From Crocinitomicaceae bacterium (GTDB lineage: Bacteria > Bacteroidota > Bacteroidia > Flavobacteriales_D > Crocinitomicaceae), in NCBI GenBank assembly GCA_030830895.1, contig JAURMC010000014.1, positions 62,001-126,000 of the forward strand: 64,000 nt of DNA, given 5' to 3'. Under the pieces are notes generated by a model. It did not search any database and was not told the DNA's origin. It saw nothing but the letters and a program-made list of their open reading frames with translations. Of the stretch, positions 1 through 64,000 are shown piece after piece; the stretch's first letter is position 1; each line of letters opens with the position of its first letter. The translations under genes were made by a program, and so were the position numbers.

Positions 1-234
1 TGTGGTGCACCATGCGACACCCACACCAATTGTGCTTTTGAAGGATGTCATTTGTTATTTATTCAATGTAGTAACTGTAAGATGCTAATGGAAAACTGTT
101 GTTCAAAGGAATGCAAAACTATCATTCAGCTGCCAGAAATGGAACAAAAAGAATTGCGTAAGAAATTAACTCAGAGTAATCTCATTTTTAAAAAAGGTCG
201 TTTTGAAAAAGATACGCTTAAAATAAATAGGTAA
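1..234 (+). CDS. trhO: Rhodanese-related tRNA uridine hydroxylase TrhO/YceA family, C-terminal fragment (5' truncated by window)
   Basis: Frame 1 reads [41 protein letters not shown], the Cys-rich C-terminal tail typical of YceA/TrhO; ORF continues off the left edge. Confidence 0.75.
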
Positions 235-264
235 TTGAGCTATCTTTGATACAAAATCACGTAC

Positions 265-1131
265 ATGAACTTACATCTTTTCATTAATTGGTCCTTCGAT
301 GCTGAAATAATCCCCGGATATCGAACCCCGAATTGGTATGGCTTACTCTTCGTTTCTGGAATGATCCTCGGTTATTTCGTGATTCGAAAAATGTTTAAAC
401 AAGAGAACGTCTCAAACGAATTGCTCGACAAATTGGTCATGTATATGGTTCCTGCCACCGTGATTGGTGCGCGTCTAGGCCATGTATTGTTTTATGGCCC
501 TTATTGGGGCCCTGACGGCTATTTTTCCAACCCCATTGACATCCTAAAAATTTGGGAAGGCGGCTTAGCAAGCCATGGGGCAGCTGTCGTAATTCTATTG
601 GCATTGTGGTATTTTTCGAGTAAAGTAATACACCGCCCCTATCTATGGATGCTTGATCGGATTGCGGCCCCTATTGCCATAGCTGGGGCCTTCATTAGGC
701 TTGGAAATTTGGTTAACCACGAAATGGTTGGATATGTAACTAATGTTCCTTGGGGATTCCGATTCTTACACCATGATTGCATGAACATGATCGATGGTCA
801 ATACCTATGTGAATGGTCCGAAATACCTGTCCGTCACCCTGCAAATCTCTATGAATCTTCCGCTTATTTCCTTTCTTTCGCAATCCTTATGTTCTTGTTT
901 TGGATAAAAAAGGGATGGAAAAAACAAGGATTAGTATTTGGTACTTTTCTAGTCTTAATTTTTGGCTTTCGTTTCCTTATTGAGTTCTTAAAAGAAAGTC
1001 AAACTGATAACGACTCAATAGTTGATATAAGTACGGGATTAAATACAGGACAATGGCTAAGTATACCCCTCATATTGGCAGGTGTAATTTTAATAATTCG
1101 AGCAAGAAAAAAATCATTCGAAGAAGCTTAG
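265..1131 (+). CDS. lgt: Prolipoprotein diacylglyceryl transferase
   Basis: 288 aa multi-TM protein with Lgt motifs (YGLLFVSG, GARLGHVLFYGP, IWEGGLASHGA, GAFIRLGNLVNHEMVG, RHPANLYES, FGFRFLIEFLKE). Confidence 0.95.
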   Translation: MNLHLFINWSFDAEIIPGYRTPNWYGLLFVSGMILGYFVIRKMFKQENVSNELLDKLVMYMVPATVIGARLGHVLFYGPYWGPDGYFSNPIDILKIWEGGLASHGAAVVILLALWYFSSKVIHRPYLWMLDRIAAPIAIAGAFIRLGNLVNHEMVGYVTNVPWGFRFLHHDCMNMIDGQYLCEWSEIPVRHPANLYESSAYFLSFAILMFLFWIKKGWKKQGLVFGTFLVLIFGFRFLIEFLKESQTDNDSIVDISTGLNTGQWLSIPLILAGVILIIRARKKSFEEA

Positions 1132-1166
1132 TGTAACATTGACAATAAGATATTCGGAATCCTTTA

Positions 1167-1174
1167 TATATTTG
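1167..1174 (+). promoter_or_regulatory. Putative Bacteroidota -7 promoter element (TATATTTG, matches TAnnTTTG) upstream of pdhA
   Basis: TATATTTG 18 bp before the pdhA ATG; a TTG lies at 1139-1141 (25 bp spacing, slightly long). Confidence 0.35.
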
Positions 1175-1191
1175 TAAAAATTTGTTGAAAT

Positions 1192-2232
1192 ATGGCCATT
1201 AAGTCGCGTACGAAAACAGCAGGTAATTCTATTAAAACCGAAGGTAAGTTTGGAAAGGAAACTTACGTTAAATGGTATAAAGACATGCTTCTCATAAGAC
1301 GTTTTGAAGAAAAAACGGGTCAACTTTATATACAACAAAAATTTGGTGGGTTCTGTCACCTTTACATTGGGCAAGAAGCCATTGCCGTTGGTACCGCGAG
1401 TGCTGTGCGCCCTACTGACAAGCATATGACCGCTTACCGCGACCATGCGCACCCGATTGCATTGGGAACGGATCCTCGCGTATTAATGGCTGAGTTGTAC
1501 GGACGAATCACAGGGTGTTCCAAAGGAAAAGGAGGCTCCATGCACTTTTTTGACAAGGAGAAAAATTTCATGGGAGGGCATGGGATTGTAGGTGCTCAAA
1601 TTCCTATGGGTACAGGTGTTGCTTTTGCTGAACAATATAACGGAACAGATAATGTAGCAATTGTTTCTATGGGTGACGGTGCGGTTAGGCAAGGTGCTTT
1701 GCATGAAACCTTCAATATGGCAATGATGTGGAAACTACCTGTAATTTATATTATTGAAAATAACAATTATGCCATGGGTACCAGCGTTGAACGTACAACC
1801 AATGTTACTGATTTATCTAAAATTGGACTTTCATATGAAATGCCTTCTAAAATTGTAAATGGTATGCGTCCAGAAGATGTGCACAACGCCATCGAAGAAG
1901 CTGCAAATAGAGCAAGGCGCGGAGATGGCCCTACCCTACTAGATATCCGGACTTATCGTTATAAAGGACATTCAATGTCTGATCCACAAAAATATCGAAC
2001 AAAAGACGAGGTTTCTGATTGGATGGATCAGGATCCAATTGAGCATGTGCTATCCGTGATAAAATCCAAAAAATGGCTTTCTGAAAAAGAACTAGGTGAC
2101 ATCGATGCCTGGGTTAAAAAAGAAGTAGATGAGAGTGTTGAATTTGCTGAAAATTCACCTTACCCTGATGCGTCTGAATTATATAACGATGTTTATGTTC
2201 AGGCTGATTATCCATACATTAAAGAATATTAA
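1192..2232 (+). CDS. pdhA: Pyruvate dehydrogenase E1 component, alpha subunit
   Basis: 346 aa; GKGGSMHFFDKEKNFMGGHGIVGAQIPMGTGVAFA and ThDP motif GDGAVRQGALHETFNMA...ENNNYAMGT. Confidence 0.95.
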   Translation: MAIKSRTKTAGNSIKTEGKFGKETYVKWYKDMLLIRRFEEKTGQLYIQQKFGGFCHLYIGQEAIAVGTASAVRPTDKHMTAYRDHAHPIALGTDPRVLMAELYGRITGCSKGKGGSMHFFDKEKNFMGGHGIVGAQIPMGTGVAFAEQYNGTDNVAIVSMGDGAVRQGALHETFNMAMMWKLPVIYIIENNNYAMGTSVERTTNVTDLSKIGLSYEMPSKIVNGMRPEDVHNAIEEAANRARRGDGPTLLDIRTYRYKGHSMSDPQKYRTKDEVSDWMDQDPIEHVLSVIKSKKWLSEKELGDIDAWVKKEVDESVEFAENSPYPDASELYNDVYVQADYPYIKEY

Positions 2233-2244
2233 TAATATAAAGCT

Positions 2245-3501
2245 ATGGCAGAAGTAATATACATGCCCAAATTAAGTGATACCATGACCGAGGGTGTTGT
2301 GGCATCTTGGTTAAAAAATGTGGGGGATGCTGTGAAAAATGGCGAATTGTTAGCAGAAATTGAGACTGATAAAGCCACCATGGAATTTGAATCATTTTAT
2401 GACGGCGTATTGTTGCACATAGGAGTAGAAACCGGTAAATCGGCTCCTGTAAATGCATTACTTGCTATTATAGGCCAAGCGGGAGAAGATATTTCATCTT
2501 ATTTGAATGCAGCCCCAGTGGCCGAAGAACCAGTAAAAAATGAAGAAGTAAAGTCAGCGCCTGTTGTGGAAACTCCGGTACCCAAACCAGTTGCCGTGCC
2601 AATAAACGAACCGAAAAGTACTCCAATATTAAATGTTTCAAACGATAAAGTTTATGCCTCTCCCTTGGCCAAGAAATTAGCGGAGGAAAAAGGGATTGAT
2701 CTACAATATGTTACGGGCTCCGGAGAAAACGGAAGGATTGTGAAACGTGATGTGGATCACTACATACCCCATCCGAACGGCACTTCGTCATCGGCAGGGC
2801 AATCAGTAGGTCTTACTACAGAAACATATTCCGATGAGCCTATTTCTCAAATGAGAAAAACTATTGCACGTAGATTGGCAGAAAGTAAATTTACTGCGCC
2901 GCATTTTTACCTAACCCTAGATATCGCAATGGACAACGCCATGGCCTTTAGAACATCAGTAAATGCCACGGAAGGATATAAAATTTCCTTTAACGATATC
3001 GTTGTGAAAGCCGTTGCATTGTCCTTAAAGAAACATCCTACGGTTAATTCTTCATGGATGGGAGAGTTTATACGAAGAAACCAACATGTTAATATTGGCG
3101 TCGCAGTTGCTGTAGAAGATGGATTATTGGTACCAGTTATTCGTTTTGCTGATACCAAAGGATTTATGCAAATCTCGTCAGAAGTTAAAGAATTTGCGGG
3201 TCGTGCGAAAGAGAAGAAATTACAACCTGCGGATTGGGAAGGAAATACTTTTACGATCTCCAACCTAGGTATGTTTGGAATTGAGTCCTTTACTGCTATT
3301 GTGAATCCACCTGATAGTTGTATTTTAGCTGTTGGGGGCATCAAAGAAGTTCCTGTAGTAAAGAATGGGCAAGTTGTCCCAGGAAATGTAATGAAGGTGA
3401 CGTTATCTTGTGACCATCGAGTAGTTGACGGTGCAAGCGGCTCTGCATTCTTACAAACATTCAAAAACTACATGGAAAATCCCGTATCGATGCTCCTTTG
3501 A
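2245..3501 (+). CDS. pdhC: Dihydrolipoamide acetyltransferase (pyruvate dehydrogenase E2)
   Basis: 418 aa; lipoyl domain (ETDKATMEFES), E3-binding domain (ASPLAKKLAEEKGIDL), catalytic domain ending SCDHRVVDGASGSAFLQTFKNYMENP. Confidence 0.95.
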   Translation: MAEVIYMPKLSDTMTEGVVASWLKNVGDAVKNGELLAEIETDKATMEFESFYDGVLLHIGVETGKSAPVNALLAIIGQAGEDISSYLNAAPVAEEPVKNEEVKSAPVVETPVPKPVAVPINEPKSTPILNVSNDKVYASPLAKKLAEEKGIDLQYVTGSGENGRIVKRDVDHYIPHPNGTSSSAGQSVGLTTETYSDEPISQMRKTIARRLAESKFTAPHFYLTLDIAMDNAMAFRTSVNATEGYKISFNDIVVKAVALSLKKHPTVNSSWMGEFIRRNQHVNIGVAVAVEDGLLVPVIRFADTKGFMQISSEVKEFAGRAKEKKLQPADWEGNTFTISNLGMFGIESFTAIVNPPDSCILAVGGIKEVPVVKNGQVVPGNVMKVTLSCDHRVVDGASGSAFLQTFKNYMENPVSMLL

Positions 3502-3517
3502 GTAAGCGATTGGATGT

Positions 3518-6500
3518 ATGCCTAACCTAAGATTACTACTTCTACTATTCACATGTTGCGCAACACTTTCGTTGTGGAGTCAGGCAACTATTCGCGTTAC
3601 AGTACTTTCAGTTCAAGCAGGTATCTACCAAGATTGTGATGGTTTTTTCTCTGGAAATTCTGATTTCGTGTGGGAGTTCACAGGCACGGATAACACCGTA
3701 GGTTATTCCAATAACAACCCGGCTCTTTTTGGGATTTTCGGCTTTAATTATGCGTTTAAAAACAACGACAACGGGCCATATACAATGAATACCCCAAGTG
3801 GAAATTTTTCACCGAGTAGTGGCCTTTTCTTCGACCATGATTATCTGTGTCCAACAAATGTCCCCACAAGTATAAATTTAGCATGGGAAGCCTACGAAAA
3901 CGATGATGTTGGAAACTACGATATTCTAGGATTACACGATGGCCAAACAAACCTTCAAAACGCATCGATGCCGGTCCCCGCGGCGGCAGGTTCCCTGTTT
4001 TATTCTTTCACCGCCAATTCGGTAGATCCGGGTTGCAATCAAACCTACTCAGTGAATCTCCGTGTGGATAGAATCCCAATCGTCGTAAATTATATGCAAG
4101 ATAATGTGTGTAACGCGAATTCACTTGCATTGAACACCACCTATACATTTGGATGGTGTCCTGCCACTCTAGAGCCAAATGAACCTGCAGCAAATGATGT
4201 TCAAAATGCGGGATCTTTGTGGGCTAAATTTATCGCTCCACCCTCGGGTAGCGTGGAAATTACCTCTGATTTAGCAGGAACTCAAATAGGAACTTATTTT
4301 CAAATCTATCACGCTGCAGACGGAGGAAACTGCACCCATGGCGTTCATGCTGTGACCGGTGCTTTAATTAAAGACAAATTTGAATACCTCTCAAATATCG
4401 ACTTTTCAGACGGAATTGATTTACTCGGCATTGATCCTGAAGCTGAAATCACCTTGAATGCATGTGACCCAATTCCCTTAATTTCCTATCAAAAATTAAT
4501 CCCGGGAGAAACGTATTATATACAAATTTGTGCTGACCAAGTAAATGACAATGGCTATTTTCAACTGCGAGTGAACGGTTTGGGAGGAGGCGCCCCAGAT
4601 TTGGAAGATATTCCATGTTTATCTACAACCGTTCAATTTGGTACCACCGCTATTTCTTCAAATCAAAACAGCGCGGCAACCACCACATTGAATTTTGGAT
4701 GTGCTTTTGATGGCGGAAACAACGCGGCCGAAACGGGAGAAATACACAGTAGTTCGAATCCAAATCAGTACCATGCCTATGATTATCCACACGCTGCGGT
4801 AGGAAACCCAGTAATGAATGAAAGTGTTTGGTTAAACTTTATTGCCCCGCAGCAAGGTAGAATTTCCTTTGAAGCAGACTATCAGAGTGCGCTTTATGGT
4901 GAAAGCGCTGCGCTTTTTGGCTACGATACTTCTTTTGCTCCTGGAATCCCCTTAGATTATTTATGCTCCAACCTAAAGTTTATTGATTCGGATGAAGGGG
5001 GTACCAACGGATTTCTTGGCGGAGATCCGAGTGCCTTAATTCTCACCTCTTGCTTAGAACCTGGATATACATATTATGGGATGGTTGATCCGTCGGATGC
5101 CATTACGCCCTTAAGTTCACAATCAATAAAAACTTGGGTGCATGATCCAAGTGTTGTAGACCCAAGTCAGAATCCTCCAGGAAATGATATCCTCTGTTTA
5201 ACCATGCAAAACCCCTTGTATCAGGTTCCGGTTATTCCTGCTGGGGTAGTTCCACCCTTTCAAGCAGTCGCAGGATCCAATGTGCTTGCATGTCAAGAAT
5301 ATTTAGCAGGTGAACCGAATGTTGATCCAAACCCTGGGAATTGTGCAAACCAAACCGTGTGGCATTATTTTGTAGCACCAGCATCAGGCGCCGTAGAAAT
5401 TAGTTTACGCGCCTATATTGGAATGAATTTATTGCGCTTTAATATTTATGAACTGTTGAATGGCAGCACATGTTATGGCGGGCTTGCTCCTGCAACGTTC
5501 ACCACAAACGGTACGCGGTATGATCCTATAATCACTCCAGTAGTAAGTGGTTCTGCCACTCAAAACGGACAACAGGTTTCTATGTGTTGTTTGGATTCAG
5601 GCAAGGTATATGCCATACAATTAGACGGAGGATCGCCTGGTGATGAGGGGCAATACATCATTGATTACATCCATGAAATCGCAGCCGATGCAGGTGATAT
5701 TGAACTGACAGTTAGCAATGGCGAATATACGAATATAATACTCGGTGACACGGCATTGATATGTTTTGGAAATACCATTCAACCAAACATTATGGTAGAT
5801 GGAATCGGAAATTCAACGCAACATTTGCCCAGCTGCCTTTCTCCTGGCTTTGTACTCCATAGTTACCCGAATGTTCCTGACCCTGTGTATAATTCGGGAT
5901 TTAGCTTTATCGATTCAATCCAAGGGAACGGAAGTTTTTCTCATACAGGAAATGGTTCAGGAACTTTTGGAAACCCATTATTCAACACGGTTTATTTCCT
6001 ATCTCCTGCGGGGGATCTACCAAATAATTGGGGCACGTTTAGTTGCCAAACCACCACAGTTGAAGAAGGCGTTCCAGTAGTCTTTTTATCTCCAATTACT
6101 GCTACAAGCTCATATGACAATAGTTCTTGCACCTTATACTTCACATTGAATGGTGGGGCATCGGGGTATTTAAATCAACCATACGAATATGTGGTCACAA
6201 ACCCCTTGGGCGAAGTGGTTCAAAACGCTACGATTGGTCAAGGTCAAGCCGCTGCCTATGTAGCAGCAATTCAAGGAACTTACACCATAACGATCCCCGA
6301 CGAACCTTGTCCGCTAAGCCTCAACATTGATGCAACGGGATGTCAAAATCCATGCGTTCCGTTAACGATTCCAGTTTCAGTTAAGATCTGTCTAGGCGAC
6401 AGCATCGTGTTGGGAGGTGCCATGCAAACGCTAGCGGGAACGTACATTGACACTTTAATTTCGATTATGGGGTGCGATTCCATAGTTCAAAGCACCCTAA

Positions 6501-7249
6501 GTTTTCATCCAAATCCAAGTTACGGGTTTCAAAATACCACATTGTGCCAAGGAGAGGTCTTCTTGTTTAATGGAAATGAATACAGTGAAGACGGTCAATA
6601 TCAGGATACTATTCAAAGCATACACGGGTGTGATAGTCTAGTAACAACAAGTGTTTTTGTAATTACTCCCGTGGTGGTGAATCACGAAGTGCATTTATGT
6701 TCAGGCAGTTCGTATACTTTTAATGGGAATACCTACGCGCAAGAAGGAGTTTATTTTGACACTACTTCAACGGTAAATGGATGTGATTCTATTAATGTGT
6801 TGAGTTTATTTTTAAATGCTGCCTACGAAACTAGCATCTATGACACCGTTTGCCTTGGTTCGCCATACCTCTTCGGCATTGATACCTTAAATAGTTCAGG
6901 AACTTACGTGTTGCCTTTGGTGGCTGATAATGGATGTGATTCTACGGTAACCTTGGATTTGTATATGTTAGACTGTTCGATGTTAACAGTATATGCACCC
7001 AATTCTTTTACACCTGATGCAGATGGCACCAATGATTTGTGGTATCCGATTTTACAAAACGTAAAATCATATACCTACAATATCTATAACCGTTGGGGAG
7101 AGCTCATTTTCACATCAACCGGTGAACCTTGGGATGGAACCTTCAAAGGAAACAAATGCCAAATGGGTGTTTACACGTATATCATAGATTGGATTGATAA
7201 TGAAAAAATCAGTCACCGGGTAACTGGGAACATAACCTTGGTACTTTAG
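3518..7249 (+). CDS. Secreted protein with gliding motility-associated (CHU_C/TIGR04131-type) C-terminal domain
   Basis: Signal peptide; repeated GCDS-containing modules; C-terminus YAPNSFTPDADGTNDLWYPIL...YNRWGELIFTSTGEPWDGTFKG...GVYTYIIDW. Confidence 0.85.
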   Translation: MPNLRLLLLLFTCCATLSLWSQATIRVTVLSVQAGIYQDCDGFFSGNSDFVWEFTGTDNTVGYSNNNPALFGIFGFNYAFKNNDNGPYTMNTPSGNFSPSSGLFFDHDYLCPTNVPTSINLAWEAYENDDVGNYDILGLHDGQTNLQNASMPVPAAAGSLFYSFTANSVDPGCNQTYSVNLRVDRIPIVVNYMQDNVCNANSLALNTTYTFGWCPATLEPNEPAANDVQNAGSLWAKFIAPPSGSVEITSDLAGTQIGTYFQIYHAADGGNCTHGVHAVTGALIKDKFEYLSNIDFSDGIDLLGIDPEAEITLNACDPIPLISYQKLIPGETYYIQICADQVNDNGYFQLRVNGLGGGAPDLEDIPCLSTTVQFGTTAISSNQNSAATTTLNFGCAFDGGNNAAETGEIHSSSNPNQYHAYDYPHAAVGNPVMNESVWLNFIAPQQGRISFEADYQSALYGESAALFGYDTSFAPGIPLDYLCSNLKFIDSDEGGTNGFLGGDPSALILTSCLEPGYTYYGMVDPSDAITPLSSQSIKTWVHDPSVVDPSQNPPGNDILCLTMQNPLYQVPVIPAGVVPPFQAVAGSNVLACQEYLAGEPNVDPNPGNCANQTVWHYFVAPASGAVEISLRAYIGMNLLRFNIYELLNGSTCYGGLAPATFTTNGTRYDPIITPVVSGSATQNGQQVSMCCLDSGKVYAIQLDGGSPGDEGQYIIDYIHEIAADAGDIELTVSNGEYTNIILGDTALICFGNTIQPNIMVDGIGNSTQHLPSCLSPGFVLHSYPNVPDPVYNSGFSFIDSIQGNGSFSHTGNGSGTFGNPLFNTVYFLSPAGDLPNNWGTFSCQTTTVEEGVPVVFLSPITATSSYDNSSCTLYFTLNGGASGYLNQPYEYVVTNPLGEVVQNATIGQGQAAAYVAAIQGTYTITIPDEPCPLSLNIDATGCQNPCVPLTIPVSVKICLGDSIVLGGAMQTLAGTYIDTLISIMGCDSIVQSTLSFHPNPSYGFQNTTLCQGEVFLFNGNEYSEDGQYQDTIQSIHGCDSLVTTSVFVITPVVVNHEVHLCSGSSYTFNGNTYAQEGVYFDTTSTVNGCDSINVLSLFLNAAYETSIYDTVCLGSPYLFGIDTLNSSGTYVLPLVADNGCDSTVTLDLYMLDCSMLTVYAPNSFTPDADGTNDLWYPILQNVKSYTYNIYNRWGELIFTSTGEPWDGTFKGNKCQMGVYTYIIDWIDNEKISHRVTGNITLVL

Positions 7250-7250
7250 C

Positions 7251-7313
7251 CTCGACAAGCTCGGATACCGTATCGACAAGCCCGGCTACTGGATCGAAAA
7301 GTTCAGCTACGGA
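7251..7313. repeat. Three tandem degenerate 21-bp intergenic repeats (TCGACAAGCTCGGCTACYGG-like)
   Basis: ctcgacaagctcggataccgt / atcgacaagcccggctactgg / atcgaaaagttcagctacgga directly after the stop codon of the preceding gene. Confidence 0.7.
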
Positions 7314-7414
7314 AAAATAAAGACAGGCCTCCATATTCAGTTCGAGCTACATTGCCTTAGCATCATCAAATAAGTTGAATTGCATTTCGTTAGGGAGCTC
7401 GTAAAAAATCTCCA

Positions 7415-7927
7415 ATGGAAATAGAACAGATTAAAAACAGCATTCTTGAAATACGAGGCATTAAAGTAATTCTTGATTTTGAATTAGCGAAATTATATGA
7501 AGTAGAAACGAGGGTGTTGAAGCAAGCAGTCCGTAGAAATATAGAAAGATTCCCCGAAGATTTTTTATTCACCCTAACCTTAGATGAATGGAATGCTATA
7601 AGATCACAAATTGTGATGTTTAACAAAGGCAAAGGAAACTTTCCAAAATATTTACCCTTTGCGTTCACAGAACAAGGCGTCGCAATGCTTAGTGCTGTTT
7701 TAAATTCAACTCGGGCAGTTCATACCAGCATCTCCATCATGCGTGCCTTCGTTCTCATGCGCCAGTGGGCTTTAAACCACCATGAATTAAGCAAGCGCCT
7801 GGATGCGTTAGAACAACAATACGGTCAGAAATTCTCGGACATCGAGCAAGTTTTGAATTACCTCATCCAGAAAGATCAAAAGACCATTCAACAGGCCGGA
7901 CGGAAACAAGTGGGGTATAAAAAATAA
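7415..7927 (+). CDS. ORF6N domain-containing protein
   Basis: 170 aa; IRGIKVILDFELAKLYEVETRVLKQAVRRNIERFPEDFLFTLT...FAFTEQGVAMLSAVLNS is typical of ORF6N (KilA-N-related) domains. Confidence 0.85.
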   Translation: MEIEQIKNSILEIRGIKVILDFELAKLYEVETRVLKQAVRRNIERFPEDFLFTLTLDEWNAIRSQIVMFNKGKGNFPKYLPFAFTEQGVAMLSAVLNSTRAVHTSISIMRAFVLMRQWALNHHELSKRLDALEQQYGQKFSDIEQVLNYLIQKDQKTIQQAGRKQVGYKK

Positions 7928-7931
7928 TCGT

Positions 7932-8771
7932 ATGAACATCAACTCCCATTTAGCACATTTCAAAAATTATTTGATTTCTCAACGGTATAGCCCAAACACC
8001 ATTAAAACCTACACGGACGCCTTAGGTGTATTTTTTCAATATCACAGCAAAAAAGCCCCGGAACAACTTGAAATCGAAGATATCGTTCACTTCAATATGG
8101 GGTACATCCTACGAAGAAATCTCTCAGCGAGTTATCAGAACCAGGTGATCAATGCCATCAAGTTATTTTATCGAAACCGATTCAATCGAGTGATGGAATT
8201 AAACAATATACAACGTCCGCGCAGGGAAAAGCGCTTACCCAATGTATTGAGTAAGCAGGAAATCAAAACAATTATAGAAGCCCCTACAAACTTAAAGCAC
8301 CGTGCCATGTTGAGTTTAATATACGCTTGCGGATTACGAAGAAGTGAATTATTGAATTTAACCTTGAAGGATGTTCTATCGGATCGGAACTTATTGTTTA
8401 TTCGACAATCCAAAGGTAAAAAAGACCGCGTGGTTCCTATCAGTGATAAAATCATTGAAATGCTACGGACCTATTATAAAGCCCACAAACCAAAAACGTG
8501 GTTGTTTGAGGGGCAAATTTCCAACGTAAAGTATTCCGAAAAAAGCCTTGAAAATGTCTTAAAACAAAGTTTAGCGAAGGCCAAAATCAAAAAGAAAGTT
8601 AGTTTACATTGGTTACGACACAGCTATGCAACGCATCTTTTGGAAAGCGGAACCGATTTACGCTACATACAAGAATTACTTGGGCATGCTAGTTCAAGAA
8701 CCACCGAGATCTACACCCACGTAAGCACAAAAAACCTACAACAAATTCGTTCACCCTTCGATGATTTGTAA
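7932..8771 (+). CDS. Tyrosine recombinase (integron-integrase-like/XerCD-like)
   Basis: 279 aa; SAM-like N-domain (YSPNTIKTYTDAL), catalytic patches CGLRRSELL, HWLRHSYATHLL, ELLGHASSRTTEIYTHVS; C-terminus IRSPFDDL resembles IntI GVRSPLDAL. Confidence 0.9.
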   Translation: MNINSHLAHFKNYLISQRYSPNTIKTYTDALGVFFQYHSKKAPEQLEIEDIVHFNMGYILRRNLSASYQNQVINAIKLFYRNRFNRVMELNNIQRPRREKRLPNVLSKQEIKTIIEAPTNLKHRAMLSLIYACGLRRSELLNLTLKDVLSDRNLLFIRQSKGKKDRVVPISDKIIEMLRTYYKAHKPKTWLFEGQISNVKYSEKSLENVLKQSLAKAKIKKKVSLHWLRHSYATHLLESGTDLRYIQELLGHASSRTTEIYTHVSTKNLQQIRSPFDDL

Positions 8772-8820
8772 AAAATCTAACTATCTTCGAATACCCCTAC
8801 TTTATGAGGCCAAGCGAACA

Positions 8821-8871
8821 AATGCATGTTAGCTTGAAGCGAATTTATGGGGGTTATAAGTAAGTTAGCGG
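8821..8871 (+). other. Putative attI-like recombination site; cassette insertion point G^TTAGCGG at 8864/8865
   Basis: GTTAGC repeated at 8828 and 8864, immediately downstream of the recombinase; GTTAGCGG (8864-8871) is the exact reverse complement of CCGCTAAC in the attC-like site at 10839-10846. Confidence 0.6.
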
Positions 8872-8899
8872 AAATACAACGAAACCGGCAATCAGACAA

Positions 8900-9226
8900 T
8901 TAAACGGCAAACTCTTGACCCCATTTGTGCAATGACACAATACTTGGCAAAAGTTTTTCACCTTTAGCCGTTAAGGTATATTCAACAGTTGGAGGAACAG
9001 TAGCAAAAACTTCTCTTGAGACAATTCCGTTGGCTTCCATATTTTTTAATTCCTTGACCAACATTCTTGTATTAATTCCTTCAATACTTCTCTCCAACTC
9101 CTTAAATCTCATTTTTCCTTTTGACAAAATATAGATGATAGGCATCGACCATTTTCCGCCAATTATATCCAAAACATCACGCAAGGAACAAGTCTTTTCA
9201 GAAATCGTTAATTTTTTACTTCTCAT
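8900..9226 (-). CDS. HxlR-family winged-helix transcriptional regulator
   Basis: 108 aa; CSLRDVLDIIGGKWSMPIIYILSKGKMRFKELERSIEGINTRMLVKELKNMEANGIVSREVFATVPPTVEYTLTAKG. Confidence 0.93.
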   Translation of the reverse strand: MRSKKLTISEKTCSLRDVLDIIGGKWSMPIIYILSKGKMRFKELERSIEGINTRMLVKELKNMEANGIVSREVFATVPPTVEYTLTAKGEKLLPSIVSLHKWGQEFAV

Positions 9227-9259
9227 AACTAACTGGTTTTATTCATTGCTTTAAATAGT

Positions 9260-9283
9260 GTTACTATTGTACAAAAGTGTAAC
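9260..9283. promoter_or_regulatory. Putative HxlR operator in the divergent intergenic region
   Basis: GTTACTATTGTACAAAAGTGTAAC: dyad GTTAC...GTAAC around the palindrome TTGTACAA, between the divergent HxlR and OYE genes. Confidence 0.45.
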
Positions 9284-9342
9284 TACTTGCAAAAGTAAAG
9301 TATTGAATCTAGATTTACAACCTAATTCAAAATAAAATCAGA

Positions 9343-10419
9343 ATGAAACTATTAGAATCAATAAAATTAGGCGCCAAAACGCTCAACAATAGAATGGTTA
9401 TGGCACCGATGACACGTTCTCGTGCCGACTTCAACGGTATTGTAGGTAAATCAACAGTCTTGTATTATGCGCAAAGAGTAAGTGCAGGATTAATCATAAG
9501 TGAAGCAATAAATATTTCTAAACAGGCAACTGGAAGTCCTCTAACGCCAGGAATTTATAACCAAACACAAATAGATGCTTGGAAAAATGTGACAAACGCT
9601 GTACATAAAAAAGGCGGTGTTATTTATGCTCAACTTTGGCATACTGGGCGTGTGGGGCACTCGCTTGTGAAAAATGGAGAATTGCCTGTTGCACCTTCTG
9701 CAATTGCGATTCAAGGGCAACAACATTTTACAATGGAAGGAATGAAAGATTACGAAATCCCAAGAGCGTTAACACTTGAAGAAATAAACCAAATTATCCA
9801 AGACTATAAGCAAGCTGCCATCAATGCGATTGAGGCAGGGTTTGATGGTATTGAATTGCATTCAGCGTTTGGTTATTTGCCAAATCAGTTTTTAGCAGAA
9901 AGTTCAAATCAAAGGACTGATCAATATGGTGGAAACCATGAAAATAGAAACCGTTTTGTTTTGGAAGTAATGCAAGAAATGGTAAGTGCAGTAGGTGCCG
10001 AAAAAGTAGCGATACGATTATCACCAACAAGCTTGTATAACAGCATTTCACATCAAAATCTAGTTGAGCAATTCACTCTTTTAATCAAAGAACTTAATAA
10101 AATGCCATTATCCTATATTCATATAATGAATGTACCTTTTCCTGCCGATAAATTCCCACATTATACAACTAATTCGGTTGAAACATTTGGCAAATTAACA
10201 CATCATACTATTATTGCAAATTGCGGTTACACAAGAGAATCAGGCGAAGCTGAATTAGAAAAAGGAATAGCAAAATTGATTTCTTATGGAGCATTATTTT
10301 TAGCAAATCCAGACTTGCCAAAACGATTCGAGTTAAATTCAGAACTCAATCAACCCGACAGAGCTACCATGTATGGGGGTAAAGACCAAGGTTATATTGA
10401 CTATCCATTTCTATCATAA
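9343..10419 (+). CDS. Old yellow enzyme family alkene reductase / N-ethylmaleimide reductase-like
   Basis: 358 aa; NRMVMAPMTRSRA, AQLWHTGRVGH, AGFDGIELHSAFGYLPNQFLAESSNQRTDQYGGNHENRNRFVLEV. Confidence 0.93.
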   Translation: MKLLESIKLGAKTLNNRMVMAPMTRSRADFNGIVGKSTVLYYAQRVSAGLIISEAINISKQATGSPLTPGIYNQTQIDAWKNVTNAVHKKGGVIYAQLWHTGRVGHSLVKNGELPVAPSAIAIQGQQHFTMEGMKDYEIPRALTLEEINQIIQDYKQAAINAIEAGFDGIELHSAFGYLPNQFLAESSNQRTDQYGGNHENRNRFVLEVMQEMVSAVGAEKVAIRLSPTSLYNSISHQNLVEQFTLLIKELNKMPLSYIHIMNVPFPADKFPHYTTNSVETFGKLTHHTIIANCGYTRESGEAELEKGIAKLISYGALFLANPDLPKRFELNSELNQPDRATMYGGKDQGYIDYPFLS

Positions 10420-10432
10420 TAACAACATTATA

Positions 10433-10810
10433 ATGTCTTTAAGATATTTTCAACTGTCATTACTTATCGCAATGACAATTTTTACAAACTCTATGTATTC
10501 ACAAGCAAACCCAAATAATATGGAACCATCAGGAACACAAGAAATCGACAACAGAATTCTTGCAATTCTCACATTAGACATGGAGAACATTCCAAGCGAT
10601 TTTCAAGAAATCATTAAACACGAAAAAGAGGTTGTTGCTCAATGGAAAGAAGAAGGAATACTTGAAAACTTGTTTTTAAGACAAGGAAATGGTGCAATTC
10701 TAATTTTCATAGGTGTTGACGAAGAAAAAGCAAAAGAATTAATGGAGACACTTCCTTTGTATAAACTTAAAAAAAGCGTTGAATACTTCAGCTTAGTAAA
10801 ACAGTTTTAA
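10433..10810 (+). CDS. Small exported protein with muconolactone isomerase/YCII-like (dimeric alpha-beta barrel-like) domain
   Basis: Internal ATG at 10433 gives a signal peptide (MSLRYFQLSLLIAMTIFTNSMYSQA) and avoids overlap with the OYE gene; C-terminal half GAILIFIGVDEEKAKELMETLPLYKLKKSVEYFSL. Confidence 0.6.
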   Translation: MSLRYFQLSLLIAMTIFTNSMYSQANPNNMEPSGTQEIDNRILAILTLDMENIPSDFQEIIKHEKEVVAQWKEEGILENLFLRQGNGAILIFIGVDEEKAKELMETLPLYKLKKSVEYFSLVKQF

Positions 10811-10838
10811 TAAGCAGTTAACTGAAGAAAATGTACTA

Positions 10839-10970
10839 CCGCTAACAGCGGTTTGGCGTAATGGGGGCTGACGTGCTTAATTGAACGTTGGTCCTTTTTA
10901 TTTATATTTGTTGTAGGCTGAAAGATTGTGCTTTTAATCCCCCACTACGCCAAGCCCGAAACCGTTATGC
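10839..10970 (+). other. attC-like recombination site of the cassette
   Basis: R''-like CCGCTAAC (10839-10846); arms TTGGCGTAATGGGGG (10853-10867) and CCCCCACTACGCCAA (10939-10953) pair 14/15; about 71-nt terminal loop; R'-like GTTATGC (10964-10970). Confidence 0.65.
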
Positions 10971-11153
10971 CTTATTAACAGACTTTTGTGGTAGATTGAT
11001 TCTTTGAGCAAATCAAACACATTTGTGCAAAAAAGAATCGAATGAACCTTGAGATCACGAAAGTAAGTATATCCTTGAACGTTCCACATTAACAATCTAT
11101 TGATTGAATTTCATGTTTAATTTTTTAAATTAGTAAACCCTTGAAATCGATGA

Positions 11154-11639
11154 ATGGCTAAATCAATTGTGACCACCTTATTACTTTGCATAATACTGAC
11201 CAGTTCTGTTAAATCACAAAGCGAACCTAAAAACGCCGTTTATTTTGAATTACTTGGAAATGGAGGGCTTTACTCTTTTAATTATGAGAGACAATTCTAT
11301 AAATCCAAAGACGTATGGCCATTTGGATCCAAAACTTTAAAAGTATATGGCCGTGGCGGACTTAGCGCGATTGCATATTCGAAACTTTGGGGGGGAACTA
11401 TCCCAATAGAGTGCTCAGTCGCATTCGGAAAAAATAAAAATTATATTGAAGCTGGATTTGGATGCACATTTATTTATTTATCTTTTTCTGGGTTTGATCA
11501 TCCAAGTATACCTTTACGAATTGGTTATCGACTAGAAATAAGTGAGTATTTATTTAGAGTGGGACTAACTCCATATTTTGACCAAGTAACGTTCAATCCT
11601 TGGGTGGGTTTAAGCTTTGGAAAAAGGTTTGATGATTAG
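11154..11639 (+). CDS. Hypothetical secreted/outer-membrane protein
   Basis: 161 aa with signal peptide (MAKSIVTTLLLCIILTSSVKSQ) and short alternating beta-strand-like stretches. Confidence 0.5.
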   Translation: MAKSIVTTLLLCIILTSSVKSQSEPKNAVYFELLGNGGLYSFNYERQFYKSKDVWPFGSKTLKVYGRGGLSAIAYSKLWGGTIPIECSVAFGKNKNYIEAGFGCTFIYLSFSGFDHPSIPLRIGYRLEISEYLFRVGLTPYFDQVTFNPWVGLSFGKRFDD

Positions 11640-11816
11640 ATTAGCTTAACATGGTTGTAATTAACAAATTTGATTCCTATAGAGCTAGTTTCCGTTAAAA
11701 AACGGCCCACATCCCAATGTCCAAAACCATCACTATTTTTTGGTATGTTGATTGCAATGAATTATGTTTACCGCTAGATTAGAATCTCAGTAATTTGCAA
11801 TAAAAACTAAGTCATT

Positions 11817-12239
11817 TTGACACATATATTTTTAAATAATTCATTCTATTTCAGAAAATTAGTTTTAATCACTCTCAAATTTGTAGTACTGTTAACTGAT
11901 GTTACCATTGTTAACGGACAACCCTTTGATATCTTAACGTCAACACAAAGAAATATTCGAATAGATAATTCAATTACATTGTTAGAATCAATAGAACCGA
12001 ATACAGAACGAGTAGTATTCAGTCCTCCGCTAAAAGATACTGTCTTTATTCCCGAATATAAAGATACTATTGGACAATTCTATTTCAGTATAACTGCTTT
12101 GGGAAGTGAAATTAATATTCAGTATTTGAATGATAGTAAATGGTTTTTATTTGGTACAAGAACAGAATATGCAAGCTATCCTTTTATATTGAAAACAATT
12201 AATTCTGGAAATATCAATAGTTATTTCATTTATATGTAA
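11817..12239 (+). CDS. Hypothetical protein
   Basis: 140 aa ORF with hydrophobic N-terminus; no recognised family. Confidence 0.35.
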   Translation: MTHIFLNNSFYFRKLVLITLKFVVLLTDVTIVNGQPFDILTSTQRNIRIDNSITLLESIEPNTERVVFSPPLKDTVFIPEYKDTIGQFYFSITALGSEINIQYLNDSKWFLFGTRTEYASYPFILKTINSGNINSYFIYM

Positions 12240-12309
12240 ATCAACTAATTAACATCATCACAAATGCGTAATCTGCTTTAATCATTGTTTAATTTACTCC
12301 AACGGATTT

Positions 12310-13563
12310 ATGGAAATTCCCATTCTTAAGTTAATAAAACCCACATTTTCAATACACCTTCTATCCATATTAATTATCATTTTTTCTCATAGCTACTCTC
12401 AACACCTCAAGTTTGAACAAGACACCTTTGATTTTGGTAAATTGCATTACAAGCCTGGACTTAAAAGATATCTTAATTTCATAAATACAAGTTCAGATAC
12501 GATAAAATTCCTTGGTGTACCATTAACAGCAACTGGGTTCGACGTTGCCTCGACAGTTAACAATAAAATGAGCTATGCTCCGGGAGAATATGGTACTTTG
12601 ATTTACCATTTCGAATCTAAAAAACCCGGCAATTATCACAAGACCATCAAGATCGTTACTAATCTCGATTCATTACCAATATTACTTTTTGTGCAATGGG
12701 AAATCTTACCAGATATTATTTTTAACCCGATCATAGATAAATTAATCCCCGACAAGGAAAGAATGATTTCATACCTCAGACAAATTGAACATCAAGGTTG
12801 CTACGGCTCTTTATCTTATGTTTATTCTCATGATCCATACGAATCCAGACAAGCACATTACAGTGAATGTGACACCCTCAGGAATTTGGCGATACAATCG
12901 TTGAATAAATCCTTAAATGTTGATGAGCTATTTAAACAAGCCTGCTCTAATGAAAACGAAATAGTGCGGTTGGTTTGCCTGGAAACTATTTCTAGATTTA
13001 AAAAGAATTCAGAACGTATAGAATCAATTTTTGAGGCTGAGTATTTAAAAACCATTGCGAAACCATCGTTATTTGGAACAGAATGGGCGGTATATTATCG
13101 TATGTTAGACATCGTTTCGCCACAATACTCCGAATTCTTCCCAATCTCTAACAAGCTTGACCTTCAAACATATGTTTATTTAGCTTCCTTGCCTGTAGAT
13201 CAAACCTATACTGCGATTGGTGAATGGAAATCATTCTCCCTTGTACAATCAGCGCTCAACTATGGAACAATTGACTTAACTGATTATTCTTTGCCTAATG
13301 GATCGTTTGTAATTCGAGGAAAGATACATGTTAAGAATACCCAAGATCATTCAGTGGTGGTTGCTCCATACCATGATGGTTCAACTTGGTGCGACCAAAA
13401 AAGTTATCGGATTCCGCCTAACGAACAGATAGATATAAACTTTTGGACATCAATACGAATAAATGAAATGAATAACCCTATTCATCGAGTTATTCATCTT
13501 GTAGACTATAACACTAAGGAAAAACAACTTTTCAATATTGAAGCAAAATTCGAGAATTTTTAA
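12310..13563 (+). CDS. Exported protein with DUF1573-like N-terminal Ig-like domain
   Basis: Signal peptide then LKFEQDTFDFGKLHYKPGLKRYLNFINTSSDTIKFLGVPLTATGFDV, typical of DUF1573; C-terminal part unassigned. Confidence 0.6.
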   Translation: MEIPILKLIKPTFSIHLLSILIIIFSHSYSQHLKFEQDTFDFGKLHYKPGLKRYLNFINTSSDTIKFLGVPLTATGFDVASTVNNKMSYAPGEYGTLIYHFESKKPGNYHKTIKIVTNLDSLPILLFVQWEILPDIIFNPIIDKLIPDKERMISYLRQIEHQGCYGSLSYVYSHDPYESRQAHYSECDTLRNLAIQSLNKSLNVDELFKQACSNENEIVRLVCLETISRFKKNSERIESIFEAEYLKTIAKPSLFGTEWAVYYRMLDIVSPQYSEFFPISNKLDLQTYVYLASLPVDQTYTAIGEWKSFSLVQSALNYGTIDLTDYSLPNGSFVIRGKIHVKNTQDHSVVVAPYHDGSTWCDQKSYRIPPNEQIDINFWTSIRINEMNNPIHRVIHLVDYNTKEKQLFNIEAKFENF

Positions 13564-13777
13564 TGGCGTTTTTCTTGTAATTATTTTGGATTTCACCAAG
13601 AATTAGAATTAGTAACAATGATTACTGCGAAAGAGTTTTTTAAATTTGTCTACCCCAATAAAGGCGTCATGTGGATATGAAAGTTTATTTTAATTGCTTC
13701 CATTAAAGCATACGCTTTTGGTTGTATTTAAAGATTAAACGAAACTATGCATAATGCTACGCATTTAATAATTACCT

Positions 13778-14509
13778 ATGGATTCATCTTCGGCAATACG
13801 CATCAATAAGTACCTTAGTGAAATTGGTTTTTGCTCCAGACGCGCTGCCGATAAGCTTATTGAAGAAGGGCGTGTACGAATCAATGGGAAAGTACCCGAA
13901 ATGGGAACCAAAGTTATGCCTGGTGATGAAGTTACGGTTGATAACAAACCCACCCAAACTCCTTCAGATGATTTCATATACATTGCCTTTAATAAGCCCA
14001 TAGGTATCGTTTGCACCACTGATCAACACCGCGAACGTAATAATATCATAGATTATATTAATCATCCGAAACGTATTTTTCCAATAGGTCGCTTAGATAA
14101 ACCCAGCGAAGGATTGATTTTCCTTACCAACGATGGCGATATTGTCAATAAAATTCTTCGCGCAAGAAATCACCACGAAAAAGAATATCTCGTGACTGTA
14201 AATCGTCCCATAAATGACGCATTCATTCAAAAAATGAGTAATGGAATACCCATTCTTGACACCGTAACGCGTTCCTGCCATGTGGAGTTGGTGGATCGCT
14301 ATTCTTTCAAGATTATTCTAACCCAAGGATTAAACCGCCAAATTCGACGCATGTGCGAATATTTAGATTATCGGGTACTCAAGTTAAAACGGATTCGTAT
14401 CATGAACATTCACTTAGATGTGCCCATCGGACAATGGCGATATCTAACTGCAGATGAAATCGCAGAAATTCAATTCATGGTGTCTGACAGTGTGAAGGCT
14501 GTTGACTAA
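13778..14509 (+). CDS. rluF: 23S rRNA pseudouridine synthase (RluF-like)
   Basis: S4 domain (RINKYLSEIGFCSRRAADKLIEEGRVRING) and catalytic IGRLDKPSEGLIFLTNDGD; QGLNRQIRRMCEYLDYRV. Confidence 0.9.
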   Translation: MDSSSAIRINKYLSEIGFCSRRAADKLIEEGRVRINGKVPEMGTKVMPGDEVTVDNKPTQTPSDDFIYIAFNKPIGIVCTTDQHRERNNIIDYINHPKRIFPIGRLDKPSEGLIFLTNDGDIVNKILRARNHHEKEYLVTVNRPINDAFIQKMSNGIPILDTVTRSCHVELVDRYSFKIILTQGLNRQIRRMCEYLDYRVLKLKRIRIMNIHLDVPIGQWRYLTADEIAEIQFMVSDSVKAVD

Positions 14510-15162
14510 ATTAAAGCCATAATTTCTCGGTAATGCAAAATAGAAATCCCAGGTTTCTGCATCGAATTGCACATCGCCTTAGCTAATACTTTAGCGTTGA
14601 TGCTGTGATATTTTCCTTTAAAAGTAAAAACATCGAAGAACGGAGTTAGTCGTTGCCCAAATTTCTCTGCAGGCCGAGATTCATTTCGCTCACCAATAAG
14701 CATAGAAGGACGATAAATCAGACAGTTATCAAACCCTAAAGCCACTATTCCTTCCTCCACCTCCCCTTTGATTTTGAGGTAAAAGTTTGAAGATTTTTGA
14801 TTCGCCCCGACGGATGACACCAAGTGAATTTCTTTACACCCGTGCGCCTTAGCATACGAAGCCACAGCCATAGTAATTCCGTAATCTATGGCTTTATACT
14901 CAACTAAATTGGGAGTTTTTTTTCGTGTCGTGCCAATGCAACTGTATAGCACATCTATCGAATGATTGCAAGGGATGGAAGAAAGGTCCTGGAATTTGGT
15001 AATGATTTGTTGAAGCTTAGGGTGTTCTACTTCGAGTGGCTTTCTCACCAACGCTGTGATGTATGTTACATTTTCATTAAGCAGTAACTCATTTAGCACA
15101 CTATATCCTACCAACCCTGAGGCGCCGAGCAATACTACATTTTTCTTATTCATCCGAATCAA
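14506..15162 (-). CDS. NAD(P)H-binding oxidoreductase, atypical SDR (HTATIP2-like)
   Basis: Rossmann motif LLGASGLVGYSVLNELL; LYSCIGTTRKK; HLVSSVGANQKSSNFYLKIKGEVE. Confidence 0.85.
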   Translation of the reverse strand: MIRMNKKNVVLLGASGLVGYSVLNELLLNENVTYITALVRKPLEVEHPKLQQIITKFQDLSSIPCNHSIDVLYSCIGTTRKKTPNLVEYKAIDYGITMAVASYAKAHGCKEIHLVSSVGANQKSSNFYLKIKGEVEEGIVALGFDNCLIYRPSMLIGERNESRPAEKFGQRLTPFFDVFTFKGKYHSINAKVLAKAMCNSMQKPGISILHYREIMALI

Positions 15163-15174
15163 ATGTACTTCAAT

Positions 15175-16278
15175 CTACTTTAACTTGAACGTACCGTCAT
15201 CGTTGATTTCCCACAATACTTCCGGGAAATCCAAAGCACACAAGCGTTTTATTTCTGACAATACTTGCTTATTGGGATCAAGGGTTGGTCCTCCTTCCCC
15301 GAGTTGTTGAATAGAAACAATTTCTCCTTTGATGAAATCTCCGGTATTCTTATTGATGTACAACTTATAGATCGGTGCAATGCCGCTTACCCCTATTAAA
15401 CTGAAACGTCCGTATGTAGCAAAATTCCCCATCGAATAGGTGATGAACTTCCCTTTGTAACAATCAATGGCGCGTGTAACGTGCGGACCATGTCCCAACA
15501 CGATATCTGCTCCATTATCTACCATCATGTGTGCAAACTCATAGACGTTTCCTCGATTTTCACCTACAAACTCTTCTGTTTTTCGGGTAACATTGGTGCG
15601 GCTACGTCCTTCTGCCCCGCCATGGAAAGAAACAATTACTAAATCGCTAATTTTCTTTAATTCACCTAATACCTCGATAGCTTTTTTATAGTCATTCAAC
15701 TTCAAGCATCCTGAATTCGGGGAAAATGCCGTCATTCCGATGACTTTCCCATTCACGTGAATAGTATCCCAAGGACAGGTTTCTAAGCCAGCATGCTTAA
15801 TGCCTTTCTCCTTTAAAATTCGTTTGGTGTTAACGCGACCAGCATCACCAAAGTCCCCCATGTGGTTATTCGCTAAGGATAATAAATCAAACCCAGAATC
15901 TTTTAGATAATCCACCAAGTACTCGGGTTGACGAAAGGCATAGCATTTTGATGGATCACTACATTGTTTTACATCTCCACCTTCATTAAGTACAGTTCCT
16001 TCGAGATTCCCAAAGGTTAAGTCAGCATTACGTAAGAAGTCTCTCACGGGTTCTAAAATATTCGCTTTATTCGGGGGTAAATAGGCTGCGCTCGGGTAAT
16101 TCGTACCTAGCATAATATCCCCTACCGCAATTAAGGTAAGTATTGAATCCGACGGATTATCATTGATTTTAGTTTCAACGATTGACGTAGGTTCAAGGCG
16201 ATCTTTCGCACTGAAAGAGCAAAACACCAGCGGCATTGTTATCGCCAACACACCCAGGGCGATATATAATTTTTTCAT
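15175..16278 (-). CDS. CapA family protein (poly-gamma-glutamate capsule synthesis-like metallophosphatase)
   Basis: AVGDIMLGTNYP, FGNLEGTVL, SLANNHMGDFG, VSFHGGAEG, ADIVLGHGPHVTRAIDCYKGKFITYSMGNF. Confidence 0.88.
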   Translation of the reverse strand: MKKLYIALGVLAITMPLVFCSFSAKDRLEPTSIVETKINDNPSDSILTLIAVGDIMLGTNYPSAAYLPPNKANILEPVRDFLRNADLTFGNLEGTVLNEGGDVKQCSDPSKCYAFRQPEYLVDYLKDSGFDLLSLANNHMGDFGDAGRVNTKRILKEKGIKHAGLETCPWDTIHVNGKVIGMTAFSPNSGCLKLNDYKKAIEVLGELKKISDLVIVSFHGGAEGRSRTNVTRKTEEFVGENRGNVYEFAHMMVDNGADIVLGHGPHVTRAIDCYKGKFITYSMGNFATYGRFSLIGVSGIAPIYKLYINKNTGDFIKGEIVSIQQLGEGGPTLDPNKQVLSEIKRLCALDFPEVLWEINDDGTFKLK

Positions 16279-16379
16279 TAAAAAATATTTTTACGAAGGT
16301 CGAAAATTAAATTTAGTTGGCAAGAATAAAATCACTTATTGAAAAATCAATGGTAAATTCGGATCATCAAATTATATTC

Positions 16380-17081
16380 ATGGTAACAATTGAAAATTAT
16401 TTAGAGAATCATTATATACATCGAAGCAATTGGTTGCGAGCCGCCGTACTGGGTGCGAATGACGGCATTATTTCCATCTCAAGTTTAGCAGTTGGCGTTT
16501 CCGCAGCAAGTCAATCGAATGATCCGGTAATCCTAGCTACTGTGGCAGGATTAGTAGCGGGCGCCTTATCAATGGCCGCGGGGGAGTATGTTTCTGTAAG
16601 TTCTCAAACAGATACCGAAAAAGCAGACATTGAACGTGAGAAAAAGGAACTTCAGCAGATGCCAGAGGCTGAATTGAAATTACTTGCAGCCATCTACGTA
16701 TCACGTGGATTAAAAAAAGAAACAGCTATGCAAGTCGCGATTGAATTAACAGAAAAAGACGCCCTAGCTGCACATGTACGCGACGAATTAGGTATTAATG
16801 AACTCACACAAGCAAACCCGATTCAAGCTGCATTGGCATCTGGTGCCGCTTTCACAGCTGGAGGAATGTTACCTCTGATTTTAACTCTATTTGTTCCCAT
16901 CCAAGGAATGACATATTGGTTATACGTTTCTACGATTTTGTTTTTAATGCTTTTAGGATTTATATCCGCGAAAACCGGTGGCGCACCCGTTGGAAAGGCA
17001 ATTTTGCGGGTCACCATTTGGGGAAGCATCGCAATGGGTATTTCAGCTGGGGTTGGGTATTTGTTTGGGGTTACTATATAG
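16380..17081 (+). CDS. VIT1/CCC1 family transporter
   Basis: NWLRAAVLGANDGIISISSLAVGVSAAS...AGLVAGALSMAAGEYVSVSSQTDTEKADIEREKKEL; start moved to internal ATG. Confidence 0.9.
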   Translation: MVTIENYLENHYIHRSNWLRAAVLGANDGIISISSLAVGVSAASQSNDPVILATVAGLVAGALSMAAGEYVSVSSQTDTEKADIEREKKELQQMPEAELKLLAAIYVSRGLKKETAMQVAIELTEKDALAAHVRDELGINELTQANPIQAALASGAAFTAGGMLPLILTLFVPIQGMTYWLYVSTILFLMLLGFISAKTGGAPVGKAILRVTIWGSIAMGISAGVGYLFGVTI

Positions 17082-17219
17082 TTTAACTCATCTGAAGTTT
17101 TTACAGACGACAAACTATTTTTTGAAAAAAAATAGCTCTACTAATCAATGGCGCTGGCCATTACCTTCCCAATGAACATTACCATTGGGTTTCCGATCTA
17201 CTACAGTATTATTCAATAA

Positions 17220-17247
17220 AAAAGGCCGGCATCGCCGACCTTTATAT
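17220..17247 (-). terminator. Intrinsic terminator for the gene ending at 17251
   Basis: Minus strand AAAGGTCGGC-GAT-GCCGGCCTTTTTT: 10-bp GC-rich stem (one mismatch) followed by a T tract. Confidence 0.75.
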
Positions 17248-17250
17248 GTT

Positions 17251-19374
17251 TTATAGTTTAACAATCGGCAGTACGCCTGAGGCATGTTTTAACACATAAC
17301 GGCCCGGTGACCAACTGGAAATATCTAAGATTCTTGATTCGTTTCCTCCCAAAGCAAACTCAACCATGAGCCTTCCCTCTGAGGTATAAACACCCACCTG
17401 ATCGAAAACAGTTGAAGCGCTGTTACTTACCGTAATCGTCGTGGCGCTCGGATTTGGATATATCACTAAGCTTGAAATTCCCGATTCATCCAATGAAACT
17501 TGAGAACCGACTATTACTTCCAACGTATCCCCGCACCCGTTAGCATCCAATACCATTACGGAGTAGATACCTGCAGCTAATCCGTTGATTGATGCCGTGG
17601 TCTCACCACCTGGCATCCAAAAGTACGTATAGTTAGGAGTTCCGCCAGATACGGTAACGGTAGCCGACCCATCCATACCCATCATTTCATCGGTAGTTGA
17701 TGTTGATATCACAAGTGTGCTCGGCTGAGTAACGGTTATTGTAGATGTAGCGGTACAACCCAAACCATCAGTGACCGTAATCGTATACGATCCTGCAGCC
17801 AAGTTTGAAATATCTTCCGAGGTACTTCCATTAGACCAAGAATAAGTATATGGAAATGATCCTCCGGAAACCGTCAAATCAACACTGCCACTATTCTGTC
17901 CTGCACAAAGATTATCCGTTATGACAAACAACGGATTTAACGCACTTGGCTCCGTAATAGATAGGGCTTCAGTTACCGTACAGCCATTGGAATCGATAAC
18001 GATTACGGTGTAGGTTCCAGCAAGCAAATTGTTTGCTGTTTGAGATGTTGATCCATTAGACCAAGTATAAGTCAACGGTGCCGTCCCTCCCACAACATTG
18101 GCGATGGCAGAACCGGATGCTTGTCCGTTACAATCAACGTTAGTAATCGATGTACTTACGCTAATGTTGCATACAGGGACAGGAGCACATCCGTTGGCAG
18201 GAGCTTGACTATAATTAAACACTAAACTTGGGCATGGAAAAAGGGTTGGAATTCCCCCATTCATTACTAGGTTTACGCCAGGTTCATGATAAATAACGTG
18301 AATTCCTCCACTCATGACAATTGTTGCGCCTGTTTTTGCATACACCGTATCAATACCCCCCCCCGTTATCATGGTTGCGCCGGATTCAAGATAAATTTTC
18401 ATGATACCACCATCCGTATACAGCGTATCGTTTTGACAAACCCATTGAGGTGTGAATCCGCCATTTACTACCTGATATGAACTCACTACATTGGAGTTGG
18501 GCGATACGGTTGGGCCAGCAACATTGAACACATTTGCGGTAGCCGATGCCGTGCAACCTAGGGAATCCGTAACTGTAACTGAATAGGTCCCTGGAGCGAG
18601 TCCTGACAAATTTTGAGTAATTTGGCCACTTGACCAAAGATAGGTGATCGGTCCAGTACCATTAGCCACATTCAAGGTTACGGTTCCATTGGGCGCACCT
18701 CCCATTGCGTTATTGACACTTGCCGTTGCTGTGAGATTGCAAGAAGGAACAGGGGCGTATACAAAATCATCAATTCCAATAAAATCTGAATTTATACCGC
18801 TTGGGCCTCCATTTGGAACATAATATCGAAAAGCGATTCGGCCAGAAGTAGGTGCAGCCAGGCCTGAAATGGTAATACTATATTGAGTCCAAGTAGAAGG
18901 ATATCCTGCAGCTGTAAGGCCAGGATTAACTTCAAGTAACAAATTCGAAAAATCGCCCACTGAGGTATTGGTTGCTCCTACGTTTGTACTGGATCCGTTC
19001 GTGCTCATACGAACTTGAAGGTTGTCTGGATAAATACCACCGGTAGATCGGGTATAAAAACTAATAATATCGCCGTTATTTAAATTAAGTGTCGGGGTTA
19101 TTAGCCAATTGCTGATCGTAGCCGAACCTGCCACGGCATTATAGTTTGAACATATGTAGGAGTCAATGGGTGCAGAATTCTCTGGAAATACGGTAGAGCT
19201 ACCTTGAACCCAATTCGGATTGGTACCAATAGGCGTACTTAAGTTTTGCTGATTCCAGCCAGCTGCAGCTAAGCCCGCGACATTAGCAAACCCTTCATTA
19301 ATGGCCTGCGAAAAAGTAGAGCCGATGCATAAAATACTTAAAGCAGTCGAGAGTAAAAGTGTTTTCATATACAA
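17251..19374 (-). CDS. Secreted SprB-repeat protein with choice-of-anchor J-like N-terminus and T9SS type A sorting domain
   Basis: Signal peptide; repeats such as VDCNGQASGSAIANVVGGTAPLTYTWSNGSTSQTANNLLAGTYTVIVIDSNGC; C-terminus VIYPNPSATTITVSN...YVLKHASGVLPIVKL. Confidence 0.85.
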   Translation of the reverse strand: MYMKTLLLSTALSILCIGSTFSQAINEGFANVAGLAAAGWNQQNLSTPIGTNPNWVQGSSTVFPENSAPIDSYICSNYNAVAGSATISNWLITPTLNLNNGDIISFYTRSTGGIYPDNLQVRMSTNGSSTNVGATNTSVGDFSNLLLEVNPGLTAAGYPSTWTQYSITISGLAAPTSGRIAFRYYVPNGGPSGINSDFIGIDDFVYAPVPSCNLTATASVNNAMGGAPNGTVTLNVANGTGPITYLWSSGQITQNLSGLAPGTYSVTVTDSLGCTASATANVFNVAGPTVSPNSNVVSSYQVVNGGFTPQWVCQNDTLYTDGGIMKIYLESGATMITGGGIDTVYAKTGATIVMSGGIHVIYHEPGVNLVMNGGIPTLFPCPSLVFNYSQAPANGCAPVPVCNISVSTSITNVDCNGQASGSAIANVVGGTAPLTYTWSNGSTSQTANNLLAGTYTVIVIDSNGCTVTEALSITEPSALNPLFVITDNLCAGQNSGSVDLTVSGGSFPYTYSWSNGSTSEDISNLAAGSYTITVTDGLGCTATSTITVTQPSTLVISTSTTDEMMGMDGSATVTVSGGTPNYTYFWMPGGETTASINGLAAGIYSVMVLDANGCGDTLEVIVGSQVSLDESGISSLVIYPNPSATTITVSNSASTVFDQVGVYTSEGRLMVEFALGGNESRILDISSWSPGRYVLKHASGVLPIVKL

Positions 19375-19443
19375 GTAGTTAAGATTTACTCTAATTTAAT
19401 TAAAAACAAAAAACATTAGCATATTAAAGGAGTTTTTTATTAC

Positions 19444-20523
19444 TCATTTAAGATACCGATAGTCTTTTCCTGTATTTATAGATTTCACGGTTTCAAAAAT
19501 TAATGCAATGCACGATTCAACATCCTCTTTTCGAACCATTTCAACCGTAGTATGCATGTAGCGCAATGGCAATGAAATCAGCGCACTAGTAACTCCTTCA
19601 TTGGAATATGCAAAGGCATCCGTATCTGTTCCGGTTGAGCGTGAAACTGCTGCCCGTTGAAATGGGATTTTATTATTTTCTGCCACCTGAATAATCTGCC
19701 GTAAAAAGTTATTCTGTACTGCCGGACCATATGTTAGCACCGGACCATCCCCCGATTTTTGGTCACCATTTTCAATTTTGCTCACCATCGGAGTACCGGT
19801 ATCGTGGCAAACATCAGTAATCAGTGCTAAATCTGGTTTAATTCGATGCGCAATCATTTCTGCACCACGCAAACCTATTTCCTCTTGGACGGCGTTTACC
19901 ACATATAAACTAAAGGGTAGATTCACCTTCTTTTCTTTAAGTAATCTCGCTACTTCCGCAATCATGAATCCCCCTACCCGATTATCTAAGGCACGCCCTA
20001 CATAGCGATTTTTGTTCAATATCATAAATTCATCTTCAAAGGTGGCCACACAGCCTACATGTACCCCAAGTTTTTCCACTTCTTCCTTGGTTGAACATCC
20101 GCAATCCAAAAAGATATTTTTCATGCTGGGTGCTTCATCCTTAGTGTGGCGCATATGTATCGCAGGCCATCCAAATACTGCCCGTACTATGCCTTTATCT
20201 GTATGAATATTTACACGCTTCGATGGCGCAATCATGTGATCCGAACCGCCATTTCTTTTTAAGTAAATAAATCCATCACTAGTGATATAATGCACAAACC
20301 ATGAAATCTCATCGGCGTGCGCTTCAATCACCACTTTGTAGGGTTGCCCGGGGTTAATTACTGCTGCCACAGAACCGTAATTATCAATAATGAATTCATT
20401 AGAGTATGGTCGCATGTAATCCATCCATAATTTTTGTCCAGGCGATTCAAAACCGGTTGGACTTGCGTTGTTAAGGTATTGTTCTAAGAATTTTTCTGAT
20501 TTGGTAGTGATAATTTTTTTCAT
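19444..20523 (-). CDS. M42 family metallopeptidase (glutamyl aminopeptidase/endoglucanase-like)
   Basis: 359 aa; VVIEAHADEISWFVHYI, GRALDNRVGGFMIAEV, NAVQEEIGLRGAEMIAHRI. Confidence 0.9.
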   Translation of the reverse strand: MKKIITTKSEKFLEQYLNNASPTGFESPGQKLWMDYMRPYSNEFIIDNYGSVAAVINPGQPYKVVIEAHADEISWFVHYITSDGFIYLKRNGGSDHMIAPSKRVNIHTDKGIVRAVFGWPAIHMRHTKDEAPSMKNIFLDCGCSTKEEVEKLGVHVGCVATFEDEFMILNKNRYVGRALDNRVGGFMIAEVARLLKEKKVNLPFSLYVVNAVQEEIGLRGAEMIAHRIKPDLALITDVCHDTGTPMVSKIENGDQKSGDGPVLTYGPAVQNNFLRQIIQVAENNKIPFQRAAVSRSTGTDTDAFAYSNEGVTSALISLPLRYMHTTVEMVRKEDVESCIALIFETVKSINTGKDYRYLK

Positions 20524-20526
20524 GGG

Positions 20527-23500
20527 TTATTTCATTAACGTTACGTTTCCTTTGATGATGTTTTCTAAGCCCCCGTAACAGGTGACTTGCAGGTAGTAGT
20601 CGTAGACATCCGGATCGAGTTTTCTTCCTTGATAGATTCCATCCCATCCGAAATTCACATCGGTTGATTCAAATACCATTTCACCCCAACGGTCAAATAC
20701 CCTGAAGATCATTTTTTCTACAAATAATCCACGCACATACAACACATCGTTATTCCCATCATTGTTTGGTGAAAATGCATTTGGTACATAGACATAAGGT
20801 CCATCACAAATTATCTCATAGACCTTTACTTCGGTGGTGTCACTTACCGTACACACACCGTCTGAAATATAGAGGGTAAACACCGTAGTCTCATCAACTG
20901 TGGCTTGTGTATTTTGCGCATTTGGATTGAGCACAGGAGCAGCGGGCACCCATTGATACATTGGGTAACCAGATGGCGCGCCGGTTAACGAAATCGTAGA
21001 TCCAGGAGTTACAATCGGTGGATAAGCATTGGCTTGCACTAAACTAGGATTGATGTAGGATACGCTGACATAAATAGAATCTTCTACCAGACATCCGTTC
21101 GCACTAGTGGCTTCTAAATAAAGGTATTGAGTGGCTTGCGGTAGCGTAGTTACATTCTGCTGATTCGCCGCACCTTGAATGATGGATGCTGGACTCCAAA
21201 CATAGCTAAATACTTCCGATGAATTATTTATTGCACTGTATAGGGTTGGGGTATTTAAACAAATAGAGTCTGGCCCTGAAATACTGATTGATTCTGTAAA
21301 CACCGTAATGCTGATAGAATCTGTGAACGAACAATTTCCATTTCCGGCAGTCAAATAATAGGTTTGAGATGTAGGCACTAAAACTTCCAAGGAAGAATCT
21401 TGAACTGACACATTCAAGGTATCCGTAAACAGGTTATTACTTGACCAAACAAAGTAATTTGGATTACCCACCAAGGTGCTCGGAGAAAGCACGATGGTAG
21501 AATCAACGCATAAATACATCGCATTTGGTAATGAAAAACTGACAGAAGGATAAACCGTTATGGTAACTGCGGCTGTATCTGAGGCATTACACACGGAATC
21601 AAAAATGATAAGCTCTGTTATATATTGTCCAGGGACTGTATAGGTTACTTGGGGTTCAAAGGTTGTTGAATCTATAACTCCGTTTCCAAAATTCCAATAA
21701 AAATTACTTGTTAAAGTAGAAGAATTGTTGAATTCGACCGTTACTGGGCTACATCCATCTTCTGGACTTGGCTGATAATTGGCAATCACAGGAACATCAA
21801 AGAGTACAAAAACACTATCAATTTTGGAACAGTACCCATTCGAAGCCGATATATAATACCATCCGGGATTATTATTCGATATCAACAAAGTTGAATCGTT
21901 AACATTCGGAATCAGAGGTGGATTGAACGTGGCATTAGTGCCCCACAAGTATTCATTCGCTGTACCATTGGTATTAATAGACAAGGTATATGGATTATTT
22001 GAACATAAAGCCAGGGTATCAAATAGCGCGAAATTAATGGAATCCAAAACTGTAATGGTAATCTCAGCCGTATCGGTGAGGTTGCAAATGCTGTCTGTCA
22101 CAAACAAATAAACTTGGTATACACCTGGATTAGTATAGGTTATGGTCGGGTTGAATATGGTAGTACTTGTATTATTATTACCAAAATCCCACAAATAATC
22201 ATCATTCTGCGATGAAAAATTATTGAATGTAACTTGCAAATCTTCACAACCAATGTTTTGACTTGCAATAAATTGTGCAGAAGGAATTAACTCGAAATCA
22301 AATTTGAATAACAAGTTGTTACAATTGGCGCTATTATTAACACTGGAATAAGCACCTGGGGTTGTAGGAAAATCACTGAAACCACCACAGCCACCGCATA
22401 CGGATTGATACACAACACCATTTTTATCAAAACGACTGGTTCCCCCATCTACATGTTCCGTGGCAATATTTCCACCCATGTAGGTTGCATAAAGCAAATT
22501 CAAAAAATCATGTTCTATGACCATCAAGTAGAAATCGAATCCGGTGGTATTCGGCTGATAAGCATTACCTGAAATGGGCATTCCAGAAATTGGTACATTT
22601 TGCAAGATATTAGCACCCCAACCCGATATATATATGTTTCCGCAAATGTCTACAAGGAACGCAGAAGGCGAGATATTAATTTGGCTACTGCCGTTTCCAA
22701 TGGTCGCACTTGCTTGATTCGTAGATAAGTTATTGGTTAATTTAATTACAAATTGGCTGGAGTTGGGGTTATAGTAAGGTGCATTCCATATTGGAAAAAT
22801 ACCCCCAACAGATTGGCCTAGAACAAACACGTTATTGTTGCGATCAACCTCTACAAAAAATGCTTGGTCGTAATCATTCCTTCCCAAGTACGTTCCCGCC
22901 GTTATTGCAGTTCCAGCAGGGTTTAGTCTAATCACAAATCCATCCGATTTCCCCCCTTGATAAGCGCCCATAAGTCCTCCAACTGTACCCGATAAATTGG
23001 TCGAAGACGTTCCTCCGCAAGTAAAAATATTATTGAGCGTATCTACCTTCACCGAATAACACGCATCGTTTTGAATTCCACCATAGTAGGAGGAAAATTG
23101 TAAAGAATTGAAAGATGGATTCAACCTGAAAAGTACACCATCTTGTCCGCCGGCATTCGTCGCTTGAAACGGATTCATAGTTGGAAAATTTGTTGACCGT
23201 GTACAGGAGGCAATTAACACATTACCAGCTTTATCCAGCATGATTTCACCTCGAAACTGATCGCCATAGTTGGTTGTCAACGAATCATATAAAAACGCGC
23301 CATTATATGGCAAGGAAGTGATTTTATAATTAACCCCATCATTTCCAGTTCCTCCAACATAGGTAGAAGCTAATAAATTCTGTCCGTTAGCACTCAATTT
23401 AGAAACGAATATATCCGTGCCCTGATTCAAAAAATAGACCCCATTAAAAAGAAAATTTGCGTTGGGGGATCCCCCTGCGTGGGCGGGTTGATAAGCACCG

Positions 23501-24603
23501 TTGGTGGTCGGGAAATCAATACTCGACGTGGCACCGAAAATGTATATGTTATCCACGGAATCACAGATTAAGCTATGGGCTGTTTCTGTTCCTTGTACCA
23601 TGTCTCCTCCTCCTAAATAAGTAGCCCAAAGCATTGCTGTTCCCGTTGGATTATATTTGGTAATAAACACGTCGGTAACTCCATAGTTACCACCAATAGC
23701 TACAAAATTGCCGGTAGGATCATACGAATTGCCATTAGGAATCGGAAAGTTATTGCCATATACCATTCCAGCAGAATATGCCGCACCGCTTTGCCCATAG
23801 GTTGCTGTCATTCCAAAATTATCAGAAAATGCCCCGTTATACGTAGCAAAAACCAACACTGGATCGATGACTAATGGAATCTCCCCGTTGTATGAACCCA
23901 AGCGAAATACCACGTCATTTCCTTGAAGAATGAATTTACAATCCACCCATGTCCTTTGCCCATTGATATCCTGAAATGCTGCTAATTGCTCCTGTTTAAT
24001 TTGACCCAAAGGAGTTTGTATAATTAAATTCCCTTTTCTATCTATGCTAAGTTTGCTCTGCCCTGCGTATTGCATACGAATTTGAGAAGGGTCGGCACCA
24101 GGTGAAACTATGAATCCATATTCTTGATTTAAACCGGTTGCATTTAATATGAGGTCAATTCCAGGATACAGTTGATGCCTTACTACGCGGTCATATCCAC
24201 GCACACCAACGGCCCACTTTGTTGAATCTTTTCCATGAAAATAATTATGATAAAACGAAGTAGGACCCATTTTCTCAGCCGTTAAATATGGAAGTGAATT
24301 TAAAAAATTCATGTGCACTACATGTTCTCGAATTTCTTGATTTTTTTGTTTTTCACCTTGATCATGAGCATGCGTCATAGCACTTAAATCTTGCTGATGA
24401 AAAATCAGCTTATTTTTCATTACCCAAAGTTTACCACCCTCTTTTTCCGCTTTGAAAATTACATCGGAAGGCCATTGCCCTTTATTCTCAAAGAAATGCG
24501 TAGAATTCTTTGAAGGCATGGATTGAAACGTACCTTGGGGCATCTGTGCATGAACCCCTACAAACCAATACAATAATCCAATAAATATTACCCACCTCTT
24601 CAT
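20527..24603 (-). CDS. Secreted DUF7948/SBBP-repeat and PKD-domain protein with gliding motility-associated C-terminal domain
   Basis: FFENKGQWPSDVIFKAE; SBBP-like YLGGGDMVQGTETAHSLICDSVDNIYIFGATSSIDFPTT; PKD YLWDFGNNNTSTTIFNPTITYTNPGVYQVYLFV; C-terminus VPNAFSPNNDGNNDVLYVRG. Confidence 0.88.
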   Translation of the reverse strand: MKRWVIFIGLLYWFVGVHAQMPQGTFQSMPSKNSTHFFENKGQWPSDVIFKAEKEGGKLWVMKNKLIFHQQDLSAMTHAHDQGEKQKNQEIREHVVHMNFLNSLPYLTAEKMGPTSFYHNYFHGKDSTKWAVGVRGYDRVVRHQLYPGIDLILNATGLNQEYGFIVSPGADPSQIRMQYAGQSKLSIDRKGNLIIQTPLGQIKQEQLAAFQDINGQRTWVDCKFILQGNDVVFRLGSYNGEIPLVIDPVLVFATYNGAFSDNFGMTATYGQSGAAYSAGMVYGNNFPIPNGNSYDPTGNFVAIGGNYGVTDVFITKYNPTGTAMLWATYLGGGDMVQGTETAHSLICDSVDNIYIFGATSSIDFPTTNGAYQPAHAGGSPNANFLFNGVYFLNQGTDIFVSKLSANGQNLLASTYVGGTGNDGVNYKITSLPYNGAFLYDSLTTNYGDQFRGEIMLDKAGNVLIASCTRSTNFPTMNPFQATNAGGQDGVLFRLNPSFNSLQFSSYYGGIQNDACYSVKVDTLNNIFTCGGTSSTNLSGTVGGLMGAYQGGKSDGFVIRLNPAGTAITAGTYLGRNDYDQAFFVEVDRNNNVFVLGQSVGGIFPIWNAPYYNPNSSQFVIKLTNNLSTNQASATIGNGSSQINISPSAFLVDICGNIYISGWGANILQNVPISGMPISGNAYQPNTTGFDFYLMVIEHDFLNLLYATYMGGNIATEHVDGGTSRFDKNGVVYQSVCGGCGGFSDFPTTPGAYSSVNNSANCNNLLFKFDFELIPSAQFIASQNIGCEDLQVTFNNFSSQNDDYLWDFGNNNTSTTIFNPTITYTNPGVYQVYLFVTDSICNLTDTAEITITVLDSINFALFDTLALCSNNPYTLSINTNGTANEYLWGTNATFNPPLIPNVNDSTLLISNNNPGWYYISASNGYCSKIDSVFVLFDVPVIANYQPSPEDGCSPVTVEFNNSSTLTSNFYWNFGNGVIDSTTFEPQVTYTVPGQYITELIIFDSVCNASDTAAVTITVYPSVSFSLPNAMYLCVDSTIVLSPSTLVGNPNYFVWSSNNLFTDTLNVSVQDSSLEVLVPTSQTYYLTAGNGNCSFTDSISITVFTESISISGPDSICLNTPTLYSAINNSSEVFSYVWSPASIIQGAANQQNVTTLPQATQYLYLEATSANGCLVEDSIYVSVSYINPSLVQANAYPPIVTPGSTISLTGAPSGYPMYQWVPAAPVLNPNAQNTQATVDETTVFTLYISDGVCTVSDTTEVKVYEIICDGPYVYVPNAFSPNNDGNNDVLYVRGLFVEKMIFRVFDRWGEMVFESTDVNFGWDGIYQGRKLDPDVYDYYLQVTCYGGLENIIKGNVTLMK

Positions 24604-24697
24604 CGCATTAAAAATACGGATTTTATTCAGGTGAAAAAAAGTAATCAAAGTACATCGCACTTTTTTGTATTTTTACTCCTCCTTCAGCCGAATTTTT

Positions 24698-25642
24698 ATG
24701 AATCGAGTTACCGAACTTTTTAAGATTAAATACCCACTTATACAAGGCGGAATGATCTGGTGCTCAGGATGGGAATTAGCCGCTGCAGTTTCAAACGCAG
24801 GTGGACTTGGTTTAATTGGCTCTGGGTCAATGTATCCGGAAATCTTAAGGGATCAAATTCTGAAATGCCAAGCAGCAACTAACTCTCCGTTTGGAGTAAA
24901 TATTCCTTTGCTTTACCCCAATATTGAAGAACACATCAAAACCATCATTGAGCTCAAAGTTCCTATAGTATTTACCTCTGCGGGAAATCCAAAAACTCAT
25001 ACTGCGCGACTTAAGGCAGCGGGAATTACCGTAGTTCATGTAGTTTCATCTATGAAATTTGCGCTCAAAGCAGAGGAGGCTGGAGTTGACGCAATTGTTG
25101 CGGAAGGATTTGAAGCGGGCGGACACAATGGTCGTGAGGAAACTACCACATTATGTTTAATTCCTTCTGTTGCTAAAGTCGTAAACATCCCGCTCATAGC
25201 CGCCGGTGGCATTGGTAGTGGAAAAGCAATGTTGGCGGCCATGATTTTAGGGGCAGAAGGCGTGCAAGTGGGTAGCCGTTTCATCGCTACACCAGAATCA
25301 AGCGCTCATCGAGCTTTCAAAGAACGAATACTAGCCGCAGAAGAGGGTGAAACCAAACTAACACTTAAAGAATTAACACCCGTTAGACTACTCAATAACA
25401 CATTCTATCAAGAAATTGAAGCAATTTATAAACGTCATGGCACGACAGAAGAATTAGCCGCTCACCTTGGAAGAGGTCGAGCGAAAAAAGGCATGTTCGA
25501 AGGAGACTTGAATGCAGGGGAATTAGAGGTAGGACAAATCTCAGCAATGATTCACACCTTAAAACCTGCTGGAGAAATTGTCAACGAAATGATCGAAGAA
25601 TTTAACCTTGTTGCGCAAAGAATTACGAATTTAACATTATGA
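24698..25642 (+). CDS. Nitronate monooxygenase / enoyl-ACP reductase FabK-like flavoprotein
   Basis: MNRVTELFKIKYPLIQGGMIWCSGWELAAAVSNAGGLGLIGSG; IVAEGFEAGGHNGREETTTLCLIPSV; IAAGGIGSGKAMLAAMILGAEGVQVGSRF. Confidence 0.9.
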   Translation: MNRVTELFKIKYPLIQGGMIWCSGWELAAAVSNAGGLGLIGSGSMYPEILRDQILKCQAATNSPFGVNIPLLYPNIEEHIKTIIELKVPIVFTSAGNPKTHTARLKAAGITVVHVVSSMKFALKAEEAGVDAIVAEGFEAGGHNGREETTTLCLIPSVAKVVNIPLIAAGGIGSGKAMLAAMILGAEGVQVGSRFIATPESSAHRAFKERILAAEEGETKLTLKELTPVRLLNNTFYQEIEAIYKRHGTTEELAAHLGRGRAKKGMFEGDLNAGELEVGQISAMIHTLKPAGEIVNEMIEEFNLVAQRITNLTL

Positions 25643-26880
25643 TTAACTTTCATCGCTTTACACTTCCCAATGGGCTAAAGGTGATTTTTCACCAAGATAT
25701 AACGACCCCCATGGCGGTAGTTAATACCCTCTATGATGTTGGCGCGCGGGATGAAGACCCTAACCATACCGGGTTCGCTCATTTATTCGAACATTTGATG
25801 TTCGGTGGTTCAGTGAATATTCCAGATTTTGATGCCCCATTGCAACGTGCCGGAGGCGAAAGCAATGCATTTACAAGCAACGACATCACGAATTATTATG
25901 ATGTACTTCCATCGCAAAACATTGAAACCGCCTTATGGTTGGAAAGCGATCGCATGTTATCCCTAGCCTTTTCTGATAAAAGTTTAGAGGTGCAACGCAG
26001 CGTGGTTATTGAAGAATTCAAACAGCGTTATTTAAATCAACCCTATGGCGATGTGTGGTTGGAATTAAGACCTTTAGCGTATAAGGTCCATCCATATCAA
26101 TGGGCAACGATTGGGAAAGAAATCAGCCACATTGAACAAGCCACCATGGATGATGTGCGTTCCTTTTTTGGGACACATTATCACCCCGGAAATGCCATAC
26201 TAACGATTGCCGGAAACTACGAAAACAACCAAATCGAGGACTTGGTATCTAAGTGGTATGGAAACATTCCAGGTAAAAAGAAAGGGGCTCGGATCTTGAT
26301 GCAGGAACCGCTTCAAAACGAATATAGAACCTTGACGCTTAAGCGAAACGTACCAGCCTCTGCGTTCTATTACGCTTTTAAAATGTCGGAACGTAAATCG
26401 GAAGGATACTACATTGCCGACTTACTCTCAGATGAAATAGGAAAAGACAAATCAGGAAAGCTGTATGTAAGCCTTAAAAAAGAAAAGGCGTTGGTTCATG
26501 AGATCAATGCCTATATAATTGGATCACTTGATGAGGGATTATTTGTTGTTTCTGGTAAGCTCATGCCAGAAAAAACCTTCGAAGCCTTGGATGAAGCATT
26601 ATGGGAGGTATTGGAATCCTTTAAAAATAACTTGATTTCCTCCCCTGATTTAAACAGATTACGCATGAAAGGGAAGACCTCTAAGGCATTTCAAGAGCAA
26701 GGACTTTTAAACCGTGCGATGAATCTTTCGTTCTTCGAATTATTGGGAGATGCTCATGGAATTAACGAAGAGGAAGCAATCTACAATGCTATTGAAGCGC
26801 ATCATTTACAAGACTATGCCAAATCGCTCTTCAAGACAAGCAACTGTTCCCGATTATTCATTGAATCTGAAACCAACTAA
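25639..26880 (+). CDS. M16 family zinc peptidase (catalytic-type subunit)
   Basis: HXXEH motif in GFAHLFEHLMFGG; 4-bp overlap with upstream gene. Confidence 0.92.
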   Translation: MINFHRFTLPNGLKVIFHQDITTPMAVVNTLYDVGARDEDPNHTGFAHLFEHLMFGGSVNIPDFDAPLQRAGGESNAFTSNDITNYYDVLPSQNIETALWLESDRMLSLAFSDKSLEVQRSVVIEEFKQRYLNQPYGDVWLELRPLAYKVHPYQWATIGKEISHIEQATMDDVRSFFGTHYHPGNAILTIAGNYENNQIEDLVSKWYGNIPGKKKGARILMQEPLQNEYRTLTLKRNVPASAFYYAFKMSERKSEGYYIADLLSDEIGKDKSGKLYVSLKKEKALVHEINAYIIGSLDEGLFVVSGKLMPEKTFEALDEALWEVLESFKNNLISSPDLNRLRMKGKTSKAFQEQGLLNRAMNLSFFELLGDAHGINEEEAIYNAIEAHHLQDYAKSLFKTSNCSRLFIESETN

Positions 26881-26881
26881 C

Positions 26882-28147
26882 ATGACAGATACTTTAAATC
26901 GCAAGCAGGCTCCAGTAATTTCAATTTCCAATGACATTAATTACATTGAGCCGGAGCGCTATCTTACACCGGCAGGTGTGCCCGTGTATTTGATGCGAAA
27001 TGAAACCAGCGAAGCCGTTAAATTGGATTTAATTTTTGATGCTGGGTCTATGTATCATGAAAAGCCGGTAGCTGGTTTAACCACTGGGATGCTTTTAGCA
27101 GGTACCGCTGACAAAAGTATGGCAGAAATCAACGATATGATTGATGACCACGGAGGGTACTTCAATGCTAGTGTAAGCGCAGACCATGCCTACCTGAACA
27201 TATTCGGGTTGAATGAATCCATGGATCAATTGGTTCAACTTATAGAGAAATCACTGTACCATGCCAACTTTCCTGAAAGCGAATTGATACAACTGAAAGC
27301 CGAGCGAAAACAAAACTTAATGGTGTCTTTAGAAAAAGTAAGTACCCTAGCGCAACGAGCTTTCCAACAACAGCTGTTTAAGGGAACACCCTACGGTAGA
27401 ATTAATCAACCGGGCGACTTTGATGATGTTACTCGAAGTGACATCCTAGCATTTTTCGAAACATATTTTAAAAAAGGACTGCGAAAAATCAATTGGGTTG
27501 GAAATCCAAGCCCGGCGCAATTAGAAATTATTTTGACGTATTTCGGACGTTGGAGCAATGCCGTTAATCCGCCTGAAAAAGTAAGCTACTCACCAACTTC
27601 CGAACGCATTGAAGTTAAGAAAGCGGATGCGGTACAAACGGGCATTCGAATGGGTAAAATACTGTTTGACCGATCTCATCCAGATTACCATAAAATGACT
27701 GTGGTTAATACGATCTTGGGCGAATACTTCGGAAGTCGTTTGATGTCGAATATTCGAGAGGATAAAGGATATACCTATGGCATCGGTAGTTATCTTGGGG
27801 AGAATCAATCCAACGGATATTTTGTTGTTGCGACGGAAGTGGGGAATGAATTTTTAGCCGACACCTTAGTACAAATTAAACTAGAAATTGAACGCATGCG
27901 CACTGAATTAGTTCCCCAGAACGAATTAAGCTTGGTGAAGAATTATTTATCCGGTCAATTCCTACGAAGTGCAGATGGACCCTTTGCCATGATGGAATTA
28001 TTTTCAATGGTAGAAATTAGAGGTTTAGATTACACATTCTACCAAAACGCCTTGCAAACGATTAAAGGCATTACTTCCGAAGAGATTATGGAAACGGCGG
28101 CAGCACATATAAATTCCGAAGAAATGTTGATTGTTACTGCGGGATAG
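26882..28147 (+). CDS. M16 family peptidase-like protein (second subunit, no HXXEH)
   Basis: M16-like fold signatures (VKLDLIFDAGSMYHEKPVAGLTTGMLLAGTADKSMAEINDMIDDHGGYFNASVSADHAYLNI) but no HXXEH; ATG directly after the upstream stop. Confidence 0.85.
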   Translation: MTDTLNRKQAPVISISNDINYIEPERYLTPAGVPVYLMRNETSEAVKLDLIFDAGSMYHEKPVAGLTTGMLLAGTADKSMAEINDMIDDHGGYFNASVSADHAYLNIFGLNESMDQLVQLIEKSLYHANFPESELIQLKAERKQNLMVSLEKVSTLAQRAFQQQLFKGTPYGRINQPGDFDDVTRSDILAFFETYFKKGLRKINWVGNPSPAQLEIILTYFGRWSNAVNPPEKVSYSPTSERIEVKKADAVQTGIRMGKILFDRSHPDYHKMTVVNTILGEYFGSRLMSNIREDKGYTYGIGSYLGENQSNGYFVVATEVGNEFLADTLVQIKLEIERMRTELVPQNELSLVKNYLSGQFLRSADGPFAMMELFSMVEIRGLDYTFYQNALQTIKGITSEEIMETAAAHINSEEMLIVTAG

Positions 28148-28208
28148 CAACTTCTTTCCGTTACGATCGTACAATTTTCTTAAAATCAATACGTTTTCTC
28201 ACGCGCGC

Positions 28209-31200
28209 ATGAGATATTTCATACTTTTCAGTTTATTTCTTTTAGGATTTAATCTATCCTATGCCTCACATGTGATGGGTGGAGAAATCACCTGGAAATG
28301 CGGCGGAAATGGAGGGTATCTTTTTGAATTGGTATTTTATCGAGATTGTAACGGCGCAGAGGTTAATGTACTTTCAGAAAACATTCGGGTCTGGAACCAT
28401 CCTAACATAACGAACATCACGGTAAATTATATCTCTAGAACGGATATTTCACCAGCCTGTACGCAAGTTTCAGGTGGGCCGCTACCGCTTGATTGTGGAA
28501 CAGGGTCCAATGGCGGTAATGGTATTGGCGCGACTGAGAAAATTATTTATCGGTCAAACGAAATTATGCTTTCAGGAACCCCACCAGCTCAAGGATGGAT
28601 TTTTACCTACGAGAATTTCGCGCGATCGAATGCCATTACCAATTTAACCAATCCCTCAACATATGGAATGACCATCTCGGCAACTATGTTTGCTATTGGA
28701 GGACAATCCGGATGTCAGGACAATTCTCCACAATTTCTGCAATCGCCATATTTTGTTAGTTGCGTTGGTGATCCCTTTGTGTACAATATGAACGCCATTG
28801 ATCCTGATATGGATTCCTTACTTTTTGAATTTAGCGCGCCCCTTAATAACTTCCCACAAGGAAGCTTCAACCCACCTATAAACCCAACCCCAGTGCCCTT
28901 TGACCTTGGATTTACATATCAATCTCCAACCCCATCAGCTGCATTGAGCCCCGGTAGTATTCCCGCACAGCTAAACCCTCAAAACGGGGAATTAACCTTT
29001 ACCTCCACCCTTCAAGGAAATTTCGTAGTTAAAATTAAGGTCTCCTCTTACCGTTTAGGACAATTAATTTCACTAGTGGAACGAGAAATGCAACTTATCG
29101 TGGTTCCTTGTCAAGCCAATAATGCACCGCAATTCACTCCCCCTTTCAGTGGTTCATTTATTACCACTGTAGATGCCGGAACCATGGTGAATTTCAATCT
29201 CTTGGCATCAGATAATGGATTTTTGCAAAACGGTGCGGCCCAATCCGTGAGCATCAGTGCAACAGGACCCATGTTTGGAACCAATTTTACTGTAGCCACT
29301 GGGTGTGGAATAGAACCCTGCGCTTTTACCAATGGACTACCTGCTAACGGGGTTGGACAAGTTAGTGTACCCTTTACATGGCAAACCGATTGCGACCACC
29401 TCATGAATTCGTTTGGCATTGTCGCAGAATCAGTCCCCTATTATTTTGTATTTAAAGCGCAGGACAATTATTGTCAAGTTCCAAAGGTAAGTTATGCCAC
29501 TATTCAAATCAATGTTCGAAATCCTGGAATCATCCCTGCCCCGTCTTTAAATTGTATTAATTATTTAAATGGGAATTATGAACTTTCGTGGAATCCCGTT
29601 TCAAATCCAATGAACACTTTTGTTTCATATTCACTGTATTCACTTCAAAATGGTTTGATTACTAGCATTAACGACATCAACACAACGACTTTTTCAATCG
29701 GTCCAGCACAAGCAAATCAAGATTTTTATTTGGGTATAGTATCTGGCTGCAATGGAAGCGTTACACGATTCAGCGATACCCTTCACCCCCTTGTTCTTCA
29801 ATTAACTAATCCCAATAATGGAACAGCTTTGCTGCAATGGAACGCACCAAGTGCTACAAATCTTGGGGGATATTATTACATATATCAGCAAATAGGCAAC
29901 GGTCCGTGGGTTTTATACGACAGCGTTTCGTATGGTACTACCTTCTACAAAGACACAGTGCGCGTTTGCAATGGTACATTAGGTTATCAAATCATCTATC
30001 CACAAAGCGGGTGTACTTTTGAATCAAACACACCAAGCGATCAGTTTGAAGATATGCTTACTCCCTCCATACCTATCATTCAAGGCGTCGGGTTTGACCC
30101 CGGAAGTGGAAATATAGTGCTCACTTGGAATCAAAATAGTCAAATAGACACCTATGGCTATGTAATTTACACCATGGATGCCAATAATGTACTCTATGAA
30201 ATAGATACCGTTTGGGGTATTGCAAATACCTCCTTTAATTACGTTCCTAATGGTTCCGGTCCCTTTACTTTTTCCGTAGCAGCATTTGATTCTTGTTTTA
30301 CTACTTCTGTTCCTGTTACCTACCAGACCTCAGGGAAAGCACCTTTAAACAGCAGCATTCGCTTTGACGGCGCCATTAATGCCTGTGATCAATCCATCGA
30401 CTTAACGTGGACAGCCTACCTCGGGTGGAGTGTTAGTTCTTATCAGATATTTTCCTATGAAAGTGGTCAGTTAATTTTGTTGGGAACCACCTCTGCCTTA
30501 AACAGTACCATTGACGTCGTTGGCGGAACTACCTACACCTTATATGTTCAAGCAAACCTTAGCAATGGGAATTCGGTGCTTTCAAATCCGTATACCTTCG
30601 TGGTGCCCCTTCCCGGACAACCCAACTTCCACTACTTACAAGCGGCAAGCGTAAGTGGGAATTCAGTGGATGTGCGGGTCTATGTAGATCAAAACGCTGG
30701 GATTAACCAGGTGCAAATTGAACGAGAGGAAACCCCAGGAAATTTTTCAGCAATCGGAATGGCAACGGTCGTAAATAACTTGGCTCAGTTTACAGATGTG
30801 CAAGTGGATGTAATGAATCAAACCAATACGTATCGTTCAAAATACATAGACACGTGCGGTAACTTAGGCAGTTCATCCAATACGTCCACCACTATCTTAG
30901 CTACGGGGATTGCGAACGACGAAACGCAAATCAATGTAATCAGTTGGAGCCCTTACCTTGGTTTTGAGGTTGGGGTGAGCGCTTATGAGGTGTACCGAAT
31001 CGAACCAGATGGTTCTACTACACTTATTCAAACGGTTCCTAATGGCCAATACAGCATCGAGGACAGTGTAGATTCTGGTCCGTACCCCGGAGAAATCTGT
31101 TACTACATCGAAGCCCGCGAACTCATCAACAATTACGGAATAGAAGAACGGTGCGCGAGTAATACGGTTTGCCTCACCTATGCCCCCATCATTTACATAC

Positions 31201-31463
31201 CAAACAGTGTTTTTCCGGATGGTATAAATAACGTATTCAAACCTGTTGCCACCAACATCGACCCGAGCAAGTTTAACATGACGATCATGAATCGTTGGAG
31301 CAATATTATCTTTGAAACAACAGATTACAACCTGGGATGGAATGGTAGATTACAATCCACAAACGAATTAGTGCCAAACGATATGTACATTTATGTTATG
31401 GAATTTTATGATGCCGCAGGGAATCAATTAATCAAACGAGGAGAGGTTTATGTTATTCGCTAA
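28209..31463 (+). CDS. Secreted protein with fibronectin III-like domains and gliding motility-associated C-terminal domain
   Basis: Signal peptide then SHVMGGEITWKCGGNGGYLFELVFYRDCNGAEVN; C-terminus MNRWSNIIFETTDYNLGWNGRLQSTNELVPNDMYIYVMEF. Confidence 0.83.
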   Translation: MRYFILFSLFLLGFNLSYASHVMGGEITWKCGGNGGYLFELVFYRDCNGAEVNVLSENIRVWNHPNITNITVNYISRTDISPACTQVSGGPLPLDCGTGSNGGNGIGATEKIIYRSNEIMLSGTPPAQGWIFTYENFARSNAITNLTNPSTYGMTISATMFAIGGQSGCQDNSPQFLQSPYFVSCVGDPFVYNMNAIDPDMDSLLFEFSAPLNNFPQGSFNPPINPTPVPFDLGFTYQSPTPSAALSPGSIPAQLNPQNGELTFTSTLQGNFVVKIKVSSYRLGQLISLVEREMQLIVVPCQANNAPQFTPPFSGSFITTVDAGTMVNFNLLASDNGFLQNGAAQSVSISATGPMFGTNFTVATGCGIEPCAFTNGLPANGVGQVSVPFTWQTDCDHLMNSFGIVAESVPYYFVFKAQDNYCQVPKVSYATIQINVRNPGIIPAPSLNCINYLNGNYELSWNPVSNPMNTFVSYSLYSLQNGLITSINDINTTTFSIGPAQANQDFYLGIVSGCNGSVTRFSDTLHPLVLQLTNPNNGTALLQWNAPSATNLGGYYYIYQQIGNGPWVLYDSVSYGTTFYKDTVRVCNGTLGYQIIYPQSGCTFESNTPSDQFEDMLTPSIPIIQGVGFDPGSGNIVLTWNQNSQIDTYGYVIYTMDANNVLYEIDTVWGIANTSFNYVPNGSGPFTFSVAAFDSCFTTSVPVTYQTSGKAPLNSSIRFDGAINACDQSIDLTWTAYLGWSVSSYQIFSYESGQLILLGTTSALNSTIDVVGGTTYTLYVQANLSNGNSVLSNPYTFVVPLPGQPNFHYLQAASVSGNSVDVRVYVDQNAGINQVQIEREETPGNFSAIGMATVVNNLAQFTDVQVDVMNQTNTYRSKYIDTCGNLGSSSNTSTTILATGIANDETQINVISWSPYLGFEVGVSAYEVYRIEPDGSTTLIQTVPNGQYSIEDSVDSGPYPGEICYYIEARELINNYGIEERCASNTVCLTYAPIIYIPNSVFPDGINNVFKPVATNIDPSKFNMTIMNRWSNIIFETTDYNLGWNGRLQSTNELVPNDMYIYVMEFYDAAGNQLIKRGEVYVIR

Positions 31464-32409
31464 CAATGAACGCATTTTAATTATTCAAACCGCCTTCCTT
31501 GGCGATGTTATACTCGCTACTTCCGTGGCAAATTCCATCAAAGCCCAATACCCTGAGGCTAAGGTTGATTTACTGGTTAAAAAAGGAAATGAACACTTAG
31601 TGCTTAGTCACCCCAATATAGATCGGGTGCTCACCTTTGACAAATCCAGGAAATGGCGGGACATCCTACGACTCATTCGTGCCAACCGAGCAACTCGCTA
31701 TGGCTTCATTGTAAATCTGCATCGCTTTACTTCTTCCGGACTCATTGCTGTGCTAAGCCGAACTAAAACCATAGGGTTTGATAAAAACCCCTTGTCACGA
31801 TTTTATACCTTGAAACTGCCGCATCCCATCTCAAAAGGCATTCATGAAATAGACCGGAATTTCACCTTAATCGCTGCGCTTGGCGTGAAGCACTTGGTAA
31901 AACCGTCTATCGTACCAAGCGAGGACGTAATGAAAAAGGTTCGGGAATATCAGGAAATGCCGTATGTGTGTTTCGCGCCGGCCTCGGTGTGGGCAACGAA
32001 GCAACTTCCGATAGAAAAATGGGTCGAGCTTTCAAAAAAACAAGATTGCGTGATTTATCTACTGGGTGGTCCAAGTGACCATTCGTTGTGTGAAACTATA
32101 AGAACACAATGTCCAAGTCAAACAATGAATTTAGCAGGTAACCTTTCGGTCATGGAATCAATCGCACTGATGAAGGGTGCCGTTCGAAATTATGTAAATG
32201 ATTCAGGTCCCTTACATTTCGCTTCAGCGGTGAATGCCCCGGTAACAGCCTATTTTTGTTCTACCGTTACAGACTATGGCTTTGGACCCTTGTCTGATAA
32301 TTCAGAGGTTAAAGAAGTTAAGGGGCTGGTCTGCCGACCTTGCGGCTTGCACGGAAAAAAAGAATGCCCCGAAAGTCATTTTAAGTGTGGAAAAGAAATG
32401 GTGGTTTGA
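31450..32409 (+). CDS. Glycosyltransferase family 9 (heptosyltransferase-like)
   Basis: ERILIIQTAFLGDVILATSVANSIKAQYPEAKVDLLVKKGNEHL; FAPASVWATKQLPIEKWVEL; NDSGPLHFASAVNAPVTAYF. Confidence 0.9.
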   Translation: MLFANNERILIIQTAFLGDVILATSVANSIKAQYPEAKVDLLVKKGNEHLVLSHPNIDRVLTFDKSRKWRDILRLIRANRATRYGFIVNLHRFTSSGLIAVLSRTKTIGFDKNPLSRFYTLKLPHPISKGIHEIDRNFTLIAALGVKHLVKPSIVPSEDVMKKVREYQEMPYVCFAPASVWATKQLPIEKWVELSKKQDCVIYLLGGPSDHSLCETIRTQCPSQTMNLAGNLSVMESIALMKGAVRNYVNDSGPLHFASAVNAPVTAYFCSTVTDYGFGPLSDNSEVKEVKGLVCRPCGLHGKKECPESHFKCGKEMVV

Positions 32410-32439
32410 GAAACATTAATTCCTCTAAGCCCAGAGATA

Positions 32440-35400
32440 CTATTTTATCAAATTTACATGACCCACATATTCCTTATCTTCTTGTGATTGCAACACCTGG
32501 AAATTAAGTACCCAAGTATACGTGCCAGACTGGCAATTGGTATGGGTTGGTCCGTAATCTCCACCCCAACCGGTATTTGGATCTCTGGATTCAAAAACAA
32601 GTTCGCCCCAACGGTTGAAAATCCTCAGTAAATAGGTTCCTGATTTAAATCCTTGAGAAATGATTGGGAGGAATACTTGATTCTTTTCGTCGTCATTTGG
32701 TGTAAATGTATTGGGGACATAAAAAATCAAATTCTCTTCTACATGTATGCTTACATAGGCCGTATCTGTACATCCAACCTCATTCATTGCCACAAGCGAA
32801 ACCACATAATCTGCAGGTTCAGCCGGGAATAAATGAAAAGGTTCAAAACCAAATCCATATGTCCCATCTCCAAAATTCCACTCATACGAAGACGCGTTTT
32901 CAGAATTATTAGAGAATTCCACCAATGGTTCTAAGGTTGTAATTTCGGTAGGATCCGCCCCAGCCACTGCAATGGGTGATTCATACACACAAGCCACATT
33001 AAAATTCGTTTCCGTTGCGGTACACCCTTGAGGATTCGTAACAGTTAAAGTGATGTCATAGCATCCTTGCTGCGTAAACTGATATCCTACTTGTCCTACT
33101 TGTTCTGTCGATGTACCATTTCCAAAATTCCAAATATAATTCCATGAGGGGTTATACACAGCAGCGGTATATAGCACATCCAAGTATCCGCAACCTATTG
33201 AATCAGAATAACTAAAATCAGGATTTGGTGTTGGCGCAATCGTAACAGGATGCATTACACTATCAATACATCCTGTAATTGGGTCAGTTGCAGTTAATAC
33301 CACATTGTATGTGCCTTGCGAAGGGAATTGATGTGTTGGGTTTGAAACAAAAGCACTGCTCCCATCGTCAAAGTCCCAATTATAATCATAGGCTCCTACC
33401 GACATATTTTGAAAAGCAACAGGGGTTAAATCACAGTACGGTGGATTCAAGGTATTAAACGCAACAATAGGCCAAGGATTAATCGTAACCGTCATTACAG
33501 AGTCAGGACCTAAACAGCCAAAAGGAATTGACGATGCAGTAACGTGATACTGCACAGTTTGTGGTGCATTGGTAGTTTGAATTAAAACGTCATTAATTAG
33601 CGAACTTATTTGAGTTGGAGAGTAAGTCTCCCCCACCACATTAGGATTTGGTGTGGCATACCATTGGAAAGTACTCGGAATATCTGCAAGCAAATTCAAA
33701 TTGACTCCTTGCCCAGCGCATATCGTAACATCCTGAGTAATGACGTTAGGTGTTGGATTTACGGTGATGGTAAAAGTCTGATTCACGCCTGAACATTGTG
33801 TAGCTCCATTTATAAATACAGGGGTTACCGTAACTACGGATTGAATCGGTAGAGAAGTTGGATTTTGAGCTAGGAATACTGGAATATTACCAGTCCCAGT
33901 GGATGCCAACCCTACCGCAGCATTTGAATTAACCCAATTAAATATAGTGCCCCCGATAGGACCAATTAAGGGTACGCTTGCTGAATTAATGTCCTCGCAA
34001 ATGATCATATTATTCAAGGCAAATACCGAAGGTTCAGGATTTACGACAATTAAAAAAGTATCTATAGCTCCTGGACAGCTCACATTATTTAACGTGAAGA
34101 AAGGTGACACTATGATCGTTGCACTAATAGGCGCCACCCCAGGGTTAGTAGCAACAAATGCATTTAAGGAATCCACACCTCCCAATGGTTGAAGCCCGAC
34201 ATTTGATCCAGCCGCACTCCATGAATAAACAGTTCCTGGCGCACTCCCACTGAACAATACTTGAGGATTCCATTGATTATGACAAACGTTTAAATCTAGA
34301 TTCGGATTAACCGATGGAATTGGATTCACGAATACCGTTATTGGAATTACTGGGCTACTACAACCGTTTGCAATAGAAGTGCCAATTACATGATAGGTAA
34401 CTTCCTCCACCGCACCGGTTGGATTAATTAACTGATCATTTATGATTGCAGAGGTAGTGATATTCGTAGTTTCGTTTAATACATTTACGTTTGGATCCGC
34501 ATACCAATTGAAGGTTACGCTTGTATTAGCAACTAAATTCAGATTCACATATCCATTACTACAGATGGTTACCGTATCTTGATTTAACAATGCTAATGGC
34601 GGTTTTACGATAACCGTAATTGTTTGAGAAGGTCCCTGACAATTGCCTTGTATGGAGGTTGGTGTTACCGAATATACAACCAACTGGTTTTGATTCGAAT
34701 TATTAACCAATACATCATTGATCACTGCACCACTATTTGTAATCAAAGACTCCCCATTTACATTTGGGTTATTCACTGTACAGAACCATGAAAAATTAGA
34801 AGGAATATTTGCGTTCAAAATGGCATTTACTCCTGCCCCACTGCAAATCTCTAAATTCTGAGGAATATTGAGTAATACATCAGGCTGAACTTGAACTACC
34901 AAAAATGAATCCGGGCCAATACACCCCGCTAACGTAGTGGGCGTAATCGTATATGTAACATTTTGCGGTACTCCACTCGTATTTGAGAGGGAGTCATTGA
35001 TAAAAGGACTTGTCTGGATGGTTGTTAATTCTCCATTCACATTTGGATTTTGTGTGGCAAACCAGGTGATGTTTGCAGGAATATTCGTAGAAATGTTTAC
35101 CCCCGTATACTGATTATTACAAATTACTGTATCGTTTAAAGCATTTACGTATGGTGTTGGGTTCACCGTAATGCTGTACGTGGAAACCGGTCCGTTGCAA
35201 CTTTGACCTTGGAATGTAAAAATTGGAGTAATGTCGACATTTCCTGAAATAGCACTAGTCCCTGGATTGGTTGCATTGAAGGCATTTATTGTATTACTTC
35301 CACTTGCAACTAATCCAATGGCAGTGTTTGAATTAATCCAGTTGTAAGATGTGCCAGAACCAATGATCGGCAAAGCATTCACAGCGGTTTGATGACAATG

Positions 35401-38400
35401 GTTTTGATTATTGATTGGTGCTACGGAAGGTATAGGTAATACATAATAGGTAAAGCTTTGATTAGGTCCTGAACATGCAATTCCTTGGGTGAAAATTGGA
35501 GTCACCGTAACTTGCGAAGAAACAACAGCATTGGTGCCATTTTGACCAATAAAGGCTGGAATCGAATTGGTACCATTCGCACCAATTCCAATGGCGGTAT
35601 TTACTGCCGTCCATTGATATGAAGTTCCCGTTCCTGTGAAATTCAATAATTGAGTATTGGTACCATCGCATACGTATTGAGAGCCAGGATTAGTAACACT
35701 AGGGGTTGGATTGATTTGATAGGTATAACTTTGTGGTGAGCCGGGACATGAAACGGAATTTTGAATAAAGGTTGGAGTAACATTTATTTGAGCGAAAATG
35801 GCTGCGTTACCATTATTCACCGCATTAAAAGCTGAGATATTACCTGTACCCGTTCCAGCAATTCCAATTGAAGGGATACTATTCGTCCAATTATAGGTCG
35901 TGTTCGCAACAGATCCATTGAATGTGACCGCTGCAGTTGGCGATCCATTACAGACTACCTGGTTCGCAGGTGCAAGCACATCTGGAGTTGGACTTACAAA
36001 AATTGTAAACGTGGTATTGTTTCCTGGACAAGTTACACCATTTGCAGTAAAGTTTGGTGTGACAGTAATCAATGCGTTTACAGATTGCGTACTTTGGTTA
36101 ATCGCCTGAAATGATGCTAGTGTTAATCCTGTTCCTGATGGCACAAGTCCGATGGTGTTGTTATTATTACTCCAATTATAACTGGTTCCAGTACCCGCAA
36201 AACTAATAACCGGGGTATTTGATCCATTGCAGACTGTAACGTTAGCAATTTGATTAGCTACCGGAGTTGGATTTACTGTAATTGTGAATTGTTGTACAGT
36301 ACCAGAGCAGGTTAACCCTGCATTGGCATATTGCGGTGTAACTGTTATGGAACCTACCAATGGGTTTGAAGAACTCGCATTGGTGGCAGTAAATGACGCG
36401 ATATTCCCACTGCCGCTGGCAGCCAAACCAATTCCAACCGTGTTGTTTGCCCAGGCATAAGATGTTCCAGTACCAGAAAATGCAACCGCTTGGGTTTGAG
36501 TTCCTGAACAAAGCACTTGACTATTTATTGGGTCAACCAAAGGAGTTGGATTAACCGTAATTGTAAAAGATTGTGGCGACCCCGGACAACTTGCATTACC
36601 TCCTGCAAAGCTTGGCGAAACGGTTATTGTTGCAGTAACTGGGTTTGTAGTCATATTGATTGTCGTAAAGGAAGAAATATTCCCAGTTCCAGTCGCCGCC
36701 AGTCCAACGGATGGATTGCTATTCGTCCACTGATAACTCGTGCCATTTCCAGAAAAATTAACTGCATTGGATAAATTTCCATCACAAATTACTTGATTCG
36801 ATGGAACTTGTACTACTGGCGTTGGATTAATGGTAATGCTAAAATTCTGTGCTGTACCTGAACAGCTTACCCCATTCCCAGTGAAAATTGGTGTAACTGC
36901 CAGTTGCGCACTTACTGGATTTAAGCCATTATTAACCGCCACAAACGGCGTAATATTCCCAGATCCCGAAGCCGGAATACCAATAGTTGCTATGGAATTA
37001 GTCCAGTTGTATGAAGTGCCTGTTCCTGAAAAATTCACCTGTGTCGTGGTAGCTCCATTACACAAGGTCTGACTACTTGGTACATTAGCGCTTGGCGTTG
37101 GATTTATTGTAATGGTGAAATTCGTAGTATTTCCGCTGCAATTCACGCCATTATTTAAATACTGAGGAGTTACTGTAATTGTTGCAATAGAAGCATTGGC
37201 ATTACTTGCATTTAGTCCAACAAACGAAGCGATATTTCCTGTTCCCGCAATGGCAAGGCCAATGCTTGGCGTATTGTTCGACCAGGTGTAAGAATTCCCT
37301 GTACCACTAAAGGTAATTGCCGCAGTGTTTGTATTATTACAAATCACTTGACTATTGACATTATTGACCGTTGGAGTTGGATTAATCGTAATGGTTGAGT
37401 TGGAATTTAGACCCGCGCAGGTTACACCGGCATTGGTAAATGATGGAATGATTCCAATAGTTGCATTCACTGGTGTGGAACCAACATTAGTTGCTGCAAA
37501 AGGTGCAATATTACCAGCACCTGATGCCCCTAATCCAATGCTTGTGGTTGAATTCGTCCATGCATAAGAAGTTCCGGTTCCGTTGATTGTAATTAAACTT
37601 GTATTGGTACCATTACAAAATGTTGCATTTGCCATGGGTGTAACTACAGGAATTGGATTCACGGTAATTGTAAATGTTTGAACAGGACCTGGGCAGGTGA
37701 CCGTATTGTTTGTGAATTGTGGCGTAACCGATACCGTAGCCGTTGAAATCAACGAATTCGATAGATTTGTGGCATTAAAAGATACTATATTTCCTGTACC
37801 GCTAGCAGCTAATCCAATAGAAGTTTGATCATTAGTCCATGTGTATGACGTTCCCGTTCCAGAGAATGATACTGCACTTGTATTCGAATTATGACATACA
37901 ACTTGATTTGCAGGTGCTGTAACTGCTGGGGTTGGATTCACGGTAATGGTGTATGGTGTGCCACCCCCTGGACAAGCCACATTCCCTGGAGTAATTGCGG
38001 AAGCAAGAATTTGGATAATCTGTGGAACTGAACTGTTATTCGTTAACGTGAAGCTTGGGATGATGGCATTACCCGTAGTTGGATTCACTCCGACAATAGA
38101 AGCGGGAATTGTAGTTGCACTCCACGTAATTACTGCACCATTCGTTGGTGACGTAATGTTAACAGTATTGCTTGCTCCTTGTGAGCAAATTGTTTGATTC
38201 GCCAAACTGAAATTCACTGCTGGGGTTGGATTTACGGTAATGGTGAAAGATTCGGAAGTCCCTGAACAACTCACTCCATTCAGCGTATATGTGGGAGTAA
38301 CATTTACCTGAGCAACGATTGGATTATTGCCATTATTCACAGCATTAAACGATGCTATGTTACCATTTCCTGAAGCGGCTAACCCAATAGAATTTGCATT

Positions 38401-41400
38401 GTTCGTCCAATTAAACACCGTACCAGTAACTGTACCAGTAAAGGATACTGCAACAGTTGGAGAACCATTACAAACCACTTGATTTGCGACCGCAGCCACC
38501 GTTGGGGTAGGATTAACGGTGATTGTGAATTGATCCACTGTTCCGTTACAACTGATTCCATTTGCTGTAAAAACTGGCGTAACATCTATGGTTGCAACTA
38601 CCGATACGTTTGTCGGATTTATTGCATTAAATGATGGAATGTTTCCTATTCCTGAATTCCCTAAGCCTATGGATGTTTGGCTATTTGTCCAAGTATATGA
38701 ATTACCAGTTCCAGCAAATGAAACAACCGGTGTGGCGGCTCCATTGCAATAGGTCAAATCGAGATTCGCTGTAATAATTGGGGTTGGGTTTACAATGATT
38801 GAGGCTTGTTGGACCGTACCTGAACACGTTAATCCTCCGTTGGTAAATTGCGGGGTAACACTCAAGGTAGCGGTTAGCGCAGCTGAATTACTAGCATTCA
38901 CCGCTGAGAATGAACCAATATTACCTGTTCCATTTGCTGCAAGACCAATAGTTGGAGTATTGTTTGTCCATGCATAACTAGTCGCAGTACCGGTAAAATT
39001 AATCGCAGCGGTAGAGGTGCCGTTACACAATACCTGATTGGTTAGGGCTCCCATAGTTGGAGTTGGGTTAACGGTGATGGTAAAAGTTTGAGATACCCCA
39101 GGACAGTTCAAATTTGCGCCAGTAAAAATCGGCTGTACCACTATGGTTGCAACTACCGGTGCATTCGTATTATTCACTGCATTAAAACTTGAAATATTAC
39201 CATTACCGCTTGCCGCTAAACCTATGGTTGTTAGGTCATTTGTCCAACTATATGATGTCGCCGTTCCAGTAAAATTAATGGCAGTAGTTGATTGCCCATT
39301 ACAAATGATTTGATTCGAAGGTAGCACAGCGCTTGGAGACGGATTAACCGTAATACTAAAGTTCTGAGGTGTTCCCGGACAACTCAAATTGTTTCCACTG
39401 TATACGGGTACTACCGAAACTTGAGAAACTACAGGATTTATTGTACCATTACTTACCGTGAATGCATTGATATTACCAGAACCAGATGCTGCTAATCCAA
39501 TACTCGTTATAGTATTGGTCCAGTTATATTGGGTTCCTGTTCCGTTAAAGGTGACTTGAGTACTTGAAGCGCCATTACAAATTACTTGATTTGCAGGTGC
39601 TGTAACTACTGGTGTTGGATTGATCGTGTAAGTAAAGGAAGTTGGAATTCCTTGACAGGAAACGTTGTTGTTTGTAAATACTGGAGTAACAGTAATGGTA
39701 GCCACACTTGGAATTGAATTACTTGCATTCACCGCATTAAATGCAGCAATCGTACCGGTTCCTGAAGTAGCCAAACCAATCGTATTATTTGAATTACTCC
39801 AAGTATATGAAGTACCCGTGCCGGAAAAAATGCTTGCAGACGTGGACGTATTGTTACATACCACTTGATTTGCTACAACAGCCACCGTTGGAGTAGGATT
39901 CACGGTAATATTAAAACTAGAGGTTGCGCCTTGACACGAAACATTTAAGTTGGTAAACGTTGGAGTAATGGTTATTAAAGAGGTAATTGGGGCAACTCCC
40001 GCATTGGTTCCTTGGAAAACGGGAATTGTATTCGATCCAGAAGCCACTAATCCCGTATTTTGATTATTGTTCGTCCATGCATAACTTGAGGCGGTTCCTC
40101 CCAGGGTAACCAAGGTGGTATTTGTTCCATTGCAAATTGTCTGGTTTGAAACTAGATTTGTTACGGGAATTGGATTTACGGTATAGGTAAAGGTTACCGG
40201 AATTCCATTACAACCCACGTTATTGTTCAAAAACTGAGGCGTAACCGTTACTGTAGCGGTTACCGGATTGCTCGTACTGTTTAAGGCATTGAACAAAACA
40301 ATGTTTCCTTGTCCGGATGCCCCCAAACCGATGGAAGTTGTATTATTGGACCAATTATACACGTTAGCATTACCAGAAAAAGTTACTGTATTGGTGGACG
40401 TATTCGCACAAAGCACCTGATTCGTTGGTGCCACAACATTTGGTGAAGGATTAACAGTAATGGTATAACTTACTCCTCCCCCTGGACAGGCTAAGGCACC
40501 CCCTGTGGCCGCGTTCGCAGAAAATTGAACCACCTGAACCACAGCGCTGTTGTTAATTAAGGTATATGAAGGAATTGTTGAACCTCCGCTTGCGGTGTTA
40601 ACCCCAGAAATTGAAGCTGGTACGGTAGTTGCCGTCCATGTAATTACCGCATTGGGGGTTGGTGAAGATACCGTCACCTGTGTCGAACTCGTACCAGAAC
40701 AAATGGTTTGACTCGGAACACTAAAATTCACCTGAGGAGCTGGGTTTACCGTAATTGTGAAAGTTTGAACAGTACCTGGACAACTTACCGCATTATTCAA
40801 ATAGATGGGCGTAACATTAATGGTTGCTACAATTGGTGTTGCTGTTAAATTCACCGCAGTAAACGATGGTATATTTCCGGAACCTGAAGCCGCTAACCCG
40901 ATCCCCGGTGTTGAATTTGTCCAATTATATTGAGTTCCAGTCCCCACAAAAGAAATCGCTGAGGCGGTGGCATTATTACAGAGCACTACATTGGTCGGAG
41001 CTGTAACACTTGGCGTTGGATTTACTTCAATTGTGAATGATGTGGTGCCACCATTGCAACTTACACCTCCCCCTGTGAATACTGAAGTAACGGTTACCGT
41101 GGAAGTAATTGGCGCTGTAGTACCATTGGTAGCAATAAACGAAGCGATATTCCCGTTTCCAGATGCCGGCAAACCTACCGCTGTATTAGAATTCGTCCAA
41201 GTATATGAATTTCCTGTTCCACTTAACGCAATGGCGGCACTGTTTGCCCCATTACATAATGTTTGACCATTAACCGCTGTTGGAACTGTATTTGGATTAA
41301 CTGTAATGGTAAATAAAGTTGGATTTCCAGAACAAGTAACGCCATTGACCACAACCGAAGAAATTACACTAAGTTGCGCGGTTAAAGGCGTTGTAGTACT

Positions 41401-44400
41401 TGCGTTAGCCGCAGTAAAAATTGGAATATTCCCTGTACCATTTGCTCCAAGACCTATTGCAGTGTTCGCATTCGTCCATGCATAAGTAGCACCGGCCACT
41501 GGACTGGTTAAATTTACCACATTTGAGGATGCTCCATTACAAAGCGTAATATTACTAATAGGATCAACCGTTGGGGTTGGGATGATTTGGATATTAAAGG
41601 ATTGGGAAATACCTGCACAACTTACCCCATTAGAAGTGTAAGTTGGAATAACACTTACTGTTCCAGAAATCGGTGCAGTGGTTCCGTTTTGAGCCTGAAA
41701 AGAGATGTTTCCACTTCCTGATGCGGCAAGACCAATGTTGGTATTTGAATTAGTCCATGCATAAACCACTCCATTGGGAATGTTATTCGTGAATGTGTAG
41801 GATACCGTGCTTCCTTGACAAAAAGAAGACGATGCAGGACTAGACATAACTGGATTCGGATTCACAGTAATCATTGCAGACACTGTGGCACCTGCACATC
41901 CTTGACCATTGGTAGTTAATGTAGGAGTAGCGATGACCGTGGAAGAAATAGGCGCTGTTCCAGCATTTATAGCAGTAAAGGATGCAATATTTCCTGTCCC
42001 TGATGCCGCAATTCCTATTACTTGGTTCGTAGAAGTCCAAGAAAACACTGTACCGACTTGATTAGATGTAAAATTTATTGCCGTTGAAGGAGCACCGGCA
42101 CATATTGTTTGATTTGATAGCGCAGTGGCAACCGGTGTAGGCAAGATGGTCACAAGGAAGGTATCTGGTACACCCGGACAGGCAATTCCACCATTACTAA
42201 ATGAAGGTGTAACCACAATCAACCCTGAAATTGGGCCATTCGTATTATTTATACCTGTAAAACTAATATTACCGGAACCCGTACCGTTCAAGCCAATGGC
42301 TGCATTGGAATTTGTCCAGTTATACACAGTACCTGCAATGTTATTTGGAGAAGTGAAAGTCACTGCTACTTGGGTTCCTGAGCAAACTTGTTGATTTTGT
42401 GTTGGGGCAACCGTTGGCATTGGATTTACCGTAATGGTATAGTTACTCGTAGCTCCTGTACAAACCACCTGATTGTTCGTAAAACTAGGTACAACCGAAA
42501 CCGTACTTTGAATGGGAGTATTGGTGTTATTAGTACCCACAAAGGAAGGTACGGTATTTGAACCTGAAGCAACTAATCCTGTATTGGTGTTATTATTAGT
42601 CCATGCGAAGGAAGTTCCTGCCACGCTACTTAACACGGCCGTTGCGTTGTTCGTATTTCCCGCACACAAGACTTGATTTCCTATGGGCGTAACGGTAGGT
42701 ACGGGATTAATGGTAAGGGTGTAAGTTATCGGACTTCCCGGACAGGTCGTTGCACCACTAGAGGCACTTGGCGTTACGGAAACTGTAGAGGTAATTGGAA
42801 CTGTTCCTGCTATCGAAGCATTAAATCCTGGAATGGGTGATCCCGTTCCAGAAATTGGGGTAAGGCCAACATTCGTACTCATGCTCCAAGCATAAGTGGC
42901 AGAAGGCACGTTCGAAGATAACGGAAGTGCTGGGATAGCCACCCCATTGCAATAGGTAGCATTCGCGAGGGCATTAGCCGTTGGAATCGGAATAACCGCA
43001 ATGGAATAAGTAGCTGAAGGACCTGCACAAACAGTTCCTGCCGTCGATGCTGTAACCGAAAACTGTATGGTTTGAGGCGCATTATTGGCATTGGTCACAT
43101 TCGTAAAGGATGGCAAGTTGCCGCTACCACTTGTTGGGTTGATATTAGAAACCCCATTGGGCACGGTGGCTTGCCACGCAAAGGTAACGTTCGGGGTAGT
43201 AGAAGAAAAAGTCACTGGGGCAGAATTCGTTCCACTACATATTGCTTGATTCGCTATGGAGAACGTGGTAACCGGGGCCGGATTAATGGTAATTGAATAC
43301 GTTCCCGTAGCCCCACTGCACCCATTTGCTGTAGGCGTAACCGTATAGTTTAGCGTGTACGGCGTTGTACCTGAATTGTTTATCGCAGCGGCAGGTATTT
43401 GACCATTACCACTGGTGGGGAAGCCATTAACGGTGGCGGGAATCGATGCCGCATTCTGTAGGGCATAGGTAAAACTGCCTCCAGCCACGTTGTTGGTATT
43501 TGAAGATGGCAAAGTTGTTTGTCCACCGCAAATGGTCTGGTTGGCGGAAAGGGTTAAAACAGGGGTTGGGTTGACATTAATCGTGTATGTAATCGCCTGA
43601 CCTGAACATCCATTTCTAGAAGGAGTAACACTATAGCTCACCGTTTGTTGGATATTAGTTCCATTAATGATTGTCATAGCAGGTAAATTCCCATTTCCGG
43701 CAGCAGAATAACCGGTTACGGCACCTGAACTAGCTATTCCGGTCCATGCGTAGGTAGTTCCCGCGGCACTTGGAGCCCAAGTCACAAGGGAAGAATTTGA
43801 CCCAGAGCAAATGGTTTGTGTCAATGGATTATTGGTAATCGTCGGTGTTGGATTGATTGTGACGGCAAAGGAAGCCGGAGTTCCCGGGCAGGAATTATAT
43901 GTTGGTGTAATAGTAATTGTTCCAACAATAGTCCCTGGGGAATTATTATTCGTATTAGAAGGTGCTGACCATGAAGAAATTTGTCCATTACCACTTGCTG
44001 CTAAACCAATCTGTACATTAGTGTTTGACCATCCAAAGGTGGCACCGTTTGGATTAGAAACAAATGAAGGCGGGTTAATCGTTACCCCAGGGCATACAAC
44101 AATTGGATTAAACGGCCCCACCACAGCTACTGGATTCACATAGGCAATGACTTGTATGGGTGAGCCCGCGCAAGAGGACGCACTCGGAGTAACGGTATAC
44201 GTAACACTGCCAACAGACGTTGAATTATTAGATAAGGCTTGGTTGATCGTCGATGAAGGTGCTACAGAATTCTGACCACCTGACACTCCGGAGCCATTTA
44301 CTACGGTCCATGTATAGGTAGTTCCTGCTGTAGTTGAATTCAAAGCAATGTTAATATTCTGACCGCTGCATATGGTATCGTTACTTACAAAACTTGATGA

Positions 44401-47400
44401 TGCAATAGGTGAAGGATTTACAGTAATCGTATAGTTTGACATCGCTCCGGGGCACTGGGCGGGTCCAGAAGTTGTTGCTTGAGCTTGAAAAACTACCGAA
44501 ATGGGTGCAGTAGTATTATTAATTAAATTGTTGAACACAGGAATACTTGAGGTTCCTGATGTTGGATTTAAATTACTTAAGCCTCCTGGCACTGCACCTT
44601 GCACACCCCATGAAAATGTAACTCCAGGAGTTGTACTACTTAGATTCACCAAAGTGGTATTTTGTCCGGTACAAATCGCCTGATTTCCTTGAGAAAAAGT
44701 AGTTACAGGTGCTGGATTAACCGTTATCGTATAGGTGCCTGCTGCTCCATTGCAGTTATTTGCCGTAGGAGTGACTAAATACGATAACGTATAAGGGCTA
44801 GTTCCCGAATTATTAATTGTTGCTGCAGGAATTTGCCCATTACCACTAATAGGATAACCTGTAATTGCGGCTGGAACGGAAGCCGCGTTTTGTAAGGCAT
44901 AGGTAAAGCTCCCGCCTGCCACAGAATTCGAATAGGATGAAGCCGTTGTGATTTGTCCGCCGCATATTGTTTGATTCGCCGATAAAGATAGTATAGGTGT
45001 TGGGTTCACCGTTATCACATACGAAACCGTTGGCCCATTGCACCCATTTCTTGAAGGAGTAACCGAATACGTAACCGTTTGACTTGCATTAGAACTATTT
45101 ACAATCGTCATTATCGGCAAATTTCCGCTTCCAGAGGATGTAAATCCTGTGACAGTTGCGGCACTTGCCGTACCATTCCAAGCATACGTCGTTCCTGCAG
45201 CATTAGGAATCCAATTAACGGCAGTTGTATTGGCTCCCGAGCAAATGGTTTGAGTGAGTGGGTTATTGGTTATTGTTGGGGTTGGATTGATAGTAACCAC
45301 GAATGATGCAGGTGTACCCGGACAATTATTAAATGTTGGAGTTACCGTGATGGTTCCAACGATGGTGCCCGGGGTATTGTTGTTGGTATTGGAAGGGGCT
45401 GTCCACGGGGCTAGTTGACCATTACCTGAGCCTGCTATCCCGAGTTGGATATTGGTGTTAGACCACGCGAAGGTAGCACCGTTTGGATTTGATACAAAGG
45501 CAGATGGAGAGATGGTAGCTCCAGGACAAACTGTAATTGGACTATAAGGGCCCACTGTTGCAACAGGTTGAATGATAATGGATGTCGTGTCAGGAATTCC
45601 AGAACAGCCATTGGCAGTGGGTGTAAAAATATACGTGACAGTTTGTGGTGCGTTGGTGTTGTTCGAAATGGGAGTGGTCAAAGTAGCCGTATTGCTCCCA
45701 GAATTCAAACTGCCGCTGGCCGTGGCTACAACTCCAACCGGTACAGAGGCGTTCCAAACAAAAGTAGAAGGATTTATACTCGAATTAACTGTAATTACTG
45801 CGTTACCTCCTGAGCATATCGGTCCAACAGATGCAGGAGACGTTGCAATTGGTAGAGGCTTAACTTGAATAACCGCTGTTGAAGTTGCGGGGGTGCATGG
45901 ACCCGCCGGATCATTAGTGGTCAATGTAAGTACTGCATTACCCGTAAATCCTGCAGGAGGAGTCCAAGTTGATGTAGCAGAATTCGGATTTGAAAAAGTT
46001 CCCCCTACATTTGACGACCAGGTTATACTTGATGCGGCACCACCAAAAGTCCCATTTAAAGAAATGGACTGTCCTGCACATAAACCATTGGGATAGGTGC
46101 TTGCATTGGCCCAAGCATTAGGGTCAAACACTACAGTAGTTTGTCCAGTAACTACTGGACAAGGCGCTGGCGGTTGGACAGAGGTAAGTGTTAAAACAAT
46201 ACTTCCAACAAAATTATTGGGTGGTGTATAAGTAGCATTTAATGCTCCTGAGTTAGCGCCCCCACTACCTACAGGACTAAAGCTTCCTCCGGCAACACTC
46301 GCTGTCCAATACCCATTAGCAACGCCACCGGTAACGTTACCGTTTAAGGCCACCGGTGAATTGGTACAAAATGGTCCATAAGAACCTGGAATAACGCTCG
46401 CGGGATTAACGACAGTAATATTTTGATTTACTGTAGTCGGGCCACATTCATTCGTTGCGGTGAAGGAAAAGGGAAAGGTTCCTGGATTCGGGTAGGTAAT
46501 TGCTCCAGGGTTTAAGGCATTAGAACTGGTTGGAGATGGTAAGTTAGCGCCTGGAATGTTGTTATTAGGATTGAAATCCCAAGCATAAGTAGGCGTCTGA
46601 TTCGAGTAGCAATTATTAACAATTGCTGTTGGATTAAACGTTGAACCAAGACAAATTGATCCTAATGCCGAAAGGTTAACAATCGGGGGGGCTTTTATGG
46701 TAACCTGAGTAGTTGTAGTTTTTGCCTGACACCCTAATGGAGCAGTGTTAGAAAAAACAGGGGAGCTAAGGCTATTAGTCAATTGAATGGTATAAACTCC
46801 TGGGCCAGTAAAAGAAATAGAGGGATTAAGTGTTTGTGAATTGGAATTGTTTGAATAAGACCAGGCAGGCTGTCCACACTGGTTTGGATTGGAAGAAGTA
46901 ACCGACCACGCAGAAACATTCGTTAAATTACACTGAGCAAGCGTTGACGTATTTTGAAATACTCCCGTAGCCGGTGCGCAGGCTGAGTCAAAAGGCGATG
47001 TAATGTTGACTTGAAAATCAGGGGTGACACAAATACATACCGTTGCCGAGTCAATTCCACAGGGATTATATGACAAACCCGCTACATAAAGCACCATACA
47101 ATAATTGCCAGGCTGTAAAAACTGAACATTGATATTTGGGTTAACAAAATTTGTCGGGGGCCAAGAACCATAATTCACCAAACTGGTTAAGTTTCCATTA
47201 ACCATAGACCCCATATTTCCAGTTACATTTACCTGTGCATTTGAACCTGTAATCAAACCAGAAGGCCCATAGAGTCTCCAAATTCTACGATACGAATTAT
47301 TACATGTAATCGTGTTATTTGCAGAGCTGATGTTTGTACCTGGTATGCTTACATCATTGAAAGTAACATTGCTTCCCTGGCAAATCTTATTATTATATTG

Positions 47401-48414
47401 GCTTAGGTTTGGAGTAGTCGTTACCTGCGCATCAGGAGCGCTTTGCACATTAATTGGGCCAATGGCATTAGAAGAACTACCACACAAATTTTGAGCGGTA
47501 ATAGAAGCTTGAAAGGAATTTGGATAAGTTATGCCATTAATTACAGAGTTTGTATTACAACTCACAGATGTAAATTGGTGCTGAAAACTCGCCGGCGGCG
47601 GATGATTAAATATTACAGGAGAACTGCCATCATTAAATGAAATGGTGTAAGTTGTTCCCGGTGTGTTTTGCATACCCGGGGTAATGTTATAGGTAACAGA
47701 ACTTGGATTACATAGGACTGGAATCCCTCCTGGGCTAATTAGCGCTGTAGGATTTGCCCCGGCATATGTTGGAAATACTTGAGAAGATAAACATGCATTT
47801 GGCGATTGTTGCAATGTATAAGAAACATATCCTGTTCCTGCAACTGATACAGCATTTGCAAATCCGGGATTTGTATTGTTGACTCCTGTATAACTATTAC
47901 TTGTTCCATCACCCCAATAAATAGTGTGGATACTATTTGCATTGGTATTCGTGGAATTCGTGGTAACACATAAATAATCACCATTGAATGCACCTTGCGT
48001 ACATGAAGTTAAATAAGTAACCCCATTGATTGTTGAAGTACTAAATCCAGGACAATTGTTTATATCAAGAATTAAATTCAAATTCGGATTTGGATTTACC
48101 GATTGAACCACCACGTGTAAGGTAGTTGGTGCCCCATTATTTACCACTAAAGAAACGGTAAATGTCCCTGGATTACTAAACGTTACTATGTGCGGGCCAT
48201 TCTGATTACTGGCTGAAGGACTTCCTCCCGCAAATGTCCATTGAACAGAATTAACATTAGCAGAAGTATTGGTAAATAAAAGTTGAGTTCCTGCACAAAT
48301 TACTATGGTATCATTTACTGAAGGAGGAGTAGTCGTAAACGTCGCCGATTGAGAAAACCCTTGCAGCGCTGCAAGCAACGAAAAACATAGAAAAATACTT
48401 CTCAAAACCTTCAT
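32440..48414 (-). CDS. Giant secreted PKD-like repeat protein (5,324 aa) with gliding motility-associated C-terminal domain
   Basis: Single uninterrupted ORF; N-terminal signal peptide and PKD domain; about 43 repeats delimited by FTITVNPTP; three PKD domains near the end; C-terminus VPNTFTPNDDEKNQVFLPIISQG...FNRWGELVFESRDPNTGWGGDYG. Confidence 0.92.
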   Translation of the reverse strand: MKVLRSIFLCFSLLAALQGFSQSATFTTTPPSVNDTIVICAGTQLLFTNTSANVNSVQWTFAGGSPSASNQNGPHIVTFSNPGTFTVSLVVNNGAPTTLHVVVQSVNPNPNLNLILDINNCPGFSTSTINGVTYLTSCTQGAFNGDYLCVTTNSTNTNANSIHTIYWGDGTSNSYTGVNNTNPGFANAVSVAGTGYVSYTLQQSPNACLSSQVFPTYAGANPTALISPGGIPVLCNPSSVTYNITPGMQNTPGTTYTISFNDGSSPVIFNHPPPASFQHQFTSVSCNTNSVINGITYPNSFQASITAQNLCGSSSNAIGPINVQSAPDAQVTTTPNLSQYNNKICQGSNVTFNDVSIPGTNISSANNTITCNNSYRRIWRLYGPSGLITGSNAQVNVTGNMGSMVNGNLTSLVNYGSWPPTNFVNPNINVQFLQPGNYCMVLYVAGLSYNPCGIDSATVCICVTPDFQVNITSPFDSACAPATGVFQNTSTLAQCNLTNVSAWSVTSSNPNQCGQPAWSYSNNSNSQTLNPSISFTGPGVYTIQLTNSLSSPVFSNTAPLGCQAKTTTTQVTIKAPPIVNLSALGSICLGSTFNPTAIVNNCYSNQTPTYAWDFNPNNNIPGANLPSPTSSNALNPGAITYPNPGTFPFSFTATNECGPTTVNQNITVVNPASVIPGSYGPFCTNSPVALNGNVTGGVANGYWTASVAGGSFSPVGSGGANSGALNATYTPPNNFVGSIVLTLTSVQPPAPCPVVTGQTTVVFDPNAWANASTYPNGLCAGQSISLNGTFGGAASSITWSSNVGGTFSNPNSATSTWTPPAGFTGNAVLTLTTNDPAGPCTPATSTAVIQVKPLPIATSPASVGPICSGGNAVITVNSSINPSTFVWNASVPVGVVATASGSLNSGSNTATLTTPISNNTNAPQTVTYIFTPTANGCSGIPDTTSIIIQPVATVGPYSPITVCPGATISPSAFVSNPNGATFAWSNTNIQLGIAGSGNGQLAPWTAPSNTNNNTPGTIVGTITVTPTFNNCPGTPASFVVTINPTPTITNNPLTQTICSGANTTAVNWIPNAAGTTYAWNGTASAATVTGFTSSGSGNLPIMTIVNSSNASQTVTYSVTPSRNGCNGPTVSYVITVNPTPILSLSANQTICGGQITTASSYSNSVAGGSFTYALQNAASVPAAITGYPISGNGQIPAATINNSGTSPYTLSYLVTPTANNCNGAAGTYTITVNPAPVTTFSQGNQAICTGQNTTLVNLSSTTPGVTFSWGVQGAVPGGLSNLNPTSGTSSIPVFNNLINNTTAPISVVFQAQATTSGPAQCPGAMSNYTITVNPSPIASSSFVSNDTICSGQNINIALNSTTAGTTYTWTVVNGSGVSGGQNSVAPSSTINQALSNNSTSVGSVTYTVTPSASSCAGSPIQVIAYVNPVAVVGPFNPIVVCPGVTINPPSFVSNPNGATFGWSNTNVQIGLAASGNGQISSWSAPSNTNNNSPGTIVGTITITPTYNSCPGTPASFAVTINPTPTITNNPLTQTICSGSNSSLVTWAPSAAGTTYAWTGIASSGAVTGYSAAGNGNLPAMTIINGTNIQQTVSYSVTPSRNGCSGQAITYTINVNPTPVLTLSANQTICGGQTTLPSSNTNNVAGGSFTYALQNAASIPATVNGFPTSGNGQIPAAAINNSGTTPYTLNYTVTPTANGCSGATGTYSITINPAPVTTFSIANQAICSGTNSAPVTFSSTTPNVTFAWQATVPNGVSNINPTSGSGNLPSFTNVTNANNAPQTIQFSVTASTAGTVCAGPSATYSIAVIPIPTANALANATYCNGVAIPALPLSSNVPSATYAWSMSTNVGLTPISGTGSPIPGFNASIAGTVPITSTVSVTPSASSGATTCPGSPITYTLTINPVPTVTPIGNQVLCAGNTNNATAVLSSVAGTSFAWTNNNTNTGLVASGSNTVPSFVGTNNTNTPIQSTVSVVPSFTNNQVVCTGATSNYTITVNPMPTVAPTQNQQVCSGTQVAVTFTSPNNIAGTVYNWTNSNAAIGLNGTGSGNISFTGINNTNGPISGLIVVTPSFSNGGIACPGVPDTFLVTILPTPVATALSNQTICAGAPSTAINFTSNQVGTVFSWTSTNQVIGIAASGTGNIASFTAINAGTAPISSTVIATPTLTTNGQGCAGATVSAMITVNPNPVMSSPASSSFCQGSTVSYTFTNNIPNGVVYAWTNSNTNIGLAASGSGNISFQAQNGTTAPISGTVSVIPTYTSNGVSCAGISQSFNIQIIPTPTVDPISNITLCNGASSNVVNLTSPVAGATYAWTNANTAIGLGANGTGNIPIFTAANASTTTPLTAQLSVISSVVVNGVTCSGNPTLFTITVNPNTVPTAVNGQTLCNGANSAAIALSGTGNSYTWTNSNTAVGLPASGNGNIASFIATNGTTAPITSTVTVTSVFTGGGVSCNGGTTSFTIEVNPTPSVTAPTNVVLCNNATASAISFVGTGTQYNWTNSTPGIGLAASGSGNIPSFTAVNLTATPIVATINVTPIYLNNAVSCPGTVQTFTITVNPAPQVNFSVPSQTICSGTSSTQVTVSSPTPNAVITWTATTVPASISGVNTASGGSTIPSYTLINNSAVVQVVQFSANAATGGALACPGGGVSYTITVNPSPNVVAPTNQVLCANTSTNTVTFSGNANVYNWSNNTTSIGLGASGQGNIVLFNALNSTSNPVTATVTVTPQFLNNNVGCNGIPVTFTYTVNPIPVTNLVSNQTICNGTNTTLVTLGGTASSYAWTNNNQNTGLVASGSNTIPVFQGTNAGVAPITSLITITPTFTNLNVSCQGATSSFNITVNPTPTVAVVANQVVCNNTSTSASIFSGTGTSYTWSNSNNTIGLATSGTGTIAAFNAVNASNSIPSVATITVTPVFTNNNVSCQGIPTSFTYTINPTPVVTAPANQVICNGASSTQVTFNGTGTQYNWTNTITSIGLAASGSGNINAFTVSNGTINPVVSQVSVVPVYSGNNLSCPGTPQNFSITVNPSPSAVLPSNQIICNGQSTTAINFTGTATSYSWTNDLTTIGLAASGNGNISSFNAVNNTNAPVVATIVVQPIFTGANLNCPGVSQTFTITVNPTPTMGALTNQVLCNGTSTAAINFTGTATSYAWTNNTPTIGLAANGTGNIGSFSAVNASNSAALTATLSVTPQFTNGGLTCSGTVQQASIIVNPTPIITANLDLTYCNGAATPVVSFAGTGNSYTWTNSQTSIGLGNSGIGNIPSFNAINPTNVSVVATIDVTPVFTANGISCNGTVDQFTITVNPTPTVAAVANQVVCNGSPTVAVSFTGTVTGTVFNWTNNANSIGLAASGNGNIASFNAVNNGNNPIVAQVNVTPTYTLNGVSCSGTSESFTITVNPTPAVNFSLANQTICSQGASNTVNITSPTNGAVITWSATTIPASIVGVNPTTGNAIIPSFTLTNNSSVPQIIQILASAITPGNVACPGGGTPYTITVNPTPAVTAPANQVVCHNSNTSAVSFSGTGTSYTWTNDQTSIGLAASGTGNIVSFNATNLSNSLISTATVSVTPQFTNNTVTCPGPVQTFTITVNPIPVVTPMANATFCNGTNTSLITINGTGTSYAWTNSTTSIGLGASGAGNIAPFAATNVGSTPVNATIGIIPSFTNAGVTCAGLNSNSTITINPTPTVNNVNSQVICNNTNTAAITFSGTGNSYTWSNNTPSIGLAIAGTGNIASFVGLNASNANASIATITVTPQYLNNGVNCSGNTTNFTITINPTPSANVPSSQTLCNGATTTQVNFSGTGTSYNWTNSIATIGIPASGSGNITPFVAVNNGLNPVSAQLAVTPIFTGNGVSCSGTAQNFSITINPTPVVQVPSNQVICDGNLSNAVNFSGNGTSYQWTNSNPSVGLAATGTGNISSFTTINMTTNPVTATITVSPSFAGGNASCPGSPQSFTITVNPTPLVDPINSQVLCSGTQTQAVAFSGTGTSYAWANNTVGIGLAASGSGNIASFTATNASSSNPLVGSITVTPQYANAGLTCSGTVQQFTITVNPTPVANQIANVTVCNGSNTPVISFAGTGTSYNWSNNNNTIGLVPSGTGLTLASFQAINQSTQSVNALITVTPNFTANGVTCPGNNTTFTIFVSPTPDVLAPANQVVCNGSPTAAVTFNGSVANTTYNWTNSIPSIGIAGTGTGNISAFNAVNNGNAAIFAQINVTPTFIQNSVSCPGSPQSYTYQINPTPSVTNPGSQYVCDGTNTQLLNFTGTGTSYQWTAVNTAIGIGANGTNSIPAFIGQNGTNAVVSSQVTVTPIFTQGIACSGPNQSFTYYVLPIPSVAPINNQNHCHQTAVNALPIIGSGTSYNWINSNTAIGLVASGSNTINAFNATNPGTSAISGNVDITPIFTFQGQSCNGPVSTYSITVNPTPYVNALNDTVICNNQYTGVNISTNIPANITWFATQNPNVNGELTTIQTSPFINDSLSNTSGVPQNVTYTITPTTLAGCIGPDSFLVVQVQPDVLLNIPQNLEICSGAGVNAILNANIPSNFSWFCTVNNPNVNGESLITNSGAVINDVLVNNSNQNQLVVYSVTPTSIQGNCQGPSQTITVIVKPPLALLNQDTVTICSNGYVNLNLVANTSVTFNWYADPNVNVLNETTNITTSAIINDQLINPTGAVEEVTYHVIGTSIANGCSSPVIPITVFVNPIPSVNPNLDLNVCHNQWNPQVLFSGSAPGTVYSWSAAGSNVGLQPLGGVDSLNAFVATNPGVAPISATIIVSPFFTLNNVSCPGAIDTFLIVVNPEPSVFALNNMIICEDINSASVPLIGPIGGTIFNWVNSNAAVGLASTGTGNIPVFLAQNPTSLPIQSVVTVTPVFINGATQCSGVNQTFTITVNPTPNVITQDVTICAGQGVNLNLLADIPSTFQWYATPNPNVVGETYSPTQISSLINDVLIQTTNAPQTVQYHVTASSIPFGCLGPDSVMTVTINPWPIVAFNTLNPPYCDLTPVAFQNMSVGAYDYNWDFDDGSSAFVSNPTHQFPSQGTYNVVLTATDPITGCIDSVMHPVTIAPTPNPDFSYSDSIGCGYLDVLYTAAVYNPSWNYIWNFGNGTSTEQVGQVGYQFTQQGCYDITLTVTNPQGCTATETNFNVACVYESPIAVAGADPTEITTLEPLVEFSNNSENASSYEWNFGDGTYGFGFEPFHLFPAEPADYVVSLVAMNEVGCTDTAYVSIHVEENLIFYVPNTFTPNDDEKNQVFLPIISQGFKSGTYLLRIFNRWGELVFESRDPNTGWGGDYGPTHTNCQSGTYTWVLNFQVLQSQEDKEYVGHVNLIK
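33450..46150 (-). repeat. Tandem approximately 80-95 aa (about 240-285 bp) PKD-like repeats within the giant gene
   Basis: Consensus approximately NQVxCNGxxTxxVxFxGTGTSYxWTNxxxxIGLAASGxGNIxSFxAxNxxxxPVxATIxVTPxFTxNGxSCxGxxxxFTITVNPTP; about 43 boundaries counted by eye. Confidence 0.88.
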
Positions 48415-48623
48415 TCGAATGTTCTTACGAAGGTATACAAAAAAAGGTAGCTTTACAACGTAAGAATTTATGAATTAACAGAAAAAAATCTTAATCATCA
48501 TGCGGTTGCACCTATTTCAAATAAAAAAGGGTAACCTTAGCCACCCCATTTCAGTTTTGTTAATATTTTTTACTGTTTAATTATCGTACTTACTTATAAG
48601 GAGGGGAAGGCAGCATGTTGAAT

Positions 48624-48660
48624 TCCCTCCTCGACTCGAGGAGGGATTAAGGGAGGTGAC
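48624..48660. repeat. REP-like intergenic palindrome (TCCCTCCTCGACTCGAGGAGGGATTAAGGGAGGTG)
   Basis: Perfect 10-bp arms CCCTCCTCGA/TCGAGGAGGG around a single C, followed by GGGAGGTG. Confidence 0.55.
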
Positions 48661-48682
48661 TTTTAATTCGAATGACATTAAA

Positions 48683-49936
48683 TCACTCCTCCATCTCCAC
48701 GACCCGCTCCACAGTGCCATCTTCGTAGATGAACAGCATCAGGGTGTTTTTACGGCGAGGGATGATTTTACCGTTGAGGTCGGTGATTTTAATAAGCTTT
48801 TTAGCGCCCGTGCCCAGCTCATCCATTCCGGTGAAGTTTAAGGTGAGATTTAGGGTGATGGTACTGTCGCACCCATTGAGAGCAGTAAGTGTTTGCGTGT
48901 AGGTACCGCTTTGGGTGTAAGTTTGACCGTTTAATGTGTAGGAATCCAAGGCCGTTTCGGTAAGCGTGCTTGTTGCGTTTTCCAATACGGTAACTACCAC
49001 AGTATCTGTACCTTGACAACCCAAGGTGTCTGTTCCGTTTACTACATAGGCACTACTTTGTGTTGGCGCAAAAGCCTGGCCATCCACCACGTTGTTATTC
49101 CATTGGTAGTTACTGCCTCCGGCACCGCTTAAGGTAACGTTATCTCCCGCGCAAATGCTTTGGTCTGCACCGGCGGATATAGATAGGCTCGCGCTGTTCA
49201 GTTGCGCATTGTACAAATCCTGAATTTCGCATTCCGTAAGGGCACGGTTCCAGATTCCGATGTCATCGAGGTAGCCTTGCATGTATTGAATAGAATACGC
49301 TCCATCAGTTAATTTTCCAAAAACAGGATTATTTGCATGATAACCTACATTTGATGCAGAAACCGTAAAGGATTGTATCATATTACCATTCAAAAATAAG
49401 TATAATGTATTTCCACCTTTTGAAAGCACCAAATGTTTCCAATCACCTTGAAAATTTTGATTATTAACTAATGATGGATTCGGGTAATTCACTTCAGGTA
49501 AATAACAATTAAATAATGTACTTCCACTTTTGTCTGCTTTGAGTCCAACAGAGGACTGATTTACATTTAAAAATAAATCATTACTAGGGAATGAATTCGC
49601 ATCACTTATCAATCCAGAAAAAGCGTTTCCTTTAGTATGATTAAGCCACATAGAAAAGCTAAAATCTTGCCAATCAGAAAAAGCATTTGCCATTTCAACA
49701 AAATCATCAATTCCATCAAAGGATAATGCGCTATTAAGTACTCCAAATCGATCTGCCGTCAAGGTCGCTCCATTTACCGTACCATTGTTCCCATTCCCGC
49801 TTTCGTCGTTGGCATTGCCGTTAAAGGGCCACCAGCCAATCAAATTATTCAGTGGAACGTAATTAGGGACTTGAGCGAAAACATGAGAGCCTGCTTGAAT
49901 CAAACAGATAATCAAAAGGATGTTTAATTTTTTCAT
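48683..49936 (-). CDS. Secreted LamG-domain protein
   Basis: Signal peptide; LIGWWPFNGNANDESGNGNNGTVNGATLTADRFG...ALSFDGIDDFVEM...DIGIWNRALTECEIQDLYN. Confidence 0.88.
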   Translation of the reverse strand: MKKLNILLIICLIQAGSHVFAQVPNYVPLNNLIGWWPFNGNANDESGNGNNGTVNGATLTADRFGVLNSALSFDGIDDFVEMANAFSDWQDFSFSMWLNHTKGNAFSGLISDANSFPSNDLFLNVNQSSVGLKADKSGSTLFNCYLPEVNYPNPSLVNNQNFQGDWKHLVLSKGGNTLYLFLNGNMIQSFTVSASNVGYHANNPVFGKLTDGAYSIQYMQGYLDDIGIWNRALTECEIQDLYNAQLNSASLSISAGADQSICAGDNVTLSGAGGSNYQWNNNVVDGQAFAPTQSSAYVVNGTDTLGCQGTDTVVVTVLENATSTLTETALDSYTLNGQTYTQSGTYTQTLTALNGCDSTITLNLTLNFTGMDELGTGAKKLIKITDLNGKIIPRRKNTLMLFIYEDGTVERVVEMEE

Positions 49937-50003
49937 TGACTATAATTTATTTAAAACTAAATTTAATGCCGCTCAGTTCTTAAGATTTATCAATGAAAAT
50001 TGG

Positions 50004-51326
50004 TTAATTCTCCTTTTTTATCTTTTTAACTAGTATATCTGACAACACTAACACTTTCATTCTTCGATCTGAAGGATGATTATCATTCAAATAGATATCC
50101 TTCCTAGATAATCCATACTTAATAGCGAGTTCTTCTACAAACTGTTTTAACAAACTTTCCCTTCTTTTCTTAAGTGTATCAATCGAAGGTTGATCCATAT
50201 TTACAAAATCATTTACCTCACTTAATTCTATTTGATACCTCTCCTTGGAAATCCAATAATTCAGCAACTCTTGCACACTTCCCGAAAGATCTCTTGTTTT
50301 TTTAGTTCGTTTACGAAACTTAAAAAGAATCAATGTAACCATCACGATTATTCCTATTAAACCTAAAAGAATTGATACCATTGAGGCACCTGTATTCGAT
50401 TTGTGTATATTAAAGCTGTATTTCTTTTTAAAATACTTATCCTTCATCTTGTCACTTTGGACAATTTCAAGAATACAGCTTCGATTTTCCGGAAAATGTT
50501 GAATTAATTGCTTGTATAACACAAAATAGTTCTTGAATTTTTTGATTCCTAAGAGTGTATTTGTTGGGAAAACAACGTACTTGGCGACTTGCTGTTTTTC
50601 AAAATCTACCTCAAATACGTTATTCCGAGAATAAAACAAATTATTCCATCGTTTGACATCCGTAACGAAGTTTAGTCCACTAACTTTATTCGCTGAACCT
50701 ATATAGTTCCATTTTTTTGTTTTAAAAGAGTAATTCCAAACCTCCGTGTAGTGATTTGTTTTGTCCTTATTTTTTGTCATTAACACATTGAAACCCTTTT
50801 TCGAAATCGTAAATGGTTCCATTGTTACCATATTCAATTTTGATTGATTTTCGGCCAAATACCATTGACCACTTATTAAATCAAACCTTGTTATTAAATT
50901 CTTGTAACTGAACAAGCCGTACCCACCGAATATATGTGGCTCACCTTCATACATAAAAAAAGCGCCACCATACTGATTCTGGTGATGAAAACTCTGATCA
51001 ATACGTACAATGCTATCATTCCTTAATTCCAATACCCAACCGCAGCCGTGATCAACGAAATACATTGGACTACCTTGTTCAGATAATGGAACATACTGAG
51101 TGCGCAACTCGTTGAATGAAACTTGACCATCCCATTTAAGTGGTTTCTTTATGGCCTTTTTTGACGTTAAAGAAATTTGAATTTGATACGTGCTATCCTC
51201 GATGACAATTAACATGTTTTGGTTATAATCAAAACAAATGACCGGATCTATAATTTTTAAGTGATAGCTCTGTGCTAGCCCAATCAAATTGGAACACAGG
51301 CAAATAAAATAGACCACAAATTTCAT
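50004..51326 (-). CDS. Exported/membrane protein: N-terminal kelch-like propeller region, one TM helix, C-terminal cytosolic domain
   Basis: Signal peptide; propeller-like segments (GAFFMYEGEPHIFGGYGLFSYKNLITRFDLISGQW); TM GASMVSILLGLIGIIVMVTLILF; charged about 100 aa tail. Confidence 0.6.
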   Translation of the reverse strand: MKFVVYFICLCSNLIGLAQSYHLKIIDPVICFDYNQNMLIVIEDSTYQIQISLTSKKAIKKPLKWDGQVSFNELRTQYVPLSEQGSPMYFVDHGCGWVLELRNDSIVRIDQSFHHQNQYGGAFFMYEGEPHIFGGYGLFSYKNLITRFDLISGQWYLAENQSKLNMVTMEPFTISKKGFNVLMTKNKDKTNHYTEVWNYSFKTKKWNYIGSANKVSGLNFVTDVKRWNNLFYSRNNVFEVDFEKQQVAKYVVFPTNTLLGIKKFKNYFVLYKQLIQHFPENRSCILEIVQSDKMKDKYFKKKYSFNIHKSNTGASMVSILLGLIGIIVMVTLILFKFRKRTKKTRDLSGSVQELLNYWISKERYQIELSEVNDFVNMDQPSIDTLKKRRESLLKQFVEELAIKYGLSRKDIYLNDNHPSDRRMKVLVLSDILVKKIKKEN

Positions 51327-51491
51327 GAAACGAAAGTAGTAAGATCTTTAAATTTTCAATAGATATTTATGTGATTTCTCCTATTTTCCCCTATGTGTTC
51401 TGGGATAGAATTTAGTGGATCCCCTGCGGGCCGCCTTGGTTCACACAGGAACCGTTAGATAAGCACCTGGTACCCCCAGATGAAATTAGTA

Positions 51492-52703
51492 TTATGCCAA
51501 TACTTCTTTTACTTTATCTGCAGCTTCTTGAAGCAATACTGCCGAATGCACATTCAATCCAGAATCATCGATTAATTTCTTTGCTTCCACCGCATTGGTT
51601 CCTTGTAAACGAACGATGATTGGAACTGGAATGTTTCCGATATTCTTGTACGCATCAACAATTCCTTGCGCCACCCTATCGCAACGTACAATTCCGCCAA
51701 AAATATTCACCAAAATGGCTTTCACATTGGGATCTTTCAAAATGATATGAAATGCTTTTTCTACTCGCTCCGCATTTGCTGTTCCACCAACGTCCAAGAA
51801 ATTCGCTGGATTTCCCCCGGACAATTTGATGATGTCCATGGTGGCCATCGCTAGACCTGCACCATTAACCATACACCCTACGTTTCCGTCTAACTTTACG
51901 AAATTCAACCCCGCTTCATCCGCTTCAACTTCTGTTGGATCCTCTTCGTTTTTATCGCGCATCGCGGCATAATCTGGATGGCGCATCAGGCCATTTCCGT
52001 CCAAAGTAACTTTGGCATCAACTGCAATGATTTTATTATCCGAGGTTTTGAATAATGGATTGATCTCAAACATGGCTGCGTCAATCCCCTCGTACGCCTT
52101 ATACAATGAAGCTACAAATTTGGTCATTTGCTTAAAAGCTTCACCGCTCAATCCCAAATTGAAAGCAATCTTACGCGTTTGAAATCCTTGCAATCCAACG
52201 CGTGGATCAATGAATTCTTTAAATATTTTATCTGGAGTATGTTCAGCTACATGTTCAATATCCATTCCACCCTCAGTAGAATAAATAATCACGTTACGTC
52301 CTTTTTCACGGTCCAACAGCACGGACATATAAAACTCTTGAGGCTCAGACTCACCAGGATAATAAACATCCTGAGCAATCAATACTTTATTCACCTTTTT
52401 ACCTTTACCATTAGTTTGTAGCGTAACTAAATGCCCGCCCAGAATACCTTTTACCTTCTCCTCTACTTCACCAATCCCTTTAGCGAGAACAACTCCACGA
52501 GATCCTGTTTCTTCAACCGTTCCTTTACCGCGACCTCCAGCGTGGATTTGTGCTTTAATGACATACCATCCTGTACCGGTTTGCTTGGTTAATTCTTCTG
52601 CAGCACCAACCGCATCGGCTAGATTATCAACAACAACACCTTCTTGAATGGCTACCCCGTAGCTTTTTAAAATCGCTTTTCCTTGGTATTCGTGTAAATT
52701 CAT
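51492..52703 (-). CDS. sucC: Succinate-CoA ligase (ADP-forming) beta subunit
   Basis: MNLHEYQGKAILKSYGVAIQEG; IKAQIHAGGRGKG; NFLDVGGTANAERV; ILVNIFGGIVRCDRVAQGIV. Confidence 0.96.
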   Translation of the reverse strand: MNLHEYQGKAILKSYGVAIQEGVVVDNLADAVGAAEELTKQTGTGWYVIKAQIHAGGRGKGTVEETGSRGVVLAKGIGEVEEKVKGILGGHLVTLQTNGKGKKVNKVLIAQDVYYPGESEPQEFYMSVLLDREKGRNVIIYSTEGGMDIEHVAEHTPDKIFKEFIDPRVGLQGFQTRKIAFNLGLSGEAFKQMTKFVASLYKAYEGIDAAMFEINPLFKTSDNKIIAVDAKVTLDGNGLMRHPDYAAMRDKNEEDPTEVEADEAGLNFVKLDGNVGCMVNGAGLAMATMDIIKLSGGNPANFLDVGGTANAERVEKAFHIILKDPNVKAILVNIFGGIVRCDRVAQGIVDAYKNIGNIPVPIIVRLQGTNAVEAKKLIDDSGLNVHSAVLLQEAADKVKEVLA

Positions 52704-52748
52704 ATACTAATTTGGTTGCGTAAAATTACTTATTTCTGTTAGACTGCG

Positions 52749-54236
52749 TTAGGATTGTAATTTATTTTTCCAACTGCTTGAAATTTCTCTTGAGGCAAAT
52801 TCTTTTTCCTTAAATGCCTTTATATCTTTCCAAATTTGGTCAATACTAAAGGTCAGGGCCCGGTGTTCCTCATCCATCGCCGTATTAACAACCCGTGGAT
52901 CAGAGAAATAATGCTTTATAAAGTTGGTATCAAAATCTCCAGAAATAAACGCCTCATGCTTCAATACATATTTCCCAAAATCTAGGGTGGTTTTAACTCC
53001 AGAAATCTGATAATCATCGATGGCTACTAAGCAACGTCGAATCGCATCTTGGCGCGTTTTTCCCCACACCACCAACTTGGCAATCATGGGGTCGTAGTAA
53101 ATTGGAATTTCCATTCCTTCCAAGAACGCATCATCAACCCGCACGGAACGTCCGGAAGGAATCCGATAGCGTTTAAGCGTACCAATATCCGGGATGAATC
53201 CGTTTAAGGTATCTTCTGCATACACCCGGATTTCAATGGCGTGGCCATTGATGCTTAATTCTTCCTGTAACTTTGGTAGCTTTTCGCCTCTCGCAACGCG
53301 GATTTGCCATTCTACTAAGTCTGTTCCGGTAATTTCTTCAGTAACCGGGTGCTCCACTTGAAGTCGCGTATTCATTTCTAAAAAATAGAAATTTAAGTCA
53401 GCATCCAATAAAAATTCAACCGTACCTGCGCCTGAATAATTACATGCCTTACATACTTTGACCGCGGCCTCTCCCATTTCTTTGCGCAATGCAGGGGTTA
53501 GTACAGCACTAGGCGCTTCTTCAATTACCTTTTGATGCCTACGTTGTATAGAACATTCCCGTTCAAACAAATAGACTACGTTACCATGGTTATCTGCGAA
53601 TACTTGAATCTCGATATGTCGAGGCTTGGTCACAAATTTTTCTATAAATACCGCATCATCACCAAAAGATGACCGGGCCTCACTTTGTGCAGTATGCATC
53701 TGTTCTTCGAAATCGGCTTCAGATTCCACTAATCTCATGCCTTTTCCACCTCCACCCGCGGAGGCTTTAATCAAAACTGGATAACCAATACTTGTGGCAA
53801 TTTTTTTTCCAAGTTCAACGCTTGAAACGGCTTCATCAACTCCCGGAACTAAAGGGACTTCAAAAGCTTTTACCGCTTGTTTGGCACTTAGCTTATCGCC
53901 CATGACCTCCATTGATTCTGGCGACGGCCCTATTAATGTGATTCCGGCTTCCTTTAGTTTTCTAGCAAAACCTGCATTTTCAGACAAAAAACCATAACCG
54001 GGATGCACGCCATCAACCCCCAACTCTTTGCACGCTTGAATGATCGCGTCCTGACGCAGATAAGATTCCGAAGAAGGACTTGCTCCCAAATACACTGATT
54101 CATCCGCCTCTAAGACATGGGGAGCAAAGCGATCTGCATCGCTGTACACTGCCACGCTTTTTATATCCATTTTCTTCAAGGTTCTTAACACCCTCCGTGC
54201 AATTTCACCTCGATTTGCTACTAAAACTTTATTCAT
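52749..54236 (-). CDS. accC: Biotin carboxylase subunit of an acetyl/propionyl-CoA carboxylase
   Basis: MNKVLVANRGEIARRVLRTLKKM; KASAGGGGKGMRLV; ERECSIQRRHQKVIEEAPS; FLEMNTRLQVEHPVTEEITG. Confidence 0.92.
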   Translation of the reverse strand: MNKVLVANRGEIARRVLRTLKKMDIKSVAVYSDADRFAPHVLEADESVYLGASPSSESYLRQDAIIQACKELGVDGVHPGYGFLSENAGFARKLKEAGITLIGPSPESMEVMGDKLSAKQAVKAFEVPLVPGVDEAVSSVELGKKIATSIGYPVLIKASAGGGGKGMRLVESEADFEEQMHTAQSEARSSFGDDAVFIEKFVTKPRHIEIQVFADNHGNVVYLFERECSIQRRHQKVIEEAPSAVLTPALRKEMGEAAVKVCKACNYSGAGTVEFLLDADLNFYFLEMNTRLQVEHPVTEEITGTDLVEWQIRVARGEKLPKLQEELSINGHAIEIRVYAEDTLNGFIPDIGTLKRYRIPSGRSVRVDDAFLEGMEIPIYYDPMIAKLVVWGKTRQDAIRRCLVAIDDYQISGVKTTLDFGKYVLKHEAFISGDFDTNFIKHYFSDPRVVNTAMDEEHRALTFSIDQIWKDIKAFKEKEFASREISSSWKNKLQS

Positions 54237-57200
54237 TCTCTTCTTTTTTTTCCTCACTTGGCACCGGGTCGTTTGGGGCTGCGAGTGGCGGTAATTTTGT
54301 TTGACGTTTCTTCCGTTTGAATTTTACTACTTTATTTTCCTTTGACCTAAATACATCAATAAAAGATTGTAAGAGTAAAAAATCTTTTGAGTTATTAAAA
54401 TCTTCATGATATGAAAGTCCAGCACCTTGTGTAAAAGGTCCGGAATTTTCTTTAACTGTATTACTATTTGAACGATTGAACGCATTTATTCGAAAAGTAC
54501 CTGATTCATTAACCAAATATTCCACACTTACATCGCCAATCAAGCCTCCGTTTGTCGCAGAGGAGCCTGTAGTGTTCTGCACCCCAAAGCTTCCCGTAAC
54601 TAATAAGCGATCATTAACAAAGGATTTTTGTACTGAAGTAGACACATTATCCGCCCCTAAATCCATTTTAACTTGATAACTTTTAGACATTTGTGAAAGC
54701 GCTTGGTTTATTTGGCTCTCGAAAAGATCAAGCGCTGCGGATTCATTGGCGGAATTTGTCCCTTTGAGGGGTTGAAATTTACTGAACAGCATTAATGAAA
54801 AAAACTGACGATTGAGTTCATCTTTATCTTCGTTGATACGGTTGATTAGGGCTTTCCCAGATTCAGAAGCTTTGGGGGCAGAAACCTCGAAAGTAATGTT
54901 TGGTTTTATCAAGGTGCCCGTTAAATTCAATAGACATTTTGCATCTTGCTTTGCCAGGGATTGGTCAGTTTGTTCTGGTGTAAGCTCTAGCATATTTGCA
55001 TTTTTAACTTCGTAGGAAGTAAGCACTTTGAGGTCAGCATTATATACATCCCCTGACCAACTAATGGTTCCGTCAACAATTTCAAAGGGCTTTCGAGCAG
55101 GACCCATTGTGAAATTATATACACTTCCCGGCAAGATACTTAACCCACCATCCAAACGCATTTGATTAAACGCATCCAATTTTAAATTTAGTTTACCTTC
55201 TGTTTTTGCTTTGATTTCATCTTGCGTTTGTTCATTAAAAACTAGAAGCACCTCAGCATCTGAATTAATATCAAAAGTTAGATCCAAATCCACTCCAGTA
55301 AAATCAATTTTATGCTCTTGAAGGGGAACTAAATTACCATCGGATACAAACGTAATTATTGATTCTTCTTCTAATTCCGTGGTTCCATACATTGGAAAAA
55401 CCAGTTTAGTGCCTTTACGAGTTTGTACATTCACGGAAACATCCATTACTGTTCCATAACCCGAAATATTCGCGGTACCCCTTCCATAAGCTTTTCCATA
55501 ATACACATCGCCTTCTTTGTAGGTTGTATTTAACAACATAAACTTATCAATTTTACCGCTTGGGTTATTTTTCAATGAATGGTTATAATCTTCTTCAAAG
55601 TCAACATCCACGTTATAGTTAAACTTACTAAAATTGGAATGATAAACGGTACCGTCTATGCTCGCAATATTACCGTCAGCGTCGCGAATCGGGAGCTTAT
55701 TAATTATAAATCCATCTTGCTCAACTTTTATTTTCCCATTCATAGAGTAACGACAACCAAGTAATGTAAAATCTGCAGCGGCATCTTTTAGTTGTAATGA
55801 CCCAGAGAGCAAAGGAACATCTGGTGTTCCTTTTACATTAATGAATCCGTTGAGTTTCCCTTCAATGTGATCTAACACATCCGGATCCATAAAGGCATTG
55901 GTAAACGAAATATCCGTATTTTGAAAATCTAATTTTAAACTTAGGTTTTCATCCGAAACATTGGTTAAATAAGCACCCGAAAAATCCAAAGTTTTCAATC
56001 CCCTATATGCCAAGGTTCCCTTCAAGCCTATGGACGACAACGCATCATTATAACTGGCATCTATATGAATATCCCCCACCTCTTGGTTATCAATAAACAA
56101 CGAAGAAACATCCACATTCGAAGTGAGTGTAAGCGCGGAAAAAGGGTTGGCCAATCCGACAACTCCTGAAACCTTTCCTGCTAAATCAAGCTCTAAACTG
56201 AACATCTTGGACAAATCTGATAAATCTAAATTTGTTATGCTTAGGCCTAATACATCGTTTCTATTATCTGATAAGCACCCATCAACTTCTATGCGTTGGT
56301 TCTTTTGATCACTTTTTAACTTAAAAGTATTGGCTTGAATATGCTTGTCGTTCACTAACAAATCACTTCCCCCAGCCAAATTCCATTTGAAGCCATTTAT
56401 TGAAAATCTGGATTGTTCAAAAAGCAAATCAAAATCACTATTGGAAAGCATGGTGGTTTTCCATTTAATGCGAGAGTCATTTAAACGACCTGGATCCCAT
56501 CCCAAGCTAGAATTTAGTCTTCCGTCAATTCCCGTTGTTAAAAAACTCAAATCATGAAAAATCAATGAGTCGCCCACATCCATTTGATTAACTATTAAAT
56601 TAGCGGTAACCCCCGATGAATTAACGCGCTGTTGAAAATTGATCCCTTCAAACAGTAAACTATCATAGGAAATTCGATCCGAGGTGAGTTGCATTCCAAA
56701 AATATCCTGATCTGAATCAAACTTGACAATAAGCTCAGTTTTCGACGCAAGTTCCAACCCTGGCATAAACAAATTCGTAACTTCCTTTAGATTTTTGACC
56801 ACTAATTTTGCATCAATTTCATTATTCACCGATCCTCGAATTGGTCTTTCGGTTTTCACAAAGCTGGGTATGACACGAGAAATACCAAATAATATGTCAT
56901 CACGTATGGTATTTGGATTAATTTTTCCGTTAAAATCTAAATCTGCCAAAGGGCTACGTAGGGTTAATAATTCCTCATCGCTCGAATGATTAAAATCAAG
57001 GGATGCCGTTGGAATTTGGATTACTTTTCCGTCCTCTTTATAATTTAATTGATTCACTTTCAGCCCCCCCTTATACCGATCAAAAGCGGTACCTTGCATA
57101 TTAATCGTAATGGTACCAGATAAGCTGGTATTTTGTGATTCTGTAAATCCAAGTTGGCCCATATCTAGCTTTTCTATGGATAAAGTTGCCTTATAATCTG

Positions 57201-58773
57201 GTCTTCCATTTACATTGAAATCACCCTCAACAGCCAACTTGGCATGTGCATCATCTAAGTTTAATTTACCACTTAAAACCTCGCCATTTAATGCTATTTC
57301 TTTCATGGCCATCTTATGATACACATAACCTTGCGCTTCGAATTCACTGAAATATGCTGAACCATTCTTTAAATGGTAACCATCTTTTTGTAAATCAAAT
57401 GCCTTAAACTTTAATGTACCGTTAATCATTCCCACTTCAGAAACTCCAAGAATTTCTCCCAATTGCACATTATTCAATGCTAATGCGACACTATCGGGTC
57501 TCATATTTAATACACCTGTGTTGGATCGAAGCACATCCAACCTTATGGGAACACGCAAGTCTACACTGCCTTTATTTGTAAGTACGGAAAGCGGCTGCAG
57601 GAACAACAAGCCTTGTTTACCTTCTAAAATCATGTTTTTAAATCGTATTGTTCCCAAGCTACTAAGTTCCGTCCCTAAAGCCAACAACCTACCATTGGGT
57701 AGCTTTAACTTTCCCACTTCGGAAATGTCTATGGTTGCGTTTTTAATGCTTTCCCTTATCGGATAGGCTGCAAAATCAGAAAAATTTGGTAAATCGAAGT
57801 CACCTCTTAAAAAGGTATTTTTTCTTAGTCTTACCTCAAGGTTTTGAATTTTAAAATGATTAATCACGTTGTGTAAGGTTCCGCTTAATTTTATTTGCTC
57901 ATTCATTCCTTTCATTTCCGGAACAAAATATGCTACATCGGCCAAATTAATACTGCTTGGCTGTATTGCTATATTGAATTGAACCTTATTATTGAAATCT
58001 TTTAATGCCGAAGGATCCGAATAGGAATACGAAATTTCTGAAGCATGAATTTCTGAACGATTTAACTTAATAAAAACTTGACTTAATTTCAAGCCTGAAT
58101 CACTGATATTAACGTTGGCTTTTATGGCCTTGATCCAAAGTCCGGATTGATCTTTGGTATGAAAATCTACTAAATTAAATGCGGTAATCGGACCGTCGTT
58201 TATAAAATCAGAGCCCGTTAAGTTCACATGCTTAAGACTTATGTGATTAAAGTCTAGCCCTGACTTCATCCTTGGAATCCGAAAATCGTCATAGCGCAAC
58301 TTGGTATCTCTCAATGAAATTCTTTGCAATGAAACCTTAAATTTGGTATTTGAGGTACTTGGTTCATCGGAGGAAAAGTAATCCGAAATGAACTGAAAAT
58401 TCATGTTCCCGGTTGGGCTTTCTGCATATACCCACACCTCTCCTTTTTCTAAAATAAGCTCGTTAACATTTAAATGGTTTGATCCAAAATCTTTAATCAA
58501 AACCTCCAAACTGCGAATGGAAACCATTCGCTTCCCGGATAAATCATGAATCAAAACGTCTTCCAGATAAACTCGATTAAACGGCGTGATATCTACTTTC
58601 CCAATTTGAACCTTTGTTTTCCATTCATCAGAAAAATAAATCGTGGCTTGCTTTGCTAGAAAAGATTGAACCGTCGAGGTTCGGATTAAAAATGCAATCA
58701 GAATGCATGCAATCAAGACCCACTCAAAGAACACCCCTAAAGTTCTGCCAAGGATTTTAATTACTTTTGCCAT
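54229..58773 (-). CDS. TamB-like translocation/assembly module protein (AsmA/DUF490 family)
   Basis: 1,514 aa; N-terminal TM, long repetitive beta-rich body, DUF490-like C-terminus (FSLMLFSKFQPLKG...GADNVSTSVQKSFVNDRLLVTGSFGVQ). Confidence 0.85.
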   Translation of the reverse strand: MAKVIKILGRTLGVFFEWVLIACILIAFLIRTSTVQSFLAKQATIYFSDEWKTKVQIGKVDITPFNRVYLEDVLIHDLSGKRMVSIRSLEVLIKDFGSNHLNVNELILEKGEVWVYAESPTGNMNFQFISDYFSSDEPSTSNTKFKVSLQRISLRDTKLRYDDFRIPRMKSGLDFNHISLKHVNLTGSDFINDGPITAFNLVDFHTKDQSGLWIKAIKANVNISDSGLKLSQVFIKLNRSEIHASEISYSYSDPSALKDFNNKVQFNIAIQPSSINLADVAYFVPEMKGMNEQIKLSGTLHNVINHFKIQNLEVRLRKNTFLRGDFDLPNFSDFAAYPIRESIKNATIDISEVGKLKLPNGRLLALGTELSSLGTIRFKNMILEGKQGLLFLQPLSVLTNKGSVDLRVPIRLDVLRSNTGVLNMRPDSVALALNNVQLGEILGVSEVGMINGTLKFKAFDLQKDGYHLKNGSAYFSEFEAQGYVYHKMAMKEIALNGEVLSGKLNLDDAHAKLAVEGDFNVNGRPDYKATLSIEKLDMGQLGFTESQNTSLSGTITINMQGTAFDRYKGGLKVNQLNYKEDGKVIQIPTASLDFNHSSDEELLTLRSPLADLDFNGKINPNTIRDDILFGISRVIPSFVKTERPIRGSVNNEIDAKLVVKNLKEVTNLFMPGLELASKTELIVKFDSDQDIFGMQLTSDRISYDSLLFEGINFQQRVNSSGVTANLIVNQMDVGDSLIFHDLSFLTTGIDGRLNSSLGWDPGRLNDSRIKWKTTMLSNSDFDLLFEQSRFSINGFKWNLAGGSDLLVNDKHIQANTFKLKSDQKNQRIEVDGCLSDNRNDVLGLSITNLDLSDLSKMFSLELDLAGKVSGVVGLANPFSALTLTSNVDVSSLFIDNQEVGDIHIDASYNDALSSIGLKGTLAYRGLKTLDFSGAYLTNVSDENLSLKLDFQNTDISFTNAFMDPDVLDHIEGKLNGFINVKGTPDVPLLSGSLQLKDAAADFTLLGCRYSMNGKIKVEQDGFIINKLPIRDADGNIASIDGTVYHSNFSKFNYNVDVDFEEDYNHSLKNNPSGKIDKFMLLNTTYKEGDVYYGKAYGRGTANISGYGTVMDVSVNVQTRKGTKLVFPMYGTTELEEESIITFVSDGNLVPLQEHKIDFTGVDLDLTFDINSDAEVLLVFNEQTQDEIKAKTEGKLNLKLDAFNQMRLDGGLSILPGSVYNFTMGPARKPFEIVDGTISWSGDVYNADLKVLTSYEVKNANMLELTPEQTDQSLAKQDAKCLLNLTGTLIKPNITFEVSAPKASESGKALINRINEDKDELNRQFFSLMLFSKFQPLKGTNSANESAALDLFESQINQALSQMSKSYQVKMDLGADNVSTSVQKSFVNDRLLVTGSFGVQNTTGSSATNGGLIGDVSVEYLVNESGTFRINAFNRSNSNTVKENSGPFTQGAGLSYHEDFNNSKDFLLLQSFIDVFRSKENKVVKFKRKKRQTKLPPLAAPNDPVPSEEKKEENE

Positions 58774-58797
58774 TCGTTAACAAAATTAATCATTGCA

Positions 58798-59817
58798 TTG
58801 AATAATTCATTGATTTTAGGAATTGAATCGTCATGCGACGACACATCCGCTGCCGTTCTAAAAGGAACGCAAATTCTTGCAAACATTACACACACCCAGT
58901 TAGTCCATGAACAATATGGAGGGGTAGTACCTGAATTGGCCAGTAGAGCTCATATAGAGCACATTGTTCCTGTAGTACAACGAGCTATTGAAACAGCATC
59001 TATTTCGTTGAACGAAATTGATGCGATTGCCTTTACCCAAGGACCAGGTTTAATGGGATCCCTTGTGGTTGGAACTTCCTTTGCTAAAGGCCTCGCGTTG
59101 GCGATTAACAAACCATTGATTGGAGTACATCATATGAAGGCCCACATTCTGAGTCATTTCATTTCTCATGAAGGTATGTCTGCGCCAAGTTTTCCATATC
59201 TCTGTTTAACTGTGAGTGGCGGCCATACTCAAATTGTGATCGTGCATGACGCATTAAATATGGAAGTCATTGGTAAAACAATCGATGATGCAGCAGGTGA
59301 GGCATTTGATAAGGCGGCGAAAATGTTAGGATTACCCTATCCTGGAGGACCATTAATCGATAAACTGGCTGTAGAAGGTAATCCAAACGCATTTTGCTTT
59401 TCTGAACCTAACATTCCCGATTTAAACTTCAGTTTTAGTGGACTAAAAACATCCATTCTTTACTTTTTAAAAAAAGAAATTGCAAAAAATCCTGATTTCG
59501 TGGCTGTCAACTTAAAAGATCTGTGCGCTTCGATACAACACAGCATTACCGAAATTTTAATTAAAAAACTAAAAAAAGCTCAACTTCAAACTGGGATTAG
59601 ATGCATTGCTGTAAGTGGAGGGGTCTCTGTTAATAGCGCGATGCGGAAAAAACTTAACGCCTGGCACTTTGAACAACCGAGCATTTCTATTCATATCGCT
59701 CATCCTTCTTTTTGTACGGACAACGCGGCAATGATTGCAATCGCTGGTGCATTTTTGTATGACGCAGGAATTATCCATAACCAACAAATCACTGCGAATG
59801 CAAAATTGTCATGGTAA
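58798..59817 (+). CDS. tsaD: tRNA N6-adenosine threonylcarbamoyltransferase
   Basis: ILGIESSCDDTSAAVL, PGLMGSLVVGTSFAKGLALAINKPLIGVHHMKAHI, LTVSGGHTQIV, DDAAGEAFDKAAKMLGLPYPGGP; TTG start. Confidence 0.96.
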   Translation: MNNSLILGIESSCDDTSAAVLKGTQILANITHTQLVHEQYGGVVPELASRAHIEHIVPVVQRAIETASISLNEIDAIAFTQGPGLMGSLVVGTSFAKGLALAINKPLIGVHHMKAHILSHFISHEGMSAPSFPYLCLTVSGGHTQIVIVHDALNMEVIGKTIDDAAGEAFDKAAKMLGLPYPGGPLIDKLAVEGNPNAFCFSEPNIPDLNFSFSGLKTSILYFLKKEIAKNPDFVAVNLKDLCASIQHSITEILIKKLKKAQLQTGIRCIAVSGGVSVNSAMRKKLNAWHFEQPSISIHIAHPSFCTDNAAMIAIAGAFLYDAGIIHNQQITANAKLSW

Positions 59818-59868
59818 ATTAGGAATTTAAGAAAATTTTTATACCTTCATTGTAACAAACCTATTCGC

Positions 59869-60144
59869 ATGTTTCTAGAAATCCAAGAAATACAAAAGGA
59901 GCAAATTCCTTTGTGTACTTTCGAAAAAATGAGTGCCATAGAGCAAGATAGCAACTTATTATTAAAACTTCGAAACGCAATGATTTTAGGGAATAGGCAT
60001 AGAAGTAAAGTTTCTATTGTTTTTTGCGATGACGAGGGACTTAAAAAAGTAACGACCACCGTTTGGGCTGTTGGGGAAACTTTCATTACGCTTAAGGGCG
60101 GCGTTTGGATTCCTATTTCAAAAATTCTAGATATTATTATTTAA
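59869..60144 (+). CDS. Conserved hypothetical protein (91 aa)
   Basis: ORF with ATG between tsaD and dsbD-like genes, same strand. Confidence 0.6.
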   Translation: MFLEIQEIQKEQIPLCTFEKMSAIEQDSNLLLKLRNAMILGNRHRSKVSIVFCDDEGLKKVTTTVWAVGETFITLKGGVWIPISKILDIII

Positions 60145-60153
60145 CTTCGCGAC

Positions 60154-60600
60154 ATGCGTCGTGTTGTAAAACCTTTCCTTTTAGCATATGTTTTATTAAT
60201 TTTTTCTGTTCACCTCAATGCACAGAATCATGTTTCTTGGAATGCTTTCTGGGATAAAAAAAACGAAGAAGTTGTCATTATTGGTACCATTGAACCAACA
60301 TGGCACTTATATTCACCAAAAACAGATCCAGATTTGGGTCCAATCCCATTGCGTGTATCTTTTGAAAAAACAAAAGGATTAAAGCAAATTGGGAGTTTAG
60401 TATTTTTAACACCCGCTGTTGCTCATCAAGATGACAATTTTGGTGGAACTGTTTACATTTGGGAAAATAAGGTGGAGATGAGACAAAGATTCCGTATCAA
60501 AAAGGCAGGAGTCATCACGCTAACTTTAAATTATATGATTTGCGATGAAACAAAATGTATTCCACCCATTGATGTACCTTTAACAATTCGATTAAATTAA
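60154..60600 (+). CDS. Exported DsbD N-terminal-like domain protein
   Basis: Signal peptide; EEVVIIGTIEPTWHLYSPKTDPDLGPIPLRVSFE...LNYMICDETKCIPP matches DsbD alpha-domain pattern. Confidence 0.82.
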   Translation: MRRVVKPFLLAYVLLIFSVHLNAQNHVSWNAFWDKKNEEVVIIGTIEPTWHLYSPKTDPDLGPIPLRVSFEKTKGLKQIGSLVFLTPAVAHQDDNFGGTVYIWENKVEMRQRFRIKKAGVITLTLNYMICDETKCIPPIDVPLTIRLN

Positions 60601-60606
60601 CCGCAC

Positions 60607-62649
60607 ATGAAATTCATGCTCACTATTCTAGTTGCCACAAGCGCATTTATTGGTTTTTCACAAGGCAATTGGCAAGATAACATCAAATGGAAATTCTCTA
60701 TCGAGAAAATTGACAGCAGTCATGCATACATCGTTGGCAAAGCGACCTTGTACAACCATTTTCATATTTTCTCAGTAAACCACGACCCACAAAAGGCAGA
60801 TTTTACCGGAACACCTACTACCTTTGACATTAAAGCAAATAAAAACTTTAAATTAATTGGGAAACTTAAGGATGGTAACACCCCTAAAAAATTTGTTGAC
60901 GAATTAGGAGAACAACTATACTTTGAAGGTAGCGCCAGCTTCAAACAGCAAATTGAAATATTGAGCAGCGAGACGTTTAACATTCCCTTTACCTATCAAT
61001 TTCAAATATGTGATGCGGCAGGATGTATTTTCCCTCCTGCACAAGATGCTACGGTCAAAATTACCGGATATAAAAGTGCCTTGTCTATTGAAAATGGACC
61101 TCAAGAAACCCCAAAAGATACCAGCTTCACACACACATCTTCCGATAACAACCCCACAGGAGATTCCATGGATCAAAAGAACGTGAAGAAAGAAGCACCG
61201 CAAAAACCAAACTCTTTGTGGTGGACATTTTGGGCAGGTTTTGGCGGGGGATTATTTGCCTTATTAACACCATGCATGTTCCCCATGATTCCTATGACCG
61301 TGACGTTTTTTACAAAACAATCGAAAACTCGTGCAGAAGGAATCATTAAAGCACTTGTTTACGGCATTTCAATAGTAGTAATATATGTTACTTCGGGTAT
61401 TTTATTTACGGCAGTTTTAGGAACCACCGGACTAAATGATCTTTCAACCAACATTTGGATGAACCTTGTGTTTTTTGCCATCTTTATGGTCTTTGCCTTT
61501 TCCTTTCTTGGTGCGTTTGAAATTCAATTGCCAAGTTCTTGGGTAAATAAAATGGACAAACAAGCCGACCGTGGAGGTTACATCGGTATTTTCTTTATGG
61601 CGTTTACCTTAGGGTTAGTATCTTTTTCTTGCACGGGACCAATCATTGGTAGTTTATTAGTTACTGCCTCCACCACTGGTTCATACTTAACACCCGCTAT
61701 GGGAATGGGAGGATTTTCACTTGCTTTAGCAATTCCTTTTACCCTGTTCGCAATTTTTCCTAGTTGGTTAAATTCCTTACCTCAATCTGGCGGATGGTTA
61801 AATTCGGTTAAAGTAGTTTTAGGGTTGTTAGAAATTGCATTAGCTATGAAGTTCTTGTCTGCGGTCGATATGGCTTACCATTGGGATATCTTGACTCGTG
61901 AGTGGTTTGTAGGTTCATGGTTTATAATTTTCCTAATCATGGGACTTTACTTACTCGGAAAAATTAGGTTTTCTCATGATTCTCCCGTTGAGAAGTTAAG
62001 CGTTACGCGCTTTATGTTTGCTTTTGTTTCATTAGTATTCTCTGTTTACTTGTTTACTGGGATGTTCGGTCATCCGCTTAAATTAATTGATGGCATTGCA
62101 CCGCCAAGGACCCATTCAGAGGATAACTTTCGTTTCAACAACGGAGGACTTGAAACAGGAGTTAAACAAGATTCAATCACCGATAAATATTCAGCAGACA
62201 TGCATCCGGTTGGGGATGGTTCAATTTTAGTCTTCCATGATTTATATAAAGGGCGCGCCTATGCGAAAGAACGTAACCTACCGATTTTGATGGACTTTAC
62301 TGGCCATGCGTGTCAAAACTGTCGTAAAACAGAGTCTACCGTTTGGACCAATGATGAAATTAGGCCTATTCTGCAAAAGAATTTCGTGATTATTTCACTC
62401 TACGTTGACGACCATCAACCCCTCCCCGAAAGTGAGCAACGTTACTCCAAGGAATTGGGCGGAAAAATTCGTGATGTTGGTAATAAATGGGCTGAATTTG
62501 AAGTGATTAATTACAAGAGCTTCCAGCAACCGCTCTATGTAGTAACCGATCATGAAGGAAAGGATTTAACTGAAACCATCGGTTACACCCCTGAAATTGA
62601 AAGCTACAAACAATTCTTACTCAAAGGGATTCGTAAATTCAACCACTAA
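60607..62649 (+). CDS. dsbD: Thiol:disulfide interchange protein DsbD-like
   Basis: 680 aa; N-terminal DsbD-alpha, TM core GGGLFALLTPCMFPMIPMTVTFF...FSCTGPIIGSLL, C-terminal thioredoxin PILMDFTGHACQNCRKTESTVW. Confidence 0.92.
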   Translation: MKFMLTILVATSAFIGFSQGNWQDNIKWKFSIEKIDSSHAYIVGKATLYNHFHIFSVNHDPQKADFTGTPTTFDIKANKNFKLIGKLKDGNTPKKFVDELGEQLYFEGSASFKQQIEILSSETFNIPFTYQFQICDAAGCIFPPAQDATVKITGYKSALSIENGPQETPKDTSFTHTSSDNNPTGDSMDQKNVKKEAPQKPNSLWWTFWAGFGGGLFALLTPCMFPMIPMTVTFFTKQSKTRAEGIIKALVYGISIVVIYVTSGILFTAVLGTTGLNDLSTNIWMNLVFFAIFMVFAFSFLGAFEIQLPSSWVNKMDKQADRGGYIGIFFMAFTLGLVSFSCTGPIIGSLLVTASTTGSYLTPAMGMGGFSLALAIPFTLFAIFPSWLNSLPQSGGWLNSVKVVLGLLEIALAMKFLSAVDMAYHWDILTREWFVGSWFIIFLIMGLYLLGKIRFSHDSPVEKLSVTRFMFAFVSLVFSVYLFTGMFGHPLKLIDGIAPPRTHSEDNFRFNNGGLETGVKQDSITDKYSADMHPVGDGSILVFHDLYKGRAYAKERNLPILMDFTGHACQNCRKTESTVWTNDEIRPILQKNFVIISLYVDDHQPLPESEQRYSKELGGKIRDVGNKWAEFEVINYKSFQQPLYVVTDHEGKDLTETIGYTPEIESYKQFLLKGIRKFNH

Positions 62650-64000
62650 ATGAAACTGTGTATTGCGGAAAAACCGAGTGTCGCACGAGATTTGGCTCAA
62701 ATTTTAGGCGCATCTACTCGGAAAGAGGGGTATTTTGAGGGAAACGGGTATTGGGTGAGTTGGACCTTTGGTCATTTGTGTACGCTGAAAGAACCTGAAG
62801 ATTATAATCCAAACTGGAAGCAATGGCGCGTTGAGGACTTACCTATATCTCCTGAACAGTTTGGAATTAAAGTGATTAAAGACGAAGGGGTGCAGCGACA
62901 ATTCAATGTACTAAAATCCCTCGTTGCACAATGTGAAGAAGTGATCAATTGTGGGGATGCGGGACAAGAAGGTGAATTGATTCAACGCTGGGTACTTTTG
63001 AAAGCAGGGTGTAAAGTACCGGTTAAGCGCTTGTGGATTTCTTCACTTACCGATGAAGCCATTAAAGAAGGTTTTTCCAAGCTTAAAAATGGGGAAGAAT
63101 TCGACAATTTGTTTGCCGCGGGTAATTCCCGAGCCATTGGTGATTGGATGCTCGGCATCAACGGAACACGACTCTATACCAAAAAATTTGCCCCAGCAAA
63201 AATGACCCTGTCCGTAGGTAGAGTGCAAACCCCTACCCTCGCCATGATCGTTCAACGGCAAAAAGAAATCAATGCATTTAAATCCGAAACCTACTGGGAA
63301 CTTAAAACGATTTATAGAGAAACAGAGTTCCTCTGTCAAATTGACCGCTTAAAGTCTGAAGAAAAAGCCAAGAAAGGCTTAGCGTATTTGAAAGATAAAC
63401 CCTTTAAAATCACTTCCTTTGAACAAAAAGAAGGAAAGGAAGGAAACCCGAGATTGTACGACTTAACCTCCTTACAAGTAGATGGTAACAAACGTTACGG
63501 ATTTAGTGCCGACGAAACGCTTAAGCACGTTCAAAGCCTTTACGAGAAAAAGCTGGTGACCTATCCCCGGGTTGATACCACTTACCTCTCCGAAGATCTT
63601 CACCCCAAAATACCCAATGTATTAAAAGGGCTCAGAGATTACAGCAGATTTACTGAATTTTTGCTGGAAAAGCCCATTCCAAAAACGAAAACTATTTTCG
63701 ACAACAGCAAAGTTACCGACCACCATGCTATAATACCTACGGGCATTGTACCTTCAGGAATTTCACCGGATGAACATAAAATATACGACCTAATTGCTCG
63801 CCGGCTAATCGCTGCTTTATATCCAGAATGCAAAGTTTCGAATACCACCGTAATGGGTCAAATAGATCAACTAGCATTTAAAGCAACTGGGAAGCAGGTA
63901 TTAGACAAAGGTTGGCGTGTGGTATATGAAGACCTCGATCAAAAAGTGCAGAAAAAAGGTGAATCTGAAGATAAAATCTTACCCCTCTTTACCGAAGGCG
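62650..64000 (+). CDS. topB: DNA topoisomerase III (3' truncated by window)
   Basis: Translated from ATG at 62650: MKLCIAEKPSVARDLAQILGAS...INCGDAGQEGELIQRWVL...RAIGDWMLGINGTRLYTKKF...LSVGRVQTPTLAMIV; open to right edge. Confidence 0.93.
   Translation, partial: MKLCIAEKPSVARDLAQILGASTRKEGYFEGNGYWVSWTFGHLCTLKEPEDYNPNWKQWRVEDLPISPEQFGIKVIKDEGVQRQFNVLKSLVAQCEEVINCGDAGQEGELIQRWVLLKAGCKVPVKRLWISSLTDEAIKEGFSKLKNGEEFDNLFAAGNSRAIGDWMLGINGTRLYTKKFAPAKMTLSVGRVQTPTLAMIVQRQKEINAFKSETYWELKTIYRETEFLCQIDRLKSEEKAKKGLAYLKDKPFKITSFEQKEGKEGNPRLYDLTSLQVDGNKRYGFSADETLKHVQSLYEKKLVTYPRVDTTYLSEDLHPKIPNVLKGLRDYSRFTEFLLEKPIPKTKTIFDNSKVTDHHAIIPTGIVPSGISPDEHKIYDLIARRLIAALYPECKVSNTTVMGQIDQLAFKATGKQVLDKGWRVVYEDLDQKVQKKGESEDKILPLFTEG

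Follow-up and report, generated by a model that had tools for sequence, protein, structure and literature searches.

The additional domain around patch III/I2 marks the integron integrases, IntI (PMC9668308, PMC4792948), and serves both as the defining mark of integrons and as a search profile in standard tools (PMC9668308). Its 20-residue I2 part has not been identified elsewhere among tyrosine recombinases (PMC4792948). In the 64,000-nucleotide stretch of Crocinitomicaceae DNA analysed here, hereafter the window, a tyrosine recombinase gene without this domain adjoins a gene cassette with an attC-like site, and the question raised by the locus is whether it is a cassette system that uses a different recombinase lineage, as an earlier note on the sequence had suggested. 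Based on sequence comparisons, we consider it highly probable that the locus, with its one cassette, belongs to a gene-capture system of the integron type in Bacteroidota that uses a non-IntI recombinase lineage. The features of the locus are the following, with ↓ marking the predicted crossover point.

7415..7927, + strand: ORF6N-domain gene (Pfam ORF6N, 110 bits), 4 bp before the ATG of the recombinase gene
7932..8771, + strand: tyrosine recombinase gene, ATG at 7932, 279 aa, lacking both the IntI insertion and the HARP-like N-terminal domain of its relatives
8793..8854, + strand: attI-like imperfect hairpin, outer arms ACCCC (8793–8797) and GGGGT (8850–8854), inner arms CAAGCGAACA (8811–8820) and TGTTAGCTTG (8827–8836)
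8854..8871, + strand: attI core TTATAAGTAAG↓TTAGCGG, conserved tail, with a junction from which R'' of the attC can be predicted
8865..10964, + strand: integrated cassette, 2,100 bp, ends from the complementarity of GTTAGCGG (8864–8871) and CCGCTAAC (10839–10846)
8900..9226, − strand: cassette gene, HxlR-type transcriptional regulator (Pfam HxlR, 99 bits)
9343..10419, + strand: cassette gene, old-yellow-enzyme (OYE)/N-ethylmaleimide-reductase-like flavoenzyme (Pfam Oxidored_FMN, 269 bits; NF007899, 337 bits, under cut-off)
10433..10810, + strand: cassette gene, small protein with a signal-peptide-like start (no match in Pfam or NCBIfam)
10839..10971, + strand: attC-like site, R'' CCGCTAAC (10839–10846), long imperfect stem, asymmetric spacer, R' G10964↓TTATGCC

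Structure and classification of the recombinase

According to Pfam, the recombinase consists of a SAM-like core-binding domain and a catalytic domain only (Phage_integrase, 141.9 bits), and a search for an arm-binding (AB) domain at the N-terminus by the same means found none. The alignment with VchIntIA/IntI4 (PDB code 2a3v) falls into two parts and jumps from query residue 179/chain residue 178 to query residue 202/chain residue 243, so that about 42 residues are absent at the IntI-specific domain. The TIGR02249 integron integrase profile is matched in two stretches with 204 bits, below its cut-off of 265, while NF040815 (XerA/"site-specific tyrosine recombinase/integron integrase") is passed with 223 bits (cut-off 220). 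The earlier note had described the protein as lacking the IntI insertion and the gene as reading toward the cassette; both observations hold, the gene lying on the + strand and pointing at the attC-like site. The C-terminus, IRSPFDDL, is a feature of the lineage. The AlphaFold model of the recombinase (pLDDT 89) finds IntI4 bound to attC as its first fold match in the PDB (TM 0.77), followed by XerA.

In a tree of 129 recombinases, from which the insertion columns were excluded, canonical IntI proteins form a clade on a long stem (SH-aLRT 100), with the window protein outside, and the XerC/D and IS91-linked recombinases form further groups distinct from the IntI clade. A smaller, careful tree likewise recovers the IntI clade (100/100) without the window protein, and a tree with this protein and its neighbour forced into IntI is rejected (p-AU 0.006). 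In the large tree, the pooled lineage does not clearly form a single clade; in the smaller it does (84/56). The phylogeny with IntI and XerC/D proposed in the note thus supports the placement of the window recombinase in a Bacteroidota lineage apart from both.

The profile of the lineage is matched by 115 of the 192 sampled genomes of the window's class at E ≤ 1e-55; because the weakest matches may be other recombinases, we put the number of carriers at about 110. Canonical IntI exceeds the TIGR02249 cut-off in 47 of the 149 genomes of the phylum sample, 46 of them outside the window's class and only one inside.

The NF040815 match, together with archaeal XerA being the best PDB match by sequence, would also be accounted for by a chromosome-dimer-resolution Xer of the XerA/XerH type, with the palindrome 3' of the gene as its dif site. 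This is scarcely credible, as a separate Xer in the genome (G000:C4, 34% identity) falls in the XerC/D clade, the window recombinase gene is patchy and missing from more than half of the window's genus, and the palindrome is not conserved in sequence and is followed by cassettes.

The attI-like site and the cassette

In nearly all close homologues, a hairpin with a sequence that differs in each genome lies about 40–130 bp past the stop codon of the recombinase gene, followed by a short conserved tail and then by another gene in each genome. The consensus of this tail is TATAAnnnAAG↓TTR in the window's branch, and a short palindrome with nnYG↓TTR in other branches. Because the hairpin arms differ in every genome and do not align, RNAalifold on the attI alignment returned no pairs, and the stems were instead scored for each sequence. 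The mean best stem score is 8.66 over 31 loci of the window's branch, compared with 5.61 (s.d. 1.03) in dinucleotide shuffles. The attI hairpins keep their shape and not their sequence. Their location on the 3' side of the recombinase gene is typical of the lineage. Promoter-like sites directed toward the cassettes, as for a Pc promoter, number 18, little above the 12.8 (s.d. 3.4) found in shuffles.

The site at 10839–10971 is the sole convincing attC in the 64 kb, and is the best AAC...GTT hairpin with fitting ends. The DNA fold of its bottom strand has a z-score of −2.73, with none of 200 shuffles as good, and sites homologous to it are present in relatives. The cassette that it closes has a GC content of 0.34–0.36, compared with about 0.40 in the surroundings. 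The note had located the attI at 8821–8880 and the attC at 10839–10970, and both placements are correct, with the predicted crossovers after G8864 and G10964, respectively; in the attI, the crossover would fall between G8864 and T8865.

A BLAST search found no second attC copy in the window's own genome, a metagenome-assembled genome (MAG) that is 64% complete, and we accordingly describe the locus as a one-cassette platform. Nor did a search of the window find an R'' able to close a second cassette (GGCATAACA), which is why 10972–13760 is left outside the cassettes. This region is AT-rich (GC 0.32–0.36), and has three genes without a family and no second attC; it may represent former cassettes stripped of their sites. 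A comparison with an empty site was attempted through the rluF-like neighbour, but neither the PDH genes nor the large surface protein nor ORF6N were found beside it in relatives. The locus therefore does not occupy a conserved position, and an empty site could not be read.

Junction complementarity

In an integron, the circular cassette has R'' and R' in one attC, and once the cassette is integrated, the R' half opens it. It follows that the R'' of a cassette is complementary to the start of the same cassette, i.e., to the preceding R'. This relation was examined with hairpins from an AAC...GTT scan that is blind to the flanking bases. In 40 of 64 pairs of adjacent attC sites, R'' and the preceding R' are perfect reverse complements across the five variable bases, as compared with 1.8% of random pairs and 5 of 100 comparisons of R' and R'' within the same site. 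For the first cassette, GTTR in the first 400 bp past the recombinase was used to predict the R'' of the downstream attC, and the prediction is correct at 35 of 53 loci, the window included (permuted mean 1.7, maximum 7 in 500). On long loci, the junction sign appears in 15 of 30 downstream and 1 of 48 upstream regions, and in none of 15 for other recombinases. The scan thresholds are home-made, and loci that overlapped between searches were reduced by removing duplicates according to the downstream sequence. We read the imperfect junctions (24 of the 64 pairs and 18 of the 53 loci) as missed, decayed or false sites.

The window follows the rule at eight of eight bases, GTTAGCGG at 8864–8871 against CCGCTAAC at 10839–10846. 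With a single attC and cassette, this match would arise by chance in about 2% of cases, and the weight of the junction evidence therefore rests on the family. We regard the complementarity, as a sequence signature, as the decisive sign of an integron-type system.

The reaction that we propose is one in which circular cassettes would be inserted by the recombinase at the attI-like site that lies immediately 3' of the recombinase gene, by joining of attI (cut AAG↓TT) to the cassette attC (cut CG↓TT), the latter acting as a folded single strand. From attI × attC joining at G↓TT, it follows that the cassette starts with TTRnnn and ends with its own attC. The recombinase would thus be the catalyst of the attI × attC reaction, with the folded bottom strand of attC as its probable substrate.

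The junction rule also bears on a more ordinary reading, in which a prophage, ICE or IS91-type integrase happens to lie beside unrelated low-GC genes and a terminator-like hairpin. Related recombinases do directly precede IS91 transposases in Alphaproteobacteria, and ORF6N domains are common in phages. However, the hairpins follow the cassette junction rule, the AB domain is absent, the IS91-linked recombinases are a separate group in the tree, and no phage or ICE genes are found among the neighbours examined, which together leave this reading very unlikely.

Cassette arrays in relatives

The survey of homologues for attC-like arrays that the earlier note had called for was made with a self-repeat scan combined with the junction test, as a plain hairpin scan misses most of the short attC types. 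Direct repeats with attC anatomy follow the attI-like site in long-contig isolates of Rufibacter, Seonamhaeicola, Algibacter, Winogradskyella and Flavobacterium, with about 11 attC sites in the Rufibacter array. The arrays occur on the 3' side of the recombinase gene only, and some members of the lineage have no visible array. Within 3 kb of the gene, contigs end in 25 of 48 cases 3' of it but in 6 of 54 cases 5' of it (p = 1e-5), which is what repeat arrays would cause. Because assemblies in the window's genus are highly fragmented, joint occurrence of attC matches and the recombinase there is given no weight. The note's suggestion of a different recombinase lineage with cassettes is thereby supported well past the limits of the window, and the recurrence of attI-like sites and attC arrays beside its members is the opposite of what a grouping with prophage or ICE integrases lacking attC-like neighbours would give.

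With sites of the integron type, and cassettes that are able to spread without their integrase, a canonical IntI located elsewhere in the genome, now or formerly, could move the cassettes in trans and leave the Xer-like recombinase as a bystander, and the window MAG is just 64% complete. Several complete genomes with multi-attC arrays, among them G078 (locus L262, with eight attC) and G112 (L258), lack any TIGR02249 match at E ≤ 1e-40, which makes action of IntI in trans unlikely there. The rarity of IntI in the class, with one genome over the cut-off compared with 46 phylum-sample genomes from other classes, and the attI junction directly after the lineage recombinase gene in 35 loci also argue against such a role. 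We therefore give an IntI acting in trans very little probability, and retain the recombinase of the lineage as the probable enzyme.

A HARP-like domain and an ORF6N neighbour

Most relatives of the window recombinase have an N-terminal extension of 75–100 residues with the pattern F.YD..LI...K.L.G..WS...K.W..P, counted by HMM in 88 of 109 lineage members. Pfam gives nothing over cut-off for this extension. A search of the PDB with the domain profile identifies the HARP domain of SMARCAL1 (PDB code 4o66, E = 0.0017), and the AlphaFold model of the domain (pLDDT 87) gives the same entry as the first, weak, Foldseek match (prob 0.75, E = 0.07), with XPB next. As the link to HARP rests on the profile search and Foldseek, with Pfam giving nothing, we assign the extension as HARP-like with moderate confidence. 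HARP binds fork and single/double-strand junction DNA, and by analogy such binding would suit a folded attC. The domain is fused to the N-termini of tyrosine recombinases at L109, L121, L122, L127, L136 and other loci, and we know of no description of such a fusion.

In the window's genus, the HARP-like domain is missing. The ORF6N gene is located directly upstream in every copy in the genus that has upstream sequence, sometimes twice, and the neighbours in G005, G007, G009, G020, G024 and G025 are 58–93% identical. Its product is likely an accessory DNA-binding protein or regulator. The role of the IntI extra domain might be taken by this protein in the window's genus and, in members of the lineage that carry it, by the HARP-like domain. 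Three 21-bp direct repeats (TCGACAAGCTCGG...) are located at 7252–7314 of the window, upstream of the ORF6N gene.

Comparison with known systems

The system shares with integrons a site-specific platform with the array adjoining the recombinase and the crossover at G↓TT. As in integrons, the attC sites form hairpins that are bounded by R'' and R' and contain an asymmetric spacer, and R'' pairs with the bases that open its own cassette; the recombinase fold is closest to IntI4. The system differs in that the recombinase lacks the IntI-specific domain and does not fall in the IntI clade, in that most relatives have the HARP-like N-terminal domain, and in that the gene is co-directional with the cassettes, with an attI 3' of the gene that is a variable hairpin. 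As judged from these features, the system works like an integron, yet its recombinase is not of the IntI family. An integron in which the integrase reads toward the cassettes has reportedly been found in Treponema denticola, which shares this orientation but has a true IntI.

Integrons have been recorded for Bacteroidota by means of the IntI domain (PMC8618304, PMC9668308), and IntegronFinder 2.0 lists for the Bacteroidetes proper only earlier In0 elements and one complete integron, in Salinibacter (PMC9024848). In the open literature, to which our search was confined, we found no description of the lineage as an integron-type system. In CTXphi integration by XerCD, too, a tyrosine recombinase that lacks I2 works on single-stranded DNA in folded form, but the enzyme is the host XerCD and the DNA a phage genome, with no cassettes and a stem free of extrahelical bases (PMC4792948).

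The recombinase-associated acquired interbacterial defence (rAID) arrays of Bacteroidales consist of a predicted tyrosine recombinase with co-oriented immunity genes 3' of it and conserved intergenic motifs, and their mechanism of assembly was called unclear in a 2025 preprint; they are recognized by a recombinase upstream of at least two co-directional genes with GC <41% (PMC12247911). With the present system they have in common the predicted tyrosine recombinase, the co-oriented short genes 3' of it and the conserved intergenic motifs. In the window, the OYE and small-protein genes are co-directional and AT-rich, but the first cassette gene is divergent, and the cassette has no orphan immunity genes, encoding instead the HxlR regulator, the OYE and one unknown protein. 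Compared with the single metabolic cassette of the window, rAID arrays carry immunity genes, and their repeats are shorter, at about 47 bp, with another end motif. The Bacteroides ovatus plasmid NZ_CP081918 (L324) has a recombinase 46% identical to that of the window, an attI-like palindrome and short hairpin repeats, with about ten co-oriented small genes (SMI1/KNR4, Imm26 and PoNe immunity) after the recombinase, and has the appearance of a rAID array whose recombinase belongs to the window's lineage. Extending this comparison, rAID arrays appear to be one branch of the lineage and would share its mechanism.

In the xerD-tet(X) units of Acinetobacter plasmids, which are flanked by ISVsa3 of the IS91 family, the recombinase is 45% identical to that of the window, and tet(X) is preceded by an attI-like palindrome and G↓TTATGTGCC. 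In the tet(X3)/tet(X5) plasmids NZ_CP104735 and NZ_CP044520, the palindrome ATATACGCCATTTGGCGTATA and G↓TTATGTGCC are located between the recombinase and tet(X) (L320:3797–3813 and L321:5346–5362). No matching attC was found past tet(X) in these two plasmids; the arrangement is as if tet(X) had entered once as a first cassette.

Two further observations concern other mobile elements. Related recombinases directly before IS91-type transposase genes, with no attI-like site, occur at L140, L148, L155, L158, L160, L142, L057 and belong to Alphaproteobacteria, to a relative of Clostridium and to one genome of the window's genus. The Chryseobacterium plasmid NZ_CP041688 (L322) has three near-identical hairpins of about 140 bp (CCCAACGGCCAGCTCGGC...) among its cassettes, one directly after attI, as well as a group II intron and an IS110 element; all of these are possibly secondary elements that target cassette sites.

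Implications

We advance tentatively, as a possibility that we rate somewhat below even, the broader proposal that most of Bacteroidia runs an independent integron class, in which the folded attC would be recognized without the IntI extra domain, through a fused HARP-like (fork/ssDNA-binding) domain in most lineages and through an ORF6N partner in the window's genus, with the rAID arrays and the xerD-tet(X) unit as offshoots.

A platform with the sites and the junction rule of integrons, but with a recombinase that lacks the IntI domain, would mean that integrons of Bacteroidia are being missed. It would also mean that enzymes have a second way to recognize a folded attC, so that a comparison of the two could test what I2 does. 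For the defence arrays of gut Bacteroidales, the lineage offers a mechanism for rAID, and the occurrence of tet(X) directly after an attI-like site on Acinetobacter plasmids hints at a route out of Bacteroidota.
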